Of a stretch of DNA of 64,000 bases, positions 1-64,000 are shown in pieces (position 1 is the stretch's first letter; each line of letters starts with the position of its first letter). A program made the translations under genes and the position numbers. Source of the stretch: Tildeniella torsiva UHER 1998/13D. GTDB lineage: Bacteria > Cyanobacteriota > Cyanobacteriia > Phormidesmidales > Phormidesmidaceae. The stretch covers positions 1-64,000 of the forward strand of contig JAHHIH010000030.1 of the NCBI GenBank assembly GCA_019358835.1. The letters are read 5' to 3'. The notes beneath the pieces are model-generated. The model did no database searches. It was not told the origin of the DNA and was given only the letters and a program-made list of their open reading frames with translations.

Positions 1-64
1 TCGCGGTGTCTTTCAACAACACCTTGAGGCTATCGGTTAACGCTAGAGGGGCAACATCCATCAT
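1..64 (-). CDS. Possible truncated gene start at window edge (N-terminal ~21 codons)
   Basis: Reading the minus strand from the tandem ATG at 64/61 towards the window edge gives about 21 open codons (MMDVAPLALTDSLKVLL...). The composition looks like a real protein start rather than a shadow frame. It faintly resembles the N-terminus of ISAzo13-type transposases, but this is recall of a pattern and not a demonstrated match. The gene continues beyond the left edge, so length and function cannot be judged. The 137 bases between it and the next gene would hold both divergent promoters. Confidence 0.3.
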   Translation of the reverse strand, partial: MMDVAPLALTDSLKVLLKDTA

Positions 65-201
65 CGAAGCTCGACAACAACACAGCTCTCTCCTAATCTA
101 ATGGATAGTTATTTGCTTGGGATACTCCTAGGCCTCTCCCCACTGGGGGGTAGATTCTGACCTATCTCGACACTCTCAACCCTCGCTCTTGACGACTGCC
201 C

Positions 202-726
202 ATGGCTAGCCCCACCCCCCTCAACGGCCCCGACGATCGCTTCTACTACTTTGCCTACGGCTCTTGCATGTGCCCCGTAGACCTCAAGCGCTCCCTGGGC
301 GAAAGCACCCACGCCTACGTGATTGGGCCAGCGACGCTAGATGGGTATCGGCTGGGGTTCTTTCGGCGATCGCGCCTGCGCAACTGTGGCGTCCTGGACG
401 TGGTTCCCGATCCTGACTTCACCGTGCAGGGCGTGCTCTACCACCTGCCCTGGCGACTCAGCCCCGCCCTCGACCTGCGCGAAGAAGGCTACTGCCACGA
501 GATGGTCACCGTTACTGCCAACGGGCAGCCCTACGCCCAGACCCGCACCTATTCGGTCATCAGCAAGACCCACGAAGAAATTGCCCCCAACGAGTGGTAT
601 TCCAGCGTGGTCATGCGGGGGGCGGCCACCTGCGGCCTGCCAGAACAATACTGCTGGGAACTGTTCCACCACATTCATTCTCTCCAGCGACGGCAGGCTC
701 CAGAGCCCCTGCGCCGGACTGCCTAG
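202..726 (+). CDS. Gamma-glutamylcyclotransferase-like (AIG2/GGCT fold) protein
   Basis: The 174-residue protein has, near its N-terminus, the family signature FYYFAYGSCMCPVDLKRS, equivalent to the YGSN-type substrate loop of the GGCT/AIG2 fold. Further on is an acidic stretch (REEGYCHEMV) with a glutamate in the usual position of the catalytic acid. Members release 5-oxoproline from gamma-glutamyl peptides or amines. The loop reads YGSC rather than YGSN, so the substrate may differ from the textbook enzyme. It is a soluble single-domain protein with no signal peptide. It lies 61 bases upstream of trpB on the same strand, but a TATAAT-like box between them suggests trpB has its own promoter. 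The fold call is firm and the substrate unknown. Confidence 0.8.
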   Translation: MASPTPLNGPDDRFYYFAYGSCMCPVDLKRSLGESTHAYVIGPATLDGYRLGFFRRSRLRNCGVLDVVPDPDFTVQGVLYHLPWRLSPALDLREEGYCHEMVTVTANGQPYAQTRTYSVISKTHEEIAPNEWYSSVVMRGAATCGLPEQYCWELFHHIHSLQRRQAPEPLRRTA

Positions 727-746
727 CATCGGGTCAGGCCATTATC

Positions 747-752
747 TATAAT
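747..752 (+). promoter_or_regulatory. Probable -10 box for trpB
   Basis: A perfect TATAAT lies 35 bases upstream of the GTG start of trpB, between the end of the preceding gene and the coding sequence. No good -35 hexamer is visible at the matching distance, as is common in cyanobacteria. Assigned by motif and position only. Confidence 0.45.
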
Positions 753-787
753 GGGGGCACATTCTAACCCTTCACCTAGCCGCCACC

Positions 788-2032
788 GTGACCCAAACGC
801 CGCTCTCGCCTCGCCCCGCCGTCACCGATGCTCGCCCCGATGCCCTGGGCCGCTTTGGTCAGTTTGGCGGCAAGTACGTGCCCGAAACGCTCATGCCCGC
901 GCTCTTTGAGCTAGAGCAGGCGTTTTATCAGTACCGCGACGAGGCTGGCTTTAAAGACGAGCTGAACGGCCTGCTGAAGGACTATGTTGGTCGGGCCACT
1001 CCCCTTTACTTTGCTGAGCGGCTTACCGCCCACTACCGCCGCCCCGACGGCAACGGCCCCGACATTTATCTCAAGCGCGAAGACCTCAACCACACTGGCG
1101 CACACAAGATCAACAACGCCCTGGGGCAGGTGCTCTTGGCCAAGCGCATGGGCAAGCAGCGCATCATCGCTGAAACCGGAGCCGGGCAGCACGGCGTCGC
1201 CACGGCCACGGTGTGCGCCCGCTTCGGCCTCCAGTGCGTTATCTATATGGGCGTGCAAGATATGGAGCGCCAATCGCTGAACGTTTTTCGCATGCGGTTG
1301 ATGGGGGCTGAGGTGCGCGGCGTCACGGCGGGCACCGGCACGCTCAAGGATGCGACTTCTGAGGCGATTCGCGACTGGGTGACCAATGTAGAAAATACCC
1401 ACTACATCCTCGGTTCCGTGGCGGGGCCGCACCCCTACCCAATGATGGTGCGTGACTTCCACGCCATTATTGGCGAAGAGACCCGCGCCCAGTGCCAAGA
1501 GAAGTTTGGCGGCCTGCCCGATATTTTGATGGCCTGCGTGGGCGGTGGCTCCAACGCGATGGGGCTATTCCACGAATTTGTGAATGAGCCGACGGTGCGG
1601 ATGATTGGCATTGAGGCGGCGGGCAGCGGCGTGGCCAGCGGCAAGCATGCGGCTACCCTGACCGAGGGCCGGGTTGGCGTGCTCCATGGGGCGATGAGCT
1701 ACCTGCTGCAAGACAGCGAAGGTCAGGTGATCGAGGCCCACTCGATTAGCGCTGGTCTGGATTACCCTGGCGTTGGCCCCGAGCACAGCTTTTTGAAGGA
1801 TGCGGGCCGAGCCGAATATTACAGCGTCACCGATCAGGAGGCCTTAGATGCCTTCCAGCGAGTGTCGCGTCTGGAGGGAATTATCCCCGCCCTCGAAACT
1901 GCCCACGCCTTTGCTTACCTCGAAACGCTGTGCCCTCAGCTGACAGGCAACCCCCGCATTGTGATCAACTCCTCGGGCCGGGGCGACAAGGATGTGAACA
2001 CCGTGGCCAAAGCGCTGGGTGGCCTGGAGTAG
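788..2032 (+). CDS. trpB: Tryptophan synthase beta chain
   Basis: TrpB makes L-tryptophan from indole and L-serine with pyridoxal phosphate, as the beta subunit of the alpha2-beta2 complex. The 414-residue protein has normal family length. It shows the N-terminal [19 protein letters not shown] block, the PLP-lysine motif [13 protein letters not shown], the phosphate loop GGGSNAMG and the C-terminal SGRGDKD. The start is GTG; the protein then reads [10 protein letters not shown], with a short variable leader before the conserved block. trpA is not adjacent, which is usual in cyanobacteria where trp genes are scattered. The next gene (DUF29) is 56 bases downstream with its own ribosome-binding site. 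Confidence 0.98.
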
Positions 2033-2088
2033 AGCTTACCTCCGCTAGATTGTCCAACTCGCAGATTCAATCAGAGGAGGAGTCGCAG

Positions 2089-2577
2089 ATGAGCACCGAA
2101 ACCGATGTCAAACCCAAGTCGTTGTACGACCGGGATTACCAGCTTTGGCTGGACGATACGGTTGCTCATCTGAAATCTCGCAACTTTGATGCGGTTGATT
2201 TGGAGAACCTGATCGAGGAAATTGAAAGCTTGGGCAGAAGTGATAAACAGTCGCTTAACAGCTATCTAAAACGGCTCTGCGAGCACTTGCTAAGGCTTAG
2301 CTACTGGGAAACTGAACGCGATCGGTGCTTCTCGGGCTGGGACAGGGAAATTGAAAATTTTCGCCAAGAAATTCAGGAAATTTTGGATGATAGTCCCAGT
2401 CTGAAAAATCGGCTTAGAGCGCGCTACCCTGCTGAGTACGTCAAAGGTAGAAGGTTGTTTCTGAAGGTCAGCAAACTAGACTCTAAGCGAATTCCTGAAA
2501 GTCCTTGTTTCTCGTTGGAGCAAGCCCTTGATGACGATTGGTTGCCTTGGCGACCCGACTCAGAAACTGTTGATTAG
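2089..2577 (+). CDS. DUF29 family protein (paralogue 1)
   Basis: A 162-residue soluble protein of the DUF29 family, which is strongly expanded in cyanobacteria and has no established function. The family core is visible: YDRDYQLWLDDTVAHLKSRN followed by DLENLIEEIESLGRSDKQ, then a helical region with HLLRLSYW and a C-terminal tail ending in basic and aromatic residues. I placed the start at the ATG at 2089, which follows a strong AGAGGAGGAG ribosome-binding site. The open frame extends upstream into trpB, but that part is not conserved-looking. A second DUF29 copy lies at 6641-7093. The family call is confident, the function unknown. Confidence 0.88.
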   Translation: MSTETDVKPKSLYDRDYQLWLDDTVAHLKSRNFDAVDLENLIEEIESLGRSDKQSLNSYLKRLCEHLLRLSYWETERDRCFSGWDREIENFRQEIQEILDDSPSLKNRLRARYPAEYVKGRRLFLKVSKLDSKRIPESPCFSLEQALDDDWLPWRPDSETVD

Positions 2578-2585
2578 GAACTCCT

Positions 2586-3212
2586 ATGGCCGATGGTTTT
2601 GAAATCTGCGATCGCGACCTCACCCCCGATCTCCTGACCCGCTACAGACAAGCCAGCGCGATCGCCTGCGATACCGAGACAATGGGGCTGCTGCCTTGGC
2701 GCGATCGCCTTTGCTTGGTACAGCTCTCCGACGCCGACGGCTATGTGTCGGTCGTGCGCATCGAACTCGGCCAAACAGAAGCGCCCCTGCTCAAAGAGCT
2801 GTTAGAGGCCCCAAACATTCTCAAGCTGTTTCACTTTGCTCGGTTTGATCTGGCCACGCTCAAGCACAACCTAGGCATCACCGTCGCCCCTGTGTTTTGC
2901 AGCAAAATTGCCAGCAAATTGAGCCGTACCTACAGCCCCCGCCATGGACTCAAAGAGCTGGTCAGAGAGCTAGAGGGCATCGAACTCGACAAGACGGCTC
3001 AAAGCTCTGACTGGGGCAACGCTATGCACCTGTCTGAGGAGCAGCTTCGCTACGCCGCCAACGACGTGCGCTACCTGCATAGCATTCACCAAACCCTGAC
3101 CGCCATGCTCAAACGCGAGGGCCGCTGGGAGTTAGCGCAGGATTGTTTTAACTGTTTGCCCACCTTTGTCGCCCTAGACTTGCTTCAGTATGTGGGGGTG
3201 TTTGAGCACTGA
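2586..3212 (+). CDS. RNase D-like 3'-5' exonuclease
   Basis: A 208-residue single-domain DEDDy-type exonuclease. Exo I is ACDTETMGLLPWRDRLCLVQLSD with the DxE metal ligands. Exo II is visible as FHFARFDLATLK, with the third Asp. Exo III is LRYAANDVRYLHSIH, carrying the Tyr and last Asp (YxxxD). The stretch CSKIASKLSRTYSPRHGLKELV is typical of the RNase D group. It lacks the C-terminal HRDC domains of E. coli RNase D, as is common for short cyanobacterial homologues. It follows the DUF29 gene by only 8 bases, so the two are probably cotranscribed. The likely role is 3' trimming of tRNA or other RNA, by family knowledge. Confidence 0.88.
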   Translation: MADGFEICDRDLTPDLLTRYRQASAIACDTETMGLLPWRDRLCLVQLSDADGYVSVVRIELGQTEAPLLKELLEAPNILKLFHFARFDLATLKHNLGITVAPVFCSKIASKLSRTYSPRHGLKELVRELEGIELDKTAQSSDWGNAMHLSEEQLRYAANDVRYLHSIHQTLTAMLKREGRWELAQDCFNCLPTFVALDLLQYVGVFEH

Positions 3213-3313
3213 TGGGCCATTCTGCGGCGCTGGCGAGGGGCCAACTGTTGCGATCGCAAGACGGGTAAGATGGGCTTATCCACCTTGAAGATTGTTCTAC
3301 GAGGAGAACGACC

Positions 3314-3547
3314 ATGAGCGTTGACAGCAAAGACTTCCAAGACGAGCTGCAAAAGGCGATCGACTACGCCCACCAGATCACCGCCGAAAAGGGCGAAACC
3401 TCCTCTGAAGCGGCGGTTGCCTGGGATGTGGTTGAAGAAATGCGGGCCGAGGCCTCCCACCAGCACCAGAAGCCCAAGAAAACCGGCTTTGATCAGTACC
3501 TAGAAGACAACCCAGAGGCCCCCGAAGGCTTGATGTACGATACCTAA
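3314..3547 (+). CDS. CP12-like protein lacking all cysteines
   Basis: CP12 is a small disordered linker that, when oxidised, ties GAPDH and phosphoribulokinase into an inactive complex in the dark. This 77-residue protein keeps the signature core AWDVVEEMRAEASHQ (residues 36-50) and the tail region DNPEAPEGLMYDT, matching the DNPEADECRVYDD end of canonical CP12. However, both cysteine pairs are absent: the N-terminal region reads GETSSEAAVAWD, and the C-terminal CxxxxxxxC loop is missing its cysteines. Cysteine-poor CP12 variants have been described in cyanobacteria, but a wholly Cys-free form cannot use the usual disulfide switch. A GAGGAG ribosome-binding site sits 8 bases before the ATG. 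It is a single gene between RNase D and the RRM gene. Confidence 0.85.
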   Translation: MSVDSKDFQDELQKAIDYAHQITAEKGETSSEAAVAWDVVEEMRAEASHQHQKPKKTGFDQYLEDNPEAPEGLMYDT

Positions 3548-3717
3548 GGGGGGGGCTACCGCTAATCAGCCTAGGCCTCCCCGACTGGCGGAGCGCGATG
3601 TTAAAATAGTCTTTGGTTAGTTTTCGGTAGATTTCGCTTGTTTCATTTCATTTTGATTTCCGATACAGCTTTGTCTCCGTTTACTCACTGCATTTTGTAC
3701 AGTCCGGAGACAATCCT

Positions 3718-4026
3718 ATGTCACTCTATGTTGGTAACCTGTCCTACGATGTCACCCGCGAAGATCTAGAGCGGGTGTTTGCTGAATACGGCGATGTGAA
3801 GCGGGTGAGCCTGCCCACCGATCGCGAAACGGGTAAGCCTCGGGGCTTTGCCTTTGTCGATATGGCCGCTGAAGCTCAAGAAGACGCCATCATCGAATCC
3901 CTCGATGGGGCTGAGTGGATGGGTCGCGAAATGCGGGTCAACAAAGCTCGCCCCCGCGACGATGCCCGCAGTGGCGCAAGCGCAGGGGGCGGCAATGGCG
4001 GCAACTACCGCCGTACCGGCTTTTAG
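3718..4026 (+). CDS. RNA-binding protein, single RRM with Gly-rich tail (Rbp family)
   Basis: The 102-residue protein has one RNA recognition motif over residues 1-80, with RNP2 LYVGNL at the N-terminus and RNP1 RGFAFVDM near residue 43. A short Gly/Ala/Asn-rich tail follows. This is the cyanobacterial Rbp type, whose members bind mRNA; some are cold-induced and some help localise thylakoid-protein mRNAs. The gene has a long leader: about 170 bases separate it from the CP12 gene, and an AT-rich stretch lies around 3600-3680. CCGGAGA before the ATG is the ribosome-binding site. A strong rho-independent terminator follows at 4066-4094, so it is monocistronic. Confidence 0.95.
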   Translation: MSLYVGNLSYDVTREDLERVFAEYGDVKRVSLPTDRETGKPRGFAFVDMAAEAQEDAIIESLDGAEWMGREMRVNKARPRDDARSGASAGGGNGGNYRRTGF

Positions 4027-4065
4027 ATTCGTTTAGTGAGCGCAGTTAGAGCTAAATAGTTTGTA

Positions 4066-4094
4066 GGGTAGGTCGCAGTGGCCTACCCTTTTTT
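4066..4094 (+). terminator. Rho-independent terminator of the RRM gene
   Basis: The arms GGGTAGG (4066-4072) and CCTACCC (4082-4088) form a perfect 7-bp stem with a 9-base loop, followed at once by a run of T (4089-4094). It stands 40 bases after the RRM stop codon and just before the convergent gene. Confidence 0.85.
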
Positions 4095-4102
4095 GCGTCA
4101 GC

Positions 4103-5023
4103 CTAAAACTGCTCGCGTTCGGCCACCACTGGGGAGCGATCAACCTCTGACTGGGGTCTACCGCTGGCATCGAGATAGCCCAGTTCTTGCAAAAAGGCGT
4201 AGAGGGCGGTAGGAAAGTCGGCATAGACTTGGGTGGCCTCGCCGTCGTCGGTGTAGGTGGAGAGACCCCAGTCATCGGTGCGATCGTAGTGGGAGAGCAT
4301 GAACAGCCAGGCTTCCCGGTAGCGCCCCACACGAATATTTTGGGCCACATAGCCCGCTAGCACACCGTTTTTGTCGCCGCGATCGGCAAACTCTGGATCT
4401 TCTACCGTAAACCGCATCCCGGTAGCTGTGTCTGCGAGATAGTTGGCGAACTGGGGAGTGGTGTCGCGGTACTCGCCATTTTCGTAGGTGAGAATGACGC
4501 TGGGTGGGTACGACCCGGCGTAGGAGCTAAAGCTGTAGAAAAAGGCATTGTCGAGGGTGACAAACTCCATCAGGCCATCGTCGTTGAGGTCTTTAAATTC
4601 GCCGCCGCCGCCGTCGAGGTAGCCAAAGTATACGGGGTTAAACTGCTCGCTTTGCCAGGTGTAGGTGGTAATGGCCAGACAGCAGTGGGCACCGCCAGTA
4701 AAGGTCTGTACCACCACTTCGGGGGTGCCGTCGCTGTCGAGATCGGTCAGCTCAATGCCCGCAAACATGGCGGCGGTGTCGGTGGTAGATAGCTTTAGCT
4801 CGTCGTTGTAGAACAGCTGAAGCGTCAGGTTGTTGCCAACTTCATCAGCGTCGTAGTTGATGGGGGTGTAGCTGGCGACGACCCGAATCGGCCCCTGGGC
4901 GATCGCCTGATCGCTCAGAGCTTCGGTGTCGTAGTCGATCTCGATGCGAGGGTTTTCAGCTAGGGCGGGCAGGCCGAGGGTCAATAGGCTACCGACAAGC
5001 AGGCTTTGGAGGATGGCTTTCAT
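4103..5023 (-). CDS. Secreted protein with FG-GAP/VCBS-like calcium-loop repeats
   Basis: A 306-residue protein with a clear N-terminal signal peptide (MKAILQSLLVGSLLTLGLPALA, cleavage after ALA), so it is exported to the periplasm or beyond. Two loops, DLDSDGTPEVVV (about residue 95) and DLNDDGLMEFV (about residue 145), match the Asp-rich Ca-binding loops of FG-GAP/VCBS beta-propeller repeats. GGAHCCLAITTY gives a neighbouring Cys pair of unknown role. I do not recognise a specific function; similar proteins are common hypotheticals in cyanobacteria. It is convergent with the RRM gene and divergent from nothing close. A small membrane-protein gene lies upstream on the same strand. Confidence 0.7.
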   Translation of the reverse strand: MKAILQSLLVGSLLTLGLPALAENPRIEIDYDTEALSDQAIAQGPIRVVASYTPINYDADEVGNNLTLQLFYNDELKLSTTDTAAMFAGIELTDLDSDGTPEVVVQTFTGGAHCCLAITTYTWQSEQFNPVYFGYLDGGGGEFKDLNDDGLMEFVTLDNAFFYSFSSYAGSYPPSVILTYENGEYRDTTPQFANYLADTATGMRFTVEDPEFADRGDKNGVLAGYVAQNIRVGRYREAWLFMLSHYDRTDDWGLSTYTDDGEATQVYADFPTALYAFLQELGYLDASGRPQSEVDRSPVVAEREQF

Positions 5024-5090
5024 CGACTGTTCTGGGTCTCAATGACAGTGTTTACATGGTTTGCTCAGCTTGCCCCGGTTGATTCTGCGG

Positions 5091-5510
5091 CTACCAGCGT
5101 CGCCAGTGGCGTTTGCCCACCACAAAAATGCCCAACAGCACGCCTACCAGCAGGGTGTAAGACATCGTCACCAGCGCGGCGGGAATGGGCAAAAACCCTT
5201 TGATAAATAGCACCAGGGCGATGCAGGGCACCAGCGCCCAGAGCACGCCAGTGTCGATATACACGGTCTTAAACCAGCGTTCCAAAATGGTGAGGCCCAG
5301 GGCACCAATGCCAAAGCCAGCGGCAATGGGCAGCGCCATGAACAGCAGCTGCATCAGGGGAAGTAGGCCACTGCCGACGTTGTCTAGCAGGAGGGCTAAC
5401 CCCTGGGCTAGCAGCAGGTCGGCGGCGGTGGCGATCGCCACCGCCGCCAGCGCCACCTGAAGCAAAATCGCCCAGGGCAAAGACTTGAGCCGCCAAAAGG
5501 GATTACGCAT
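5091..5510 (-). CDS. Small multi-pass membrane protein, unknown function
   Basis: A 139-residue protein with about four hydrophobic helices: LLQVALAAVAIATAADLLLAQ, LMQLLFMALPIAAGFGIGAL, VLWALVPCIALVLFIKGFLP and LVTMSYTLLVGVLLGIFVVG. It ends in a basic GKRHWRRW, suggesting a cytoplasmic C-terminus. No catalytic or transport motif is visible. It is on the minus strand 67 bases upstream of the FG-GAP-like gene and could be cotranscribed with it. It looks real rather than a shadow: helices alternate cleanly with short polar turns and positive charges flank the membrane segments. Confidence 0.6.
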   Translation of the reverse strand: MRNPFWRLKSLPWAILLQVALAAVAIATAADLLLAQGLALLLDNVGSGLLPLMQLLFMALPIAAGFGIGALGLTILERWFKTVYIDTGVLWALVPCIALVLFIKGFLPIPAALVTMSYTLLVGVLLGIFVVGKRHWRRW

Positions 5511-5738
5511 AGCCGCAGCAATAGGAAGTCACGCCCATTATTGCGCCGAATTCTGAATCTGGCTGTGGGGATGGCATCAATCTTCAGGCTCGGCCAATGT
5601 TCTGCCCCCCTCAAAAGCAGAGGTGATTGCTGTAATAAGTAAATCTTTGCGGTGCTGAGACCTTAGATATGGGATAACAATATATGCGGGTTCAGGCGAT
5701 CGCCTGGATCTGGTGTGCCCTAACTTCCTGTGTGATCT

Positions 5739-6560
5739 ATGGAAAAGCTGCTGCAAGGTCTGCGTGAGTTTCAGGAAAACTATATTCCCGACCACCAGGA
5801 GCTGATTCAGCAGTTGGCCAAGGGTCAGCATCCTCGGGTATTATTTATCGGCTGTTCCGACTCGCGGGTAGACCCCACCATCATCACCCAGGCGGATATT
5901 GGCGATTTATTCATCATCCGCAACGCGGGCAACATTATCCCGCCCTACGAAGCCACCAACGGCGGCGAAGGGGCCACCATCGAGTACGCCATGGAGGCCC
6001 TGGATATTCGCCAGGTGATTGTCTGTGGCCACACCCAGTGCGGGGCGATGAAGGGGCTATTGCAAATTGGCGAACTCGAAGAAAAAATGCCCTTGGTCTA
6101 CCACTGGCTGCGCCACACCGAAGCCACTCGCAAGCTGGTCGAAGATCACTACAGCGACTTGCCTAAGCAAGAAAAGCTCGATTTGCTGGTGGCCCAAAAC
6201 GTCCTGACCCAGATTGATAATCTGCAAACCTACCCCTCGGTACGCTCTAAGCTGCACGCGGGCACCCTGGCCATCCACGGCTGGATCTACAAGCTCGAAA
6301 CCGCCGAGCTTCTGGCCTACGATGAGGATTCTAAAGCCTTCATACCGCCCCACAGTAAAATCTACGCCGACTTGGAGAATGCTAAATCGGTTAAGCCTGG
6401 CGGGCTTTCTCTAGAGTTTAACGACACCGTAAGGCCAGGGGCCGGTGCCCCCTCTGTCGCCCTCCCTAAATTTTCTGAGCCGGTGCAGCCCTACTGGCCA
6501 GGGGCCAACCGCCTTAGCCCCGAGCAGGCCGCCCGCATTTACCGAGGGGCTGGGGTGTAG
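5739..6560 (+). CDS. ccaA: Beta-carbonic anhydrase, carboxysomal CcaA type
   Basis: The enzyme interconverts bicarbonate and CO2; in beta-cyanobacteria the CcaA form works inside the carboxysome next to Rubisco. The zinc ligands are visible in CSDSRVDPT (Cys, Asp-Arg dyad) and GHTQCGAM (His, Cys). The 273-residue length equals the carboxysomal class and exceeds ordinary beta-CAs, because of a C-terminal extension of about 70 residues ending LSPEQAARIYRGAG. That extension is the part reported to matter for CcaA assembly and CcmM contact. Together with the CP12-like gene and the CmpR/NdhR-type regulator it forms part of the carbon-metabolism content of this window. No ccm genes are adjacent. 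Confidence 0.93.
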   Translation: MEKLLQGLREFQENYIPDHQELIQQLAKGQHPRVLFIGCSDSRVDPTIITQADIGDLFIIRNAGNIIPPYEATNGGEGATIEYAMEALDIRQVIVCGHTQCGAMKGLLQIGELEEKMPLVYHWLRHTEATRKLVEDHYSDLPKQEKLDLLVAQNVLTQIDNLQTYPSVRSKLHAGTLAIHGWIYKLETAELLAYDEDSKAFIPPHSKIYADLENAKSVKPGGLSLEFNDTVRPGAGAPSVALPKFSEPVQPYWPGANRLSPEQAARIYRGAGV

Positions 6561-6640
6561 GGGAGTAGTCGAGTGGATGGGTAGGTGTGTGTTAGAGGGC
6601 AAGGGCTATCCTGGGAGTAGGCTGTTTAGGTGTTGGCCCC

Positions 6641-7093
6641 ATGACTCAGACTCCGCAGCGGCTAGCGCTCTACGAGGGCGACTTTGCGCTTTGGCTTGAG
6701 GATGTGGCGGCCAAGCTGCGATCGCGCGACTTTGACCACCTCGATATTGACAATCTGGTTGAGGAGATTGAGTCGTTGGGGCGCTCAGATAAAAAAGAGC
6801 TAAAAAGCCGCCTAGTTACTCTCATGGCCCACCTGCTCAAGCGGCTCTACATCGACAGCGCCTACGACAATCGAGGCTGGGAAATCACCATCCGCGAGCA
6901 GCGCAAAGAACTGCTGCTGCTGCTCGAACAATCCCCTAGCCTAGGGGGGTATTTTGCAGAAGTATTTGATGGGGCCTATGCGATCGCCCTTGCAGAGGTG
7001 CGCGAAGACTACACCAAAGTCACCTTCCCCGATCGCTGGCCCCTAAGCCAGTTGGTGGCTGACCTGTTGAGCAATGCCTATTGGGCTGACTAG
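6641..7093 (+). CDS. DUF29 family protein (paralogue 2)
   Basis: A 150-residue DUF29 protein sharing the family frame with the copy at 2089-2577: LYEGDFALWLEDVAAKLRSRDFDHLDIDNLVEEIESLGRSDKKEL, then LMAHLLKRLYI and a C-terminal Trp-containing end. The biochemical role of the family is not known. The ATG at 6641 gives a leader of about the same length before the conserved block as in the other copy. It is preceded by a G-rich, T-rich stretch (6545-6605) that starts in the ccaA stop region, and followed by a C-rich stretch. The two copies differ clearly in sequence, so this is not a recent duplication. Confidence 0.88.
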   Translation: MTQTPQRLALYEGDFALWLEDVAAKLRSRDFDHLDIDNLVEEIESLGRSDKKELKSRLVTLMAHLLKRLYIDSAYDNRGWEITIREQRKELLLLLEQSPSLGGYFAEVFDGAYAIALAEVREDYTKVTFPDRWPLSQLVADLLSNAYWAD

Positions 7094-7170
7094 CTGGTGC
7101 GCTTATCGGTAAGCCTGGTTCCCTAGTGGGCACTGCCCCCCTACTCCCCACCCCCTACCCATCCACCCCG

Positions 7171-7740
7171 TTACCGATCAAAACTCGCAATCCGCCTCGC
7201 CGCCCCAATACTCTGCTCCCCCGGCCCAAAGGTAACCTCTAACGCCTGCTGGTCGGCAAACGCCTCGGAGGCTTCGCGGTAGACGGTGCGGGTAGTGGGC
7301 AGGGTGCGCCGCTGGCCGTTGTAGTCAAAGGTGATGGCGTAGTCAACTTCCCTCAAGATCGCGGGGTCAGTGCGCTGCTCGATGGGTTCACGCTTGCGAC
7401 TGTCTAGATCGGCGGCGGTGGGGCGAGGGGGCAAAGACGGCCAGTACACCCCCTCATCGTCGGGGCCGGTGGCGGCACCCTCGGGGCGCACCCCGTTGCG
7501 GTTGACCAAAGAATTAGACTCAAAAACTTCCATGTGAACGGTTTGGCGGCGGTCAAAGCTGCGGGCGTACTCGGCTCGCCAGGTTTGGGTGACGGTGGCG
7601 GTGGCTTCGTAGGTGCCGGTGGTAACGGTGTTCCCCGTGGCGGGGTAGTTTTCGCACCCGGCGATCAGGCCTAGGCCCAGGGCGAGGGAGCCAGCCTGGA
7701 GCCAGCGGGGTACTGAAAACCGAGAGGTCAGCGTAGGCAT
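7171..7740 (-). CDS. Probable lipoprotein, unknown function
   Basis: A 189-residue protein with an N-terminal basic-hydrophobic segment (residues 12-28) ending in the lipobox LIAGC, so Cys about 29 is the likely lipidation site. The mature part is soluble and contains a beta-type segment VDYAITFDYNGQRRTLPTTRTVYREA. No known domain is recognised. The stop codon is followed on the minus strand by a G-rich tract (7128-7172) and convergent DUF29. Upstream is a 441-base non-coding stretch shared with the ABC exporter gene, which is transcribed the other way. Confidence 0.65.
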   Translation of the reverse strand: MPTLTSRFSVPRWLQAGSLALGLGLIAGCENYPATGNTVTTGTYEATATVTQTWRAEYARSFDRRQTVHMEVFESNSLVNRNGVRPEGAATGPDDEGVYWPSLPPRPTAADLDSRKREPIEQRTDPAILREVDYAITFDYNGQRRTLPTTRTVYREASEAFADQQALEVTFGPGEQSIGAARRIASFDR

Positions 7741-8181
7741 GGCAGCGGTCGATGGGTGATCTAAAAGTTATCTGTGTATAGACGCTACCAGTGCTTTATA
7801 TAGAGCGCATATGGAAAGCGGCAGGGAGTGAAAGTGGCACAGTGGGGTGGCCGAATTGAGGCATGGCTGCCGACCGGGATGAGGGTGGCCAGTTGACTTA
7901 GAACTTATCCGGAAAACCACGTTCCTCAAGCTGCAAAGAGCTACAGGGCGTTTTTGGATGGATTCTTAGTGACGTTTAACCCGGAGTTATCGTTGGGAGG
8001 ACGCCTGACGGCTTAGCATGGGGCAAACCGCTCAGGATACCGAGGCAAAATTACGTTCTGTATCAATGTGCTGCATCCAGCGATCGCAGCCCAGCGTATT
8101 TGCTAAATCTGGTAGTTAACCTTCTGCTGCGGTTTTCCAACAGTTGGCCGGGTGGCCACTGTGCGTTCTCCAGACTAGCCC
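7741..8181. other. Divergent intergenic region between lipoprotein and exporter genes
   Basis: The 441 bases hold no credible ORF. They must carry divergent promoters. An AT-rich patch (cgctaccagtgctttatata, about 7785-7803) is the best promoter-like segment for the minus-strand gene. Between about 7995 and 8050 there is a small GCC-TGAC-GGC hairpin and a CTCAGGATACCGAG segment that looks structured, but I cannot assign it to a riboswitch class. Confidence 0.4.
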
Positions 8182-11163
8182 ATGACCCAAACGTCGTTTT
8201 CGATTCAGCAAACTTTTCAGTCTCTGGAGCCCTTTGACCGGCTGCCCGCCGAGGCGCTACAGCAGCTCTTGCAAACGGCCCAGCCGCTGAGGTACCGCGT
8301 GGGTCAGCCGCTGCTGCGGCGGGAGGTGCTGACCCAGCAGGTGATTGTGATTTTAGAAGGGCAGGCCCGGCTGCTGGGCTACGACCCTCGCACCCAGCAG
8401 CCCGTTACCCTAGGGCGCTTTAGCCGGGGCAAAATGCTGGGGGTGATCAGCCTGATTCGGGGGGTGTCCTGCGAAACGGTGATTGCCTCTAGCGAGGTGC
8501 TGGCGCTAACGCTGCCCTCGTACACCTTTTTGGGCCTGCTAAAGGAGTACCCAGAGTTTGGCGGGATGGTGTGCGATCGCGTCTATGCGATCGAAGCCTT
8601 TGATCTGGTGGCCGAGCACGCCAAAGCCCACGCTCTCGACGTGGGCGATCTGAAGGCCAAGGCGCAGATTGTCTGTGACGAATCGGCGATCGTCACCCTG
8701 CCCACCGGCCCCAATGACCTGACCCAGCTCGATCGCGCCCTCGTCTGGGTGCTCAGCGGCGGCACCGTGCTGAATATTCCCGTCGGATCAACCTTGGCGC
8801 TCGATCGGCCTGTGGAGATCCTCAGCCCCCAGGGGGCGCGGGTGTTGGGCATGACCCCAGCGGTGCTGGCCGAAACCCTGCCCGAACCCGCTGAGCTAGA
8901 GCCCGAGGCCGTCGCTCGCTCCGTGGAGGTGCTGGATGTCAACAACATTCCCTACGCCACCGAGGCCGATCTGGTGCCCCGCGCCCAGCCCTCGGCCCTA
9001 GAGAAATCCCCCAGCCGCAGCTACCCCTTCGCGCGGGGTCGGGGCGAGGTCGATGGGGCGCTGGCCTGCTTCGACATGCTCAGCCAGCAGTTCTCCATGC
9101 CCTTTCGCAAGGACGTTATTCGCCGCATTTTAGCTAACCAGCACGAGCGCATGGGCCAGCTTTCGCTACCCATCTGCGGCTCGGTGAGCGAAATGATGGG
9201 CCTCAAAACCCAGCTGGTGCGTGTGCCGGTGGGGGCCTTTGGCCGCCTCAACACCCCCTGCCTAATCCGCTGGCAGGAGAGCTTTGCGGTACTCTACGAA
9301 TCCAGCGAAAAAGCCTATATTTTGGGTGACCCCGCCGTGGGCGTCATTCGCCGCACCCCCGAGAGCTTTGCCGAAGCCTGGGGCGAGAGCGGTGAGGTAT
9401 TGCTGCTCGAACCCACCCGCGAAACCCCCCAGCAAAAATTTGGCCTCCAGTGGTTCTGGCCCTCGATTCAAAAGTACCGCTGGGTGCTGATTGAGGTGTT
9501 TGTGGCCTCGTTCTTTGTGCAGCTGTTTGGCCTGGCCAACCCGCTGATGGTGCAGATCATCATCGACCGGGTAATTGTGCAAAACAGCGTCGATACCCTG
9601 CAAGTGCTGGGGGTTTTCTTGGTGGTGGTGGCCATTTTTGAGGCCCTGCTCACCAGTTTGCGCACCTACTTGTTTGTCGATACCACCAACCGCATCGACA
9701 TGGCCCTAGGGTCAGAGATTATCGACCACTTGTTTCGCCTGCCCCTGCGCTACTTCGACAAACGCCCTGTGGGCGAACTCTCCAGCCGCATCAATGAGCT
9801 AGAGAATATCCGCCAGTTTCTCACCGGCACGGCGCTGACGGTGGTGCTCGATGCGGTGTTTTCGGTGATGTACATCGTGGTGATGTTCATCTACAGCTGG
9901 CTGCTGACCCTGGTGGCCCTGGCGACGATTCCGCTGTTTGTGCTGGTGACGGTGCTGACGGCCCCGATTGTGCGTAAGCAGCTGCGCATCAAGGCCGAGC
10001 GCAACGCCGCCACCCAGTCGCTGCTTGTCGAGTCGCTGTCGGGCATTCAAACTGTCAAGGCGCAGAATATTGAGCTACGCACCCGCTGGAAGTGGCAGGA
10101 GCGCTACGCCGAGTACGTCAGCGCCGGGTTTAACACGGTGCTCACCTCCACCACGGCGAATTCCGCCAGCAACTTTCTCAACAAACTCTCGGCCCTGCTG
10201 GTGCTGTGGGTAGGGGCCTACCTGGTGCTGGAGGGCCAGCTCACCCTGGGGCAGCTGATCGCCTTTCGGATTATTTCGGGCTACGTGACCGCGCCGATTT
10301 TGCGCCTGGCCCAGCTGTGGCAAAACTTTCAGGAGACGGCGCTGTCCCTGGAGCGGCTGTCCGACATCATCGACCATCCCCAGGAGACCGACGCCGACGA
10401 GGCCAACCAGATCCCGATGCCCGAGATTACTGGGCAGGTCACCTTTGAAAATGTGGCCTTTCGCTTTGCCCCCTCGGGGCCGTTGCAGCTGGCCAACGTC
10501 AGCCTGGAGTTTCCGGCAGGAATTTTTATTGGTGTGGTGGGCCAGAGCGGCTCGGGGAAGAGCACCCTGATGAAGCTGCTGCCCCGCCTCTACGAGCTAG
10601 AGTCGGGCCGCATTTTGATCGACCACTACGACATCAGCAAGGTGGATCTGCACTCGCTGCGGCGGCAGATTGGCATCGTGCCCCAAGATAGCCTGCTGTT
10701 TGAGGGCACCATTCAGGAGAATATTGCCCTCACCAACCCCGACGCCGAACCCAGCGTGATTATTCAGGCGGCAAAAACCGCCTGCTGCCACGACTTCATT
10801 ATGGATTTGCCCCTGGGCTACAACACCCGCGTCGGCGAGCGGGGCTCGACCCTCTCGGGGGGACAGCGGCAAAGAATTGCGATCGCCCGCACCATCCTGC
10901 AAAACCCGCGCCTGCTGATCTTAGATGAAGCCACCAGCGCCCTCGACTACGACACCGAGCACCAGGTCTCGATGAACCTCAAAGGCTGGGCTGAGGGCCG
11001 CACGGTATTCTTCATTACCCACCGGCTCAACACCATTCAGCAGGCCGACCAGATTTTGGTGATGGAGCAGGGCTCAGCGGTCGAGCTAGGCACCCACGCC
11101 GAACTGATGGAACTCCAGGGGCGCTATTTTACTCTCTACCAGCAGCAGTTAAGTGGCGTTTAA
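8182..11163 (+). CDS. Type I secretion ABC transporter with cyclic-nucleotide-binding and degenerate C39 domains
   Basis: A 993-residue inner-membrane exporter of the HlyB/peptidase-containing type. Residues about 10-130 form a cNMP-binding-like beta-barrel domain. Residues about 280-420 are a C39 peptidase fold, but the catalytic Cys position is Gly292 (D291-G-A-L-A-C-F) and the catalytic His position is Ser367 (S-F-A-V-L), with only Asp383 kept (GDP). It is therefore a non-cleaving C39-like domain, as in HlyB. Residues about 430-720 hold the six-helix membrane domain. The C-terminal ATPase has Walker A GQSGSGKST, signature LSGGQRQR and Walker B LLILDEATSAL. It is paired with a HlyD adaptor 254 bases downstream. 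No cargo or TolC gene is beside it. Confidence 0.93.
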   Translation: MTQTSFSIQQTFQSLEPFDRLPAEALQQLLQTAQPLRYRVGQPLLRREVLTQQVIVILEGQARLLGYDPRTQQPVTLGRFSRGKMLGVISLIRGVSCETVIASSEVLALTLPSYTFLGLLKEYPEFGGMVCDRVYAIEAFDLVAEHAKAHALDVGDLKAKAQIVCDESAIVTLPTGPNDLTQLDRALVWVLSGGTVLNIPVGSTLALDRPVEILSPQGARVLGMTPAVLAETLPEPAELEPEAVARSVEVLDVNNIPYATEADLVPRAQPSALEKSPSRSYPFARGRGEVDGALACFDMLSQQFSMPFRKDVIRRILANQHERMGQLSLPICGSVSEMMGLKTQLVRVPVGAFGRLNTPCLIRWQESFAVLYESSEKAYILGDPAVGVIRRTPESFAEAWGESGEVLLLEPTRETPQQKFGLQWFWPSIQKYRWVLIEVFVASFFVQLFGLANPLMVQIIIDRVIVQNSVDTLQVLGVFLVVVAIFEALLTSLRTYLFVDTTNRIDMALGSEIIDHLFRLPLRYFDKRPVGELSSRINELENIRQFLTGTALTVVLDAVFSVMYIVVMFIYSWLLTLVALATIPLFVLVTVLTAPIVRKQLRIKAERNAATQSLLVESLSGIQTVKAQNIELRTRWKWQERYAEYVSAGFNTVLTSTTANSASNFLNKLSALLVLWVGAYLVLEGQLTLGQLIAFRIISGYVTAPILRLAQLWQNFQETALSLERLSDIIDHPQETDADEANQIPMPEITGQVTFENVAFRFAPSGPLQLANVSLEFPAGIFIGVVGQSGSGKSTLMKLLPRLYELESGRILIDHYDISKVDLHSLRRQIGIVPQDSLLFEGTIQENIALTNPDAEPSVIIQAAKTACCHDFIMDLPLGYNTRVGERGSTLSGGQRQRIAIARTILQNPRLLILDEATSALDYDTEHQVSMNLKGWAEGRTVFFITHRLNTIQQADQILVMEQGSAVELGTHAELMELQGRYFTLYQQQLSGV

Positions 11164-11197
11164 GGAACGATTTATGCCCTATACCCACAGCCCGTAG

Positions 11198-11221
11198 GGT
11201 GCATTAGCGCAGCAATGCACC
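11198..11221. repeat. Short palindromic intergenic repeat (GGTGCATT...AATGCACC)
   Basis: The arms GGTGCATT (11198-11205) and AATGCACC (11214-11221) flank AGCGCAGC. This is the GTAGGGTGC-ATTAGCGCAGC-type dispersed palindrome frequent in cyanobacterial intergenic DNA. A degraded second copy (gcggtgcgttacgg ... cctaacacaccct) lies about 11298-11364. Dispersed status is from general knowledge; only this locus is seen here. Confidence 0.5.
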
Positions 11222-11417
11222 GTCCCCTCAGCAAAGAATTTGTCCCGAAAAATGTCCTCAACAATCGGAGATTGCCTCTTGTCCCCAATGCTCTAGCGGT
11301 GCGTTACGGCCAGCCCAGAGCTAGCCTATCTGCACCCTTATCGCCCTGTGGCCTAACACACCCTACCCGTCCCCATCTAACCCACACACCCACACACTCC
11401 ACACACCCTACTCACCC

Positions 11418-12941
11418 ATGGTTCGCATCAACAGCATTCCCCCCACCCCACCGCAGACCCCTGACCAAAACGGTGACGCTGTACTGGCCAACCTGCCCTC
11501 GCGGCAAAAGGTGCAGTTCGACAAGCCCGTGATTCTGCGCCAGTCGCCTCGGTGGTCGCGGGCGGTGGTGTGGAGCCTGGTGGGGGTGACGGCGTTTACC
11601 CTGGCCTGGGCCTGCCTGGCCAAGTTTGAGGAGGCCATACCGGCCCAGGGCAAGCTGGAGCCCAAGGGCATGGTGCAGCCGGTGCAGGCTCCGGTGGGCG
11701 GCGTGGTGCAGGAGGTATTGGTCACCGAGGGGCAGGCTGTGGAGGCGGGCGACCCGCTGCTGCGCTTTGATCCTGAAACTACCCAGGCCCAGCTCACCTC
11801 GCTGGAGACCATTCGCACCAAGCTGCGGGAAGAAAACGCCTACTACAAATCGCAGCTGGCCGATGACCTCGACGCCAGCGCCCCGGTGGATATTGCCCCG
11901 GGCCTGGTGCAGCTGACCAGCAACCGTGCCGCCCTGGTGGCCGAAAACGCCCTCTACCGCGCCCAGCTAGCGGGGGATGTGACGGGGGAAAGTTTGCCGA
12001 TTGCCCAGCGCGATCGCCTGCGGGCCTCTAACGCTGAACTCAACTCGCGCCTCAGCATTGCCAACCTGGAGGTCGATCAGCTGCGCCGCCAGCTCACCCA
12101 GACTGAGGCCCAGCTGACCAACGCCCGCGATGCCCTGCGGGTGAATCAAAATATTCTCGATCGCATTCGACCCCTGTACGAGGCGGGGGGCATCGGCGAA
12201 ATTCAGTACCTTCAGCAGGAGCAGGAGGTGAATAATCGCCAGACTGAGGTGAACCGCCTGGTGGAGGAAGGGCAGCGGCTGGAGCTGGCGATCGAGCAGG
12301 CCCAGGAGCAGTTTCGCAATACCTCCATTGCCTCTCAAGACGAGTTGCAGCAGCGGATTGCCGCCAACGACAACCAGATCGCCACCCTCGACAGCCAGCT
12401 GACCAAAACCATTCTCGAAAACGACAACCGACTGCAAGAGCTCGACAGCCAGATTGCCCAGCTGCAGCAGACCCTCACCTACCAAGAGCTGCGCGCCCCG
12501 GTGAGCGGCACGGTGTTTAACCTCAAGGCCAACCAGGCGGGCTATGTGGCCAACTCCACCGAGCCGATTCTCGAAATTGTGCCCAGCGATGCCCTGGTGG
12601 CGCGGGTGTTTATTACCAACCGCGACATTGGCTTTGTGCGCGAGGGCATGGAGGTCGATGTGCGCATCGACTCGTTCCCCTATAGCGAGTTTGGCGATGT
12701 GAAGGGCACCCTGACCCAGATTGGCTCTGACGCGCTGCCCCCCGACCAGATCAACCCCAACTTTCGCTTTCCGGCAGAAATTACCCTGGGCGATCAGGCG
12801 ATCGCCATTGATGGGCAGCCGGTGAAGCTGCAATCGGGCATGTCGCTGAGCGCTAACATCAAAACCCGGCCTCGGCGGGTGATCACCATTTTCTCTGACC
12901 TGTTTGTACGCAAAATCGACACGATTAAAACGGGTGGGTAA
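11418..12941 (+). CDS. HlyD-family membrane fusion protein (type I secretion adaptor)
   Basis: The 507-residue adaptor links the inner-membrane ABC exporter to an outer-membrane TolC channel. A single membrane helix lies at about residues 48-66 (VVWSLVGVTAFTLAWACLA). The first half-lipoyl motif follows (QPVQAPVGGVVQEVLVTEGQAVEAGDPLLRFD), then a long alpha-helical coiled coil (about residues 115-350, Gln/Glu/Leu rich). The second half-lipoyl (YQELRAPVSGTVFNLKANQAGYV) and a beta-barrel segment complete it. It follows the ABC exporter and must work with it. The 65 bases before the ATG contain a single G and no Shine-Dalgarno sequence, which is unusual. The C-terminus ends KIDTIKTGG. Confidence 0.93.
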   Translation: MVRINSIPPTPPQTPDQNGDAVLANLPSRQKVQFDKPVILRQSPRWSRAVVWSLVGVTAFTLAWACLAKFEEAIPAQGKLEPKGMVQPVQAPVGGVVQEVLVTEGQAVEAGDPLLRFDPETTQAQLTSLETIRTKLREENAYYKSQLADDLDASAPVDIAPGLVQLTSNRAALVAENALYRAQLAGDVTGESLPIAQRDRLRASNAELNSRLSIANLEVDQLRRQLTQTEAQLTNARDALRVNQNILDRIRPLYEAGGIGEIQYLQQEQEVNNRQTEVNRLVEEGQRLELAIEQAQEQFRNTSIASQDELQQRIAANDNQIATLDSQLTKTILENDNRLQELDSQIAQLQQTLTYQELRAPVSGTVFNLKANQAGYVANSTEPILEIVPSDALVARVFITNRDIGFVREGMEVDVRIDSFPYSEFGDVKGTLTQIGSDALPPDQINPNFRFPAEITLGDQAIAIDGQPVKLQSGMSLSANIKTRPRRVITIFSDLFVRKIDTIKTGG

Positions 12942-13367
12942 AGGGTTGATCGGATGCTCCTCAGCAAAAAAGACAAGCCAAACTCAATAGATCGAAAACA
13001 GTCTCTTCTGACGAGATCTAGACCCTCACCCTAAATCCCTCTCCCAAGCTGGGAGAGGGACTTTGAAAGGTTTTCCGGCTCCCCACTCCTCCCTGGGAGA
13101 GGGGCTGGGGATGAGGGCACGGAAACTCTACTTTTTGTAGACGCTTGTGGCTTCCCGCATGGTTAGACGGGAGCGGGGGTATTGTTGTCGCGATGATCGG
13201 GAATTTCACCCTGCCCATAGTCTTTTATAGGGAAATCTGGCTCGTGGTACTTGAGCCTTTTACCCCAAAGACCGTCGCACTCCATAGAAAAAACAACCGA
13301 AGTGATGTGAATTTGATAGAATGGCGTCTATGCAAAAGCGCCGTTGCTTGATTGGGGAGGTTATCCG
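12942..13367. other. Intergenic region with palindromic repeat, upstream of LysR gene
   Basis: The 426 bases hold no supported gene. The repeat at 13022-13118 takes up the middle. The last 150 bases should contain the promoter of the LysR regulator, and the strong GGGGAGG ribosome-binding site at 13354-13360 precedes its GTG start. Confidence 0.5.
13022..13118. repeat. Dispersed palindromic repeat (CCCTCACCCTAAATCCCTCTCCCA type)
   Basis: The element begins ACCCTCACCCTAAATCCC and ends GGGGATGAGGGC, so its ends are inverted copies of each other. Inside is a perfect hairpin CCCTCTCCCA-AGC-TGGGAGAGGG (13037-13059) and a second GGGAGAGGGG arm. This form is a very common bacterial intergenic repeat (REP/MITE-like) and probably folds as RNA. 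It lies after the hlyD gene and may end its transcription. Confidence 0.75.
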
Positions 13368-14342
13368 GTGATTCACGCTACGCTGCACCAGCTTAAGGTC
13401 TTTGAGGCAACGGCCCGCCACGGCAGCTTTACCCGCGCTGCCGAAGAACTATACCTCACCCAGCCCACGGTGTCGATTCAGGTAAAGCAGCTGACCAAGG
13501 CGGTGGGGCTGCCCCTGTTTGAGCAGATCGGCAAGCGCCTCTACCTCACCCAGGCGGGGCAGAAGCTGTTAGAAACCTGCCAAGAAATTTTTGACGGCCT
13601 CGACCAGTTTGAAATGGCGGTGTCTGACCTCAAGGGTCTCAAGCAGGGCCAGCTGCGCCTGGCGGTGATTACCACGGCCAAATATTTTGTGCCCCGGCTG
13701 CTGGGGCCATTTTGCCAGCGCTTTCCCGGTATTGATATCTCGCTGAAGGTGACGAACCACCAGCAGATTCAAGAGCGCATGGCCAACAACGACGACGATC
13801 TCTATATCATTAGCACCCCGCCCGAGCAGCCCGACCTCAAGGTCTACCCTTTCCTCGAAAACCCCCTGGTGGTGCTGGGGCCGCAGGATCATCCGCTGGT
13901 GGGCAAGGCGCGATCGCCCATTAGCGCCCTCAATGGTGAGCAGTTCATCATGCGTGAGCCGGGGTCGGGCACCCGCCACGCGGTGCAAAAGCTGTTTGCC
14001 GAGCACGATATCGATGTCAAGGTTCGCCTAGAGCTAGGCAGCAATGAGGCGATCAAGCAGGCGATCGCCGGCGGTCTGGGCATCTCGGTGCTGTCGCTGC
14101 ACACCATTATTTCTGAGGGCACCAGGGGTGAGTTTGCCATTCTCGATGTGGATCACTTCCCCATCGATCGCCACTGGTATGTGGCCCATCTGGCGGGCAA
14201 GCAGCTCTCCGTAGTTTCCCAAGCGTTTTTGAACTACCTGCTCGAAGAAAGCCACACCCTGGTAGAAAATCTGCTGCCAGGAATTAGCCGGGCACCAGCT
14301 GCGATTGACTCCAAGGGCGCAGAGCTGTTGAGCAAGGTCTAG
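13368..14342 (+). CDS. LysR-type regulator of the CmpR/NdhR (CbbR) group
   Basis: A 324-residue transcription factor. The N-terminal helix-turn-helix (HQLKVFEATARHGSFTRAAEELYLTQPTVSIQVKQLTKAVGLPLFEQ) and the linker with LKGLKQGQLRLAVITTAKYFVPRLLGPFC are closely like the cyanobacterial CmpR/NdhR regulators. Those control bicarbonate transport and NDH-1 CO2-uptake genes through 2-phosphoglycolate, RuBP or 2-oxoglutarate. The effector domain carries MREPGSGTR and LELGSNEAIKQAIAGGLGISVLS. I chose the GTG at 13368 because a GGGGAGG site sits 7 bases before it and the protein then begins MIHATLHQLKVFE. CmpR and NdhR cannot be separated safely by eye, so no symbol is given. No target operon lies next to it. 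Confidence 0.9.
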   Translation: MIHATLHQLKVFEATARHGSFTRAAEELYLTQPTVSIQVKQLTKAVGLPLFEQIGKRLYLTQAGQKLLETCQEIFDGLDQFEMAVSDLKGLKQGQLRLAVITTAKYFVPRLLGPFCQRFPGIDISLKVTNHQQIQERMANNDDDLYIISTPPEQPDLKVYPFLENPLVVLGPQDHPLVGKARSPISALNGEQFIMREPGSGTRHAVQKLFAEHDIDVKVRLELGSNEAIKQAIAGGLGISVLSLHTIISEGTRGEFAILDVDHFPIDRHWYVAHLAGKQLSVVSQAFLNYLLEESHTLVENLLPGISRAPAAIDSKGAELLSKV

Positions 14343-14387
14343 CCTAACTAGCTTTGCGCTACGTTGGGAGAAAACCAGGAGTAAGCC

Positions 14388-14834
14388 ATGGCAGACAAGA
14401 CTTCTCCCAAGACGGGATGCTGTAGATGCGGGCAGGTTCAATTTGAGGTAAATTCAGAACCTCTGATCACTATGGCCTGCCACTGCACCGGCTGTCAGCA
14501 AATGACATCCAGCGCCTTTTCGCTGAGTGCCCTCTACCCCAGCGAAAGCTTCAAAATTACATCGGGTAGCCCGGTGATTGGCGGCCTGCACGGTGCGACC
14601 CGCCATTATTTCTGTGGCCACTGCATGAGCTGGCTTTTTACCCGCCCCGAGGGTCTGGATGACTTCGTTAACATCCGTGCCAGCCTGATGGAAAATGCTC
14701 AATCGTTCAGCCCGTTCATTGAAACCTATACTGACGAAAAACTGCCCTGGGCGACAATACCAGCCACCTATAGCTTCAGTAAATTTCCGCCACCAGAGCA
14801 GTTTCCGACGCTACTTGCAGAGTTTGCAAAGTGA
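14388..14834 (+). CDS. GFA/CENP-V family zinc-binding protein
   Basis: The 148-residue protein has the zinc-ligand pattern of the glutathione-dependent formaldehyde-activating family: [12 protein letters not shown] near the N-terminus, [15 protein letters not shown] about residue 31 and [15 protein letters not shown] about residue 70. The family is named after a formaldehyde-glutathione adduct enzyme, but most members have no proven activity, so no reaction is assigned. It starts 45 bases after the LysR regulator on the same strand and may share its transcript. The following gene is convergent. Confidence 0.88.
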
Positions 14835-14867
14835 TGTGGGTATGCAACAAGCGAATCTTGGTTATCT

Positions 14868-15677
14868 TTACTCAGCTAAGGACTGAGATGACAAGCGCAG
14901 CGCTACCGTGTAGGATGGGCGCTGAGATTTTTCTCGCTGGGTTTTGACCAGACGAAAATCTTGGTCGATATACAGATGGTCGAGTCGAGGGCGAGCCTGG
15001 GCAATTTGCTCGTACTGCTTTGTCGTAACGCGATTCTTACCCTGGGTGGGCTTAGCGGTTTGTGGCTGAGAGGCAGGATTCTTTTGATAGTTGGCTACGG
15101 TTTGATCAAACCAAGCCTGAGCCGCTTCAGCACCAAAGGAAGGCGAACCAAAGCGCAAAATTTGCCGGATGCAGACATTTTGAATCTCCCAATAGTCTTG
15201 CCCTAGTTGCCCTGGGGCTGAGGGGTGATCGGCCTCGGTCAGCGTTTGAATGCCGTAGCTCTGCATGATCATAAAATCGTAGCTGAAAAGCCAGCGAGAG
15301 ACCCAGCTCAAGATTGGGGTTTTACGGCCCGGTTTGTAGCGGGCTAAATTGGCGTAAAAACCATTGTCGTCAAAGATTTGATAAGACTCGTGATGCACCC
15401 GACCAGGGATGATGTCTTGAAACGGAATGGTAGACCAAATTGGCAGCCAAATTCCTTTTAGCAGCGGGATTTGTTGATTCAGGTCGGGGGTAGGGTTGCG
15501 GCGTTCTAACTCGTCGAAAAATGGCAGCAGGGTCTCGTTGGCGAAACGAACTTTTTTGGCCATTGGCTCGGCCTCCCGCCCGTCTACCTGGTTCCGCAGG
15601 CTAGCTTTTAAGGTAGAGGTGCTAGCCGCCGCCAGGGCAGCGGTTTCAAAGGGAGGGGTGAGTAAACCAGAGTCCAT
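14868..15677 (-). CDS. Conserved hypothetical protein, possible fibrillin/PAP-like
   Basis: A 269-residue soluble protein without a signal peptide. A central segment (NQQIPLLKGIWLPIWSTIPF, then PGRVHHESYQIFDDNGFYANLARY) has the layout of the PAP/fibrillin lipocalin-like family (a strand with L-x-G-x-W, then aromatic strands), but the similarity is weak and I hold it loosely. The C-terminus DHLYIDQDFRLVKTQREKSQRPSYTVALRL looks like closing strands of a small barrel. It is on the minus strand between the GFA gene (convergent) and hisA (upstream, same strand, 70 bases). Confidence 0.55.
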   Translation of the reverse strand: MDSGLLTPPFETAALAAASTSTLKASLRNQVDGREAEPMAKKVRFANETLLPFFDELERRNPTPDLNQQIPLLKGIWLPIWSTIPFQDIIPGRVHHESYQIFDDNGFYANLARYKPGRKTPILSWVSRWLFSYDFMIMQSYGIQTLTEADHPSAPGQLGQDYWEIQNVCIRQILRFGSPSFGAEAAQAWFDQTVANYQKNPASQPQTAKPTQGKNRVTTKQYEQIAQARPRLDHLYIDQDFRLVKTQREKSQRPSYTVALRLSSQSLAE

Positions 15678-15747
15678 AACTTAGATTTGCCTTGTGCAGT
15701 AAGTCTCAGGGCGCGATCGCCTGAACAAGTCCTTGCCCACTCCCCTG

Positions 15748-16521
15748 CTAAGCAAAGGCTGAATCGCCCAGGGATGGGGGCACATCCTGCCACCGCCCGT
15801 TGCCCACCGCCCGCACGGCTTCTTTGAGGCTGACATCCCCCGTGTAGAGGGCGCGACCGACAATGACGCCGGTGACTCCCTGGCTCTCTAGGGCCAGCAG
15901 ACTGAGCAGGTCGCGCAGGGCACCGACGCCGCCGGAGGCGATCACGGGGATTGACACGGCCTCGGCCATGGCTCGCATGGCGGGAATGTTGGGGCCTTGT
16001 AGGGTGCCGTCTCGCTGGATGTCGGTATAGATCACCGCCGCCGCGCCGCGCTGCTCCATTTGCTGGGCCAGGGCGATCGCATCCACTTCCGAAGTCTCAA
16101 GCCAGCCTCGCGTGGCCACCTTGCCGTCGCGGGCGTCAATGCCAACGATGATCTGGCCCGGAAATTCGCCAGCCAGATCGCTGACCAGCTCCGGGTTCTC
16201 GATCGCCGCCGTTCCCAAAATGGCGTAGCGCACGCCAATGGAGAAGAGATCGGTGACGCGGGCGCGATCGCGCAGGCCGCCCCCCACTTCGATAGGAATA
16301 TCGACCGCTTTGGCAATGGCTGCGATCGCTTGCCAGTTCTCGGGCTTACCCGACTTGGCCCCATCGAGATCGACCAGGTGCAGTCGTGTGGCCCCCTGGT
16401 CTACCCACTGCCGCGCTACCTCCACCGGATTGTCGTTAAACACCTCCGTTTGGGCATAGTCGCCCTGGTATAGCCGCACACAGCGACCCTCAATCAAATC
16501 AATAGCGGGGATGACTTCCAT
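15748..16521 (-). CDS. hisA: ProFAR isomerase (histidine biosynthesis)
   Basis: HisA converts ProFAR to PRFAR, the fourth step of histidine synthesis. The 257-residue TIM barrel shows the catalytic-Asp motif [16 protein letters not shown] at residues 6-21, the phosphate loops GGGLRDRA and [12 protein letters not shown], and the second catalytic Asp in [14 protein letters not shown]. Its length matches the family. It is monocistronic or leads the downstream hypothetical. hisZ is elsewhere in the window (37611-38870), in line with scattered his genes in cyanobacteria. The upstream 300 bases contain two repeat hairpins. Confidence 0.97.
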
Positions 16522-16822
16522 GGGTAGTGGAGATGTAAACGTTAGGTGGGCTTGTAGGATTGCGGGGTTTGATCCCCTCTGCCCCCCTAAAAACAGGGGG
16601 GTACGACTGCCTTGGCATGTAATCTGCCCCCTTTTTAAGGGGCGACGAGGAATATCTTGGCCGAGAGCATCCGGGGGAGCTTATCCTGGGCAACCGTCAA
16701 TTCAACACGCAGAATTCTGTGTGCCAAGCCTACCCATTCTATCGGGCTATACCCTATTCACTGGCCCCACATTCCCGTAAACTCCTATATGCGAATCACC
16801 ACCGCCCAAACGTAACGACACC
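16522..16822. other. Divergent hisA-fabI intergenic region with two G/C-run hairpins
   Basis: This 301-base stretch between the divergent hisA and fabI has no gene. It contains the hairpins CCCCCCTAAAAACAGGGGGG (16582-16601) and CCCCCTTTTTAAGGGG (16627-16642), a pair typical of a dispersed cyanobacterial repeat. The fabI promoter presumably lies in the last 80 bases. Confidence 0.5.
16582..16642. repeat. Tandem hairpin repeat (CCCCCCTAAAAACAGGGGGG type)
   Basis: Two stem-loops 25 bases apart, the first with six C:G pairs around TAAAAACA and the second with four or five pairs around an AT-rich loop. Such C-run/A-run/G-run hairpins recur between genes in many cyanobacteria. Confidence 0.5.
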
Positions 16823-17599
16823 ATGCTAGACCTGACCGGTAAAAACGCCCTGGTAACGGGTATTGCCAACAATAAGTCCATTGCCTGGGGCATTGCCCAA
16901 CAGCTCCATGCCGCCGGGGCTAACCTGGGCATCACCTACCTGCCCGACGAGCGGGGCCGGATGGAAGGCAAGGTCAAAGACCTGGTTGACCCCCTCAACC
17001 CCAGTCTGTTTTTGCCCTGCAACGTGCAGGATGAAGCTCAGGTCGAGCAGGTCTTCAGCACCATTGGCGAGAAGTGGGGCAAGCTCGACATTTTGATTCA
17101 TTGCCTGGCCTTTGCCAACCGGGATGACCTGACAGGCGATTTTAGCAACACGTCTAAAGCAGGCTTTCAACTGGCGCTCGATGTCAGTGCCTACTCGTTA
17201 GTCACCCTGGCCCGCGGGGCCAAGCCACTGATGACCGACGGCGGCAGCATTGTCACTCTCACCTACCTGGGCGGGGCGCGAGTGGTGCCCAACTACAACG
17301 TCATGGGGATTGCCAAGGCGGCGCTGGAGATGAACGTGCGCTACTTGGCTTCAGAGCTTGGCCCCCACAATATTCGCGTCAACGGCATTTCCGCTGGCCC
17401 CATTCGCACCCTGGCATCGTCGGCGGTGGGCGGCATTCTCGATATGATCCACCATGTGGAAGAAATTGCCCCCCTGCGTCGCACGGTGACCCAGACTGAA
17501 GTGGGCAATACGGCGGCGTTTCTGTGCAGCGATTTATCGACAGGCATGACTGGGCAAATTCTCTACGTCGATTCTGGCTACTGCATCATGGGCATGTAG
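16823..17599 (+). CDS. fabI: Enoyl-[acyl-carrier-protein] reductase (NADH)
   Basis: FabI carries out the last reduction of each round of type II fatty-acid synthesis. The 258-residue SDR protein begins with MLDLTGKNALVTGIANNKSIAWGIA, the FabI-type nucleotide-binding motif. It has HCLAFANRDDLTGDF and the active-site segment YNVMGIAKAALEMNVRYLA (Tyr-x6-Lys type), and ends with the usual GQILYVDSGYCIMGM. It is soluble and cytoplasmic. The gene stands alone: it is divergent from hisA and followed by a 17-bp inverted repeat. Confidence 0.97.
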   Translation: MLDLTGKNALVTGIANNKSIAWGIAQQLHAAGANLGITYLPDERGRMEGKVKDLVDPLNPSLFLPCNVQDEAQVEQVFSTIGEKWGKLDILIHCLAFANRDDLTGDFSNTSKAGFQLALDVSAYSLVTLARGAKPLMTDGGSIVTLTYLGGARVVPNYNVMGIAKAALEMNVRYLASELGPHNIRVNGISAGPIRTLASSAVGGILDMIHHVEEIAPLRRTVTQTEVGNTAAFLCSDLSTGMTGQILYVDSGYCIMGM

Positions 17600-17605
17600 G
17601 GGGCG

Positions 17606-17670
17606 CAGATCCCAGGGTTCTTCCATGACAGGCAGACCTGGGACAAAGCCCAAAAGAACCCTGGGATCTG
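17606..17670. repeat. Perfect 17-bp inverted repeat downstream of fabI
   Basis: The arms CAGATCCCAGGGTTCTT (17606-17622) and AAGAACCCTGGGATCTG (17654-17670) pair perfectly around a 31-base spacer. It starts 6 bases after the fabI stop. There is no T-run, so it is not a classic terminator. It may protect the mRNA 3' end or be a repeat element. Confidence 0.7.
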
Positions 17671-17741
17671 GCGGCTGGAGATGGCTGAGTCGGGCTAGCT
17701 AGAATAGAGCCTAGAATTGCAGGGAAGAACTCGACAACAGT

Positions 17742-18908
17742 ATGACGAGAGCATTCCTTCGGCCTAGGCTGTGGACGGTGGTGGGTCTGGTGGCCTTGGG
17801 TGGGCTACTGCGGGTTTCAGTCGATTGGCGACTGCTGGGGCGATCGCTCACCTACCCCGACACCCCCATCACCTCGGCTGATTGGTATCAGCCTCAGCAA
17901 CTTGTCCCCGGCGTTGGCCCCCAAGCCCCGCCGCTAGCGAAGGCCGAGACGACGGAGATTCCTCCCGAAGCGCTGCAAACGGCGCTGAAATTTGCTGAAG
18001 TGCAGAATTCGGTGGCGCTGCTGGTGATGCACCGCGATCGCCTGGTGCTAGAGCAATACTGGCAGGGCCACAAAGCCAGCGACCCGGTCAACTCAATGTC
18101 GATGGTGAAAACCCTGCTGGCGCTGCTGATCGGTGTGGCGATCGACGAGGGTCACATTGGCTCCATTCAAGACCCCGTCGGCACCTACATTTCAGAATGG
18201 GCCGACGACCCTAGGGGCGACATCACCCTGGCTGACCTGCTCTATATGCAGTCGGGCCTGCGCAACGACAATCGCACCGACACCCTGCGGTCTGACTTGG
18301 TGCAGCTCTACGGCGGGTCAGATGCCCAAAAACTCGTGCTGAAGATTCCGTTAGAGCGCAATCCTGGTGAGGCGTTTGACTACAGCAACTTCAACTCGCA
18401 ACTGCTCGGCCTGGTGCTGGAGCGGGCTACGGGCGAATCCTTTGGTGACTATCTGAGCAGCCGCCTCTGGCAGCCCCTGGGTGCGGGCGACGGCTTTCTC
18501 TGGCTTGACCGTCCGGGGGGCAGCGCTAAGCCTTTTTGCTGTTTCTTTGCCACGGCCCAAGACTGGGTGCGGCTGGGGCAAATGCTGCTGCACGGGGGTA
18601 ACGAGGGCGATCGCCAGGTGATTCCTGCCCCATGGATTCAGCAAATGCTAGAAGAGTCGCCCCTAGAGCCCACCTTTGGCCTGCACATCTGGCTGAAGGC
18701 CCGCACCGCCGACTATCCCCAGGTGAATTTCGCTTCGTCAGCCCCCTTTGCTGCTGCCGACACGTTTTATCTCGACGGTCGCCACCACCAGCGGGTCTAT
18801 GTGATTCCGTCAGAGGAGCTGGTTGTTGTGCGCCTGGGCGAAGACCCCCCCGCCTGGAACGATGCGGTGATTGTCAATGCGATCGTGGAGGGGCTGCGGA
18901 GGCCATAA
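17742..18908 (+). CDS. Serine hydrolase, beta-lactamase/PBP fold (class C, NylB-like)
   Basis: A 388-residue protein of the serine beta-lactamase/DD-peptidase fold. The SxxK motif is S-M-V-K in NSMSMVKTLLALLIG (about residue 120) and the YxN motif is Y-S-N in FDYSNFNSQLLGL (about residue 210). The third motif region, usually KTG or HxG, may be HHQRVYVIP near residue 350. The N-terminus (LWTVVGLVALGGLLRVS) is a signal-anchor helix, so the enzyme probably sits on the periplasmic side. The family covers esterases, D-amino-acid peptidases and 6-aminohexanoate-dimer hydrolase; the substrate is unknown. Downstream is the broken CPBP gene. Confidence 0.85.
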   Translation: MTRAFLRPRLWTVVGLVALGGLLRVSVDWRLLGRSLTYPDTPITSADWYQPQQLVPGVGPQAPPLAKAETTEIPPEALQTALKFAEVQNSVALLVMHRDRLVLEQYWQGHKASDPVNSMSMVKTLLALLIGVAIDEGHIGSIQDPVGTYISEWADDPRGDITLADLLYMQSGLRNDNRTDTLRSDLVQLYGGSDAQKLVLKIPLERNPGEAFDYSNFNSQLLGLVLERATGESFGDYLSSRLWQPLGAGDGFLWLDRPGGSAKPFCCFFATAQDWVRLGQMLLHGGNEGDRQVIPAPWIQQMLEESPLEPTFGLHIWLKARTADYPQVNFASSAPFAAADTFYLDGRHHQRVYVIPSEELVVVRLGEDPPAWNDAVIVNAIVEGLRRP

Positions 18909-18975
18909 AGCGAGGTTAGGAATGTTTTCTTTGAGTCTTACAATGCTGTTTTGCGGTATTCCTGTATTAGATTGA

Positions 18976-19500
18976 GTGGCCCAGCATTTAGTGGACACCT
19001 TTGCCACCGGGCTGGGCTGGCCTCTAGGTCTGCTAGGTCTGGGGCGATCGCCCTTTACGGCCTGATAGCCATACCCTTTGGTCTAAAAAGTGGGTTTTTG
19101 GTGCAGCAAAATGCCGTTGTTGATCCGCTGAGTTGGGGGCTAGACGCGCTGCGTCGCTTCGTTGCCCCTGCCCTGCTCGAAGAAACGATCTTTCGCGTCA
19201 TGCTGTTGCCCCACCCGGTAGAAGGGGTGCCTGGCGATCGCTGGCTGCTGTGGGGCATCGTCAGCTTTGTGGCGTTTATTTTCCATCACATCTTGCTTGA
19301 TAAAACTTTGTATAAAGGGGCCAATGCGGGCCTCTCTGACCCTCGCTTTTTGGTGCTGGCGGGTTGGGTAGGACTGGTACTTATTGGCGCTTATTGGATT
19401 ACGGGATCGCTCTGGCTAGTGGTGTTGATGCACTGGGCGGTGGTGCTGGTGTAGATCTACGGCCTGGGCGGCTGGGCGCGGCTGCATGGGGTAAGGCGCT
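18976..19500 (+). pseudogene. CPBP-family intramembrane protease, frameshifted and prematurely stopped
   Basis: The intact-looking core (to the stop at 19452-19454) carries the CPBP motifs LEETIFRVML (EExxxR), FIFHHILL (FxxxH type) and a final LMHWAVV. The N-terminus is in another frame: a GTG at 18976 reads MAQHLVDTFATGLGWPLGLLGLG and would join AIALYGLIAIPFG only if one G were added to the GGGG at 19041-19044. Likewise, past the TAG stop the same frame continues IYGLGGWARLHG, matching the usual C-terminal HW...WL..LGG end, as if a Trp TGG had become TAG. I read this as a decaying gene, or as sequencing errors at two places. Confidence 0.6.
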
Positions 19501-19511
19501 TTAATAGAACC

Positions 19512-19530
19512 AGGGGCGATCGCCCCTTTT
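19512..19530 (+). terminator. HIP1-containing hairpin with T tail
   Basis: AGGGGCGATCGCCCCT (19512-19527) is a 16-base palindrome containing the HIP1 octamer and is followed by TTT. It can fold as a 6-bp GC stem with a GATC loop and may end transcription of the CPBP locus. Confidence 0.5.
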
Positions 19531-19753
19531 CGGTGACGGGTCTGTAGCTGCCAAGGCTGACGGAGTCAGTGATCCCCAGTTTGAGACGGTCGCGGGTGGC
19601 TACCCTGCGATCGCCCAAAATTTTCCTAGGCACTCTTAAATTCCTGTGGCACAATACCCAGCGGAGCATTGCAGACCAAGGGGTGGCTCAGCGCCGCCCG
19701 CGACAGATGGCTGTCGCTGATGTTTATCTAAAGGAAAGCAAGGGTGTTCCCTT

Positions 19754-20878
19754 ATGTCTACTGATTTGTCGCCCAACCAAGATTTTTTCAACGAAGAAGA
19801 AGCTGCTGTTGAATTTATCCCCAATGAAGCCTTCTTCAGCAGCACCAGCGTGCTGAGCCTACTGGCTGCCTTTGACCCCGGCTTTGCTGACCTGGTAGCG
19901 GATTTTGCCAGCGCTTTGCCTGATGCTACCGGCCAAATTTCTGTGGAGGATGGCCTGTTTGATGCCAACCTGGTGCTGGCCGACGGCACAGCTCTGACGG
20001 GCACCTTTGATGCCCCCACGACCCTAGGAGGTTTTGCCGATCTGGCCGCTGTCTCGGATGGCACCGTCACTCTCAACGGGGGAATTTTAGAGGCTGCGAT
20101 CGCAACCGATGGTCAAACCGCCACTTTGCCAGCGTTTGACCTGTCTGCCGCCGCTGGCACCCTAGTGCTAGATGCCATCAACGCCATTGATGACACCGTG
20201 CCCTTTGCCAACGGTGCGTTTACCCTAGATCTGGCCACCGCCCTCGGCCCGATTAGTGGCACCGTCGATGTGGCCGGGGGCGACCTCAACCTCGATCTGG
20301 TCACGCCCTTTGGCCAGCTGGTGGCCGACATCGACTTTCAAGATGATGCGGTGTTCCCCTTCGCTGCGGCGCTGCCCCTGGTGGGCGACATCAACGGTGC
20401 CGTTGACCTAAACAGTGGCAACATTGTGGCATCCCTAGGTGCCTATGGCGATCTGTCGGTGCCCCTCTCGGCGGTGACTGGGTCGCTGAATTTTGCTGAC
20501 GGGCTGGCTAGTCTCGATGCCTCAGTGCCTATCGGCTCTGGTTTGAGCTTGCCGGTCGCGACCGATCTCGACCTTGGGCCGTTGGCTAGCGAATACGTGG
20601 CTGGATTTGTCCAAGACTTAGAGGGTACCGGTACGCTTACTGATGGCGTGCTCGATGCTGCGATCGAAAGCCCGCTGGGACTGTTTGAAACGACCTTTGA
20701 CGTGGTGGCCTTTACCAACCAGGGAGCCGACTTTTTCGCCGGTATCGATGGCGTGATTGATGTCAGTGGCGGCATTGCTACGGCTTCGTTGACCACGCCT
20801 CTGGGTGACATCAACGATAGCTTTGACCTGGCGACCGTAGCACCAGCGCTGGAAGGTTCCGCTGCTGCACCGATCTAG
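19754..20878 (+). CDS. Acidic beta-repeat protein with no Lys, Arg, His, Cys or Trp
   Basis: I do not recognise this 374-residue protein. Its composition is extreme: reading the whole translation I find no Lys, Arg, His, Cys or Trp, one Met (the start) and two Tyr, against many Asp and some Glu, so the pI must be very low. After a 25-residue acidic leader (EEEAAVEFIPNEAFFSS) it consists of roughly eight loose repeats of 30-40 residues of the form G-x-[VL]-x-[LV]-x-x-G-x-[LI]-x-A-x-[LI]-x-x-P-[LF]-G, for example SGTVDVAGGDLNLDLVTPFG and TGTLTDGVLDAAIESPLG. There is no signal peptide. An AAAGGAAAG site precedes the ATG and a strong terminator follows at 20911-20960. The features fit an exported beta-repeat protein; this is inference. 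Confidence 0.75.
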   Translation: MSTDLSPNQDFFNEEEAAVEFIPNEAFFSSTSVLSLLAAFDPGFADLVADFASALPDATGQISVEDGLFDANLVLADGTALTGTFDAPTTLGGFADLAAVSDGTVTLNGGILEAAIATDGQTATLPAFDLSAAAGTLVLDAINAIDDTVPFANGAFTLDLATALGPISGTVDVAGGDLNLDLVTPFGQLVADIDFQDDAVFPFAAALPLVGDINGAVDLNSGNIVASLGAYGDLSVPLSAVTGSLNFADGLASLDASVPIGSGLSLPVATDLDLGPLASEYVAGFVQDLEGTGTLTDGVLDAAIESPLGLFETTFDVVAFTNQGADFFAGIDGVIDVSGGIATASLTTPLGDINDSFDLATVAPALEGSAAAPI

Positions 20879-20910
20879 ACGATCGCAAAGCCTCTCAGAC
20901 AGTAGTCAAA

Positions 20911-20960
20911 GAGAGTGCCTGATCCGTTTGGGAGCGGGTCTCACGGCACTCTCCTTTTTT
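20911..20960 (+). terminator. Rho-independent terminator of the acidic repeat-protein gene
   Basis: GAGAGTGCC (20911-20919) pairs perfectly with GGCACTCTC (20945-20953), and a T run follows to 20960. It is 32 bases after the stop codon. Confidence 0.85.
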
Positions 20961-21004
20961 GGTTTTTGAGCATGGCTCAACCCCATCCCTCAGGTCACCA
21001 TGAC

Positions 21005-21035
21005 GGCGTTCAGGGCGATGCAAGCCCTGAACGCC
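21005..21035 (-). terminator. Hairpin downstream of radC
   Basis: GGCGTTCAGGGC and GCCCTGAACGCC form a perfect 12-bp stem with a 7-base loop. It lies just after the radC stop on the minus strand. There is no T run on that strand, so it may be a weak terminator or an mRNA 3' stabiliser. Confidence 0.6.
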
Positions 21036-21045
21036 TGGCTGGATC

Positions 21046-21777
21046 CTAGGCTCCCTGGGGCATCTCTTGCCAGAGCTGGGTGGTTTGGCGCAGGCTGCGG
21101 AAGTCGCCATTGCCAATAATTAAATGATCGAGCACCGGCACGGCGAGAATCTGCGCCCCCTGAAGTAGCTGGCGGGTGAGCGAGAGGTCGTCAGGGGAGG
21201 GCTCTAGGTTGCCGCTAGGATGGTTGTGCGCCACGATGCAGCGCACCGCACCGTGGCGAATCACGGTTTTGAAAATTTCTCTGGGGTGGGCCAGGGTTTC
21301 GGTGGCGGTGCCGATGGTGATGACCTTGGTGCCCATCAGCCGGTGGCGGACGTCGAGCAGCACCACGGCAAAGCGCTCCTGAGCTTGCCACATCAACTCG
21401 TGGCTGAGGGCGGCGGCGGCAATGGCGGGGTCATCGACCACAGTTTTTTCGGGCGGAATCGCTTGCAGCACGCGTTTCCCCAGCTCAATGGCGGCTAATA
21501 TGGTGGTGGCTTTAGCCGGGCCAACGCCTGAAATTTGCTCCAGATCGTGGGCCGATACATCCCTTAACGAGGTGAGCGGATCGCGCTGGTTTTGCCCCAT
21601 TTCTTGCAGAATGAGCTGGCCTAGCCCTACCGCTGACAGCTTGCCAGGCCCCTGGCCAGTGCCCAGCAAAATAGCCAGCAGCTCGGCGGTCGAGAGGCTT
21701 TTGGCCCCGTAAGATAGCAGCCGTTCTCGCGGGCGATCGCTCGACGGCATGTCCAACATGCGGACATGGTAGGTCAT
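21046..21777 (-). CDS. radC: RadC-family JAB1/MPN domain protein
   Basis: The 243-residue protein has normal RadC length. The N-terminal UPF0758 helical part contains [27 protein letters not shown] and a helix-hairpin-helix-like [19 protein letters not shown]. The C-terminal JAB/MPN metalloprotease-like domain has the metal motif [14 protein letters not shown]. Despite the name, a direct role in recombinational repair is not established. It is a single gene, divergent from the DUF1824 gene across about 100 bases. Confidence 0.95.
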
Positions 21778-21885
21778 GGTGGCACCTCTGGTAGCTGGGC
21801 CAGTGGCCCACTGCTAGTAAGCCCAAACCGCTTTGGGATAATTCATCCCCAAAACAGACGACAGCTAGACCATAAAGAACCGACT

Positions 21886-22323
21886 ATGACTACCTCGCCT
21901 TCCTTCCCCGCCGCCGCTGAGATCGCTGCAATTCGTCAGCGGCTTAGCCAGTTTAGCTGCCTCACCACGCCCCCTGTCCTCAGCGACGCCGAAGCCGCCC
22001 AGGTGCGGGCTGACCTGAGCGACTTTAATGACTGGTCTGACTATCAAACTCTAGGCATTTGCGCCGATACCCTGGCGGAAGGGCAGCAGGCGCTAGAGTC
22101 GTTTTTGAAAGCCCTTGGGGTTTCCGTCAATCTGGATTTGCCCACCCGTGAGGGCGCGGTCTTTCTCAAGTTCAACACCCTCAAAGGCGCGTGGTACTTA
22201 GACGACTACAGCGGCCCGTCGCGCGGGGTGCTGATTACCTTCCACACCACTGACCCTGAGGTGGCTGAGGTGTCAGGCACCTACGGCCCATTTCCGTTCG
22301 GCCTGTTTCCAGCGCAGCCTTAG
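21886..22323 (+). CDS. DUF1824 family protein
   Basis: A 145-residue soluble protein that fits the cyanobacterial DUF1824 family, with the distinctive C-terminal pattern GAVFLKFNTLKGAWYLDDYSGPSRGVLITFHT. The function is unknown. I place the start at the ATG at 21886, after which the protein reads MTTSPSFPAAAEIAAIRQRL; the frame is open further upstream but that part overlaps the radC promoter region and is not credible. A 24-bp perfect hairpin follows. Confidence 0.75.
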   Translation: MTTSPSFPAAAEIAAIRQRLSQFSCLTTPPVLSDAEAAQVRADLSDFNDWSDYQTLGICADTLAEGQQALESFLKALGVSVNLDLPTREGAVFLKFNTLKGAWYLDDYSGPSRGVLITFHTTDPEVAEVSGTYGPFPFGLFPAQP

Positions 22324-22343
22324 TCAATCGGGGTTAAGAGCGC

Positions 22344-22399
22344 ATCAGAAAGGCTTCTGGGTTTAGAAACATCTCTCTAAACCCAGAAGCCTTTCTGAT
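22344..22399. terminator. Bidirectional hairpin between convergent genes
   Basis: Positions 22344-22367 and 22376-22399 are perfect 24-base inverted arms (core GGCTTCTGGGTTTAGA) around an 8-base loop. It sits between the convergent DUF1824 and AMIN-protein genes, where it can stop both transcripts, although neither side has a long T run. Confidence 0.8.
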
Positions 22400-22425
22400 T
22401 ACATGTCCTGCTTGGTTGCGCTGGC

Positions 22426-24465
22426 CTACCAGCCGCCGCTGCCCCACTCGCGGCTCGTCTCTGGGGCGGCAGCAATGGGGATGGCACGCGGGATGTCTTG
22501 TATCACCTGTACCTGAATGACCTGGTTGGGCTCAATGACAACGTACTGGGGCGAGGTGCCTACTACGGTTGTCGCCCCAACTAGAGCGCCGCCGATTAGA
22601 CCGATGCCGCTAAAGCCGGTTAGCACCAGCAGAGCTAGGGCTCCTAAACCCGCTCCAGCGGCCAGGCGAGGACTGCTGACCTCGGTGTTCCCCACCATGT
22701 ATTCGGTGGTGCTGGCAAAATCTACCTGCTGCCCGGTGGGGGCGATCAGCATTTTGCTCACCCAGCGCTGGCCTTCGGGGGTGGGTTCAAACTGGCCAAT
22801 TAGCTGACTACCTGCGGGGGCGACAATGCCGTTGGTGATGGGGTCGCGAATGTCGTGGGCCAGCAGCAGCACCTGGTTTTGGCTGGAGTTGGTGTTGAGG
22901 TCGAGGGGCTCATCGCCGACGTAGCGCAGCTCTAGTACCGTGCCCGCCGCCACCAGCGTGTCGGGGGAAAGGGGGCGATCGCCAGGAGCGGGGTTAATCG
23001 CGCTGGGCAGGGCCGCCTGGTCACCGTTACCGGGCAGGGGGCTGCCAAACAGAATGGGGTCTCCAGCGGCGGCCAGCATCACCGGATTTGATGATGGGGG
23101 GACTATAGTTCCCTGGCTGGTGGTGGTCGGGGCTGTAGGTACGGTGAGGAGATTGGGGTCGGTGCCCGCTAACTCGACGGGAACCGTGGCCAGCGGGGGC
23201 GGCTCTTGGCTAATCGCGTTGGGCTGAACGGCGATCGCCCCAGCGGGCTGGTTTGCGACCGTTGCCGTCTCATCCGGTACTGTCTCAGCGGGTAGCTCTG
23301 GTAGGGCCGGTGGGTCGGCGGCAATGACCGGAGTCGGGCTGCTGGCTGCGATCGGTGGGGCAGGGGTTGGATTAGCTGCGATCGCCTCTGCCTCTACTGC
23401 TGGTTGCCCAGGGGTGGGCAGCTCTGGTGGGGTGACGGCGATCGGCACACCGCTGGTTTCGGTATCGATCGCGGGCGCAGCAGGAGCCGCTGGGGGATTA
23501 GCTGGCTGAGTTGCCACTACTGCGGGGCCAGGGACGGGGTCTGCGGCAACCGGCGGCTGGGCAGCTCTGGGGACAGTGCCGTCGGCCAGCGGCGGTGGCT
23601 CAAAGGTCAGCACCGAGCCGGTACCGGCAGGGGGCTGTGCGGCAGGTAGTGGGGCGATCGCCCCAGGTTGAGCAGCTACCCCTCCGGTAGGTGGTTCAGC
23701 CGAGGCCGAGCTTGCCGCCTGGGGGGCAGTAGCCACAGGGCCAATTACGGCATCGAGTTCAGACAGGCTGGGCACCGATACCTGCTCCCCAGGTTGCCCG
23801 AGGTTGAAGGGGTCTACGGGCAGGGTTTCGGGCAGGTTGGTCAGGCTGGCAATATCGCTGGGCAGCATCAGGTTGGCGGCTGAGGTGCTCAGTCGCCCGG
23901 TACCCGCCTCTGGAAACCCCAGCCGAGGATCGTTCCCTGGAATCACCGGCAGTTCCACAATCATGGAGCCGTTGCCCGGTGCGGGGGGGGTACTAGGTAC
24001 AGACACCGTAGGAATGTTGCTAGGGGCAGTGGCTAAGGCGGTGAGCACCCAGCGGGTTTGGTCACCAGCGGCAATAGAGATCAGGCTGACGCCTTCTGCC
24101 GCCAGTACGGTATCGGCAGCCAGTTCGAGCACCACCACGGCGGCATCATTTACCTGGCTGAGGTTCACCTGACTTACAGTACCGCTGTAGGTCTGCTGGG
24201 TGGCGACCGTTCCTAGCTGGGTTTGGGGCAAGGTCACAACAATCTGGGAGGCGTCCGCTGCCACGGCGTATTGCGGAGTGACGCCGCTGGGCAGGGTAAA
24301 GGTCAACTGCTGGGTGGCCGGGTCAAACTGCCAGGCTGCCAGGGTTTCAGCCTGGGCGGCGGGGCTGATGATCAGCAGGGTAGACACCATCAGGCCAGCG
24401 CCCGCCCAGCCACCCAAACGGTAGCCGGTACGCGATGCAGCAGAATGGTGGATTGGGTGTTCCAT
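22426..24465 (-). CDS. Envelope protein: AMIN domain, Pro/Ala linker, VirB10/TrbI-like C-terminus
   Basis: A 679-residue exported protein. The signal peptide ends at AQA about residue 38. An AMIN-like domain follows (about 40-130: LAAWQFDPATQQLTFTLPSGVTPQYAV ... VVLEL), the type that targets proteins to septal peptidoglycan or secretin complexes. Then come about 350 residues rich in Pro, Ala and Val, likely extended across the periplasm. The C-terminal part (about 530-640) has LLAHDIRDPITNGIVAPAGSQLIGQF, resembling the VirB10/TrbI beta-barrel entry, and a hydrophobic glycine-rich hairpin (LGALALLVLTGFSGIGLIGGALVG). No conjugation genes are nearby, so a structural envelope role is more likely than DNA transfer. 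It is divergent from the COP23 gene. Confidence 0.7.
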   Translation of the reverse strand: MEHPIHHSAASRTGYRLGGWAGAGLMVSTLLIISPAAQAETLAAWQFDPATQQLTFTLPSGVTPQYAVAADASQIVVTLPQTQLGTVATQQTYSGTVSQVNLSQVNDAAVVVLELAADTVLAAEGVSLISIAAGDQTRWVLTALATAPSNIPTVSVPSTPPAPGNGSMIVELPVIPGNDPRLGFPEAGTGRLSTSAANLMLPSDIASLTNLPETLPVDPFNLGQPGEQVSVPSLSELDAVIGPVATAPQAASSASAEPPTGGVAAQPGAIAPLPAAQPPAGTGSVLTFEPPPLADGTVPRAAQPPVAADPVPGPAVVATQPANPPAAPAAPAIDTETSGVPIAVTPPELPTPGQPAVEAEAIAANPTPAPPIAASSPTPVIAADPPALPELPAETVPDETATVANQPAGAIAVQPNAISQEPPPLATVPVELAGTDPNLLTVPTAPTTTSQGTIVPPSSNPVMLAAAGDPILFGSPLPGNGDQAALPSAINPAPGDRPLSPDTLVAAGTVLELRYVGDEPLDLNTNSSQNQVLLLAHDIRDPITNGIVAPAGSQLIGQFEPTPEGQRWVSKMLIAPTGQQVDFASTTEYMVGNTEVSSPRLAAGAGLGALALLVLTGFSGIGLIGGALVGATTVVGTSPQYVVIEPNQVIQVQVIQDIPRAIPIAAAPETSREWGSGGW

Positions 24466-24850
24466 GGGTTATGTCTCCCTCTGGGGCGGTGTGAGTGTGG
24501 AGTGAGCGTGGGTGACCGACGGGTTCTTCCAGTAAACGCTAGATGCAGCGTTAGGACTGGGTTGACTTAGCCTAAATACAGCGTGAGCCCAAAGCCTAAC
24601 TAAGGATACGCACAATCTTCAGAATTGCAAGGGGGCGACGGGGATTTTGGAGAGATCGGCGGGGATATGAGGACAGGGACGGTGAGGTGGGTGGGCCGGG
24701 GAACTCGGGAGGGGGCGATCGCGTCGCGAACTCTTGGGGAATTGCTTTTTGGGTGAAGCAACCTTGCAAGCTGATTTATAGTTCAGCCGCTGGGGCACCC
24801 TGAACAAAGATGTACTCACACGCCAAATCGACTTCTGGAGGCAGCACACC
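24466..24850. other. Divergent intergenic region with G-rich tract
   Basis: The 385 bases between the AMIN protein and COP23 genes contain no supported ORF. From about 24630 to 24722 the plus strand is G-rich with many GGG runs and is one of four such tracts in the window. The COP23 promoter is probably in the AT-richer part around 24740-24790 (gcaagctgatttatag). Confidence 0.5.
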
Positions 24851-25567
24851 ATGGTTCGTTCTACGACTGGCTCGTTCGCTAAAGTATGCATGGGTGGGCT
24901 AGCCACTGCCCTACTGGTTGGGCCGTTTGGTGCCGTAGGCCAGGCCCAAACTCCAGAAAGCACCCCTGAGGGGACGCCCGAAACGACTCCGACCGAGCCC
25001 GCTGAGGCCGATACCGCGCCGCGCTTCACCTGCCAGATGCAGGATGGGCAATATACCGTGATGTATTCTCCCACTAGCCAGCCGGGGCAGGCCTACCCCT
25101 GGGCGGTGCCTCAAGATCTCGGCAGCGCCTGGCCCGCTGAGCGCCGCTGTGCCACCATTAGCGCCCGTCTAGAGGAGTACCGTCCCGATGGCCTGCTAGC
25201 CCTAGAAACTGCGGTAGAGAATGGCTACAACACCGTGTGTGTGACCACCGAGTCAACCCCCGGCTGCCGCATCGTATTCACCGTGCCCCCTGGGCAAGAT
25301 GCGACAGCAACCCGCGATCTCGTGTTTGACAACTTGGCGATCGCCGACCGAGGCGACCAAACCCAGGGCGTTACCACCTTTGCGGGCGGCAACAGCGATG
25401 TGCTGGGGCAAATTGGCAATATTCTGGGTCTGCCCAGTTCCACCAGCACGCGCAGCAGCGGCATTAACCTCAAGCCCTTTCTCGATCCCGCTGATGGCGG
25501 TACCGGCGCTCGCCTCAGCGGCGGCAGCCCTGCCGGTCGCCCCCTGGACCCCGATGCCTTTCGCTAG
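24851..25567 (+). CDS. COP23-domain protein, exported
   Basis: A 238-residue protein with a signal peptide (ending near GQAQ, residue 33) and a short Thr/Pro/Glu-rich linker. The COP23 domain follows: RFTCQMQDGQYTVMYSP, a tryptophan block, RRCATISARLEEY, then NTVCVTTESTPGCRIVFTVPPGQDA. Four Cys probably form two disulfides (C of FTC with RRC; C of TVC with PGC). COP23 was named for an oscillating membrane-associated protein in Cyanothece; the molecular function is unknown. A low-complexity Ser/Gly/Asp tail ends the protein. A stem-loop terminator follows at 25656-25691. Confidence 0.88.
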   Translation: MVRSTTGSFAKVCMGGLATALLVGPFGAVGQAQTPESTPEGTPETTPTEPAEADTAPRFTCQMQDGQYTVMYSPTSQPGQAYPWAVPQDLGSAWPAERRCATISARLEEYRPDGLLALETAVENGYNTVCVTTESTPGCRIVFTVPPGQDATATRDLVFDNLAIADRGDQTQGVTTFAGGNSDVLGQIGNILGLPSSTSTRSSGINLKPFLDPADGGTGARLSGGSPAGRPLDPDAFR

Positions 25568-25655
25568 ACGGGCTATTCTAAATCGGGTTCGATGACTCCG
25601 TAGCCCAACCATACAGGCTGTAGGAGTAATTAAAGACTGCCTTCAACTCTGCAAT

Positions 25656-25691
25656 AACAGCGCTGGCTTAGTTACCTGAGCCAGCGCTGTT
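25656..25691 (+). terminator. Stem-loop downstream of COP23 gene
   Basis: AACAGCGCTGGCT (25656-25668) and AGCCAGCGCTGTT (25679-25691) form a perfect 13-bp stem with a 10-base loop. A weak T-rich tail (gtcgtc) follows, so termination is probable but not certain. Confidence 0.6.
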
Positions 25692-25825
25692 GTCGTCCAT
25701 CACCAAAACCAGCATCATGCCGTTAAAGAATCCCGACGGAGTTCGGGATTGCACCACCGCCCCCAGGATAAGTGGGCAAGGGGCAAGGCTTCGTGGTAAT
25801 CAGAAGGCAGTAACGGCGTGGTTCT

Positions 25826-26716
25826 ATGTTTATCCCTCCCGGTTTTATCCAGCGATCGGTGGCCGTGAGTGTGGGCACCGTAGCCTACATCGAAGCCGAT
25901 CCCAACTTTTGGCCAGCCCCTCCGGCCTCGTCCGTACCCCTGCTGTTTATCCACGGCTTTGGCGGTGGGTCGTCGAGCTACGAGTGGTCTAAGATTTACC
26001 CGGCCTTTGCCGCCGAGCACCCGGTGCTGGCCCCCGATCTGATCGGCTGGGGCGACTCCGACCATCCCGATCGCCCCCTGACCACCGCTGACTACCTGGC
26101 CCTGCTGAACGAACTGATCGAAACGCTCTGCTCAGTTCCGCCCGTGGTGGTGTCCTCATCCCTCAGCGGGGCCATGCTGGTGCGGGTCGCCATCGACCAC
26201 CCCGATCGCCTGCGAGGGCTATTTCTGGTGGCCCCGGCGGGGCTGGCCGACTTTGGCCAAGACCCCAGCAGCTCGGTGATCAACCAAATTGTGAAGCTGC
26301 CAGTGATTGATCAGCTGCTCTATCGGGGGGCGATCGCCACCCCCGAAGGCATCAAACTCTTCTTGGCCCAGCGCCAGTTCGCCGACGCCAGCAAAATTTC
26401 TGACGAGATGGTGGCGGCCTACCTCAATTCGGCCCAGCAGCCCAATGCCGATGTCGCTGCCCTAGCCTTTGTGCGGGGCGACCTGAGCTTCGATCTGGCT
26501 ACCTACCTACCCCAGCTTGCCACCCCCACGGCGCTGCTCTGGGGCGAAGCGGCCCAGCTGACCGATGTAGCTATAGGCCGCCGCCACGCCGCCCTCAACC
26601 CCGCCGCCATTCGTCGCTTTGAGGTGTTGCCGGGAGTGGGCCTTACACCCCAGTTAGAGCAGCCTGGGGTCACCGTAGGGCTAATTCAGCAATTTTTGGC
26701 CGATTTGGCCCAGTAG
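25826..26716 (+). CDS. Alpha/beta hydrolase-fold protein with degenerate catalytic triad
   Basis: A 296-residue soluble alpha/beta hydrolase fold. The oxyanion-loop region LLFIHGFGGGSSSYEW (about residue 36) and DLIGWGDSDHPDR are standard. The nucleophile elbow is S110-S-S112-L-S114-G, with Ser112 in place but small-residue Gly replaced by Ser. The usual acid after WG reads WGEAAQ, with Ala243 where Asp is expected. The usual catalytic His in the GHxPxxEQP motif is Leu273 (G-V-G-L-T-P-Q-L-E-Q-P). The protein may therefore be inactive or use other residues. The downstream gene is convergent, 2 bases away. Confidence 0.8.
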   Translation: MFIPPGFIQRSVAVSVGTVAYIEADPNFWPAPPASSVPLLFIHGFGGGSSSYEWSKIYPAFAAEHPVLAPDLIGWGDSDHPDRPLTTADYLALLNELIETLCSVPPVVVSSSLSGAMLVRVAIDHPDRLRGLFLVAPAGLADFGQDPSSSVINQIVKLPVIDQLLYRGAIATPEGIKLFLAQRQFADASKISDEMVAAYLNSAQQPNADVAALAFVRGDLSFDLATYLPQLATPTALLWGEAAQLTDVAIGRRHAALNPAAIRRFEVLPGVGLTPQLEQPGVTVGLIQQFLADLAQ

Positions 26717-26718
26717 GG

Positions 26719-27861
26719 CTACTCCAGGCCTTTAAACCCGACCCCGGTGAGAATGTGGCCCTCGGTGTCGATAAAGCCCCAGCGGTTGTCGATCTGTACC
26801 CGCGCTCGTCCTTCCGAAAAGCGCCCGGCATTGCTGTACTGAGGCTCTACGGCCCAGGCCCCCTTGGCGTCAATATAGCCATAGAGCCCGTCCTTCTGGA
26901 CGGCGGCCAATCCTTCGGAAAAGTCGGCGGCGTAGGCGAAGCTGGGAGTAATGGCGATCTGTCCGGTGCGGTCGATGTAGCCCCACTGGCGGTCGATCAG
27001 CACGGCTGCCAGCCCCTCTGAAAAATCTGAGGCAAAGGGTAGGGTGGCCTCGACCACCATGGTTCCAGTGGAGTCGATAAACCCAAATTGGCGACCCTGG
27101 CGCACCCGAGCCAGCCCGTCAGAAAAGCTAAAGGCCCCGTCATAGCTGGGGGCGATCGCCATTGTACCGCTGGGGTCGATGTAGCCGTAGAGCTGATCTA
27201 TCCGCGCCACCGCCAGCGATTCAGAAAAGCTCCAGGCATCCTTCAGCTCTAGGGGAATGGCGGTGCGGCCTTCAGGATCCACATAGCCGTAGGTTTCCCC
27301 CAGCTTCACCAGGGCGCGATCGCCCACAAACCGTTCCGCCAGGTCAAACTGAGGCTCAATCACCCACTCGCCCTGGAGGTTGATGTAGCCGTACTTGGTG
27401 CCCCCCTGCACTGCCGCCAGCCCCCCAGAAAACGACTTGGCCTGGCGAAACTGCACGGGGATGGCCCACTGGCCCTGACGGTCGAGGTAGCCGAAGTAGG
27501 CCCCGGCCTGGGCGACCGCCAGACCTTCGGCGTAGTCGGCGGCTGTAGTAATGTTGTCGTCGGTGACCCTGATGGCCAGATTGCCCTCGCGATCGATGTA
27601 GCCCAGGCTCGTTTTGAGGCGCACTAGGGCCACCCCTTCGGCAAAGTCTGAGACGGTATCGAACAGTAGGGGGCTAGTCATCGCGCTGGCCAGGGCAATG
27701 GGTTGAGGGTTTATGAACTCTAGCATTGTGGTGGTCTGCGGCGACGTGCCGCCAAACGCTGCCGGAGGCGGTTCACAGGCGACCAGGGTTGGCAGCACCA
27801 GCACTACGCCACCCCAGCCCCACGCTCCCCACTGCCGGTTTTGGTGCGATCGCGCCATCAT
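26719..27861 (-). CDS. Lipoprotein with nine WG repeats
   Basis: A 380-residue protein with a hydrophobic N-terminus (GVVLVLPTLVAC) ending in a lipobox-like LVAC, so it is probably a lipoprotein. The rest is a chain of nine WG repeats of about 33 residues, each like SDFSEGLAAVxxxxxWGYIDxxGxxxI. WG repeats form elongated beta solenoid-like structures for protein or cell-wall binding, so a structural or sensing role at the cell surface is likely. The start is an ATG-ATG pair with a weak ribosome-binding site. It is convergent with the alpha/beta hydrolase gene. Confidence 0.85.
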   Translation of the reverse strand: MMARSHQNRQWGAWGWGGVVLVLPTLVACEPPPAAFGGTSPQTTTMLEFINPQPIALASAMTSPLLFDTVSDFAEGVALVRLKTSLGYIDREGNLAIRVTDDNITTAADYAEGLAVAQAGAYFGYLDRQGQWAIPVQFRQAKSFSGGLAAVQGGTKYGYINLQGEWVIEPQFDLAERFVGDRALVKLGETYGYVDPEGRTAIPLELKDAWSFSESLAVARIDQLYGYIDPSGTMAIAPSYDGAFSFSDGLARVRQGRQFGFIDSTGTMVVEATLPFASDFSEGLAAVLIDRQWGYIDRTGQIAITPSFAYAADFSEGLAAVQKDGLYGYIDAKGAWAVEPQYSNAGRFSEGRARVQIDNRWGFIDTEGHILTGVGFKGLE

Positions 27862-28008
27862 CTCCCCCTGGCCTCAGCCCTACGTCCTAGTCATAGCAAC
27901 GTCTTGGCCCTTCTTTCTGTAACCATGACGAATATTTTTCCAGCTGTGGGAAAAAATCTAAAAAAGATCAGGTTATGGGCCGTGGGGAATCCACCAAGGC
28001 AGAACCCG

Positions 28009-28899
28009 CTAGCCGCTTCCCTCGCCCAGGTTGAGCGATAGCTGCTCTGGGTAAAGCTCGCGGTAGAGAGCTTCCAGGTCGCCCCGGCGATACATGTGGC
28101 GGTTGCCCCGGCGCGAGGTGCGGCGATCGCAGCCCCTTGCATCGAGCTGGCGCTGCAGGTCAGCGCGGGGGCAGTCAAACACCTTGACTGCGTCTCGCAG
28201 GGGCACCCACTGCTCGGCAAACTGCTGCCGCAGGGCATCGTCAGAGGTGTTGGCCAAGCGCTCTAGCAGCAGGTTGGACAGCAGCCAGCAGGCCTTGGTG
28301 TCGGCCAGGGCGCGGTGCGATCGCCCCACGTCAAAGCCAAAGTGCCGCACCAGCTGCGGCAGACTGCGGGAGGGCAGATCGGCCAGCAGCAGCCGCGACA
28401 AAATTACCGTGCAAAACCGCTGGGCCTCGGGGCGCTTAAAGCCCTGGCCCAGCCGCTCGTACTCGGCCTGAATGAAGCTGTAGTCAAAGGCCAGATTGTG
28501 GCCGGTGAGCACTCCCTGGTCGAGGGGCGATCGCAGTGCCTGCCACACCGTATCGGCGGTGGTGCCCTGCTCAACCATGGCGGTGGTGATGCCCGTCAAC
28601 CGGGTAATGGTGTGCGGTACGCGCACCTGGGCGTTGACCACAAAGGACGCTTCATGGGTAATGCCCTGAGCTAGCGACCCCTGCACCACCGCAATTTCAA
28701 TCACCCTGGCCTCGGGGGGGCGCGACCCCGTGGTTTCTACATCGACGACCGTCAGCAGCCCCTCAGACAGCTGGCGGTAATAGGCCAGTAACTGGTCTGT
28801 CAATAGCGCAGATTGGGCAATGCCGCCCACCGACACAGGAACCATAGGGCTACGACCACAGGGAACCTTCCTACGGTGCCATATTTTGCCAAAAGCCAC
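28009..28899 (-). CDS. DnaQ-like (DEDDh) 3'-5' exonuclease
   Basis: A 296-residue protein with a DEDDh exonuclease domain at residues about 48-220. Exo I is VVDVETTGSRPPEARVIEIA (DxE), Exo II is LTGHNLAFDYSFIQAEY, and Exo III is HRALADTKACW with catalytic His and Asp. It resembles the epsilon/PolC exonuclease group, which also includes RNase T and ExoX. The C-terminal 75 residues (YRRGDLEALYRELYPEQLSLNL) are extra to the domain and contain a Cys/Arg-rich patch. A later in-frame ATG could remove the first 19 residues. The target nucleic acid is unknown. Confidence 0.88.
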   Translation of the reverse strand: MAFGKIWHRRKVPCGRSPMVPVSVGGIAQSALLTDQLLAYYRQLSEGLLTVVDVETTGSRPPEARVIEIAVVQGSLAQGITHEASFVVNAQVRVPHTITRLTGITTAMVEQGTTADTVWQALRSPLDQGVLTGHNLAFDYSFIQAEYERLGQGFKRPEAQRFCTVILSRLLLADLPSRSLPQLVRHFGFDVGRSHRALADTKACWLLSNLLLERLANTSDDALRQQFAEQWVPLRDAVKVFDCPRADLQRQLDARGCDRRTSRRGNRHMYRRGDLEALYRELYPEQLSLNLGEGSG

Positions 28900-29081
28900 C
28901 GCCCTCGGGCAAAAAAATTACCCAGGTAGTCACGCAGGTCACCGGGGTAAGTAGAACGCTGACGCTCAATGGGATGCGCTGGGATGCCTCCTATGGCACT
29001 GCTGAGTTCAATCGCTCAATGTCACAGGTATTGTAGGGGCAAGGGCGATTTCCTCGACAACTTGGAGGTCTATATGCAGGC

Positions 29082-30143
29082 CTACCAAGCCTTGCGCGAT
29101 GCGGGCTCATCGACAGCGGGCTTGCGCCAGAGCCGGGCAAAGCGCTCTTTAATCACCAGCCACAGAAAAGGGAAATCGTCTACCAGGTAGCGCTTCCACA
29201 GCCGCCCAGGCTCAGTGCTCAGGCGGTAGAGCCACTCTAGACCTAGCTTGCTCAACAGCTCTGGGGCACGGGGTTTGTTGCCCGCCTCAAAGTCAATGGC
29301 GGCCCCAACGGCCAGAAAAATGTCAATGTTGGGCAATTGATCGCGGTATTTGGCGATCCACTTTTCTTGCTTGGGGGCACCCACGCCCACCACCAGCACG
29401 TTGGCGGGCGACTGGCGAATCATGGTGAGAATGCGATCGCATTCCGCCTCATCTTTCTCAAAGCCAAAGGATGGCGAGTGGGCCTGCACAATAATCTGCC
29501 GACCAATGCGCGCGTTGATGCGCTCCATCGCCTGGTCGGCAATGCCCTCAGCGCCACCCATCAAAAAGATTTTTATGGCTTCATTGTTGCGGTGGTGGTC
29601 ACAAAACATCGGGAACAGGTCTGACCCCGAGATCTTGGCCTTCAGGGGCGTGCCCAAAAACTTAGAGGCAAACATCAGCACCTGGCTATCGCAGACGCGA
29701 TAGTCGGCCTTGCTGTAGGCCTTGACAAAGTCCATATCTTTCTGGAGCTTCATCAGGTGATCGACGTTGGGGGTAAACACCACGCCCTTCTTGAGCTGGC
29801 TCAAAAAGTCATTGACCGAAATGTTGTCAATCGGGATGCTGAGAATTTCGACCTGGGTTTGAATGCGCTCGTACTGCTGTTTGCGCAGTTCTCGGGCGGT
29901 GGATTCCAGGGCGGCTTTGCGAAACTGTCGATACAGCTGCTTGACATTCTCTGCTGGCACCGGCTGACCAGCCTGAACCGCCGCCAGGGAGGCACCCGCC
30001 GGATCGATTGACGACAGGCTGCTGGGCTCTAAGCCCTGCTCCATAACTGGACTGATCACGACTTCATCGATAGTGGCGGCATCAATAGATGATGTAACAA
30101 CCTGTCCAGTAGACTGTGACTCCATAGGATTATCCAACTTCAA
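29082..30143 (-). CDS. WecG/TagA/CpsF family glycosyltransferase
   Basis: The 353-residue protein belongs to the WecG/TagA/CpsF (GT26) family, which transfers N-acetylmannosaminuronate or related sugars to lipid-linked acceptors for surface polysaccharides. Visible motifs are YRVCDSQVLMFASKFLGTPLKAKISGSD, KIFLMGGAEGIADQA, VVGVGAPKQEKWI and FLAVGAAIDFEAGNKPRAPE. About 100 residues precede the catalytic domain (which starts near VEILSIPIDNISVNDFL), with an acidic N-terminus; the start could be later. The protein is soluble but may sit on the membrane through its C-terminal Trp/Phe-rich helix. It is a single gene in this stretch with no polysaccharide cluster around it. Confidence 0.9.
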   Translation of the reverse strand: MKLDNPMESQSTGQVVTSSIDAATIDEVVISPVMEQGLEPSSLSSIDPAGASLAAVQAGQPVPAENVKQLYRQFRKAALESTARELRKQQYERIQTQVEILSIPIDNISVNDFLSQLKKGVVFTPNVDHLMKLQKDMDFVKAYSKADYRVCDSQVLMFASKFLGTPLKAKISGSDLFPMFCDHHRNNEAIKIFLMGGAEGIADQAMERINARIGRQIIVQAHSPSFGFEKDEAECDRILTMIRQSPANVLVVGVGAPKQEKWIAKYRDQLPNIDIFLAVGAAIDFEAGNKPRAPELLSKLGLEWLYRLSTEPGRLWKRYLVDDFPFLWLVIKERFARLWRKPAVDEPASRKAW

Positions 30144-30662
30144 GAACCAGAGAGATAACTGACTAACTAAAGCGGTTAGGTCATATTTGCCCTATCTCAG
30201 GACAGTGCCTATCGCTTACTCAACCCTCGATGGCCCGTTGGGCAGATGCGACCGTTGCTACAAATTAGCTTAGTGTTATGAAAATAACCAGTCATCTCAG
30301 TATAATCACGGTATTTTATCGGGGTGTTGGCTGGCTAGGCGATCGCGGGGGTAACCTCGCCTTGACTCAGTACCAAGCTCCTTATCGGCTGTCTCCGTAG
30401 ACTCACTCAGTCTAGGTCAGGGTGCGAGAAAGCACGGATACCATCAACACAGTTCACAAAAGCTGAATACCTCTGTAAAGAGGACTCTAACTTCACTTCG
30501 ATCGCCGCAACCAGGGTTCTAGACGCTAGCGCCTCAGAATGCTGTTCCCTCGATCCTTTAGAATTGCAGCAGTCTGACCTGATGCTTCGGTGGCTCTGTA
30601 CGGCCGCTCACTGAGTACAGATTACCCACGGGGCACCCCAAACCTGCCGTTACCTATCGCCC
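30144..30662. other. Long divergent intergenic region before the flavodiiron gene
   Basis: The 519 bases have no supported ORF. A TATAAT hexamer lies at 30301-30306, too far from the flv1-like start to be its only promoter unless the leader is long. An inverted repeat (30595-30621) and a HIP1-like octamer about 30340 are present. The region probably carries both divergent promoters plus operator sites. Confidence 0.5.
30595..30621 (+). promoter_or_regulatory. Inverted repeat TCTGTAC-N13-GTACAGA, possible operator
   Basis: The perfect 7-bp arms at 30595-30601 and 30615-30621 lie 42 bases upstream of the flavodiiron gene start, a position fit for a dimeric regulator. I cannot name the factor; it does not match the NtcA GTA-N8-TAC spacing. 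Confidence 0.25.
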
Positions 30663-32375
30663 ATGACCTCTCCTCCTCGCGATGTTCAGCTTTACGCTAT
30701 GGCCGCAGGCACAACCGTGCTGCGCTGCCGCAGTTGGAACCGCCTTCGGTTTGAGATTGAGTACGGCTTAGAGCGCGGCACCACGGCAAACAGCTATCTA
30801 ATTCAGGCCGATCGCACCGCCCTGATCGACCCCCCCGGCGAGTCGTTTAGCGACATATTTTTGGCCGCCCTAGAGGGCCATATCGACCTCCATCAGCTGA
30901 ACTATATTGTCTTGGGGCATATCAATCCCAACCGAGTCGAGACTTTAAAGATTCTGCTAAGCCGGTTGCCAGAAGTTGATGTGGTGTGCTCAAACCCCGC
31001 CGCCCTGGCCCTCCAAGACCTGCTGCCCGAGGCCTCGCCTCGCGTTCGGGTCATCCGCAGCGGCGACGATCGCCTCGATTTGGGCCAGGGCCACCACCTT
31101 CAGTTTGAGCTGATTCCCACCCCGCGATACCCCGGTGGGCTGGCTACCTTTGATCCCTATTCTGGCGTGCTGTACTCCGACAAGTTTTTTGGCGCCCACC
31201 GCTGCGACGATACGGTCTTTGATCTCAGCTGGCAAGACCTGCTCGAAGATCGGCGCTACTACTTCGACTGTCTGTTTGCCGCCAGCACGCGCCAGGTGCA
31301 GGTTGCTTTGGGCAAGCTAGGTACGCTGCCCTTTCAGACGCTGGCACCAGGCCACGGGCCCGTGGTGCGCTATAGCCCCCGCGAGCTGGTGCAAAGCTAC
31401 CGCGACTGGAGTCAGGCCCAGACCGCCCAAGACCTCTCGGTAGCGCTGATCTATGCCTCGGCCTACGGCAATACGGCCACCATTGCCCAGGCCCTGGCTC
31501 GGGGCATCACCAAGTCGGGGGTGGCGGTAGAGTCGCTCAACGCCGAGCAGGCCAGCCCGGATGATATCAAGACGGCTGTGGAAAACTCCGCTGGATTTTT
31601 GATGGGGTCCCCCACCCTGGGCGGCCATGCGCCCACCCCCATGCAGACGGCCTTGGGTATCGTGCTATCGACCGCTTCTAAGACCCAGCCCGCTGGGGTA
31701 TTTGGCTCCTTTGGCTGGAGCGGGGAAGCTATTGACCTGCTGGAGGGCAAGCTCAAGGACGGCGGCTATACTCTGGCCTTTGACCCCATCCGGGTCAAGT
31801 TTAAGCCCACCGATGTCACCCTCAAGTACTGCGAAGAGGTGGGCACTGACTTTGCCCAAGGGCTAAAGAAGGCGACGCGAGCGAAGCAGCCCCGTACCCC
31901 CGCCTCAGCTGTGGAGCAGGCGGTGGGCCGCATTGTGGGGTCGCTGTGCATTGTTACCGCCCGCCACGGAGAGGTGTCGAGCGCCATGCTGGCCTCCTGG
32001 GTATCCCAGGCCTCCTTTGCGCCGCCGGGGTTTACGGTGGCGGTGGCCAAAGATCGAGCGATCGAGTCGCTGCTGTACCCCGGCTATGGGTTTGTGCTGA
32101 ATATTTTGGCGGAGGGGCGGCACCTGGGGCCGATGAAGCATTTTCTCAAACCCTTTGCCCCCGGCGAAGACCGCTTTAGCGAGATTGAAACTGAGGTGGC
32201 CGAGAATGGCGCGCCGATCTTGACTGAGGCGATCGCCTACCTAGAGTGCACCGTCGAGCAGCGCATGGAGTGCGGCGATCACTGGCTGGTCTACGCCACG
32301 GTGCAGGCCGGTCGGGTGCTAGACGGCAACGGTAAAACCGCTGTTCACCATCGCCAGACCGGTACCCACTATTAA
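30663..32375 (+). CDS. flv1: Flavodiiron protein, Flv1 type (metal site non-canonical)
   Basis: Flavodiiron proteins of cyanobacteria pass photosystem I electrons to oxygen without making reactive oxygen species. The 570-residue protein has the usual three parts: beta-lactamase-like domain (to about 250), flavodoxin (about 255-400, LIYASAYGNTATIAQAL) and NAD(P)H:flavin reductase (about 415-570). The diiron motif HxExDH is altered to H86-I-N88-P-N90-R91, the neutral/basic pattern of the Flv1/Flv2 cluster rather than Flv3/Flv4. Because no flv4 or sll0218-like gene is adjacent, I prefer Flv1 over Flv2. Family knowledge says such forms act as a heterodimer with Flv3. Confidence 0.87.
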   Translation: MTSPPRDVQLYAMAAGTTVLRCRSWNRLRFEIEYGLERGTTANSYLIQADRTALIDPPGESFSDIFLAALEGHIDLHQLNYIVLGHINPNRVETLKILLSRLPEVDVVCSNPAALALQDLLPEASPRVRVIRSGDDRLDLGQGHHLQFELIPTPRYPGGLATFDPYSGVLYSDKFFGAHRCDDTVFDLSWQDLLEDRRYYFDCLFAASTRQVQVALGKLGTLPFQTLAPGHGPVVRYSPRELVQSYRDWSQAQTAQDLSVALIYASAYGNTATIAQALARGITKSGVAVESLNAEQASPDDIKTAVENSAGFLMGSPTLGGHAPTPMQTALGIVLSTASKTQPAGVFGSFGWSGEAIDLLEGKLKDGGYTLAFDPIRVKFKPTDVTLKYCEEVGTDFAQGLKKATRAKQPRTPASAVEQAVGRIVGSLCIVTARHGEVSSAMLASWVSQASFAPPGFTVAVAKDRAIESLLYPGYGFVLNILAEGRHLGPMKHFLKPFAPGEDRFSEIETEVAENGAPILTEAIAYLECTVEQRMECGDHWLVYATVQAGRVLDGNGKTAVHHRQTGTHY

Positions 32376-32656
32376 GCTGCGTGAACGACTGGCCCCGAAG
32401 TGGTTACGCCACAACCGAATATGCTACCAGTAAGGATACTGCCCTAGGGGCTGAGCGGCTTAACTGGAGCCTGTTTTAGCTTCCCCTGGGGTCTAGATCG
32501 TAGGCTTGGTGGGCGGGGCAAATTGGGTCCGGGTGCCGGTGGTTTGGGTTCAATGGCCCAGCTGTCCGAGGTGGTTGGGCATTCTATAGCCAAAACCGCC
32601 AACCGTGACATAGGTGAACCGCTCGTACAGTAAACCGCTTTAAAGTCCCAAGGTTT

Positions 32657-34093
32657 ATGCCCGTTGTTTCTCACTGCTCCGATCGCGACCAGACGTTGCA
32701 GTCGGCCTACCGGTTTTTAGATCGTCGGCTGGGTCAGGCGCGGCAGAGTCATCAGCCCCAGCTGGTGAGCCTGAGTTTCGATATTCCCCCGGTTGACCCA
32801 CTGGTGGTGCTGGCCCGGCTGGCTCCGATTGGCGATCGCCACCTGTACCTCGAAACCCCCGTGGTTCAGCAGTCGGTAGTCGGCTTTGGTGCCGCGCTAG
32901 TGTACGAAACCGCTGGAGCCCGCCGGTTCGCCCAGGCTCGCCGATTTATTGAGCAGTGGCGCGGCAAGACCCACCGATACAGCGAGGCGGGGCCAGCGGC
33001 GGCCCTCAGCGGGGCCGATGGGGCCCGATTTTTTTGCGCATTTACCTTTTTTGCCGATTCCCAGGATGGTGAGGCTACCTTTCCTGCGGCGACGGTGGTG
33101 CTGCCCCAGTGGCAGCTGGTGCGCCATGGCTCCCTGGGGGTGCTAACGCTGAATTACCTGGTGACGGCAACCTCTGATGTGGAAGCCACGATTGACGGTC
33201 TGGCCAGTCAGCTCCGAGCGGTAGAGCGTCTGGGCACGGCTGCCTGGCGAGATCCTCTGCATCCGGCTCGGCTGCCCGTACAGCCGGTGCCCGAGGCGGG
33301 CCAGCAGTTCAGGGCTGCGGTCAACCGCGCCCTGGGTCACATGACCCGGCACCCGGTGCAAAAAATTGTGCTGGCCCATGCCCTAGACTGGGTGAGTGCT
33401 GAGCCCCTACAGCCCCTGGCTGCCCTGGGGCGTCTGCGGCAGCGCTACCCAGACTGCCACGTGTTTTCCGTGGGCCAGGGCAACGGCAAAACCTTTATGG
33501 GGGCCAGCCCCGAACGGTTGCTCAGCCTCACCCAGGGCCAGCTGATCACCGATGCCCTGGCGGGGTCGGCCCCCCGAGGCAGCGCTCCCCCCCAGGATGA
33601 CTACCTGGCCCAAGGGCTGCTGCACAACCCCAAAGAACGAGGGGAGCACCAACTGGTGGTGGAGTTTTTGGCTCGGCAGCTCCAGGGGGTAGGGCTGTGG
33701 CCCCAGTACCAGCCCCGGCCTGGGGTGCGGCGACTGTCCAACATTCAGCATTTGCACACGCCGATGCGAGCCCGGGTGCCTCGCCATATTCACCCGCTGC
33801 ACATTGTGGAGGCCCTGCACCCGACGCCCGCCGTGGCCGGGGTGCCGACCCGCGAAGCCTGCGACCAGATCCTGCGCTTTGAGGATTTTGACCGGGGGCT
33901 TTACGCCGCGCCCCTGGGCTGGGTGGGTGCTAACGGCGACAGCGAATTTATTGTGGGTATTCGCTCAGCGCTAGTGGCCGATACCTGGGTGCGGCTGTAC
34001 GCCGGGGCTGGTATTGTGGCAGGGTCTGACCCCGATCGCGAGTGGGCAGAAATTAAGCTCAAGCTGCGCGCCCTGGGCGAGTCGCTGGTGTAG
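32657..34093 (+). CDS. menF: Isochorismate synthase
   Basis: The enzyme turns chorismate into isochorismate, the first step of phylloquinone (vitamin K1) synthesis used in photosystem I. The 478-residue protein has the chorismate-binding fold in the C-terminal half: [13 protein letters not shown], the substrate loop [27 protein letters not shown], and [14 protein letters not shown], then [12 protein letters not shown]. The N-terminal 230 residues are variable, as in the family. It is followed 23 bases later by menD, so the two form an operon. The start ATG at 32657 has only a weak site. The 280 bases before it include no clear promoter motif. Confidence 0.93.
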
Positions 34094-34116
34094 CCCCTGG
34101 CCCCTGCTGTTCCTCC

Positions 34117-35916
34117 ATGACCTTTGATTTTCGCAATTTCGATTTTCGCAACACTAATGCCCTCTGGGCCTCGGTACTGGCGGCCACACTGGCTCAGCTG
34201 GGGCTAAAAACCGCTGTAATTTCGCCCGGCTCGCGTTCTACGCCCCTGACGGTGGCCCTGGTCAGCCATCCTGACATTGAGGCGGTGCCCGTACTCGATG
34301 AGCGATCGGCGGCATTTTTTGCCCTGGGAGTGGCCCGGCGCACTGGGCAGCCGGTGGCCCTGGTCTGCACCTCTGGCACCGCTGGGGCCAACTACTACCC
34401 CGCCGTGATTGAGGCCCGCGAAAGCCGCGTCCCCCTGCTGGTGCTGACCGCCGATCGCCCCCCTGAGCTGCGCGACTGCGCCTCGGGCCAAACCATTGAC
34501 CAGCAAAGGCTGTTTGGCACGTTCCCAAACTGGTACGCGGAGTTGGCGGTGCCGGTGGCGGAGGTGGGTATGCTGCGCTATCTGCGGCAAATTTTGGGGC
34601 AGGCCTGGGGACGATCGCTCTACCCAGCGGCGGGGCCAGTACACCTCAATTGCCCCTTTCGCGACCCTCTGGCCCCCATCGCTGACGGCTCGGCGGCGCA
34701 CCTAAAGGAAGAACTCAACGACGACTTTTTCGCGGCGGTTGGGGTACCAGCCCCTGGGGAATTGACGACGCTGGGGATCGATCTTTTGCCGTGGCTGGAG
34801 ACCTGGCGGGGGTGCGATCGCGGTCTAATTATTGCTGGCCCGGCCCAGACTGTTGATCCATTGGCTTACTGCAAGGCCGTCGCTGCCCTCGCCACCTATT
34901 TGGGCTGGCCAGTTTTAGCCGAGGGGCTGTCGCCGCTGCGCAATGCCGCTGCGCTGAATGCTTCTCTAGTCACTACCTATGACCTGGCCTTGGGGCAGCC
35001 CACCTGGGCAAAGAATCTAGTGCCTGAGCAGGTGATTCAGCTCGGCCCCCTGCCCACCAGCAAACGACTGCGCCAGTGGCTAGAGGATGCCCAGCCCCGC
35101 CGCTGGGTCATTGACCCTAGCAACACCAGTCTCGACCCCCTCCACGGCCCCGTCACGCCCCTACCCCTCAGTGTCATCGCTCTGTCCCAGGCCTTGCCCC
35201 CCGGCCCAGAAGCATGTCCGACGGGTTTTTACCACGGCCAATGGCTGGCTTTGGAGGCGAGCCTGCGCCAGCAGCTCGATCGCTCCCTAACCGCTCTAGA
35301 TGAACCCTTTGAGGGCAAAGTACCCTGGCTGCTAGCCCAATTTTTACCCATGAACACTCCTCTAGTGATCGCCAACAGCATGCCCATCCGTGATGTGGAG
35401 TGGTTTTGGCCACCAGGCGATCGCGCGATTCGCCCCTACTGCAACCGAGGCGCTAACGGCATCGACGGCACGCTGTCTACTGCCCTAGGCGTTGCCCACG
35501 GTGGCCCGCCCACGGTGCTGCTGACGGGGGATCTGGCCCTGCTTCACGACACCAACGGCTGGCTCAGCGTACCGCGCCTGCGGGGGCATCTCACCGTGGT
35601 GGTGGTCAACAACCAGGGGGGCGGCATCTTTGACCGACTGCCCATCGCCACCTTGCCTGCCCCCGGCGATCGCTGGTTTGAAGACTTCTTCACCACTCCT
35701 CAAACGGTCGATTTCAATCGCCTCTGCGCTGCCTACGGTGTGAACTACGAACGGGTTGAAACCTGGAGTCAGCTCAGGGCTAGCGTTAGCTGGCTACCCA
35801 CTAGCGGAGTAAGGGTGCTAGAGGTGCGGTGCGATCGCGCCCAATCCAACACTCTTCGCCAACAGCTCCTCACTCCCCCAAAAGATGTATTGAACCTTTT
35901 GAACCAAAACCCTTAG
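34117..35916 (+). CDS. menD: SEPHCHC synthase (MenD)
   Basis: MenD is the ThDP-dependent enzyme that joins 2-oxoglutarate and isochorismate. The 599-residue protein has the N-terminal pyrimidine-binding domain ([51 protein letters not shown]) and the C-terminal ThDP motif [11 protein letters not shown]...[11 protein letters not shown], the GD-NN pair. Its length is standard. It is cotranscribed with menF. Its partners menC, menB and others are not in this window. It is cytosolic. Confidence 0.96.
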
Positions 35917-36040
35917 GCTGCAAAGCCTGTCGTCAGCAGTTGGCATTTCCTGACCACTCTACATACCCCTATTCTCCTTAGAATGCCCCAACTAAATTCC
36001 CAACTAAATACTTATCCGGAATCTCACCGCGACCGGCCCA

Positions 36041-37192
36041 TTAGGCAGAGTTCGCGTTCTTTAAAGGGGATACTTTTTTAGTTGGCATACTCTTAACTCC
36101 CTTCGCCTGGGGTAGCCAAAACGTAAACTCACTGCCCTGGCCCAGGGTGCTTTTGACCTCAATTTTGCCCCCCTGCACCTCCACCAAGCGGCGGCAGATA
36201 GTTAGGCCTAGACCCGTGCCCCCAGAGTTGCGGTTGCGGGAGCGATCGGCTCGCCAAAACCGCTCAAACACGTAGGGCAGATCTTCCTCAGCCATGCCAA
36301 TGCCCGTGTCAGTTACGCTGACGTAGACTCGACCAGGCTGAGCCCAGGCATTTACTGTCACCGAGCCCTTCTCGGTGTAGCGCAGGGCATTGCCCAGTAG
36401 ATTGATTACAATTTGCTCAATGCGGCTGGGGTCGGCATGCACCAAGGGCAAATCGGGCGGGCAATGCAATGTAATCGCGACGCGATCGGTGCTGACAAAC
36501 TGGTCGGCAAACGGGCGCACCAGCGCGCTCAGCAATGGGCACAGCGCCACGGTCTGGGCCTGAATGGGCAGATAGCCTGCCTCTAGCTTAGACAGCTCTT
36601 GCAGGTCATTGACCAGGCGCTGGAGGCGCGTTGTTTCCCCCGCTAGCCGTTGATAGAGTTCGGGCTCGGGGTCAACGGTGCCATCGGCCAGCCCCTCCAG
36701 ATAGCCGTGGATAATCGTCAGCGGGGTGCGCAGCTCATGGGTAAGGTCGCCAATCAGCTCGCGACGGTGCTCTTCCACCCCCTCTAGGTCTGCTGCCATG
36801 CGGTTAAAACTGCTGGCCAACCGCTGAATTTCCAAAATTTCTGAGGGCGGAACTCTGGCATTGAGGCGGCCTGCGGCAAACGATCGCGTCACCTCTGTCA
36901 TCTGATCGAGCGGGCGAATAATGCGCCGCGACACCAAATAGCTCAGCCCCCCAGCGGTACCGCCGCCCACTAAAATAGCCCACAGCATGCCCCGGCTCCA
37001 GGCGGCCTCAAAGCCCTTCACCAACTGGGTGCGACGCTGCACGCTCAGCACCCCATTCTCATAGCGCTCCAAAGAAATCACAAAGAGACGAGGCGTGTAA
37101 AGCCTGCCGAAGAGGGCCAGCGCCAAAATGCCAACCCCCATCACCGCCAGGTGAGAGATGAAAAGACGACTACGAAGGCTAATTTTGGCCAT
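36041..37192 (-). CDS. Two-component sensor histidine kinase (orphan)
   Basis: A 383-residue membrane kinase. Two transmembrane helices (residues about 11-30 and 68-88) bracket a short sensor loop of about 35 residues, so sensing may be within the membrane. HAMP follows at about 89-140, then HisKA with the phospho-acceptor H152 in DLTHELRTPLTIIHGYL. The ATPase domain has NLLGNALRYTEKG, DTGIGMAEEDLPYVFERFWR and GGTGLGLTICRRLV. The order is that of BaeS-like kinases. No response regulator lies beside it, so the partner is elsewhere. The signal is unknown. Confidence 0.93.
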   Translation of the reverse strand: MAKISLRSRLFISHLAVMGVGILALALFGRLYTPRLFVISLERYENGVLSVQRRTQLVKGFEAAWSRGMLWAILVGGGTAGGLSYLVSRRIIRPLDQMTEVTRSFAAGRLNARVPPSEILEIQRLASSFNRMAADLEGVEEHRRELIGDLTHELRTPLTIIHGYLEGLADGTVDPEPELYQRLAGETTRLQRLVNDLQELSKLEAGYLPIQAQTVALCPLLSALVRPFADQFVSTDRVAITLHCPPDLPLVHADPSRIEQIVINLLGNALRYTEKGSVTVNAWAQPGRVYVSVTDTGIGMAEEDLPYVFERFWRADRSRNRNSGGTGLGLTICRRLVEVQGGKIEVKSTLGQGSEFTFWLPQAKGVKSMPTKKVSPLKNANSA

Positions 37193-37254
37193 GGCACAGC
37201 ATAACGTTGGAGTTTGGCCCAGAGAGAAAACTCAGAACCCTAGGCTAGACCAAA

Positions 37255-37482
37255 CTAGGCCGGAGTGTTTTGCAGGTCGGGCTGTTCTTCGGGCAGAATA
37301 GCGCCTTCCACTGGGCACACCTGGAGGCAGATACCGCAGTCAATGCAGGTTGAAAAGTCAATCCAGTACCAGTCGGTGCCCTTGGTATTTTTGCCCGGCC
37401 CCTCGCTGATGCAGGCTACCGGGCAGGCATCGACGCAGTCGGCGACACCCTCACAAACGTTAGTCACAATGGTATGGGCCAT
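37255..37482 (-). CDS. Two-cluster bacterial-type ferredoxin
   Basis: The 75-residue iron-sulfur protein has two cluster motifs: CEGVADCVDACPVACI (C-x6-C-x3-CP arrangement) and CIDCGICLQVCPVEGAI (C-x2-C-x2-C-x3-CP). The second can hold a [4Fe-4S] cluster, and the first has the spacing of a [3Fe-4S] or atypical [4Fe-4S] cluster. The aromatic DWYWIDFSTC between them is typical for a conserved cyanobacterial ferredoxin. It carries electrons in the cytosol; the partner is unknown. The gene is 62 bases upstream of the histidine kinase on the same strand and 128 bases downstream of hisZ. Confidence 0.93.
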   Translation of the reverse strand: MAHTIVTNVCEGVADCVDACPVACISEGPGKNTKGTDWYWIDFSTCIDCGICLQVCPVEGAILPEEQPDLQNTPA

Positions 37483-37610
37483 AAGCTCTCCTCACGGGCA
37501 CAAAAGAATATCGAGGAATCAAAGTTCCCCTGCCTAGACAATTCGGTCACCCTAACCCTGTAACTCTCTCCCCGTAAGGAATTGAGCCAGGGCGGCTGCC
37601 ATCCCCCACG

Positions 37611-38870
37611 TTAGTTCAGAGCTTCAATATCTGGCAACCCGTCAGGGCCGATCCAGGCGATGCGGCTAATGCGGCGCTGACGGGCCAGGTCGCGGGTGGC
37701 AGTAGGTGGCTCGCCATCAGCCAGGTGTACCTCAGCCCGCACTAGACTGGCTGAGGCCCGCAGGGTTTGGGCGTAGGTAAAGGCCGCCGCCGCCGCCTGG
37801 GGCACCGTAGGGACTACGAGCCAATCGCTAGGGGGCGTATCCTGGGGCAAGTGGCCCGTGGGCAGCAGCGCTTGGTGTAAGGCCTCAATGTTTAGCACAA
37901 AGCCAATGCCTGGAAACCCCTGGCCCTGGCCCTGAAAAACGCTCAGCAGATTGTCATAGCGGCCCCCCTGCCCAAGCACCTGACAGCCCTGCTCAGGGCC
38001 AGTGACCACCTCAAACACCAGGCCAGTGTAGTAGTCAAAGGGTTGAATGAGGCTGAGATCGAGAGTCAGGGCGGGGCGTTGACGCCCTGGGGTCAGTCGC
38101 TGACTGTCCCCTCCCGTATTAATCACGTCTCGCACCAGGGCAACCAGCGACTTAAGCCGCTCTACTGCTGTCTGGGCCTCGACTTCCAGGGCCATCTGCC
38201 CCAGAGCCTGGAGCACATCCTCGGGGTGGCCCCGCAGGTCGAGCAGATGGAGGGCGTGCCGATGCAGCTCTGGGGATAACCCCATGCCGTCGAGGGCTAC
38301 CCGATCGAGGGTAGCCAGTGCTTGACGCACCGCCTGGCGCTGACCGGGCGCAAAGGGGGTGAGCAACGCCTGGGTGAGCTGGGCATCGCCCAAGATCAAG
38401 CACCAGGAGTCGAGGGAAAGGCTGTGGAGACAGTCCACCAGCAGCAGCACAATCTCGGCATCGGCTACCGTTGCCCCGGCCCCTAGCAACTCGACCCCGG
38501 CCTGGTAAAACTCCTGCTGGCCCCCGTGACTACCCTGGCTAGCCTGGCGAAATACGTTGGCGTTGTAGTAGAGCCGCTGGGGATAGGTCACCCGAGCCAG
38601 GCGAGTAACGGCCGTGCGGGCGATCGAGGCGGTTAGCTCAGGCCGCAGCCCCAAGCGCTTACCGGCAACGGGCTGAAGCTCAATCACCGCTTCTTGATCG
38701 ATAGCACCCCCAGCCATCAGGGTATCCATCCGCTCTACGGTAGAGGTAATGATGCGGTGGTAGCCCCAGCGCTGAAACACCTGCTCTAGGCGAGTCTCAA
38801 CCCAATATTTTTGGGCAACATCCAGGGGCAGTAGGTCGCGTGCTCCGGCAGGGGGTTGATAGGTCATCAT
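37611..38870 (-). CDS. hisZ: ATP phosphoribosyltransferase regulatory subunit
   Basis: HisZ is a catalytically inactive histidyl-tRNA synthetase homologue that activates the short HisG, the first enzyme of histidine synthesis. The 419-residue protein begins PPAGARDLLPLDVAQK and has class II synthetase motifs (LRPELTASIARTAVTRLA, RLYYNANVFRQASQGSHGGQQEFYQAGVELLGA, QGGRYDNLLSVF). It lacks the complete C-terminal anticodon domain of HisRS. The start ATG overlaps the stop of the upstream DnaJ-TPR gene by 4 bases, so translation is coupled. hisG is not in the window. Confidence 0.92.
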   Translation of the reverse strand: MMTYQPPAGARDLLPLDVAQKYWVETRLEQVFQRWGYHRIITSTVERMDTLMAGGAIDQEAVIELQPVAGKRLGLRPELTASIARTAVTRLARVTYPQRLYYNANVFRQASQGSHGGQQEFYQAGVELLGAGATVADAEIVLLLVDCLHSLSLDSWCLILGDAQLTQALLTPFAPGQRQAVRQALATLDRVALDGMGLSPELHRHALHLLDLRGHPEDVLQALGQMALEVEAQTAVERLKSLVALVRDVINTGGDSQRLTPGRQRPALTLDLSLIQPFDYYTGLVFEVVTGPEQGCQVLGQGGRYDNLLSVFQGQGQGFPGIGFVLNIEALHQALLPTGHLPQDTPPSDWLVVPTVPQAAAAAFTYAQTLRASASLVRAEVHLADGEPPTATRDLARQRRISRIAWIGPDGLPDIEALN

Positions 38871-39829
38871 TTTTTCTTGCCTCCAAACAGGCCAAAGAAA
38901 CCGCCTCCCTTATCAGAAGCTTTGGGATTAGAGGCTTTTGCGTTGCCCCCTTTCGATTTGGTGGCCTGGGTCGATCCCGAGGTAGACGCACCGCTAGTCT
39001 TATCTACTCGGGCCTGAACTGCGCTCGCTCTTTCGTCGTTGGGGTCAATTTCGAGGGCGCGCTTGGCGTGGATACGGGCCATAGTGCCTTGGCCAGCTTT
39101 GAGATAAAGCGCCGCCAGATAGCTGTGGCACTGAACGTTGTTGGGATAGGCTTTGACGGCTTCCCGCAGCTCTAAAATAGCTCGGCTATAGTCACGGTTT
39201 TGGTCGTACTCCTGGGCTCGGTTAACGTAGCTCTCTAAAATAGCCGCCTGGTTTTGGCGAGGGGTTGGCACTGTCGTTGTAGGGCTAGCAGGGGCGGCTG
39301 TGGGGCGCGATTTGGTGACGCTGGCCGGGGAGCTAACCGATGGGCCATCGTTGGCGCTGCTTCGGTATAAGTAAATTAGGTTGAGCTCACTCAGTTCGCC
39401 GATTACCTCGGTCACATTCTCCAAGTCGTTGAATTGGCTTTCGGCTAAGTTACTAATGGCTTTGCGGTAGGCCGCGTCGGCATGGGGCGCTTTGAGTAGG
39501 GTCTGGGCGGTTGTAGAGCTAACCGTAGGGGCTGTGCCGACTTGACGCAGTGACTGCCCTTTGAGCTTGAGCATGATGCCATGCTCAGTACTGGATTTCT
39601 CTTGGCTCAGGGCCTCGTAAGCGGGGTTGACCAGCTTGGAGAGAACATCGCTGGCCCGCTGGGCATTGGTGGCGGTGGCCCCAGACAAACTGTCGGGATG
39701 CAGCATGCGGGCGATCGCCAGGTAGCGCTTGCGCACGGCCTTGGCATCGGCTGTCACGGGTACCCCGAGCACAGCGTGATGGTCGTCAAAGTCAAGTTGA
39801 AACAGCCCTTGATCTGGTTTCATGGTCAC
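38867..39829 (-). CDS. DnaJ-domain and TPR protein
   Basis: A 320-residue protein. A short J-domain (residues about 14-75) has helices around the HPD motif in YLAIARMLHPDSLSG, so it can stimulate Hsp70 ATPase. After a Ser/Thr/Ala/Pro-rich linker come one or two TPR-like repeats (about 205-275: YSRAILELREAVKAYPNNVQCHSYLAALYLKAGQGTMARIHAKRALEIDPND) for protein binding. A basic Lys/Gly-rich tail ends in FGLFGGKKK. It probably recruits DnaK to a client. It is coupled by 4-base overlap to hisZ downstream. The upstream gene (inositol monophosphatase) is on the same strand. Confidence 0.88.
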   Translation of the reverse strand: MTMKPDQGLFQLDFDDHHAVLGVPVTADAKAVRKRYLAIARMLHPDSLSGATATNAQRASDVLSKLVNPAYEALSQEKSSTEHGIMLKLKGQSLRQVGTAPTVSSTTAQTLLKAPHADAAYRKAISNLAESQFNDLENVTEVIGELSELNLIYLYRSSANDGPSVSSPASVTKSRPTAAPASPTTTVPTPRQNQAAILESYVNRAQEYDQNRDYSRAILELREAVKAYPNNVQCHSYLAALYLKAGQGTMARIHAKRALEIDPNDERASAVQARVDKTSGASTSGSTQATKSKGGNAKASNPKASDKGGGFFGLFGGKKK

Positions 39830-39969
39830 TTACCCGAGGGACGACTCAGGGAGCAATAAGACACAAATTAAATTCTCTTCACTCTACCCAGCCAACCTCA
39901 GTTTAACCATCCCCTGGGTTTTTAAAGCGGTTGGGGCAAACTAGAGCCGTCGCTAGGGGGATGGACTGT

Positions 39970-40803
39970 CTAGGGGAGGGTGGGCAGCACTAGGGGGTGA
40001 ATCTTGCCGAGCGTCTGGCTCATGGTCTGGTGGATATGACCGTTGGTGGCTAGCAGCCTGCCTGACATGACCTCTAGCGGCGCACCATCGTAGCCAGTCA
40101 CCTGGCCACCGGCTTCGTGCACGATCGCAACCCCAGCCGCAATATCCCAGGGCGATAGCCCGCGCTCCCAATAGCCATCCAAGCGGCCACAGGCGACGTA
40201 GGCCAAGTCAATGGCGGCAGCGCCCCCCCGGCGAACCCCCTGGGTGAGGTGGGTAAAGTGGCAAAATTCGGCGTAGTTGTTGTCGGGGGTTTCGCGGCGA
40301 TCGTAGGCAAACCCGGTGACCAGCAGGCTCTGGGCCAGCTGATCCGTAGTTGATACCTGGATGGGGCAGCGGTTGAGGGTGGCCCCCAATCCCTTAGCGG
40401 CGCGGAAAAGATCGCGGTGGATGGGGTCGTAGATCACCCCGAGCACAGGCTCTCCCTCTGCTAGAAGCCCGATGGACACTGCGCAGAAGGGGTACTGGTG
40501 GGTGTAGTTGGTGGTGCCATCGAGGGGGTCTATCGCCCACAGAAGATCGGCCTCGCGGTCTCTAATGACCCCTGACTCTTCGGCCAAAATGCCGTGGTTG
40601 GCGGGCAGGTGCCGCTCTAGCACGGCCATCACGGCAGCCTCTGCGCCGCGATCGGCTTCGGTGACTAGGTCGCCAGAGCGGCCTTTTTCGTCGATGGTAG
40701 TGAGGTTGCCCCAGTGGTTCTGGAGTACAGCCCCGGCGGCTAGGGCCGCTTCAGTGGCGCTGTCTAGCCAGCGCTGCAAATCGGACTCGGCAGGAAGAGA
40801 CAT
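39970..40803 (-). CDS. Inositol monophosphatase family protein
   Basis: A 277-residue Mg-dependent phosphatase of the SuhB/IMPase fold. The metal motifs are GILAEESGVIRD (Glu-Glu), WAIDPLDGTTNYTHQYPFCAVSIGL (DPLDGT) and the C-terminal SPWDIAAGVAIVHEAGG (WD). Such enzymes hydrolyse inositol-1-phosphate, or histidinol phosphate in some actinobacteria. Because hisZ is two genes downstream, a histidinol-phosphatase role is thinkable, but nothing in the sequence proves it. Length and motif order match the family. The gene lies between fdC2 and the DnaJ-TPR gene. Confidence 0.93.
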   Translation of the reverse strand: MSLPAESDLQRWLDSATEAALAAGAVLQNHWGNLTTIDEKGRSGDLVTEADRGAEAAVMAVLERHLPANHGILAEESGVIRDREADLLWAIDPLDGTTNYTHQYPFCAVSIGLLAEGEPVLGVIYDPIHRDLFRAAKGLGATLNRCPIQVSTTDQLAQSLLVTGFAYDRRETPDNNYAEFCHFTHLTQGVRRGGAAAIDLAYVACGRLDGYWERGLSPWDIAAGVAIVHEAGGQVTGYDGAPLEVMSGRLLATNGHIHQTMSQTLGKIHPLVLPTLP

Positions 40804-40842
40804 AGAGGCAATCGTTGGGACGGCTCAAGGCAGTGGGGCTGA

Positions 40843-41211
40843 TTAGTCTTCGTCTAGGGGTAGCCCTCGGCGGACTTTGCCTTTGCCAAAGTAGCGGCCA
40901 AACTGAAGCTCGTAAACCTCATCTTCGTCCTGGGTTTCGGCCTGAATGTTGCTGCGGGGGTAGCTGACGCACAGCAGCGCGTAGCCGCGCTCGCGCAAAT
41001 CCGGGGAAAGTCCCATGGCCTCGGGCTGCTCGACCTCGCCTTCGAGTAGACGTACCGCGCAGGTGGTGCAGGCCCCGTTGCGGCAGGCAAAGGGCAGCTC
41101 GACTCCCTGACTTTCGGCAGCTTGAAGAATGTAGCGGTCTTCGGGCACCTCTACGGTGTATATGCGCCCGGTTTGGCGGTCGTGGACGGTAACGGTGTGG
41201 GTGCGGGCCAT
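40843..41211 (-). CDS. fdC2: [2Fe-2S] ferredoxin with C-terminal extension (FdC2 type)
   Basis: A 122-residue plant-type ferredoxin. Cluster ligands are in CRNGACTTC and the later LLC. After the core a C-terminal extension QDEDEVYELQFGRYFGKG-type segment follows, which is the mark of FdC2, a ferredoxin conserved from cyanobacteria to chloroplasts. Plant FdC2 loss affects chlorophyll synthesis; its cyanobacterial role is less known. I placed the start at 41211 (ATG, MARTHTVTVHDRQTG) because the open frame upstream is not conserved-looking. It lies 39 bases before the inositol monophosphatase gene on the same strand. Confidence 0.9.
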   Translation of the reverse strand: MARTHTVTVHDRQTGRIYTVEVPEDRYILQAAESQGVELPFACRNGACTTCAVRLLEGEVEQPEAMGLSPDLRERGYALLCVSYPRSNIQAETQDEDEVYELQFGRYFGKGKVRRGLPLDED

Positions 41212-41466
41212 GGGGTAGGTCAGTTTTGGCAGAGTAACGGTGAATACGGATACATCGAGGTTGAGGGGGCGATTCCGGGACGGATACTCGTTCCGAGTCG
41301 GTTCCCGAACGTTTCGCGAATCGCAGGCCAGCGCCCCTGCTATGCTCTCACGAAACAATTCCTCTGGGGCAGATGGGCAGATTCTGCCCTAGAAACTGGC
41401 AAGGCCTCTGTTCTGTGACTCCATTGTTTGCTACGATAGCCTCTCAGCGGTGATGTACCGCCCCCT

Positions 41467-41553
41467 GGAGAGATGGCCGAGCGGTTGAAGGCGCAGCACT
41501 GGAAATGCTGTTTAGGGGTGACCTTAACGAGGGTTCGAATCCCTCTCTCTCCG
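41467..41553 (+). tRNA. tRNA-Ser (anticodon GGA)
   Basis: The 87-base gene has a 7-bp acceptor stem (GGAGAGA/TCTCTCC) and discriminator G. The D-arm region is TGGCCGAGCGGTTGAAGGC, and the anticodon loop CTGGAAA reads GGA. There is a long variable arm, as in serine tRNAs, and the T-loop GGTTCGAATCC. CCA is not encoded. It lies in the space between fdC2 and the EamA gene. Confidence 0.96.
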
Positions 41554-41602
41554 TTTTACGCTGGTTGAGTTTGATTACCCTGTTTGCCTCAAGGGTTAAA
41601 AC

Positions 41603-41642
41603 GTTAGCAAGTCATAAGGTTCGAACCTTATGACTTGCTAAC
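41603..41642. repeat. Perfect 40-base palindrome after tRNA-Ser
   Basis: The 20-bp inverted arms (GTTAGCAAGTCATAAGGTTC and its complement) meet at a central TCGA with no spacer. It starts 50 bases after the tRNA. There is no T run, so a simple terminator is not convincing. It may be a dimer-protein site, a mobile-element remnant or a hairpin ending the convergent EamA transcript. Confidence 0.8.
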
Positions 41643-41728
41643 CTTCAGACTTTTCAACCTTTTGACTTACCAGCACTTACTCTCAATTATTCGTTATTGA
41701 ATTCTGTCTGCCTTGATCTGACGCCGAG

Positions 41729-43621
41729 CTAGGGCCACTGTCCTGTGTTGGGGGGCACGGCGCTGCGGCGTTTGGCCTGGCGTCGCTGGCTGGCTAGGCG
41801 CTCCAGGCTGAGGGAAATTACCCCCAGGGTGACTAAAATCACGCCCATCCACTGAATAAACAGCAGGGCTGACTTTTCGCCAGGGGTGATCAAATAGGCC
41901 AAGATGGCGGTCACTACCGGCCCGCTGGCGGCCACGATCGACGCTTGCGATGCCCCGAGCAGCTTGACGCCGTAGTTATTGAAGAGGTAGCCCAGCAGGG
42001 TCAGCAGCCCCAGCAGCCCGGCTCCGACATATAGCCCGAGGGGACGGGTGGGCTCGCCGGGGTCGAGGCCAAAGAAAGACCCCACAATCAAAATTAGGCT
42101 GGTGAGAATAAAGATGGTCGAAAACTGAAGCAGGCTGACTGAGACTGGGTGCAGCCGCTTAAAGCACAGCTGCATGGCCACCAAAAATAGTGAAAAGGCG
42201 ACGCTGGCCAGCAGGGCGGCCCCTACCCCCCACAGCGATACGCCGTTGCCGCTGAGGTCGGTGTAGATGCGGGGCAGGGCGGTGAACACAATGCCCATGG
42301 TGATGGCAAACATCACCACCAGTCGCAAGGGCGTGGGGCGATCGCCAAACAAGAACCAGGCCAGGGGTACTGTAATCAGCGGGTACATAAACAGCAGCGT
42401 TACCGCTACGCCGGGGCCGACATCGGCGATCGCCTTGTAGATCAGCACCTGCGATAGAAACAAGAAGCTGCCGCTGGCGACCACCTGCCCCAGAGGGCGT
42501 CTGTAGTCGCGGTGAAAGATCTGGCGTAAATCGTTGCCGACGTTGGGATAGAGGCGGGGGGCTACCAGCGCTAGCAGGGGCACGACGACCACCATGCGCA
42601 ACCACAGCAGCAGCAGCGAGTTGGGAATGGTTAAGGGTAAGACTTCCGCTACCGGAATTTGCCCGAAGAGCTGCCCGCCATAGCCGATTACGCCCACAAT
42701 GACATTGTGCAGGGAGAGGGCCAGGGTCGAAAACACCACCATCATCAGCCCCAGCTGGAGGTCAGTGGGAGAGGGCCGGCGGCTGTTTTCTGGAGGCGTA
42801 GATTCTGCGACGTTGAGTGGTGCACGGAGCAGCGAGGCTTGAGCAGGTTGTGTGGCGGGTGTTGGCGGGGGTGGAGGCTCTGACCCCGGGTAGCCTGGCG
42901 GCTGAGGCCCTCGATAGGGGCTGGGGGGGAGCGCTGGGCCTGCCAGGGGCTCACCGGGGGTTGGGGACAGGGCGCTATGGCCGTTTCTGGCTGGGGCGGT
43001 TGCTCCGGGGGAAGACACCATTTGGCTTTGCAGCTGTTGGTTCAGGCGAGCAACCAGGGCCTCTAAGATGGCTTCTCCCTGTTGTTCGACGCTCTGCATG
43101 CGGTTGAGTTGCTGGGAGATGCTGCTCTGGTAGCTGGTCAAATCGTGCTGTAGGGAAGCCAGCGTATTTTGGAGCGTCGCATCTAGGGCGGCTAGGCCCT
43201 GGCTGGCATTCGCCAAAGGAGAAAGGGCGATCTCGGCGGGGGCGGCCTGCAGGGCATTGGGTTGGGTGGTGGTCAGGGCGGTTTCGAGCCGACCCTGCAG
43301 GTGGGTGGCCAGGGCGATCGCCAGGCGTTTAGCCCAGGCCTGCTGCTGGGCGATTTGCTGCTGGCTCAGCCCTTCGGCGTAGGTGGTTTGCAGCTGCTGG
43401 TGCTGGGCCTGAAGGCTTTCAAAATCTCCCTCTAACGCCTCAATGTCGGCCATCAGCCGCTGTTTTTTGGCCTGGAGATGGGCAATGTCCTCCGATAGAT
43501 AGCCTGAGACCTGATGGCGTAGGGTCTCGAGGTCGTGGCCCAAGACCCGCAAGACGGCCTCAGCCGACTGCGGCTCAGGCTGGGGAGGGTTGGAATCGGG
43601 TAGATGGTCAGAGGGCCCCAT
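41729..43621 (-). CDS. EamA/DMT transporter with long N-terminal coiled-coil domain
   Basis: A 630-residue fusion. Residues about 1-220 are a soluble coiled coil (Gln/Leu/Ala rich, for example LQAKKQRLMADIEALEGDFESLQAQHQQLQ). A Pro-rich linker follows (about 220-285: PSPYRGPQPPGYPGSEPPPPP). Residues about 300-615 hold ten transmembrane helices in two EamA repeats (for example LQLGLMMVVFSTLALSLHNVIVG, then GVSLWGVGAALLASVAFSLFLVAMQL), ending with a basic cytoplasmic tail. DMT carriers export metabolites; the substrate is unknown. The coiled coil could tether the carrier to a partner. It is divergent from a PAS kinase gene, with starts only about 125 bases apart. Confidence 0.88.
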   Translation of the reverse strand: MGPSDHLPDSNPPQPEPQSAEAVLRVLGHDLETLRHQVSGYLSEDIAHLQAKKQRLMADIEALEGDFESLQAQHQQLQTTYAEGLSQQQIAQQQAWAKRLAIALATHLQGRLETALTTTQPNALQAAPAEIALSPLANASQGLAALDATLQNTLASLQHDLTSYQSSISQQLNRMQSVEQQGEAILEALVARLNQQLQSQMVSSPGATAPARNGHSALSPTPGEPLAGPALPPSPYRGPQPPGYPGSEPPPPPTPATQPAQASLLRAPLNVAESTPPENSRRPSPTDLQLGLMMVVFSTLALSLHNVIVGVIGYGGQLFGQIPVAEVLPLTIPNSLLLLWLRMVVVVPLLALVAPRLYPNVGNDLRQIFHRDYRRPLGQVVASGSFLFLSQVLIYKAIADVGPGVAVTLLFMYPLITVPLAWFLFGDRPTPLRLVVMFAITMGIVFTALPRIYTDLSGNGVSLWGVGAALLASVAFSLFLVAMQLCFKRLHPVSVSLLQFSTIFILTSLILIVGSFFGLDPGEPTRPLGLYVGAGLLGLLTLLGYLFNNYGVKLLGASQASIVAASGPVVTAILAYLITPGEKSALLFIQWMGVILVTLGVISLSLERLASQRRQAKRRSAVPPNTGQWP

Positions 43622-43746
43622 GGGTATGTCTCTCAGGGTGCGGTCACGGGATGCGGTCGGTCAGCAGATCTACGGGCTGCCCCAGCGCGAATGCTAGTAT
43701 TGTGCTCAAAAAATCCAAAAAGATCTCTAGTAGCGTCAGATTTAGA

Positions 43747-45549
43747 ATGGCCCGGCTTAGCCCAACACTGCAATCTCTCGGTGATTTCTTAACGGCCAGG
43801 CTATCTAAACGCATTGCCTACTGGGTATTTGTGAGCATTGTTGTGATCGAGGGGGTCATTCTTGTGCCCTCGGTGATGCGGCGGGAGCGGGAGCTGCTGA
43901 ACTACCTGCGATCGCTCTCTACCGCCCAAGCCCTCGGGCGGCTGGATGAAGCCACCCTGGCCACTCTCAAAGACGACATGCTGATCGACTATCTCCAGGG
44001 CATTCAAACCAATCAGGTGATTCTCGGCGGAGCCATCTACGATTTGCAGGGCACCCAGGTGGGCGGGTTTGGCGAGATGCCCCAGCTTACCCTAGCCGAG
44101 AGTGAACAGGGTGGCATGGGCGATCGCTACTTCCGTCGCCAGCAGCGCTACGACGCTCCCTGGGATATGCCACCCCTGCGCGATCGCTACGTGCTGATCG
44201 TGCGCCACGATGCCCGTGGGGTGCAGCGAGAGTTTTTTGCGTTTATTGGCCGCATTACCGGGCTGGTGGTCATCATCTCAGTGTTTGTGACCGGGGCTAC
44301 CCTGGTGGTGCTGCGGCGGCTGGTGATTAAACCCATCATGCTGCTGCGGCAGGATCTGATTACCGCTGGCCAGGCCATTGGTGACGACAGCGATACCCAA
44401 ACCCTAGCTTTTGCGTCATTGCCCTACGCCCGCGCCGACGAATTGGGAGACGTGATCGCGGCCTTTGAGCAGATGTTTGGGCAGATTACCGCCGCCGTAG
44501 CCACCCGCAAGCAGAGCGAAATGCGGTTTCGCACCCTGGTTGAGCAGGCGGTGGATGCGTTTTTTGTGGTCAATGCGGTGGGGCAGATCATCGATGTCAA
44601 CCAAAATGCCTGCGACAGCCTGGGCTACAGTCGGGAAGATCTGCTCCAGCTGTCGGTGACCGATATTCAAACCACCCACAGTCAGGCTGACTTTGAAGCG
44701 CTGTGGCAACAGCTCAGTCCGGGGGTGCCCCAAACCCTAGAGGGCTGGCACCAGCGCCAGGACGGCAGCGGTTTTCCGGTAGAGGTGCGCCTGGGGCTGC
44801 TGGTGCTGGGTGACGAACGCTACGGGCTGGCGCTGGCTAGGGATATTAGCGATCGCAAAGTTGCCGAAGCGGCCCAGGCCCGCCTGGCCGAAATTGGCGA
44901 GCTGGCCGCCATGATTGTCCATGAGGTGCGAAACCCCCTCAATACGGTGCTGCTGGGTTTAAATTCCTTTCGCTCCCTAGAGCTGCCCGATCGCTTCCAA
45001 ACCCGCCTCGACCTAGCCCTAGAGGAGTCGGAGCGGCTGCAAAAGCTGCTCAACGGCATTTTGATGTATTCGCGGGAGCCTGCCCTGGTGTTGGAACCCT
45101 TGGAGATCAATGGCCTCGTAGAGCATCTAGCCACCACTCTGGAGCACGATCTAGAGAATTTGCGACCGTTGCTGCGGGTAACTACCCTGCCCTATCCGGT
45201 GGCTGTGAGGGGCGATCGCGACAAGCTCAAGCAGGTCTTTATCAATCTCATTTCTAATGCCCAAGAGGCCACCTCCGCTGGCGTGGTTACTTGGACTGTG
45301 CAATCTCCCGTCGCCGGGAAGGTGACCATCAGCATTCACAACGGCGGCGAACCGATCGCCCCAGACTTGCTGCCCAAGCTAACCCAGCCCTTTTTTACTA
45401 CCAAGTCGTTAGGTAACGGCCTAGGGTTAGCCATCACTAAACGAATCGTAGAAGCCCATCGGGGGACGTTGACGATTACCTCCACCGTCGCTGATGGTAC
45501 CGAGGTAAGGGTCACACTGCCCCTGGTGAGCACTTGCATAGCGCACTAG
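43747..45549 (+). CDS. PAS-domain sensor histidine kinase (membrane-bound)
   Basis: A 600-residue kinase. One transmembrane helix is near residues 24-42 (AYWVFVSIVVIEGVILVPS), then a periplasmic loop of about 120 residues, and a second helix about residue 170 (GLVVIISVFVTGATLVVL). HAMP follows, then PAS (FRTLVEQAVDAFFVVNAVGQIIDVNQNAC). HisKA has H392 in MIVHEVRNPLNTVL. The ATPase has NLISNAQEATSAG and GNGLGLAITKRIVEAHRGT. I start at the ATG at 43747; the open frame reaches 96 bases further, but those residues overlap the upstream promoter region. There is no response regulator beside it. Confidence 0.88.
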   Translation: MARLSPTLQSLGDFLTARLSKRIAYWVFVSIVVIEGVILVPSVMRRERELLNYLRSLSTAQALGRLDEATLATLKDDMLIDYLQGIQTNQVILGGAIYDLQGTQVGGFGEMPQLTLAESEQGGMGDRYFRRQQRYDAPWDMPPLRDRYVLIVRHDARGVQREFFAFIGRITGLVVIISVFVTGATLVVLRRLVIKPIMLLRQDLITAGQAIGDDSDTQTLAFASLPYARADELGDVIAAFEQMFGQITAAVATRKQSEMRFRTLVEQAVDAFFVVNAVGQIIDVNQNACDSLGYSREDLLQLSVTDIQTTHSQADFEALWQQLSPGVPQTLEGWHQRQDGSGFPVEVRLGLLVLGDERYGLALARDISDRKVAEAAQARLAEIGELAAMIVHEVRNPLNTVLLGLNSFRSLELPDRFQTRLDLALEESERLQKLLNGILMYSREPALVLEPLEINGLVEHLATTLEHDLENLRPLLRVTTLPYPVAVRGDRDKLKQVFINLISNAQEATSAGVVTWTVQSPVAGKVTISIHNGGEPIAPDLLPKLTQPFFTTKSLGNGLGLAITKRIVEAHRGTLTITSTVADGTEVRVTLPLVSTCIAH

Positions 45550-45575
45550 TCGGCGTATGGGCTAAGCTGAACCTC

Positions 45576-45938
45576 TTAAAACGCGTCTAGGTCCAGCGCT
45601 TTAGAGCCACCTTCCTCAATCAGCAGCAAGATTTTGCCCAGCTGCGACCAGATCAGCAGTCCGCAGAGCAGGGTCATCGGTAGGCCCATGGCGTAGGCCG
45701 CTTTGGCCGAAAACCCAAACAGCTGAATGCCTGAGGCCAAAAATACGCAGACCCCGGCACAGATGCCAAAAAAGGGAATTTGCAGCTGGGGGCCTCGCAG
45801 GGTGGCCAAAATGCGCGTCGAGCGCTTACTGTTCCATTCATTGACCAACTGTTGCAGGGCGGTGCTAAAGGCATAGCCCGAAGTCACAGCGGCCAGAAAA
45901 CCGGCAAAAAATAAAACGTAGGGCGGTTGTGGGTACAC
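45576..45938 (-). CDS. Small membrane protein, conserved hypothetical
   Basis: A 120-residue protein with three hydrophobic helices (YVLFFAGFLAAVTSGYAFSTAL, IPFFGICAGVCVFLASGIQLFGF, AMGLPMTLLCGLLIWSQLGKILLLI) and a charged loop NEWNSKRSTRILATLRG between the first two. The C-terminal DLDAF tail is acidic. No family is recognised with certainty. It is convergent with the PAS kinase, and its upstream region has the dispersed palindrome at 46104-46128. Confidence 0.6.
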   Translation of the reverse strand: MYPQPPYVLFFAGFLAAVTSGYAFSTALQQLVNEWNSKRSTRILATLRGPQLQIPFFGICAGVCVFLASGIQLFGFSAKAAYAMGLPMTLLCGLLIWSQLGKILLLIEEGGSKALDLDAF

Positions 45939-46103
45939 GGGTTTAGAAAGACCGAAACAATAGTTTACTTTTCAAGATTATAGGGGAGAGCCGCCCTTAC
46001 CCTCACTCTCTACCTATGCATCCTTTCAAGACAGTCAAATTCAGTTTGCTCTAGGGTTAAAGACGATTCTGGAAACGGAGATACCCAGAATTCTGTCGCT
46101 TCC

Positions 46104-46128
46104 TAGGGGCGCAGGCCCTGCGCCCCTA
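46104..46128. repeat. Dispersed palindrome (TAGGGGCGCAGG-C-CCTGCGCCCCTA)
   Basis: This is a perfect 12-bp inverted repeat around a single base, in the intergenic space between the membrane protein gene and the UbiB gene. Repeats of the GTAGGGGCGCAGGGCCTGCGCCCCTAC form are very common in cyanobacterial genomes; only this copy is seen in the window. Confidence 0.7.
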
Positions 46129-46159
46129 CCTGGAGGTATTTTCTCTCCTTTGAAGTTTC

Positions 46160-47866
46160 TTAGGATCGCAGCACCTGGCGTAGATCGCCAACGACCGGCA
46201 CCAGTTCCTCCGCCCGCTCTAGGGAATAGCTGGTCAATGCTCCCCAGGCCACGCCTAGCATGCGATCAAAGGTAAGGTCATTTTTGACTAGTGACCACAG
46301 GCGCTGTACCTCCTGGGTGTGCAGCCGGTCGTCGTCGGTCAGGGCCAGCACAATCATTTCGCGCAGGTGAGCCCCCTCTTCAGACATGAGGTAGCGAATG
46401 CCCATGCCTGCGGTGGGCAGCAGATCGAAGCCGGTGTCTCCCTGGGCGATCGCCAGCATGTTCTCCAGTCGCTGCCACTGAAGTTGACCGTCCTGAAACA
46501 GCACCTCCAGCAGCCGCTGACGCAGGGCCGGAGTTTCACCCACCAGCAGGCGGCGGGCCACGTAGGGGTAGGCCACATTGACGATCTTAAAGTCGGGATT
46601 GAGGCTGAGGGCCAAACCCTCTTGGGTGACCAGCGAGCGAATGATCAGGGCAAACTTGGCCGGTACCCGGAATGGGTATTCGTACATCAGCTCCGAAAAC
46701 TGATCGGTGATGGTCTTAAAGTTAAAGTCGCTCACCCTGGCCCCTAGGGCACTTCCCAGTACCCGCTGGAGGGCCGGAATAATTGGGCCTAGGTCGGTTT
46801 CAGGGGTGAGAAAACCCAGCCTGACAAAGTCTCGCCCCAGACTGTCGAAGTCTTGATTGATCAGGTGTACCACCGCATCTACCAGGGTCTCTTTCGTGAT
46901 CTGGTCGAGCTGATCCATCATGCCAAAGTCGATGTAGGCCATTCGGCCATCGGCCAGGGCAAACAGGTTGCCGGGGTGAGGGTCAGCGTGGAAAAAACCA
47001 AACTCTAGCAGCTGCCGCAGCCCCGCCGTTACGCCGATCTCAATCAGTCGGTCAGGGTCAAGGTTGTCCTGCTTTAGGGAAGCCGTATCGGTGAGCTTAC
47101 AGCCGTCGATCCATTCCAAGGTGAGCACCCGCTGGCTACAGTAGGGCCAGTAGATCACGGGCACCTTAACCGTGGGGTCGTCTTTAAAGTTGGCGGCAAA
47201 GCGTTCGGCGTTGCGACCTTCGTTGAGGTAGTCAATTTCCTCAAACAGCTTGGTGCCAAACTCATCCACAATCAGAGTCAGGTCGTGCCCCAGGTTGAGG
47301 GGCAAAAAGTTGCCTAGCCAGCGCGCCGCCCATCGCATTAAATAAAGGTCGCGGCAGAGAACTGGGCGCAGATAGGGCCGCTGTACCTTGACGGCCACTT
47401 CCTCGCCGGTAAACAGCCGCCCCCGATACACCTGGCCCAGACTGGCTGCGGCTACGGGCAGGGGCGATAGATTGCTAAAGATTTCTTCGGGGCTGTAGTT
47501 GAGCTCTGCTTCTACAATTGCCATCGCCTCGGCGGTAGGGAAGGGCGGCAGCTGGTCTTGCAGCTTAGTGAGCTCGTCGAGAAAGTCTTGGCGCACCAAG
47601 TCGGGCCGGGTAGAAAGCGCCTGGCCCACCTTAATGAAGGTGGGGCCAAGATTGGTCAACACCTGGCGCAGCTGAATGGCTCGGCGGGGGCGATTTTGCT
47701 CTTCCTTCCCCAGCCACTGATCCATCTGAAGGCCCAGCACGAAGGTGCCCAACCACCACAGAATTTGTAAAACTCTCCAGGCCAGAGTGCCTAGCCGCCA
47801 GCGGAAGTAGCGGGCGATCGCCGCTGCATCGTAAGTGCCTAACAAAGCCGGATCTATCGCTGCCAC
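46160..47866 (-). CDS. ABC1/UbiB family atypical kinase
   Basis: A 568-residue protein of the ABC1/ADCK/UbiB family. The N-terminal KxGQ motif is FIKVGQALSTRPDL. The alanine-rich loop is PVAAASLGQVYRG (A-A-A-S form). The kinase motifs are EEVAVKVQRP, FHADPHPGNLFAL and YIDFGMMDQL. A C-terminal helical extension of about 150 residues ends with SLERAEELVPVVGDLRQVL. ABC1 kinases are tied to quinone or tocopherol/prenyl-lipid regulation; plant ABC1K members sit on plastoglobules. Cyanobacteria carry several copies, so no single role is claimed. The upstream region is AT-rich (48001-48030). Confidence 0.93.
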   Translation of the reverse strand: MAAIDPALLGTYDAAAIARYFRWRLGTLAWRVLQILWWLGTFVLGLQMDQWLGKEEQNRPRRAIQLRQVLTNLGPTFIKVGQALSTRPDLVRQDFLDELTKLQDQLPPFPTAEAMAIVEAELNYSPEEIFSNLSPLPVAAASLGQVYRGRLFTGEEVAVKVQRPYLRPVLCRDLYLMRWAARWLGNFLPLNLGHDLTLIVDEFGTKLFEEIDYLNEGRNAERFAANFKDDPTVKVPVIYWPYCSQRVLTLEWIDGCKLTDTASLKQDNLDPDRLIEIGVTAGLRQLLEFGFFHADPHPGNLFALADGRMAYIDFGMMDQLDQITKETLVDAVVHLINQDFDSLGRDFVRLGFLTPETDLGPIIPALQRVLGSALGARVSDFNFKTITDQFSELMYEYPFRVPAKFALIIRSLVTQEGLALSLNPDFKIVNVAYPYVARRLLVGETPALRQRLLEVLFQDGQLQWQRLENMLAIAQGDTGFDLLPTAGMGIRYLMSEEGAHLREMIVLALTDDDRLHTQEVQRLWSLVKNDLTFDRMLGVAWGALTSYSLERAEELVPVVGDLRQVLRS

Positions 47867-48103
47867 TGTGCCACCTGCCCCTTACATGACTGTTTGGTGC
47901 TGCCCAAGCGGGTGGGGCCATCGCTGGTTTGGGGATGCCATCAACGGACAAAAAGGCGTTGAGACAAGCGGCGATCGAGAACCCCTAAGCTGGGTTAATC
48001 TACCTTAAATATAGTATATAAAACTACAAACAAGTTTGACTAAGCCCAGCCAGTAGGTATAAATATCGCCCGGATCCTGACTTTGTAGACTGTGGTGACG
48101 GGG

Positions 48104-49261
48104 TTAGCAATATTGAGCGGCCTTGAACCCGACCTCGGCCAGCACAGATTTCAACGTTTGCACCACCCGATTCTGAGCCGCTTCTCCCAATTCGGGGAAC
48201 ATGGGCAGCGATAGCACCTGATGGGCAGCGGTTTCTGCCTGGGGTAGATCGCCCGGTTGATAGCCCAGGCTGCGGTAAACGGGCTGCAAGTGGAGGGGGA
48301 GTGGGTAATACACCATACAGATCACTCCGGCCTCTCGCATCAGCTGCTGTATCTGGTTGCGCTCTTGGCCCTCGGCGGTGGCCTGAGGCAGCCGCAGGGT
48401 GTACTGGTTCCATACCGAGCGGCCAAAGGTGACAGGCAATGGGCGAATCACTTCGGTAACTGGCTCTAGCAGACTGTGGTAGCGATCGGCGACCTGCGAT
48501 CGCTGCTGATTCCAGCGATCGAGGTAGCGCAGCTTAATCGCCAAAATGGCGGCCTGTACCGAGTCAAGGCGACTGTTGACGCCGATGGCCTCGTGGTGAT
48601 ACTTCACCCGACTGCCGTGCTCACTCAGCATGCGGGCTGTGGCGGCTAGACTGTCGTCGTTGGTCGTCAGCGCCCCGCCGTCGCCACAGCCCCCCAGGTT
48701 CTTAGTCGGAAAAAAGCTAAAGCAGCCCACCTGGCCAATCCGCCCCACCTGCTGTCCCATCCACTCGGCACCGGTAGCCTGGGCACAGTCTTCGATCACC
48801 GTCAGGTCGTAGCGGGCGGCTAAATCCATGATTGGCCCCATATCTACGGGCCGACCAAACAGGTGTACGGGCATGATGGCTCGGGTGCGATCGCCAATCG
48901 CGGCCTCAATTTTGGCCACATCTATATTGAAGGTGTCAGGGTCAATATCCACAAACACCGGCGTTGCCCCCACGGCGCTAATCGCTTCCGCCGTCGCAAT
49001 AAAGGTGAAGGGCGACGTAATCACCTCGTCGCCGGGACCAATGTTATGGGCCCGCAAAGCCAGGTACAACGCATCGGTACCCGAGTTGCACACAATGCAG
49101 TGCTCCGTGCCTACGTACTCTCCAAAGGCCTGGGCAAAGGTTTCGACAATAGGACCATTGATGTATTGTCCAGAGGCTAGCACCTCGGCTACGGCAGCAT
49201 TCACATCCGATTGAATTGTTTGAAACTGCTCCGTAAGATCAACAGGAGGAATTACACTCAC
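48104..49261 (-). CDS. DegT/DnrJ/EryC1/StrS family aminotransferase
   Basis: A 385-residue PLP-dependent aminotransferase of the sugar-aminotransferase group, which amino-modifies nucleotide-linked keto-sugars for surface polysaccharides or antibiotics. The PLP lysine is in CFSFFPTKNLGGCGDGGALTTND. Other markers are HCIVCNSGTDALYLALRAH, VFVDIDPDTFNIDVAKIEAAI and VIEDCAQATGA. It is soluble and its length is normal. It is divergent from ribD, with only about 17 bases between the annotated start and the ribD open frame. No polysaccharide cluster is next to it, so the sugar is unknown. Confidence 0.94.
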   Translation of the reverse strand: MSVIPPVDLTEQFQTIQSDVNAAVAEVLASGQYINGPIVETFAQAFGEYVGTEHCIVCNSGTDALYLALRAHNIGPGDEVITSPFTFIATAEAISAVGATPVFVDIDPDTFNIDVAKIEAAIGDRTRAIMPVHLFGRPVDMGPIMDLAARYDLTVIEDCAQATGAEWMGQQVGRIGQVGCFSFFPTKNLGGCGDGGALTTNDDSLAATARMLSEHGSRVKYHHEAIGVNSRLDSVQAAILAIKLRYLDRWNQQRSQVADRYHSLLEPVTEVIRPLPVTFGRSVWNQYTLRLPQATAEGQERNQIQQLMREAGVICMVYYPLPLHLQPVYRSLGYQPGDLPQAETAAHQVLSLPMFPELGEAAQNRVVQTLKSVLAEVGFKAAQYC

Positions 49262-49380
49262 TCGCTCACACTCACCTAGTGGATAGGCTTAGTTTACCCT
49301 ACCCCACGGCTGCATCGGGTGCCTCCGGGGCCACCCCCATCCCACTGCTAACCCATGGCCCTGTGGCCCAGGAACTGCCC

Positions 49381-50514
49381 ATGTCCGATCTCTCGTCCAT
49401 GCCTAGACCCTCATCTCCCCCCGCAGACGACCACAGCCGCTGGATGCAGCGCTGCCTAGAGCTGGCGCGTCTGGCCGCTGGCCAAACGGCCCCCAATCCC
49501 ATGGTGGGCTGTGTCGTGCAGCAGCAGGGTCTGGTGGTGGGAGAAGGGTTCCACCCGAGTGCCGGGCAGCCCCATGCGGAGGTGTTTGCCCTGACCCAAG
49601 CAGGGGGCAGCGCCCAAGGGGCTACCCTCTACGTCAACCTAGAACCCTGTAACCACACCGGGCGCACTCCCCCCTGCACCGAAGCCGTGATCCGAGCGGG
49701 TATTCGTCGGGTGGTGGTCGGTATGGTTGACCCCGATCCCAGGGTCTCGGGTGCAGGCATTCAGCGACTCCGCCAAGCCGGTGTTGAGGTGATCGTCGGG
49801 GTTGAGGAAGACGCCTGCCAACGCCTCAACGAGGCCTTTGTCCATCGAATCCTTCGCCAGCGCCCCCTGGGCCTGCTGAAATACGCCATGACCCTAGACG
49901 GCAAAATTGCCGCTGTTGGCGGTCACAGCGCTTGGGTCACTGGGCCAACGGCCCGCGCCGCCGTGCACCAGCTGCGCGCCACCTGTGATGCGGTGGTCGT
50001 TGGCGGCAACACCGTTCGCCACGACAACCCTCGCTTAACCAGCCATGGTCATAGCGCCCACAACCCTCTGCGAGTCGTTATGAGCCGCCGCCTCGATCTC
50101 CCCCTTGATGCCAACCTATGGCATACCGAAGATGCTCCAACCGTTGTCTTTACTGGGTCTGAAGCCGACCCGGCCCGTCACCAAGCATTAGTCGCTAAAG
50201 GCGTCGATGTGGTGGTGCTACCGGCGATTGCGCCTCGGGCAGTCACCGAGCAGCTTTACCAACGCGGCTGCGCGACGGTGCTGTGGGAATGCGGCGGCTC
50301 TTTAGCCGCGCAAGCTATTCAAGATGATGTCATCGATAAGCTTTGGGCCTTTGTGGCCCCGAAACTGGTGGGCGGCATTGCCGCTCCAGGCCCCGTTGGC
50401 GATCTCGGCATTGAGCATATGGGCCAGGCCCTGGCGCTAAAGCGCACAACTTGGCGTCTCTTAGGGGACGACCTTCTGCTGGAGGGCTATCTAGACCTAA
50501 CTCCGGGCCGCTAG
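49381..50514 (+). CDS. ribD: Bifunctional riboflavin biosynthesis deaminase/reductase
   Basis: RibD deaminates and then reduces the pyrimidine intermediate of riboflavin synthesis. The 377-residue protein has the N-terminal CDA-fold zinc motif HAEVFAL and PCNHTGRTPPCTEAVI, followed by the DHFR-like reductase (RPLGLLKYAMTLDGKIA, GGNTVRHDNPRLT, WECGGSLAAQAI). I start at the ATG at 49381 (MSDLSSMPRPSSPPADD); the frame is open to 49279, but that part is low-complexity and overlaps the promoter of the divergent DegT gene. Its length is normal for the family. It is monocistronic here. Confidence 0.95.
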   Translation: MSDLSSMPRPSSPPADDHSRWMQRCLELARLAAGQTAPNPMVGCVVQQQGLVVGEGFHPSAGQPHAEVFALTQAGGSAQGATLYVNLEPCNHTGRTPPCTEAVIRAGIRRVVVGMVDPDPRVSGAGIQRLRQAGVEVIVGVEEDACQRLNEAFVHRILRQRPLGLLKYAMTLDGKIAAVGGHSAWVTGPTARAAVHQLRATCDAVVVGGNTVRHDNPRLTSHGHSAHNPLRVVMSRRLDLPLDANLWHTEDAPTVVFTGSEADPARHQALVAKGVDVVVLPAIAPRAVTEQLYQRGCATVLWECGGSLAAQAIQDDVIDKLWAFVAPKLVGGIAAPGPVGDLGIEHMGQALALKRTTWRLLGDDLLLEGYLDLTPGR

Positions 50515-50591
50515 CCTACCCTGGCGATGAGAGCAGGCTTATGCCATTGAAATCTCTACCCCTCAGCGTTGGGCATTAAGGGAGTTGAGGG

Positions 50592-50960
50592 TTAGGGATA
50601 AATCCGCACGAGCCGAGGAATGTCGTAAGTCAGCTCTCGGTTTCGCATAAAAGCATCTAGCACTAGCCTAAGGTCATCTTTGCCGCGAAACGACTCCACC
50701 CGTTGACACACCTCGCCTTGATCAAATATCAGCAGCGTCGGCAAGGTTGAGAGGCGATAGGCGTTGGCCAGCCGTAGGTTTTCATCGGCGTTGACATCGA
50801 CTAACCTAATCTGGCCCTCCCACTCGGCCTGGAAACTTTGTAGAACTGGGGTAATGAGCTTGCAGAGCCCACACCAAGGAGCCCAAAAATGAACCAGTAC
50901 AGGAAGTTCTGACTCAAGCACAGCTGTTCTAAACGTGGCTTCGCCAACAGACATCGGCAT
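50592..50960 (-). CDS. Thioredoxin-fold protein with CGLC active site
   Basis: A 122-residue thioredoxin fold. The redox motif WAPWCGLCKLITPVLQSF has Leu in place of the usual Pro (CGPC), which should raise or alter the redox potential. The cis-Pro is in STLPTLLIFDQGE. A 20-residue C-terminal extension (RNRELTYDIPRLVRIYP) is not part of standard thioredoxin. There is no signal peptide, so it works in the cytosol. The target is unknown. It is convergent with ribD; the 285 bases upstream show no further gene. Confidence 0.9.
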   Translation of the reverse strand: MPMSVGEATFRTAVLESELPVLVHFWAPWCGLCKLITPVLQSFQAEWEGQIRLVDVNADENLRLANAYRLSTLPTLLIFDQGEVCQRVESFRGKDDLRLVLDAFMRNRELTYDIPRLVRIYP

Positions 50961-51245
50961 CTATAAATCAATAAAGGAATTTAACTAACTCTCCAGAGCG
51001 ATCCCAGAGCGGAACCGCTGGACAAATATAATCCTGTTGAAGTCGCGGAAAAATATGCAGTTGCTATTCGGGATCATTGTAGACCACTTGAGAATGGAAG
51101 TTAATGGGCCAGAACAAGGATTATGCCAAATTCCTAACACAGGGCTGCAGCGGTAGAAGCGGCCGCCAATGGCCACCATAGACCTACCGTAAGCGACCTC
51201 TGGAGGAAGGCTAACTTGGTATAGGGCTACCCTTGGCCAATCGAC

Positions 51246-53819
51246 CTAGCACCCGAGAACCTGGTGCTGCCGTAGCAAATCCAGCGCCGCAGCGGCTGGT
51301 AGAGGCTTGGCAAAGAAATAGCCCTGACCGTAGTCGCATCCCTCCTGCTTCAGCATTGCGACCTGGGTGGCGGTCTCCACTCCCTCCGCCACCACCTCCA
51401 TGCCGAGTTTTTGCCCTAGCGTCAAAATAGTATTGATGATGGCTCGATCTTCATTGCTTTTCTCCAGGCGTCCCACGAAGGATTTATCCACCTTTAGGGT
51501 GTCCATCGGAAATCGGTGTAGGTAGCTGAGGGATGAATAGCCAGTGCCAAAGTCATCAATGGCCAGCTTTAGGTCTAAAGACTTGAGCTTGAGCATGAGG
51601 TCGATGGCGGCATCTACATCGCCCATCACCATGCTCTCGGTGATTTCGAGACGAATGCAGTGGCCATCAACCTGAGTCTCCTGTAGGGCGGTCTCGATTT
51701 GACTAATTAAGTCGTTCTGACCAAACTGACGATTGGAGAGGTTAATGCTCATGGTCAGGTGGCGGTAGTGGGGCAGTAGGGTGTGCCACTGATGCAACTG
51801 CCGACAGGCTTCGCGAAAAATCCACTGCCCCAAGGCCATAATCAACCCAGTTTCTTCCGCCGCCGGGATAAACGCGCTCGGCAGAACAAATCCTCGATCT
51901 TTCTGGTGCCATCGCACCAGGGCCTCAAAGCCAGCTAGGGCTCCCGTCTTTAAATTGATGATGGGCTGGTAATAGAGCAAAAACTCCTGGTTGTCGAGGG
52001 CGCTAATCAGGTCACTTTCGAGCTGAAGGCGGTTGACTGCTTCGGTAAGCATGCCAGCGGCAAACACCTCAAAACGCGATTTGCCTAGGGCTTTAGCTCG
52101 GTACATGGCGGTGTGGGCGTCGCGCAGCAGGTCAGCGGGTTTATGCTCTAGGCCCGGCTGGCTGATGGCCACCCCAATGCTGAGGGTGCTGGGCAATTTC
52201 TGGCCATGGAGGGTGAGCGGTTCTGAGAGGGCGTACTGAAGTTTATCCATCAGCTCTCCGGCAGCGGTTGTAGAGAGTTGAGTGAGTAGAAGGGCAAACT
52301 CGTCACCCCCAACCCGAGCCGCCTGAACCTCAGGGGGAATCTGCTGTATTAGCCTTCGGGCCATCATTTGCAGCACTTCGTCGCCCACCTGGTGGCCCAA
52401 ACTCTCGTTGATTACCTTAAAGCGATCAATGCCCATAAATGCCACGATTACAGGTTGATCGGGGTTCTGTCGGTAGTGAAGAGCCTGCTGAATAGTGCCA
52501 ATAAAGGCTTCGCGGTTGGGCAGACCAGTGAGGGAGTCGTGGGTGGTGCGATAGAGCAGTTTGTAAGCTAATACGACTGCGGCTACTGCCACCATCCCTA
52601 GGGTCGGTTCGGCCAGGGGGAGCCACACTAATCCGTTGATTCCCAGCCAGCCAATCCCGCCTAGCCCTCCTAACAGCAGCCCGCAGGACAACAGCAGCCC
52701 GCTAGGGCGTTTAACGATCCAGACTAGGCTGCCAGCGGCCAAACACCAGCCCCAAAGCCAAAGCCCTTCGGCCCAGGGTGGCAGAAAGCGGTAACTGGCA
52801 GGCTGTCCGGTAACGATATCCAAGAGTTGGCGAATCATCTGTCCATGGATGACCACCCCAGGCATGGTCAGTTCGCTGTCTTGATTGAAACTGAAGGGAG
52901 TGTAGAAGCGGTCCTTGAGGCTGGCGGCAGTGGTGCCGATGAGGACAATGTTGCCGTCAATCCAGGCTGGGTCAAACTGCTGGCTGAGCACCTGACTGAT
53001 AGAGAGATGGCGGGCGGGCAGTTGGTCAGTGTAGTAGCGCAGCAAAATTTGATAGCCGCTGCTGTCAACATTCTGGTAGCCGCCGTCCTGGGCAGAGAGC
53101 ACCGGTATAGCCCGATCGCCCAGGTGGAGGTGATTTGCCCCAGCCTTTAGAGCCTCGGATGCATAGCCTTCGTAGGCCATCACTACCCGCAGGGCGAAGG
53201 AATAGTAGCCGCCGTCGGGGCTGCGCACGAAGACCAAGTTGCGGCGAATGATGCCGTCGGAATCGGTGGGGAAATCGTTAAACCCCACCCGTTCTGGTTC
53301 AACAGTTGGCGGTGGCGGCACTTCTCCCTGGCCCTGGGTGCTGCCCACATTCATAATGGCCATCAGATTGGGTGCCGCCAGGGCCTCAATGAGATCGGCG
53401 GATCCTGGCGGGCGTAGGGTGCTGCGGTAGAGATCTAAACCCACAACCTTAGGATTGTGCGCTTGCAGCGTTTGAATGACGTCGGCTAACAGGTTGTCGT
53501 TGAGGGGCCAGCCGTACTGGCGAATATCTGCCTCGGTGATGCCCACAATAGTCATGCGGGGGTCGAGGTCTTGGCTGGGGTGCGATGGCCCTTGGGGGCC
53601 GGTCATTGACCATCGCACCAGGTGGTCAAACAGAAATAGCTCAGCTGGTTCTAGAACGGCCAATACCTTAGCGCCAGTGACCACCGCACTGGCTACCAGA
53701 CTGGCCGCCAGCACGATTTTGCCTCCGGTGGTCAGGGGGGCTGCTCCCCACCAGTGGAGTACATGGGGAACCACCTGGTGCCGTAGCCGGTGGTTTATTC
53801 TGTTGAGCGTCGCTTTCAC
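51246..53819 (-). CDS. CHASE2-GGDEF-EAL protein (c-di-GMP turnover)
   Basis: An 857-residue membrane protein. After a basic N-terminus a helix (IVLAASLVASAVVTGAKVLAVL) leads into an extracytoplasmic CHASE2 sensor domain (residues about 70-330), then three helices (about 350-415). The GGDEF domain (about 425-590) has an intact RVGGDEFALL at about residue 503. The EAL domain (about 600-850) has FEALVRW, LEITESMVMGD, and DDFGTGYSSLSYL with acidic metal residues. Both domains look able to act, so it may make and break c-di-GMP in response to an external signal. I prefer the GTG at 53819 over the farther start at 53918, because the first 33 residues look unstructured. Confidence 0.93.
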   Translation of the reverse strand: MKATLNRINHRLRHQVVPHVLHWWGAAPLTTGGKIVLAASLVASAVVTGAKVLAVLEPAELFLFDHLVRWSMTGPQGPSHPSQDLDPRMTIVGITEADIRQYGWPLNDNLLADVIQTLQAHNPKVVGLDLYRSTLRPPGSADLIEALAAPNLMAIMNVGSTQGQGEVPPPPTVEPERVGFNDFPTDSDGIIRRNLVFVRSPDGGYYSFALRVVMAYEGYASEALKAGANHLHLGDRAIPVLSAQDGGYQNVDSSGYQILLRYYTDQLPARHLSISQVLSQQFDPAWIDGNIVLIGTTAASLKDRFYTPFSFNQDSELTMPGVVIHGQMIRQLLDIVTGQPASYRFLPPWAEGLWLWGWCLAAGSLVWIVKRPSGLLLSCGLLLGGLGGIGWLGINGLVWLPLAEPTLGMVAVAAVVLAYKLLYRTTHDSLTGLPNREAFIGTIQQALHYRQNPDQPVIVAFMGIDRFKVINESLGHQVGDEVLQMMARRLIQQIPPEVQAARVGGDEFALLLTQLSTTAAGELMDKLQYALSEPLTLHGQKLPSTLSIGVAISQPGLEHKPADLLRDAHTAMYRAKALGKSRFEVFAAGMLTEAVNRLQLESDLISALDNQEFLLYYQPIINLKTGALAGFEALVRWHQKDRGFVLPSAFIPAAEETGLIMALGQWIFREACRQLHQWHTLLPHYRHLTMSINLSNRQFGQNDLISQIETALQETQVDGHCIRLEITESMVMGDVDAAIDLMLKLKSLDLKLAIDDFGTGYSSLSYLHRFPMDTLKVDKSFVGRLEKSNEDRAIINTILTLGQKLGMEVVAEGVETATQVAMLKQEGCDYGQGYFFAKPLPAAAALDLLRQHQVLGC

Positions 53820-53952
53820 AATCGCTGGGCCTTGAAGACAGAAACTAAATGACGAAGAATGTCTCAGGTAGCACACCCAGTGCCCTAGCCCTAGAACCCT
53901 GACCAAAGGCGAGGACATCCGTTAAGCATGCCCAGATTGGGAGGGATAACTT

Positions 53953-53978
53953 GCGCTCCGTAGTTGCCTACGGAGCGC
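53953..53978 (-). terminator. Strong hairpin between small membrane protein and CHASE2 gene
   Basis: GCGCTCCGTAG (53953-53963) and CTACGGAGCGC (53968-53978) form an 11-bp stem with a TTGC loop on the plus strand. The T run (ATATTT) follows on the plus strand only. On the minus strand it may end the small membrane-protein transcript or shape the leader of the CHASE2 gene. Confidence 0.5.
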
Positions 53979-54052
53979 CATATTTCTGCCTCTGTAGCCT
54001 AACAGCTGAGGCTGGCGGCGATGTTGGTTTTAGCTTTCGTAATACAAGCTAA

Positions 54053-54085
54053 AGGCGGCAGTCCCTGGATTGGGAACTGCCGCCT
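54053..54085 (-). terminator. Hairpin downstream of the small membrane-protein gene
   Basis: AGGCGGCAGT (54053-54062) pairs with ACTGCCGCCT (54076-54085), 10 bp with a 13-base loop. It is 90 bases after the 54175 stop. On the minus strand the stem is followed by TTTAGC, in keeping with termination. Confidence 0.6.
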
Positions 54086-54174
54086 CTGTATTGATATCTA
54101 TAGGTTTTGATATCTCTTTGTAGGGTGGGATATGTCTGCCGCCGCACTGAACGGCATGAAGGTATTGCTTCTGG

Positions 54175-54375
54175 CTAGTAGTTGCTGGGTTGAAGGGGGG
54201 AAACCCAGTGGGTGCCGCCACCCTGGCGGCGGCCTGGAAATTCGTCTCGACTATTGGCGCTGGCCACTGACCCCGTGCCAAAGGCTTGAAAAATAACCAA
54301 AATGGCTAGCGATAGCGCTCCAACAGCAAGAATTGAGTGATATGAACGAACCGTGTGCTCCAGCGGAGTTTGCAT
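54175..54375 (-). CDS. Small single-pass membrane protein
   Basis: A 66-residue protein with one transmembrane helix (residues about 13-31: YHSILAVGALSLAILVIFQAF). A Gly/Ser segment and an exposed C-terminal part, RDEFPGRRQGGGTHWVSP, follow. The FPGRR-GGGT motif recurs in exported cyanobacterial proteins. The N-terminus is short and charged. No name can be given. It appears real: helix and motif are both well formed and a hairpin follows. An overlapping frame at 54030-54281 is a shadow. Confidence 0.55.
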   Translation of the reverse strand: MQTPLEHTVRSYHSILAVGALSLAILVIFQAFGTGSVASANSRDEFPGRRQGGGTHWVSPLQPSNY

Positions 54376-54722
54376 AACAGTTATCGTTTTGTCCTCAGGA
54401 ATATAGATCTAAACCTGAGGGTAGACGCTCCCTAAACAACATTGGCGACCCAGGCCTGCTCTGAAAGTAGCAAAGCCTGAATCTATTAAGGCCGAGGCTG
54501 GGTAAGCCCATCGACAGAGGACCCACGGAACTTAGGATTACGAAAATTCACGGAACTTTTCTACCCTGCGAACCAAAGCCTGTGAGGGTTGTATGAATTT
54601 TCCTAAAACTTTCCGGATTCCAGTGAATGCTGGGGTTAGTGAGTATGTCTTTTCTATTGCCCTCAGCAAAAGCTGGGACAAATCATCCGTAGATCTGCGG
54701 GATTCTGGTCGCGATCGCCACT
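54376..54722. other. Intergenic region without supported gene
   Basis: The 347 bases contain short open frames on both strands that run into the DUF92 gene, but none has a convincing protein pattern or ribosome-binding site. No repeat or strong hairpin was found. It probably holds the promoter of the small membrane-protein gene. Confidence 0.45.
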
Positions 54723-55541
54723 TCAATACATTTGTGCCACTGCCAGGCCCAGTAAGAGTCCAATCACAGCGCCTATGGTCGTATTGATGCCGTTGACAAC
54801 CTCGTTGGTCAGCCAGGGGAGGCGGGTTTGCAAGGTGGCTCCAATCAGGCTTTCTAGGGTAGTCGCGATAAAGGCTGCCACCAGGCAAATAATGATGCCC
54901 CACAGGTTGATCAGCCCGACGGCCCAGCCCACTAGCGCCATTGCCAATGACCCGGCTACGCCGGCCAGGGTGCCCTCTAGGCTAACGGCCCCCTCAGTCC
55001 CCGCTGGGACGGGCTTAAGCGACGTGATTAGAAAGGTGCTGCGCCCGTAGGCCTTGCCCACTTCGCTGGCGGTGGTATCGGAGAGTTTGGTGCTGAGGCT
55101 GCTGACGTAGGCCAACCCCAGCAGCGGCAGCCAGAGGGCTTGGCTCGCTGGGCTGGCCGTCGCGCTGAGGATCGCGATCGCCCCGGCACAGACCGCCGCC
55201 GCTAGAGCCGAACCCCAGACGTTCTCTGGCCCTCTCACCCCCGATCGCCCCTCGGCAATTCCAGCCGCTTCTTTACGGCCTTTGCCTAGGCGGGTAACCG
55301 CTGTCCCCGCCAGAAAGTAGGCCATCATTACGAGGTAGCCTCGCCAGCCCAGACAGCCCCAGATGATCACCCCTAGTGCCCAGGCGTGGCCGTAACCCGC
55401 AGGGGTCAACAGCTTTTTGGGCAGCTGCCAGGCGATCGCCAGCAGTAGGGTATTCACCAGAGCGCCCACGATCCAGCCTGTTAGCGGATCTACCGGCTGA
55501 CTGGGTAAGGGGAGTGCTACAAAAAACGCAGATAAAGCCAT
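54723..55541 (-). CDS. DUF92 membrane protein, phytyl-phosphate kinase (VTE6) homologue
   Basis: A 272-residue integral membrane protein of the DUF92 (TIGR00297) family with about six to seven helices. Conserved pieces include WALGVIIWGCLGWRGYLVMMAYFLAGTAVTRLGKGRKEA, SSLSTKLSDTTASEVGKAYGR and VSLEGTLAGVAGSLAMALVGWAVG. The family includes plant VTE6 and a Synechocystis homologue that phosphorylate phytyl-phosphate, feeding tocopherol and phylloquinone synthesis. That role fits the menF-menD pair elsewhere in the window, though the genes are not linked. The start ATG at 55541 follows directly on the anti-sigma-like gene's end (30 bases). Confidence 0.85.
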   Translation of the reverse strand: MALSAFFVALPLPSQPVDPLTGWIVGALVNTLLLAIAWQLPKKLLTPAGYGHAWALGVIIWGCLGWRGYLVMMAYFLAGTAVTRLGKGRKEAAGIAEGRSGVRGPENVWGSALAAAVCAGAIAILSATASPASQALWLPLLGLAYVSSLSTKLSDTTASEVGKAYGRSTFLITSLKPVPAGTEGAVSLEGTLAGVAGSLAMALVGWAVGLINLWGIIICLVAAFIATTLESLIGATLQTRLPWLTNEVVNGINTTIGAVIGLLLGLAVAQMY

Positions 55542-55570
55542 GGCATTACATCAGAGGCATTGCCCTTAGC

Positions 55571-55996
55571 CTACAGGGCAAAGGTCTTGTAGAGGTGCAG
55601 GCAGTTTCCCTGCTCGGGGGCTGGTTCATAGGTCAGCCGATCGGCAACCAGGTACATAATTTTGAGCCCTCGCCCCCCCTCTGAGTCGGGGTTGTTGACG
55701 CTAATTTTATGTCTCAGCATGGAGGCTAGATCAAATCCAGGACCGCGATCCCAAATGCGAATGTCGATGGTGCGATCGCTCACCGACACCTCAATGCGAA
55801 CGGGGGTTTCCTGGGGCAACCCCCCGTGGGCGTGGCGCACTGCATTGGTGAACCCCTCAATCAGAGCGAGCTGACACTGAAGCCAAATGTTATGGGGGAT
55901 AGGCGTTGCCTGAAACTGGTCAAACCACGCCAGTACTGACTTTAGCGCCGTTGGATCGGTTTGGGTTTCAATCTGGCTAGTGTGCTGATAAGTCAA
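55571..55996 (-). CDS. RsbW-like serine kinase/anti-sigma ATPase
   Basis: A 141-residue HATPase_c2 domain. The N box is LALIEGFTNAVRHAH, G1 is IWDRGPGFDLASML, and the G2/lid is SEGGRGLKIMYLVADRL. Such stand-alone GHKL ATPases phosphorylate an STAS antagonist or bind a sigma factor. A partner is not visible here. sigF is 6 kb away on the other strand, so a link to SigF is only speculative. It is probably cotranscribed with DUF92, which starts 30 bases later. Confidence 0.9.
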   Translation of the reverse strand: MTYQHTSQIETQTDPTALKSVLAWFDQFQATPIPHNIWLQCQLALIEGFTNAVRHAHGGLPQETPVRIEVSVSDRTIDIRIWDRGPGFDLASMLRHKISVNNPDSEGGRGLKIMYLVADRLTYEPAPEQGNCLHLYKTFAL

Positions 55997-56083
55997 AGCA
56001 GGCGACGGCTAGATAGCTCACCTTTGCATCATAGGCCTAACCCCACCCCGGCAAAAGCCTCCAGAACAAGAGTTTTACATCTC

Positions 56084-56866
56084 CTATCGGCCCATCGCGT
56101 TGGCAGGATTGAGCCAGGTCAACAGATGACGGCGCAAATGGGTGAGGTCTCGATAAAACTCCTGGCGCATGAACTGCCCTAACGCATCAAGGGGGCTAAA
56201 GGCTGCTCCCGGCTGCCAGCCTAATTCCTGGGCAATGGGGGTAGTGTGAGAACCCGACAAAATATGAATGGTGGTCGATGCGGGAAACCGTCGTACCAGC
56301 ACCTCTGAGAGGGGGCGAGTCTGATCGATGGTGTCGCTGCGGAACTTAATCAATAGGTTCTGAGATACAGGGTAGCGATCGCGCACCAGCGCCAGGGTTG
56401 CCTCAGGGTCGGGGGTAAACTCCACGTTAAAGGCCGGGTTGAACTGCACCACTTGCTCTAAAAACGGAATCGATCGTCGGGCTGGGTAGTTATTAAAACT
56501 CATATAAATATTGCCGACCCGCTCCACCTGCCACAGACTGTTGATCAGCAAGTGAACCTTGCAGCCCATGCTGTGCCCTAGACCGTAGATGGGCAGATAG
56601 CGGCTGTCGGCCAGCCCTCGTTTGTCGAGATACCGCAGGGCCTGGTCAAAGGTGATCAGCACTTCCTGGGCAATGGCCGCGTGGTCAAAGGTGTTGATAA
56701 AGGGTGTTGCCACCACCAGATAACCCTGCCGAGCTAGATTCTCTAACAGCCATTGGTAGGTAACGCTGGGGGCGGCGGCCACGAACGCCCCTCCCAAAAA
56801 GTGCACGATCGCCGTGGGGTTAGGGGGCACCAAAATCCAGTTTCCAGATACCTCTTGCCAGTTCAT
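56084..56866 (-). CDS. DUF1350 family alpha/beta hydrolase-like protein
   Basis: A 260-residue protein of the DUF1350 family, found in cyanobacteria and plastids. The N-terminal strand-loop PTAIVHFLGGAFVAAAPSVTYQWLLENLARQGYLVVATPF resembles an alpha/beta hydrolase oxyanion region. The elbow YGLGHSMGCKVHLLINS is a true GxSxG-type Ser (G-H-S-M-G). A His late in the protein (LSGSHTTPIA) is a candidate for the triad. The substrate is unknown. It lies on the minus strand, 88 bases before the anti-sigma-like gene. Confidence 0.85.
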   Translation of the reverse strand: MNWQEVSGNWILVPPNPTAIVHFLGGAFVAAAPSVTYQWLLENLARQGYLVVATPFINTFDHAAIAQEVLITFDQALRYLDKRGLADSRYLPIYGLGHSMGCKVHLLINSLWQVERVGNIYMSFNNYPARRSIPFLEQVVQFNPAFNVEFTPDPEATLALVRDRYPVSQNLLIKFRSDTIDQTRPLSEVLVRRFPASTTIHILSGSHTTPIAQELGWQPGAAFSPLDALGQFMRQEFYRDLTHLRRHLLTWLNPANAMGR

Positions 56867-57071
56867 TGCGCTCTGTAGTGGTGGCCTTTGCCCAAAATTA
56901 AATTACCTCAGGAATCGGGGATCCCTCTCTATTACTGTAGCCAGTTTGGGGCAGAGCCGGGGTCACCGCTGTCTAGTCGGCGGAATGACTGGCCAAGGCA
57001 CTGCTGATCCGCGCCCTTGCGTTCCCGTTCCGTGGAGCGGTAAGCTCGGTGGGCCGGGTTAAGGAAAGGCT

Positions 57072-57932
57072 ATGGGTCAAGAGGCTGCGATCGCAGAGCG
57101 CACGGTATTGGTCAATGGGTTGACCTGGTTCTACCGCGACCTTCAGCCCGTCGGTGACTCGACTCGGCTGCCGGTGCTGCTGCTCCACGGGTTAGTATCC
57201 CAAAGCTACAGCTGGCGGCAGGTCATGCCTACCCTGGCCCAGCAGGGATTTCGGGCGATCGCCCCCGACTGGCTTGGCCACGGCTTTTCCGATAAGCCCG
57301 ATCGCCGCGATTTTGACTACACTCCCGAAGCTCTAGTCGCTGCCTTGGGCAGTTTCATTGATGCCTTAGATCTACCCCAGGTGCACCTGGTGGCCCAGGG
57401 CTTCCTCGGTTCCGTCGGCATCCAGTACGCCCTCCAGCATCCCGATCGCGTCGATCGCCTGGTGATGATTAACGCTCCCATCAGTGCCGGTGCCAAACTC
57501 CCCTGGAAAATTCGGCAGATGGGGCTGCCCCTAGCTGGCGATATGATCACCCAAGATCCACTTCTGGTCGATCGCACCCTGGAGGGCGGTGGCCCCTACC
57601 AAGTCGGCGACGCAGATTTAGACGTATACCGTCGTCCGTTCCTGAAAGGTTCTGACGTGGGCCGAGCCTTGATGACCACCGTGCGCCGTATGGATGTCGA
57701 AGCCAGTAGCCAGGCGATCGCCGCTGCCCTGCCCCACTGGGATCATCCCACCCTAGTACTGTGGGGGCAAAAGGATCCTTGGTTGCCGGTCAGCCTGGCT
57801 GAGGCTGCCGTTCAAGCCCTCCCCAACGGTGAGCTGCAAGCCCTAGACGAAGTTGGCCACTATGCCCAAGAAGACTGGGCCGAGAAAGTCGCCGCCGCCC
57901 TAGATACTTTCCTGCGCCAGATGGCCGTGTAA
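57072..57932 (+). CDS. Alpha/beta hydrolase-fold protein lacking the nucleophile
   Basis: A 286-residue alpha/beta hydrolase fold related to haloalkane dehalogenase-like plastid proteins. The oxyanion strand is LPVLLLHGLVSQSYSWRQV and the DWLGHGFSDKP loop is normal. The elbow reads V107-A-Q-G110-F-L-G-S, so the nucleophile position is Gly110 rather than Ser or Asp. The acid (LWGQKDPWLPV) and His (EVGHYAQED) are kept. Without a nucleophile, ordinary hydrolysis seems impossible; a binding or lyase-like role is more likely. It is a single plus-strand gene. Confidence 0.85.
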   Translation: MGQEAAIAERTVLVNGLTWFYRDLQPVGDSTRLPVLLLHGLVSQSYSWRQVMPTLAQQGFRAIAPDWLGHGFSDKPDRRDFDYTPEALVAALGSFIDALDLPQVHLVAQGFLGSVGIQYALQHPDRVDRLVMINAPISAGAKLPWKIRQMGLPLAGDMITQDPLLVDRTLEGGGPYQVGDADLDVYRRPFLKGSDVGRALMTTVRRMDVEASSQAIAAALPHWDHPTLVLWGQKDPWLPVSLAEAAVQALPNGELQALDEVGHYAQEDWAEKVAAALDTFLRQMAV

Positions 57933-57953
57933 CTCAACTGGAATGGGGATGGG

Positions 57954-58202
57954 CTACTGCCACTCATATTCCAGAGCCGCATCCCCCAATACCTGACGCA
58001 ACGTTTTGTGGAGGACGGTCAACTCCTCTACCGTGACCCGGTGGTCTTCCTGCATCAGCGTTTGAATGCTCTGCATTTCAGCTCTAGAGAGTTTGCCATT
58101 CGCCAAGGCATGCGCTACTAAAGTGCGCAGTTGCTCCAAGTGCTCTAGTTCGGCCTGGCTTGGCTCGGGGGCGTTAGCCCTTTCAATCTGCATCGGCGTC
58201 AT
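57954..58202 (-). CDS. Small helical protein, unknown function
   Basis: An 82-residue soluble, mostly helical acidic protein (AELEHLEQLRTLVAHALANGKLSRAEMQSIQTLMQEDHRVTVEELTVLHKTLRQVLG). The LANGKLSRAEMQSIQTLM segment is similar to TerB-like or EF-hand-like small helical hypotheticals of cyanobacteria. No function is known. It lies convergent with the alpha/beta hydrolase, 21 bases from its stop, and divergent from the thioredoxin gene. Confidence 0.6.
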   Translation of the reverse strand: MTPMQIERANAPEPSQAELEHLEQLRTLVAHALANGKLSRAEMQSIQTLMQEDHRVTVEELTVLHKTLRQVLGDAALEYEWQ

Positions 58203-58376
58203 CCCATAGTCGTTAGGTCATCAAGCTCGCTCCAAAAGCCTTGGCAAACCATCTCTGTGTCACAGCCCAATCGCTAGCAGATCGGCCCACAATATTGTTC
58301 TTAGAGTCATAGCCTATGCTGGATAAAGAGACCATGCTGTGGCTTAGACAACAGGGTTCTACCAAAGGAGTATGCG

Positions 58377-58697
58377 ATGGCTATCAAACAGCAGTTTCAG
58401 AGTTTTGAGGATTTATTGGCTGGAGCCGAAGCCCCGGTACTAGTGGATTTCTATGCCACCTGGTGCGGCCCCTGTCAAATGATGGCAGGTATTTTAAACA
58501 CCGTAAGTAGTCAGCTTAAGGGACAGCTAAAAATCGTTAAAATTGACACCGACAAATACCCAAAAATTGCTTCTCAGCACCGCATCGCAGCCCTTCCTAC
58601 CCTGGTGCTGTTCAAGGCTGGACAGCCCGTAGATCGCATCGAAGGTGTACTGCCTGCCGACCAGCTGGTGGCCCGGCTGCGGCCTCACCTGGGCTAG
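58377..58697 (+). CDS. Thioredoxin, y-type
   Basis: A 106-residue thioredoxin with the standard WCGPC active site (VDFYATWCGPCQMMAGIL) and cis-Pro (ALPTLVLF). The spacer KIDTDKYPKIASQHRI is typical of cyanobacterial and plastid y-type thioredoxins (TrxQ/Slr1139-like), which reduce antioxidant enzymes such as peroxiredoxins. It begins MAIKQQFQSFEDLLAGAEAPVLVDF. AAAGGAGTATGCG before the ATG is a clear ribosome-binding site. folK follows 3 bases after its stop and the Nudix gene soon after, forming a short operon. Confidence 0.95.
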   Translation: MAIKQQFQSFEDLLAGAEAPVLVDFYATWCGPCQMMAGILNTVSSQLKGQLKIVKIDTDKYPKIASQHRIAALPTLVLFKAGQPVDRIEGVLPADQLVARLRPHLG

Positions 58698-58700
58698 GGC

Positions 58701-59198
58701 ATGACGGCTGTTCCCTGTGCGATCGCCCTCGGCAGCAATTTGGGCGACTCCCAGACAATTCTACGGCAGGCGCTAACGGCCCTAGCTGACTGTCCTGATA
58801 TCGATGTGATAGCGCGATCAAGCCTCTACCAAACGATCGCCATTGGCCCCCCTCAGCCCGATATCCTAAACGCCTGCGCCCTGCTCAATACCCCTCTGTC
58901 AGCCCGAGATCTGCTCGACCGGCTATTAGGTATTGAACAACAATTCGGTCGAGTACGCGGCGAGCGATGGGGCCCACGCACCCTCGATCTCGATCTGTTG
59001 TTCTATGGTCAGGCGCTCATCACTGAGCCAACTCTGCATATTCCTCACCCCCGCCTGCGAGAGCGTGCTTTCGTCCTCATTCCCCTGGCCGAGATTGCTC
59101 CTAGCTGGTGCGACCCCGTCAGTGGTCAATCGGTACGCTTACTCTGCCAGGCCGTTGACCCCGCCGGAGTACAGCCACTTGGCCCAATCAGTGCCTAG
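58701..59198 (+). CDS. folK: HPPK (folate pyrophosphokinase)
   Basis: FolK adds pyrophosphate to hydroxymethyl-dihydropterin in folate synthesis. The 165-residue protein has the start ALGSNLGDSQ, the ligand motif GPPQPDILNACALLNT, and WGPRTLDLDLLFYG with the Mg-binding Asp pair, then IPHPRLRERAFVLIPL. It is immediately downstream of the thioredoxin gene (3 bases) and probably translated with it. Its length is standard. Confidence 0.95.
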   Translation: MTAVPCAIALGSNLGDSQTILRQALTALADCPDIDVIARSSLYQTIAIGPPQPDILNACALLNTPLSARDLLDRLLGIEQQFGRVRGERWGPRTLDLDLLFYGQALITEPTLHIPHPRLRERAFVLIPLAEIAPSWCDPVSGQSVRLLCQAVDPAGVQPLGPISA

Positions 59199-59266
59199 AC
59201 CCAATTCACCCCGGCTAAGCCCGCTACAATGGGTTGATCACATGCGCCCTTTCTAAGCCGTCGCCT

Positions 59267-59830
59267 ATGCCTCTGGGTCAAGAGCCTCCTCAACTGCTAA
59301 AGCAGCGCTTATTTTATGAGGGTCGCAAGTTCAACTTTGAGGTCAATCGCCTGCGGTTGCCAAACCGAGCAGAAGGTGACTGGGAGTGCATTCGCCATCC
59401 TGGTGGAGCCTTGGCCGTACCTGTGACCGCCAGCGGTGAGCTAATTATGGTGCGTCAGTATCGTTTTGCTGTGCTGGGGCGGCTGCTAGAGTTTCCAGCG
59501 GGCACCATCGAAGCTGATGAATCCCCAGCCGACACCATTCGACGAGAAATTCAAGAAGAAATTGGCTACAGTGCTCAAACCTGGCTGCCCATTGGCAATT
59601 TTCCGTTAGCTCCAGGCTATTCAGACGAAATTATCTATGCTTTTCTCGCCACAGACCTAGACGTCATCGAGTCGCCCCCCGACGCAGACGCTGATGAAGA
59701 TATCGAAGTTGTGCGATTCACCCCTGCCCAGCTTGAAAAAGCTATTTCGGCAGGGGAAGCGGTAGATGCTAAATCTATTGCCAGCTTCTACTTAGCAAAG
59801 CCTTACCTCGAGAAACTGGCAGCCCTATAG
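59267..59830 (+). CDS. Nudix hydrolase, ADP-ribose pyrophosphatase type
   Basis: A 187-residue Nudix enzyme. The box GTIEADESPADTIRREIQEEIGY fits the GX5EX7REUXEEXGU consensus exactly. Upstream, GGALAVPVTASGELIMVRQYR is the typical ADP-ribose pyrophosphatase N-terminal strand. It probably hydrolyses ADP-ribose or a related nucleoside diphosphate. I prefer the ATG at 59267; an earlier TTG in frame at 59234 is possible but lacks a ribosome-binding site. It is 68 bases from folK, likely the last gene of the trx-folK-nudix group. The next gene is convergent. Confidence 0.93.
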   Translation: MPLGQEPPQLLKQRLFYEGRKFNFEVNRLRLPNRAEGDWECIRHPGGALAVPVTASGELIMVRQYRFAVLGRLLEFPAGTIEADESPADTIRREIQEEIGYSAQTWLPIGNFPLAPGYSDEIIYAFLATDLDVIESPPDADADEDIEVVRFTPAQLEKAISAGEAVDAKSIASFYLAKPYLEKLAAL

Positions 59831-59847
59831 TTGGCTAAAAACAAAGG

Positions 59848-60507
59848 CTAGTCGTAATAGCCGACGACGGTTTCGGTAGCGTAGCGTACCTTAGGCAGGG
59901 CAGCATACTTGTCATCATCGGCGCGATAGCCTGCTGCACACAGCACCACAGCCGAGTATCCCTGCTCGGGTAGTTGCAGCAACTCGTTAAATTGATCTCG
60001 GTCAAAGCCCTCTAGCGGGCAAGTATCGACCCCTAGCGTGGCCGCAGAGTACATTAAAAATCCCAAAGCAATATAGACCTGCCGGGCCGCCCAATTATCC
60101 ATGGTGATGGGGTAGGGAGGCTCCGCTAAAAAGCCCTTGACCATGCCACCATAGCCATCAAGGGTTTCGGCGGGCACTTGGCGCACTGTCGCCATACGCT
60201 CTATAAACTGGTCAACCTCCGTGGCACCCACGTCTTTTTTGATGGTTAGCACCACCAGATGGGATGCATCGGTGACCTGAGCCTGACCCCAGGCGTGTTC
60301 TTTTAGCTGCTGCCGGAGGACAGGGTTGCGCACTACAAAAAACTTCCAGGGCTGTAGTCCAAAGGATGAGGGAGACAGTACGAGACTTTGCTCTAGGGCA
60401 TTCCATATGGGCTCAGAAATTTTGCGGTTTGGGTTGAACTGCTTGGTGGCGTAGCGCCAGTTGAGCTGCTGAATGACCTGGTCGGGGGTTTGAAGAACAT
60501 GGGTCAT
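59848..60507 (-). CDS. Nitroreductase-family NAD(P)H oxidoreductase
   Basis: A 219-residue FMN enzyme of the NfsB/nitroreductase fold. Markers are the N-terminal FMN-phosphate site RYATKQFNPNRKI, then LSPSSFGLQPWKFFVVRN, DNWAARQVYIALGFLMYSAATLGVDTCPLEGF, and C-terminal CAAGYRADDDKYAALPKVR. The physiological acceptor is unknown; nitroaromatics and quinones are typical. I take the ATG at 60507; the frame is open to 60585, but that part is not family-like. It is convergent with the Nudix gene. Confidence 0.93.
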   Translation of the reverse strand: MTHVLQTPDQVIQQLNWRYATKQFNPNRKISEPIWNALEQSLVLSPSSFGLQPWKFFVVRNPVLRQQLKEHAWGQAQVTDASHLVVLTIKKDVGATEVDQFIERMATVRQVPAETLDGYGGMVKGFLAEPPYPITMDNWAARQVYIALGFLMYSAATLGVDTCPLEGFDRDQFNELLQLPEQGYSAVVLCAAGYRADDDKYAALPKVRYATETVVGYYD

Positions 60508-60632
60508 GGCGGTATAGAGAGTGCGGCAAAAGTAGACTATAGGGTTGTGAACAGTATGAGATTTCTCCCCAAACTGTCCCTCCATGGCATCCTACGCCAT
60601 AGAGCTACTCGCTACGTTAACGCTGGCTACAT

Positions 60633-61376
60633 CTAAGCTGAAACCCTGCTTGGTTCGCCAAGTTCGCCAGCCCCAGAGCCGTAATAGGGCTTGAGCCAGT
60701 CTAGACTCAGTTCGTAGAGATGGTCGATTGCCCAAGTAGCCCGGCGATGAATCATCTGATAAGGGTAGGCGTGGGCGACACCTAGGACGGGTACTCCCGC
60801 CCGCTTAGCAGCCTCGATACCAGCAAAGGAATCTTCGATGGCTAAGCAGTCCGCAGGCTGTAGAACTAAATCAGTGAACTGCTGATTTAGCTGCTCAATG
60901 GCTAGCAAGTAGCCATCTGGGGCAGGCTTGCTCATGCCAACAGAAAGATCGTCTGACGAAATAACCAGCTCCACATGTTTACCCCAGCTAACCTGCGCCA
61001 GCACGGCTTCAATTTCGCTGCATCGCGCCCCAGAGACAATAGCGAGCTTGAGCTGCGCGGCCCGGATTTGGTAGACCAAATCGTCTAACCCAGGGTATAG
61101 CGGTAGCGGATCTAAGGTGGTCAGCACGTCGCGGTAGCGGGTGGCTTTGCGGTTGAGCAATTTTTCTAGGTACTCCTCAGATATGACTCGCCCCTGGCGA
61201 GCGAGCAGATCTTTGAGACAGGCGGCATCGGAGCGGCCTAGGCAGCAGTCCGTTAAGTCTTGAGGGTTGGGCCGCAGGTTTTCTTCCAGGAGTAGTTCAT
61301 CAATTAAACGGCCGTGGATAGCTTCGTCATTGATCACGACGCCGTTGAAGTCGAGTAAAACTGCCTTAAGAGCCAT
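60633..61376 (-). CDS. HAD-superfamily hydrolase (IA, beta-PGM-like), second Asp replaced
   Basis: A 247-residue HAD phosphatase-like protein. Motif I is LDFNGVVIND, so the usual DxD has Asn at the acid/base position (D-x-N). A cap domain with helices follows (about 20-90). Motif II is IVSGARC, motif III the Lys in KPAPDGYLLA, and motif IV CLAIEDSFAGIEAAKRAG. Without the second Asp, phosphatase turnover is expected to be poor; a mutase or other use is possible. The sequence reads as a cyanobacterial group with DFNGV-type motif I, by recall only. It is 125 bases upstream of the nitroreductase on the same strand. Confidence 0.88.
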   Translation of the reverse strand: MALKAVLLDFNGVVINDEAIHGRLIDELLLEENLRPNPQDLTDCCLGRSDAACLKDLLARQGRVISEEYLEKLLNRKATRYRDVLTTLDPLPLYPGLDDLVYQIRAAQLKLAIVSGARCSEIEAVLAQVSWGKHVELVISSDDLSVGMSKPAPDGYLLAIEQLNQQFTDLVLQPADCLAIEDSFAGIEAAKRAGVPVLGVAHAYPYQMIHRRATWAIDHLYELSLDWLKPYYGSGAGELGEPSRVSA

Positions 61377-61708
61377 GACCTAGTCGGAGAGATATTAAGA
61401 GATGTAATGGGGTGAGTTCAGCTTTTAGCTTAGCCCGGTTTTGACTTCTAGCAGTGTCTCCCTAGTCTGATGGACTGGGGTGTTGGAGCCTAGCTAAGGC
61501 TGTGCCCTAGTCGGATAGTGTGTGCCAGTTGCCAGACTGTGAGCACTGAGCTGCGCTCTACGCATTTAGCTCCTGCTCCGTAAAACTACGGGGATCTGCG
61601 TTTGCCCTCCGCGAGAGTACCGTGGATCAACGATGGTGAATACGGGTGTCACTCCCGAGAATAAGGACAGTTCTCAGCGAACCCGCTCTCGTAAGGACAC
61701 CCGCAGAT
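61377..61708. other. Promoter region upstream of sigF
   Basis: The 332 bases contain no gene. A short hairpin CCGTA-AAAC-TACGG lies about 61578-61591. The last 60 bases carry two copies of a TAAGGACA-like box (aataaggacag about 61660 and cgtaaggacac about 61690); the second fits as the ribosome-binding site. In-frame GTG starts up to 61646 exist but are not preferred. Confidence 0.45.
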
Positions 61709-62494
61709 ATGGCTACTCAAACTTCGACCATTCGCTCTCGTGGCATGGAACTGCTGATGCAGTACAAGCAGTCTCCCTCTGTGCAACTGCGTAACAGACT
61801 AGTGCAACTCAATGCTGGCCTAGTCCGCAAGATTGCCCACCGCGTTAGCCACCAGTGCTCCGAGCCCTACGAAGATTTAGAGCAGATTGGCTACATTGGC
61901 CTAATCCGTGCCATTGAGCGATTCAATCCTGGTCAGGGTTGCGCCTTCAGCTCCTTCGCGGTTCCTTACATTCGCGGTGAGATGCTGCACTTCTTGCGCG
62001 ATCGCGGTACTACCGTTAAGATTCCCCGCCGCTGGCAAGATTTGCAAAAAGAGTCACAAAAACTTCAGATGGAGTTGATGCGCAACCTGGGCCGCAACCC
62101 CAGCGATAGCGAAATGGCTGAGGCATTGGGTGTACCGGTCAAAGAATGGCGGGAAGTTAAAATGGCTCACAAAAACCGCCTTCCCCTTAGCCTTGACGCT
62201 ACTGTCTGCCAGCAGGTGGACTCGAACATCACCCTAGGTGAAACCCTGCCTGACAGCCACTATCAGCTGATGCAGGCTTTGGAAGAAGACCGTCAGCAAA
62301 TCCAGCGGGCGCTAAACCAGCTTGAGGCCAAAACCCGTACTGCCATCGAGTTTGTGTTCTTCAAAGGACTGTCCCGTAAAGAAGTGGCTGAGAAAATTGG
62401 CGTTAGCCCTATGACCGTTACCCGCCGCATTCAGCGCGGTGTAGACGAAATGATTGCCTATCTTCAACCCCAGGAGCTGCGCACTGACCCTTAG
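61709..62494 (+). CDS. sigF: Group 3 RNA polymerase sigma factor SigF
   Basis: A 261-residue alternative sigma factor. Region 2 is EPYEDLEQIGYIGLIRAIERFNPGQGCAFSSFAVPYIRGEMLHFLRDRG; region 3 is PRRWQDLQKESQKLQMELMRNLGRNPSDSEMAEALGV; region 4 has LSRKEVAEKIGVSPMTVTRRIQRGVDEM with the helix-turn-helix. In Synechocystis SigF controls pilus, motility and some stress genes. I use the ATG at 61709, giving MATQTSTIRSRGMELLMQYKQSPSV, the family N-terminus. A terminator follows at 62512-62567. It is monocistronic. Confidence 0.95.
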   Translation: MATQTSTIRSRGMELLMQYKQSPSVQLRNRLVQLNAGLVRKIAHRVSHQCSEPYEDLEQIGYIGLIRAIERFNPGQGCAFSSFAVPYIRGEMLHFLRDRGTTVKIPRRWQDLQKESQKLQMELMRNLGRNPSDSEMAEALGVPVKEWREVKMAHKNRLPLSLDATVCQQVDSNITLGETLPDSHYQLMQALEEDRQQIQRALNQLEAKTRTAIEFVFFKGLSRKEVAEKIGVSPMTVTRRIQRGVDEMIAYLQPQELRTDP

Positions 62495-62511
62495 CAGATA
62501 TATCTATTCTT

Positions 62512-62567
62512 ACGAGAGCGATCGCCGTAGACGGCCCTAGACGGGCTATCTACGGCCTTCTCGTTTT
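62512..62567 (+). terminator. Terminator of sigF
   Basis: The nested arms ACGAG/CTCGT (62512-62516, 62560-62564) and GCCGTAGA/TCTACGGC (62524-62531, 62549-62556) form a two-part stem ending in TTTT. It is 18 bases after the stop codon. Confidence 0.75.
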
Positions 62568-62603
62568 AATGCTGTTGGCTTATAGCTAGGTTAAGGCAGA
62601 GCC

Positions 62604-62677
62604 GTCATTCCCGCACAGGTGGGATTTCACCAGCCCGTAGCCGCTCTTAAATGGATTCCTGTGAAGACGGGAATGAC
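62604..62677. repeat. Dispersed inverted repeat (GTCATTCCCG ... CGGGAATGAC)
   Basis: The perfect 10-bp outer arms (62604-62613, 62668-62677) and inner CACAGG/CCTGTG arms enclose a looser centre. Elements with GTCATTCCCG ends are a widely found bacterial intergenic repeat. It lies between sigF and tRNA-Pro. Confidence 0.65.
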
Positions 62678-62779
62678 AGACAGGGATCGTTGCAGACAAA
62701 ACGCCCTAATGATGTCGGCTATGGCTATATAACCTGAGTACCCTGTAGAAAAAAATACAGCTGATGAAATTCTGAATAG

Positions 62780-62811
62780 CAAAAAGCCTTGCTATATAGC
62801 AAGGCTTTTTG
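62780..62811 (-). terminator. Bidirectional terminator for tRNA-Pro
   Basis: CAAAAAGCCTTGC (62780-62792) and GCAAGGCTTTTTG (62799-62811) form a perfect 13-bp hairpin with a TATATA loop, giving a T run on both strands. It lies 4 bases after the tRNA-Pro 3' end. Confidence 0.85.
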
Positions 62812-62815
62812 TATA

Positions 62816-62889
62816 TCGGAGCGGCGGGATTTGAACCCACGACCCCCACTACCCCAAAGTGGTGCGCTACCAAGCTGCGCTACGCCCCG
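62816..62889 (-). tRNA. tRNA-Pro (anticodon GGG)
   Basis: The 74-base gene has acceptor CGGGGCG/CGCTCCG with discriminator A, D-arm TAGCGCAGCTTGGTAGCGC, anticodon stem CCACT/AGTGG with loop TTGGGGT (anticodon GGG), and T-arm GTGGGTTCAAATCCC. CCA is not encoded. It is followed at once by a strong hairpin terminator. Confidence 0.96.
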
Positions 62890-62978
62890 GTCTATTTCGG
62901 TTGTCCTTACCTAGAGTAACACAGGGATGTACATGACCAAATGAAATCTGAGAATCTACAGCCTGTTTCAGAAAATCC

Positions 62979-63347
62979 TTAAAACACCACAAGCTGGAAG
63001 ATGGCCTGAAGAATTTGCTGGCTTGCTTCAACGTCCCACTCCCCCTCACATCGGCGACCTGACTTGAGAATGAAGCGTATGCTGTAGGCCTCTGGAAAGC
63101 CATCTGCTTCTAGCCAAAGATGATTGGCTTCTGCTTCACAGGTAATGCGCTCATCGTCCATGAGTTCACAGGCGATCGCCTGCATAGTTGAACTCACTTC
63201 CATCGCTAACTTCTGAAAAGTATAAAACTCGACTTTGGTTAGCTCCATGGCCCAGCTAGAGCCAGCTAACAGTCCATAGTAGTCACTGTCATGGGAGTTC
63301 CAGCCGAGCCGCCACCCAATACCTTCCTTGGTCAACCGCTCACCCAT
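62979..63347 (-). CDS. DUF1818 family protein
   Basis: A 122-residue soluble protein of the cyanobacterial/plastid DUF1818 family: LTKEGIGWRLGWNSHDSDYYGLLAGSSWAMELTKVEFYTFQKLA, then ACELMDDERITCEAEANHLWLEADGFPEAYSIRFIL and GRRCEGEWDVEA. The function is unknown. It lies 23 bases downstream of rpoZ on the same strand, so the two genes probably form one transcript. The tRNA-Pro gene follows. Confidence 0.9.
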   Translation of the reverse strand: MGERLTKEGIGWRLGWNSHDSDYYGLLAGSSWAMELTKVEFYTFQKLAMEVSSTMQAIACELMDDERITCEAEANHLWLEADGFPEAYSIRFILKSGRRCEGEWDVEASQQILQAIFQLVVF

Positions 63348-63370
63348 GGGCGCGGCCAGTCCTGGTGCTA

Positions 63371-63598
63371 TTATTCGCCAATAATCTCAGGCTGTGTCAA
63401 CTCATCAGACATCTCGATGATGGCCCGCAGCACAGGCTTCATCTTGGGGTCTTCGTAGTTCTCAAAATCTTCGAAGCGTCTCCGCTGCGCTCGGTTGGCT
63501 ACTTGTACCGTAATTCGGTAGCGGTTTGAAGCAGCCCGAATTAGGTCTTCGCTACGTCGCATAACCTGGGTACTGTCGAAAGGAGAGCGCTTAGCCAT
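63371..63598 (-). CDS. rpoZ: RNA polymerase omega subunit
   Basis: The 75-residue omega subunit helps assemble RNA polymerase. The cyanobacterial form is recognised by [65 protein letters not shown] start at the ATG at 63598 (MAKRSPFD); the frame is open upstream, but those residues are not family-like. DUF1818 lies downstream on the same strand. Confidence 0.95.
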
Positions 63599-63721
63599 AA
63601 CAACCTGGATAAATAAACAATGCAAGCCCCCATTCTACCAAGAATCTTCGGCATCGTGCCTCCAATTCCACATAGCTGCGTAGGGTAGAACTTACGATCG
63701 CTCTTGAATATTCCAATGCAT

Positions 63722-64000
63722 TCAGGCTTGACTCTGTAACCGTTGCTTAAGACGACCTGGATCGCCCTTATCCAAGACTTGCCCGGCCTCTAGCAAAAAG
63801 GCGCGATCGCAGTAGTCGAGTTCCACCAGTCTATGGGTAACCCATAGGGCCGTTAGACCCCGCTCTTTTACCAGATCTCGTACCCGTTTCACCAAGTCAA
63901 TTTGACTATCAGGATCCAGTAGAGCCGTAGGTTCATCTAGCAATAATACATGGCAGTGGCGGGCGATCGCCCCCGCAATGGCTACCCGCTGCTTTTGCCC
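63722..64000 (-). CDS. ABC transporter ATP-binding protein (C-terminal part, cut by window edge)
   Basis: The 92 codons visible give the end of an ABC ATPase: a signature tail GQKQRVAIAGAIARH, Walker B LLLDEPTALLDPDSQ, H-loop ALWVTHRLVELDYCDRAFLLEAG and a C-terminal RLKQRLQSQA. The N-terminal Walker A lies beyond the window, so the substrate group is unknown. The order of motifs suggests a stand-alone ATPase rather than a fused transporter. The gap to rpoZ (about 120 bases) is AT-rich. Confidence 0.9.
   Translation of the reverse strand, partial: GQKQRVAIAGAIARHCHVLLLDEPTALLDPDSQIDLVKRVRDLVKERGLTALWVTHRLVELDYCDRAFLLEAGQVLDKGDPGRLKQRLQSQA

Follow-up and report, generated by a model that had tools for sequence, protein, structure and literature searches.

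The locus and its reading frame

The window, i.e., the whole stretch of DNA that was analysed, comprises 64,000 nucleotides of Tildeniella torsiva UHER 1998/13D. The features considered here, all on the forward strand, are the following:

8182-11163 (+): type I-type ABC exporter with cNMP-binding, C39-like, membrane and ATPase domains (Pfam); candidate export route only
11418-12941 (+): HlyD-type membrane-fusion protein adjoining the exporter (Pfam HlyD_3, 1.9e-25); candidate export route only
19655-19753 (+): conserved 5' leader with hairpin GCGACAG/CTGTCGC at 19700-19717 (11-sequence genus alignment)
19740-19753 (+): AAGGG-TGTT-CCCTT, a Shine-Dalgarno-like AAGGG within a possible small hairpin, adjoining the start codon
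19754-20878 (+): P0001 gene, 374-aa acidic protein free of Lys, Arg, His, Cys and Trp (sequence, AlphaFold2 units, purifying selection, relatives)
20911-20960 (+): intrinsic terminator, 9-bp stem with an inner stem, then CTTTTTT (fold and sequence)

Positions 19754-20878 form a single open frame of 374 codons followed by TAG. The encoded protein, with a mass of 37 kDa, is composed of 60 Ala, 48 Leu, 42 Asp, 40 Gly, 31 Thr, 29 Val, 26 Ser, 26 Phe, 19 Pro, 17 Ile, 14 Asn, 12 Glu, 7 Gln, 2 Tyr and 1 Met, while Lys, Arg, His, Cys and Trp are each absent. Translation and counting thus agreed with an earlier note on this DNA, which had described a chain devoid of these five residues, with one Met, two Tyr and many Asp. 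Under a naive independence model based on the residue frequencies of the own genome, the chance that 373 residues lack all five is about 10^-23, and about 10^-15 for Lys and Arg. These background frequencies come from 464 kb of the genome, in which 315 non-overlapping ORFs with a length of 150 aa or more, P0001 included, were taken longest-first. Among these ORFs, P0001 was the longest stretch free of the five residues (374), the runner-up reaching 207. When Lys and Arg alone were considered, P0001 was equalled by a chemoreceptor-like protein encoded in the own genome, which has a free stretch of exactly 374 residues as well.

A Shine-Dalgarno-like AAGGG is located 9 nt upstream of the ATG. 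The start codon is further supported by the leader alignment, since a one-base difference immediately 5' of the ATG sets the window apart from its relatives and the protein downstream is conserved. Behind the gene, the arms GAGAGTGCC...GGCACTCTC form a 9-bp hairpin followed by the T run of CTTTTTT, so that both the ribosome-binding site and the terminator proposed earlier were recovered. The fold of the entire 100-nt stretch was unexceptional (z -1.46), and the terminator was absent from the output of a hairpin pattern scan whose rule takes loops of 3-8 nt only.

The leader showed a mean column identity of 80% in the alignment of 11 genus sequences, and its hairpin was picked up by the pattern scan as well. 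Beside the start codon, AAGGGTGTTCCC was invariant in 11/11 leader sequences, and a pairing of AAGGG with CCCTT is possible there. No Rfam match was obtained for the leader at gathering scores. A regulon defined by the leader motif was rejected: with up to 3 mismatches allowed, the 34-nt core had a single occurrence in the genome, and so had an 18-nt piece with up to 2 allowed. Four members from other genera (L016, L019, L064 and L067) have in common another element upstream of the start codon, GAGCACACGCCC, present as the variant GAGCACGCGCCC in L067, which differs from the leader of P0001's genus. Upstream of the leader, an Rce1-like (CAAX protease) gene at 18951-19454 appears truncated. The sole part found there, at 19047-19532, corresponds to positions 709-869 in a relative of 873 aa (L022:5171-7792), and an in-frame TAG at 19452-19454 cuts the frame.

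Family, residue bias and selection

Out of 57 related genomes, the own one among them, 20 encode a relative of P0001. Within the genus the tally is 15 of 26 (again with the own genome), in the family's other genera 4 of 8 and in other families 1 of 23. In a class-wide draw, a profile built on alignment A1 detected a family member in 46 of 388 genomes, distributed by family label as f1 28, f15 13, f24 4 and f20 1. One match per genome was obtained in 42 of these 46, and two or three neighbouring pieces in the other four. A phylum-wide draw searched with the 21-member alignment A3 returned 1 genome in 386, the own one. The distribution is patchy and varies with the genome draw. The named records with relatives (nine loci) belong to Nodosilinea (4), Leptolyngbya (2), Phormidium tenue (1) and filamentous cyanobacterium (2). 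The copy in the culturable Nodosilinea sp. FACHB-131 is 90% identical. A plasmid or a phage origin was also considered and rejected: tblastn of P0001 gave no match in 72,556 plasmid records at E 0.01, nor did the distant member L071 in the plasmid records, and no match was obtained in 50,697 phage records at E 0.1. No description of the family, which is nameless, was found in the literature listings searched; this does not prove the absence of one.

The bias was kept in relatives at 23-31% identity to P0001. Alignment A3 contains 21 rows and leaves out five of the 20 regions of a wider set, L065, L077, L078, L079 and L080 (the start of L065 is doubtful and probably called too early); the 26 rows of A4 include L077 and L078. 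Cys and His were null in 21/21 members of A3, and the sum of Lys and Arg ranged from 0 to 11, with neither residue in 5/21. Among 22 distinct proteins, the counts were 0-1 for Lys, 0-3 for Arg, 0-1 for His, 0 for Cys and 0-1 for Trp. In the wider set, Lys and Arg together reached up to 12 in f15 members and 13 in the weakest match, L080. Outside A3, Cys occurred twice in L065, once each in L077, L078 and L080, and not in L079. The latter, a 212-aa member (L079:8044-8682, genome G207), lacks all five residues and is made up of short beta repeats, each some 22 residues long as judged by eye; about 1.4 kb from it, L079:1-6666 encodes a giant RTX/Ig/cadherin protein with a length of 2221 aa or more. 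Across A3, the frequencies of Lys, Arg, Trp, Tyr and Met amounted to 5-19% of background; enrichment was seen for Asp, Asn, Gly, Ser, Thr and Phe. Because Lys plus Arg runs from zero upward among members, the trait of the family, as read from these sequences, is a severe depletion, of which total absence is the extreme. As for whether homologues share the bias, a check called for by the earlier note, the strong depletion was thus kept and the total absence was restricted to P0001 and a few others.

Comparison of P0001 with ten orthologs gave dN/dS values of about 0.08-0.18. In these comparisons, whose pairs have a common history, 9 of 312 nonsynonymous single-base codon differences produced one of the five missing residues, where mutation alone would have given about 44. 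In a substitution control, three neighbouring genes gave 12/92, 11/91 and 16/108 (12-15%), and low values were obtained for P0001 (5/138, 3.6%) as well as for the AMIN protein of the window (6/253, 2.4%) and a DUF protein (2/50); in three further genes, changes were too scarce for a judgement (0/18, 1/9 and 0/9). The avoidance of the five residues is therefore ongoing, yet P0001 is not unique in it. Since homologues exist and purifying selection acts on the gene, chance or a wrong frame was ruled out, and P0001 is a real gene that is selectively maintained. Together with the low naive probability, this upholds the earlier statement that the bias could not be due to chance. At the sequence level, the family can be described as unnamed, acidic, built of beta repeats and maintained by selection.

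Conserved long lysine-free stretches, known as lysine deserts, reportedly exist in proteins of the ubiquitin-proteasome system, where they are tied to ubiquitylation. P0001 differs from them in that it also lacks Arg, His, Cys and Trp, and in being cyanobacterial.

The bias might instead reflect the sparing of elements and of synthetic cost, an abundant exoprotein having been purged of nitrogen-rich, sulphur-rich and costly residues with no selection on charge. Indeed, the side-chain nitrogen of P0001 (0.056 per residue) is below that of all 314 other ORFs (median 0.353), and few ORFs are at or below its sulphur content (0.003; 2/314) or its synthetic cost (20.0; 1/314). However, this explanation is weakened because the nitrogen-bearing Asn and the costly Phe are enriched in the family by 1.65-fold and 1.75-fold, respectively. 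Besides, four ORFs with RTX hits and the DUF4394 protein discussed below reach similar sulphur and cost values and have not wholly lost Lys and Arg. We consider such sparing very doubtful.

Predicted structure and hydrophobic faces

The AlphaFold2 model of P0001, computed with alignment A1, reached a mean pLDDT of 78.5 and a pTM of 0.59, with 302 of 374 residues at a pLDDT of at least 70 and low confidence at residues 1-31. After residue 31, the model consists of 24 strands and several helices arranged in beta-beta-beta-(alpha) units, eight of which could be delimited by hand between residues ~57 and 367; helices are absent over the central units. The same arrangement was obtained in a second model, computed for a relative with 26% identity (pLDDT 78.5, pTM 0.56), the two input alignments having members in common. 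Because of the pTM values of 0.56-0.59, the global shape is uncertain. The predicted fold would be a long antiparallel meander with helices. Hence, the beta repeats announced in the earlier note are found again as beta-beta-beta-(alpha) units, and its expectation of a solenoid is not borne out by the prediction.

This model also bears on the idea that P0001 is a disordered, low-complexity chain which acquired its composition by ordinary drift, with no specific function attached to it. In its favor, gains of the five residues are equally rare in the AMIN and DUF proteins. Nevertheless, the pLDDT profile, the low dN/dS and glycines that are invariant across 21 family members argue against this idea, which we regard as highly improbable.

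No known fold was recovered for the family, a point on which the earlier note had made its reading depend. No Pfam model matched P0001 at cut-off (T2SSN and Cadherin_4 lay far below), and nothing was found in NCBIfam. In VIA-align comparisons with solved chains, none reached Z of at least 5 with either model. Foldseek aligned the P0001 model with eight PDB chains at E up to 0.001, TolB being the best (4.6e-5) and TbpB another. As the query-normalised TM was at most 0.13 among the 50 matches listed for each model, with rmsd above 18 A, the TolB, propeller, TbpB and sliding-clamp matches were dismissed. BFVD contained no match at E up to 0.001. A missing structural match with predicted models is not proof of a new fold.

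One hydrophobic and one polar face were distinguished in 22 of the 24 strands, strands 121-129 and 341-348 having no clear face contrast. Such faces would suit a soluble protein with a hydrophobic groove, kin to the beta-grooves of GspN and AsmA, that carries a lipid or another hydrophobic ligand. Some family members have a weak profile likeness to T2SSN/GspN (PF01203): sub-threshold matches were obtained for 5 of the 26 A4 members (best 4.9e-4) and for L079 (1.1e-4), along with one weak match to an AsmA model (0.053). The second structural model also gave weak local matches to fatty-acid-binding proteins, with Z up to 3.5 at an rmsd of 10.5. However, the T2SSN scores listed remained below the curated cut-off of 29.6 bits (22.8 for L079, the best among them, and 12.2 for P0001), and no solved structure was matched at the Z threshold of 5 by either model, though a shared fold may go unmatched in such comparisons. 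AsmA/GspN-like beta-groove proteins possess an N-terminal membrane anchor, whereas P0001 has none, and in the 21 members no 19-residue window had a mean hydropathy above 1.60. A search of the own genome with PF01203 at E 0.01 gave no match. Such a groove protein therefore appears quite unlikely to us.

Possible export or cytosolic function

When 319 ORFs of the own genome were ranked by how closely their departure from the mean genome composition follows that of the family profile, the first rank was occupied by a DUF4394 (PF14339) protein with no evident signal peptide (L103:3773-5566, r 0.92). The five ORFs with RTX (PF00353) hits among the loci examined took ranks 2, 3, 4, 6 and 8, and an ORF with DUF4114 took rank 5. 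The DUF4394 protein is closest in composition and different in domain, P0001 having no PF14339 match. According to a study of the cyanobacterial exoproteome, likely type I secretion system (T1SS) substrates of Synechocystis have no signal peptide, a pI below 5, a Gly-rich sequence and few if any Cys (PMC11424642). P0001 is likewise acidic and Cys-poor with no evident signal peptide. It is also Gly/Asp/Thr-rich, poor in Lys, Arg, His, Trp, Met and Tyr, and rich in LDAVTSIF residues at the C-terminus, as RTX/T1SS exoproteins are. Its pI lies at the calculator floor of 4.05, as in 21/21 A3 members, and 9 of 313 other ORFs are also below 4.2. In a crude signal-peptide test, no Lys or Arg was present in the first 12 residues of P0001 and no strong hydrophobic window was found; over the 21 members, Lys or Arg occurred within the first 12 residues in one only (L071), and no 12-residue window exceeded 1.9 within the first 42 residues. 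A review indicates that the C-terminus of T1SS substrates is enriched in LDAVTSIF (PMC10225607). These residues make up 78% of the last 50 positions of P0001, exceeding 313/313 other ORFs, and 0.52-0.82 in the family, with 2 of 21 members below 0.6 (0.52 and 0.56); this score partly follows from the overall composition.

From this RTX-like composition, the partial fit to features of T1SS candidates and the channel parts present in the genome, we propose that P0001 may be an acidic beta-repeat exoprotein, leaderless and exported by a type I-like system, with no RTX repeats; we see about even chances for and against. The RTX giant near the 212-aa member in G207, the agreement of the two models on architecture and the amphipathic strands point in the same direction. 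Inside the cell, the uniformly acidic and Cys-free chain would remain unfolded and could be exported through an ABC/HlyD/TolC-type channel by means of its C-terminus. Outside, divalent cations would neutralise the Asp-rich face and the chain would fold its beta-beta-beta-(alpha) units into one long antiparallel sheet, with a polar, acidic face opposed to a hydrophobic one partly covered by amphipathic helices. Its destination would be the cell surface, the sheath or the medium, reached by a type I-like route with no need of RTX calcium repeats, and it could serve there as a structural protein of the matrix or surface that binds cations.

Regarding the route, the own genome contains PF00353 proteins, two C39-type exporters and OEP/TolC-like proteins. 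The exporter of the window and the adjacent HlyD gene lie about 6.8 kb upstream of the P0001 gene, with unrelated genes between. In type I secretion, exporter genes frequently, not universally, adjoin the gene of their substrate. The catalytic Cys of C39 domains is located in an (E/D)CG motif; in the C39-like domain of this exporter, no Cys is found where the other C39 exporter of the genome has VECG. Outside the genus, the widest common group of neighbour genes, in 6 of 20 loci, was formed by mixed ABC-transporter genes, that exporter among them. No neighbour group there was more widely shared than this one, and an operon logic was rejected.

Other observations run counter to the export reading. 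P0001 resembles T1SS candidates neither in size nor in calcium motifs: in the same study, these candidates carry calcium-binding motifs, range from 100 to 490 kDa and form a small fraction of the secretome, in which about 78% of the predicted secreted proteins bear a Sec signal (PMC11424642). P0001 is smaller, has no calcium nonapeptide repeats and is built on a different beta-beta-beta-alpha repeat. PF00353 gave no match to P0001 at E 10; at E 1, the 26 members of A4 matched 17 families, none of them the RTX repeat. Distant members, with up to 13 Lys plus Arg and with one Cys in each of L077, L078 and L080, fit less well too. Moreover, the five RTX-hit ORFs retain about 2-7% of Lys plus Arg, whereas the five residues are wholly absent from P0001.

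The chemoreceptor-like protein mentioned above illustrates that a desert of basic residues alone is no proof of export, because it harbors an equally long one. This 889-aa protein (L098:13323-15992, contig C11) has HAMP and MCP signal domains and a TPR match below cut-off. Its 374-residue stretch devoid of Lys and Arg contains 64 Asp and, being placed ahead of two hydrophobic segments, is probably cytosolic. By analogy, P0001 could be a cytosolic acidic scaffold or partner binder, whose acidic face would repel nucleic acids and membranes while the hydrophobic one would serve for partner binding or self-association. The missing signal peptide (crude test) is compatible with this role, and the central units, not covered by helices, would leave a possible binding face. 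However, the chemoreceptor stretch still has 5 His, 1 Cys and 3 Trp, whereas the loss of His, Cys and Trp and the near loss of Tyr and Met in P0001 resemble RTX-type proteins. The limited sharing of neighbour genes outside the genus likewise speaks against this role. We hold a cytosolic role to be rather improbable. With respect to the surface or secreted location advanced in the earlier note, the RTX-type composition and the crude signal-peptide result are in favor of it, but the bias does not prove secretion. Overall, its observation was right and its interpretation is plausible and in part supported.

The arithmetic behind its remark on proteomics was exact: as P0001 contains no Lys or Arg, trypsin would not cut it and the protein would escape routine tryptic proteomics at any level of abundance, which might be why it stayed undescribed. 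In a mat-proteome paper (PMC10689466), a term search retrieved Nodosilinea twice, whereas trypsin, hypothetical protein, secretion and extracellular did not occur. The most complete version of the proposal, an extracellular family with an unsolved, long beta-beta-beta-alpha fold hydrophobic on one face, purged by selection of almost every basic residue and of His, Cys and Trp, thereby purely acidic when exported, protected from trypsin-like proteases and missed by standard proteomics, is unlikely to hold in all its parts. If P0001 is exported, its relatives would constitute a type I-like exoprotein family with a compositional signature in place of RTX repeats, and substrate searches based on these repeats would therefore miss it. 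Whatever its location, P0001 is a natural and apparently folded protein of 374 residues made from 15 amino acids.
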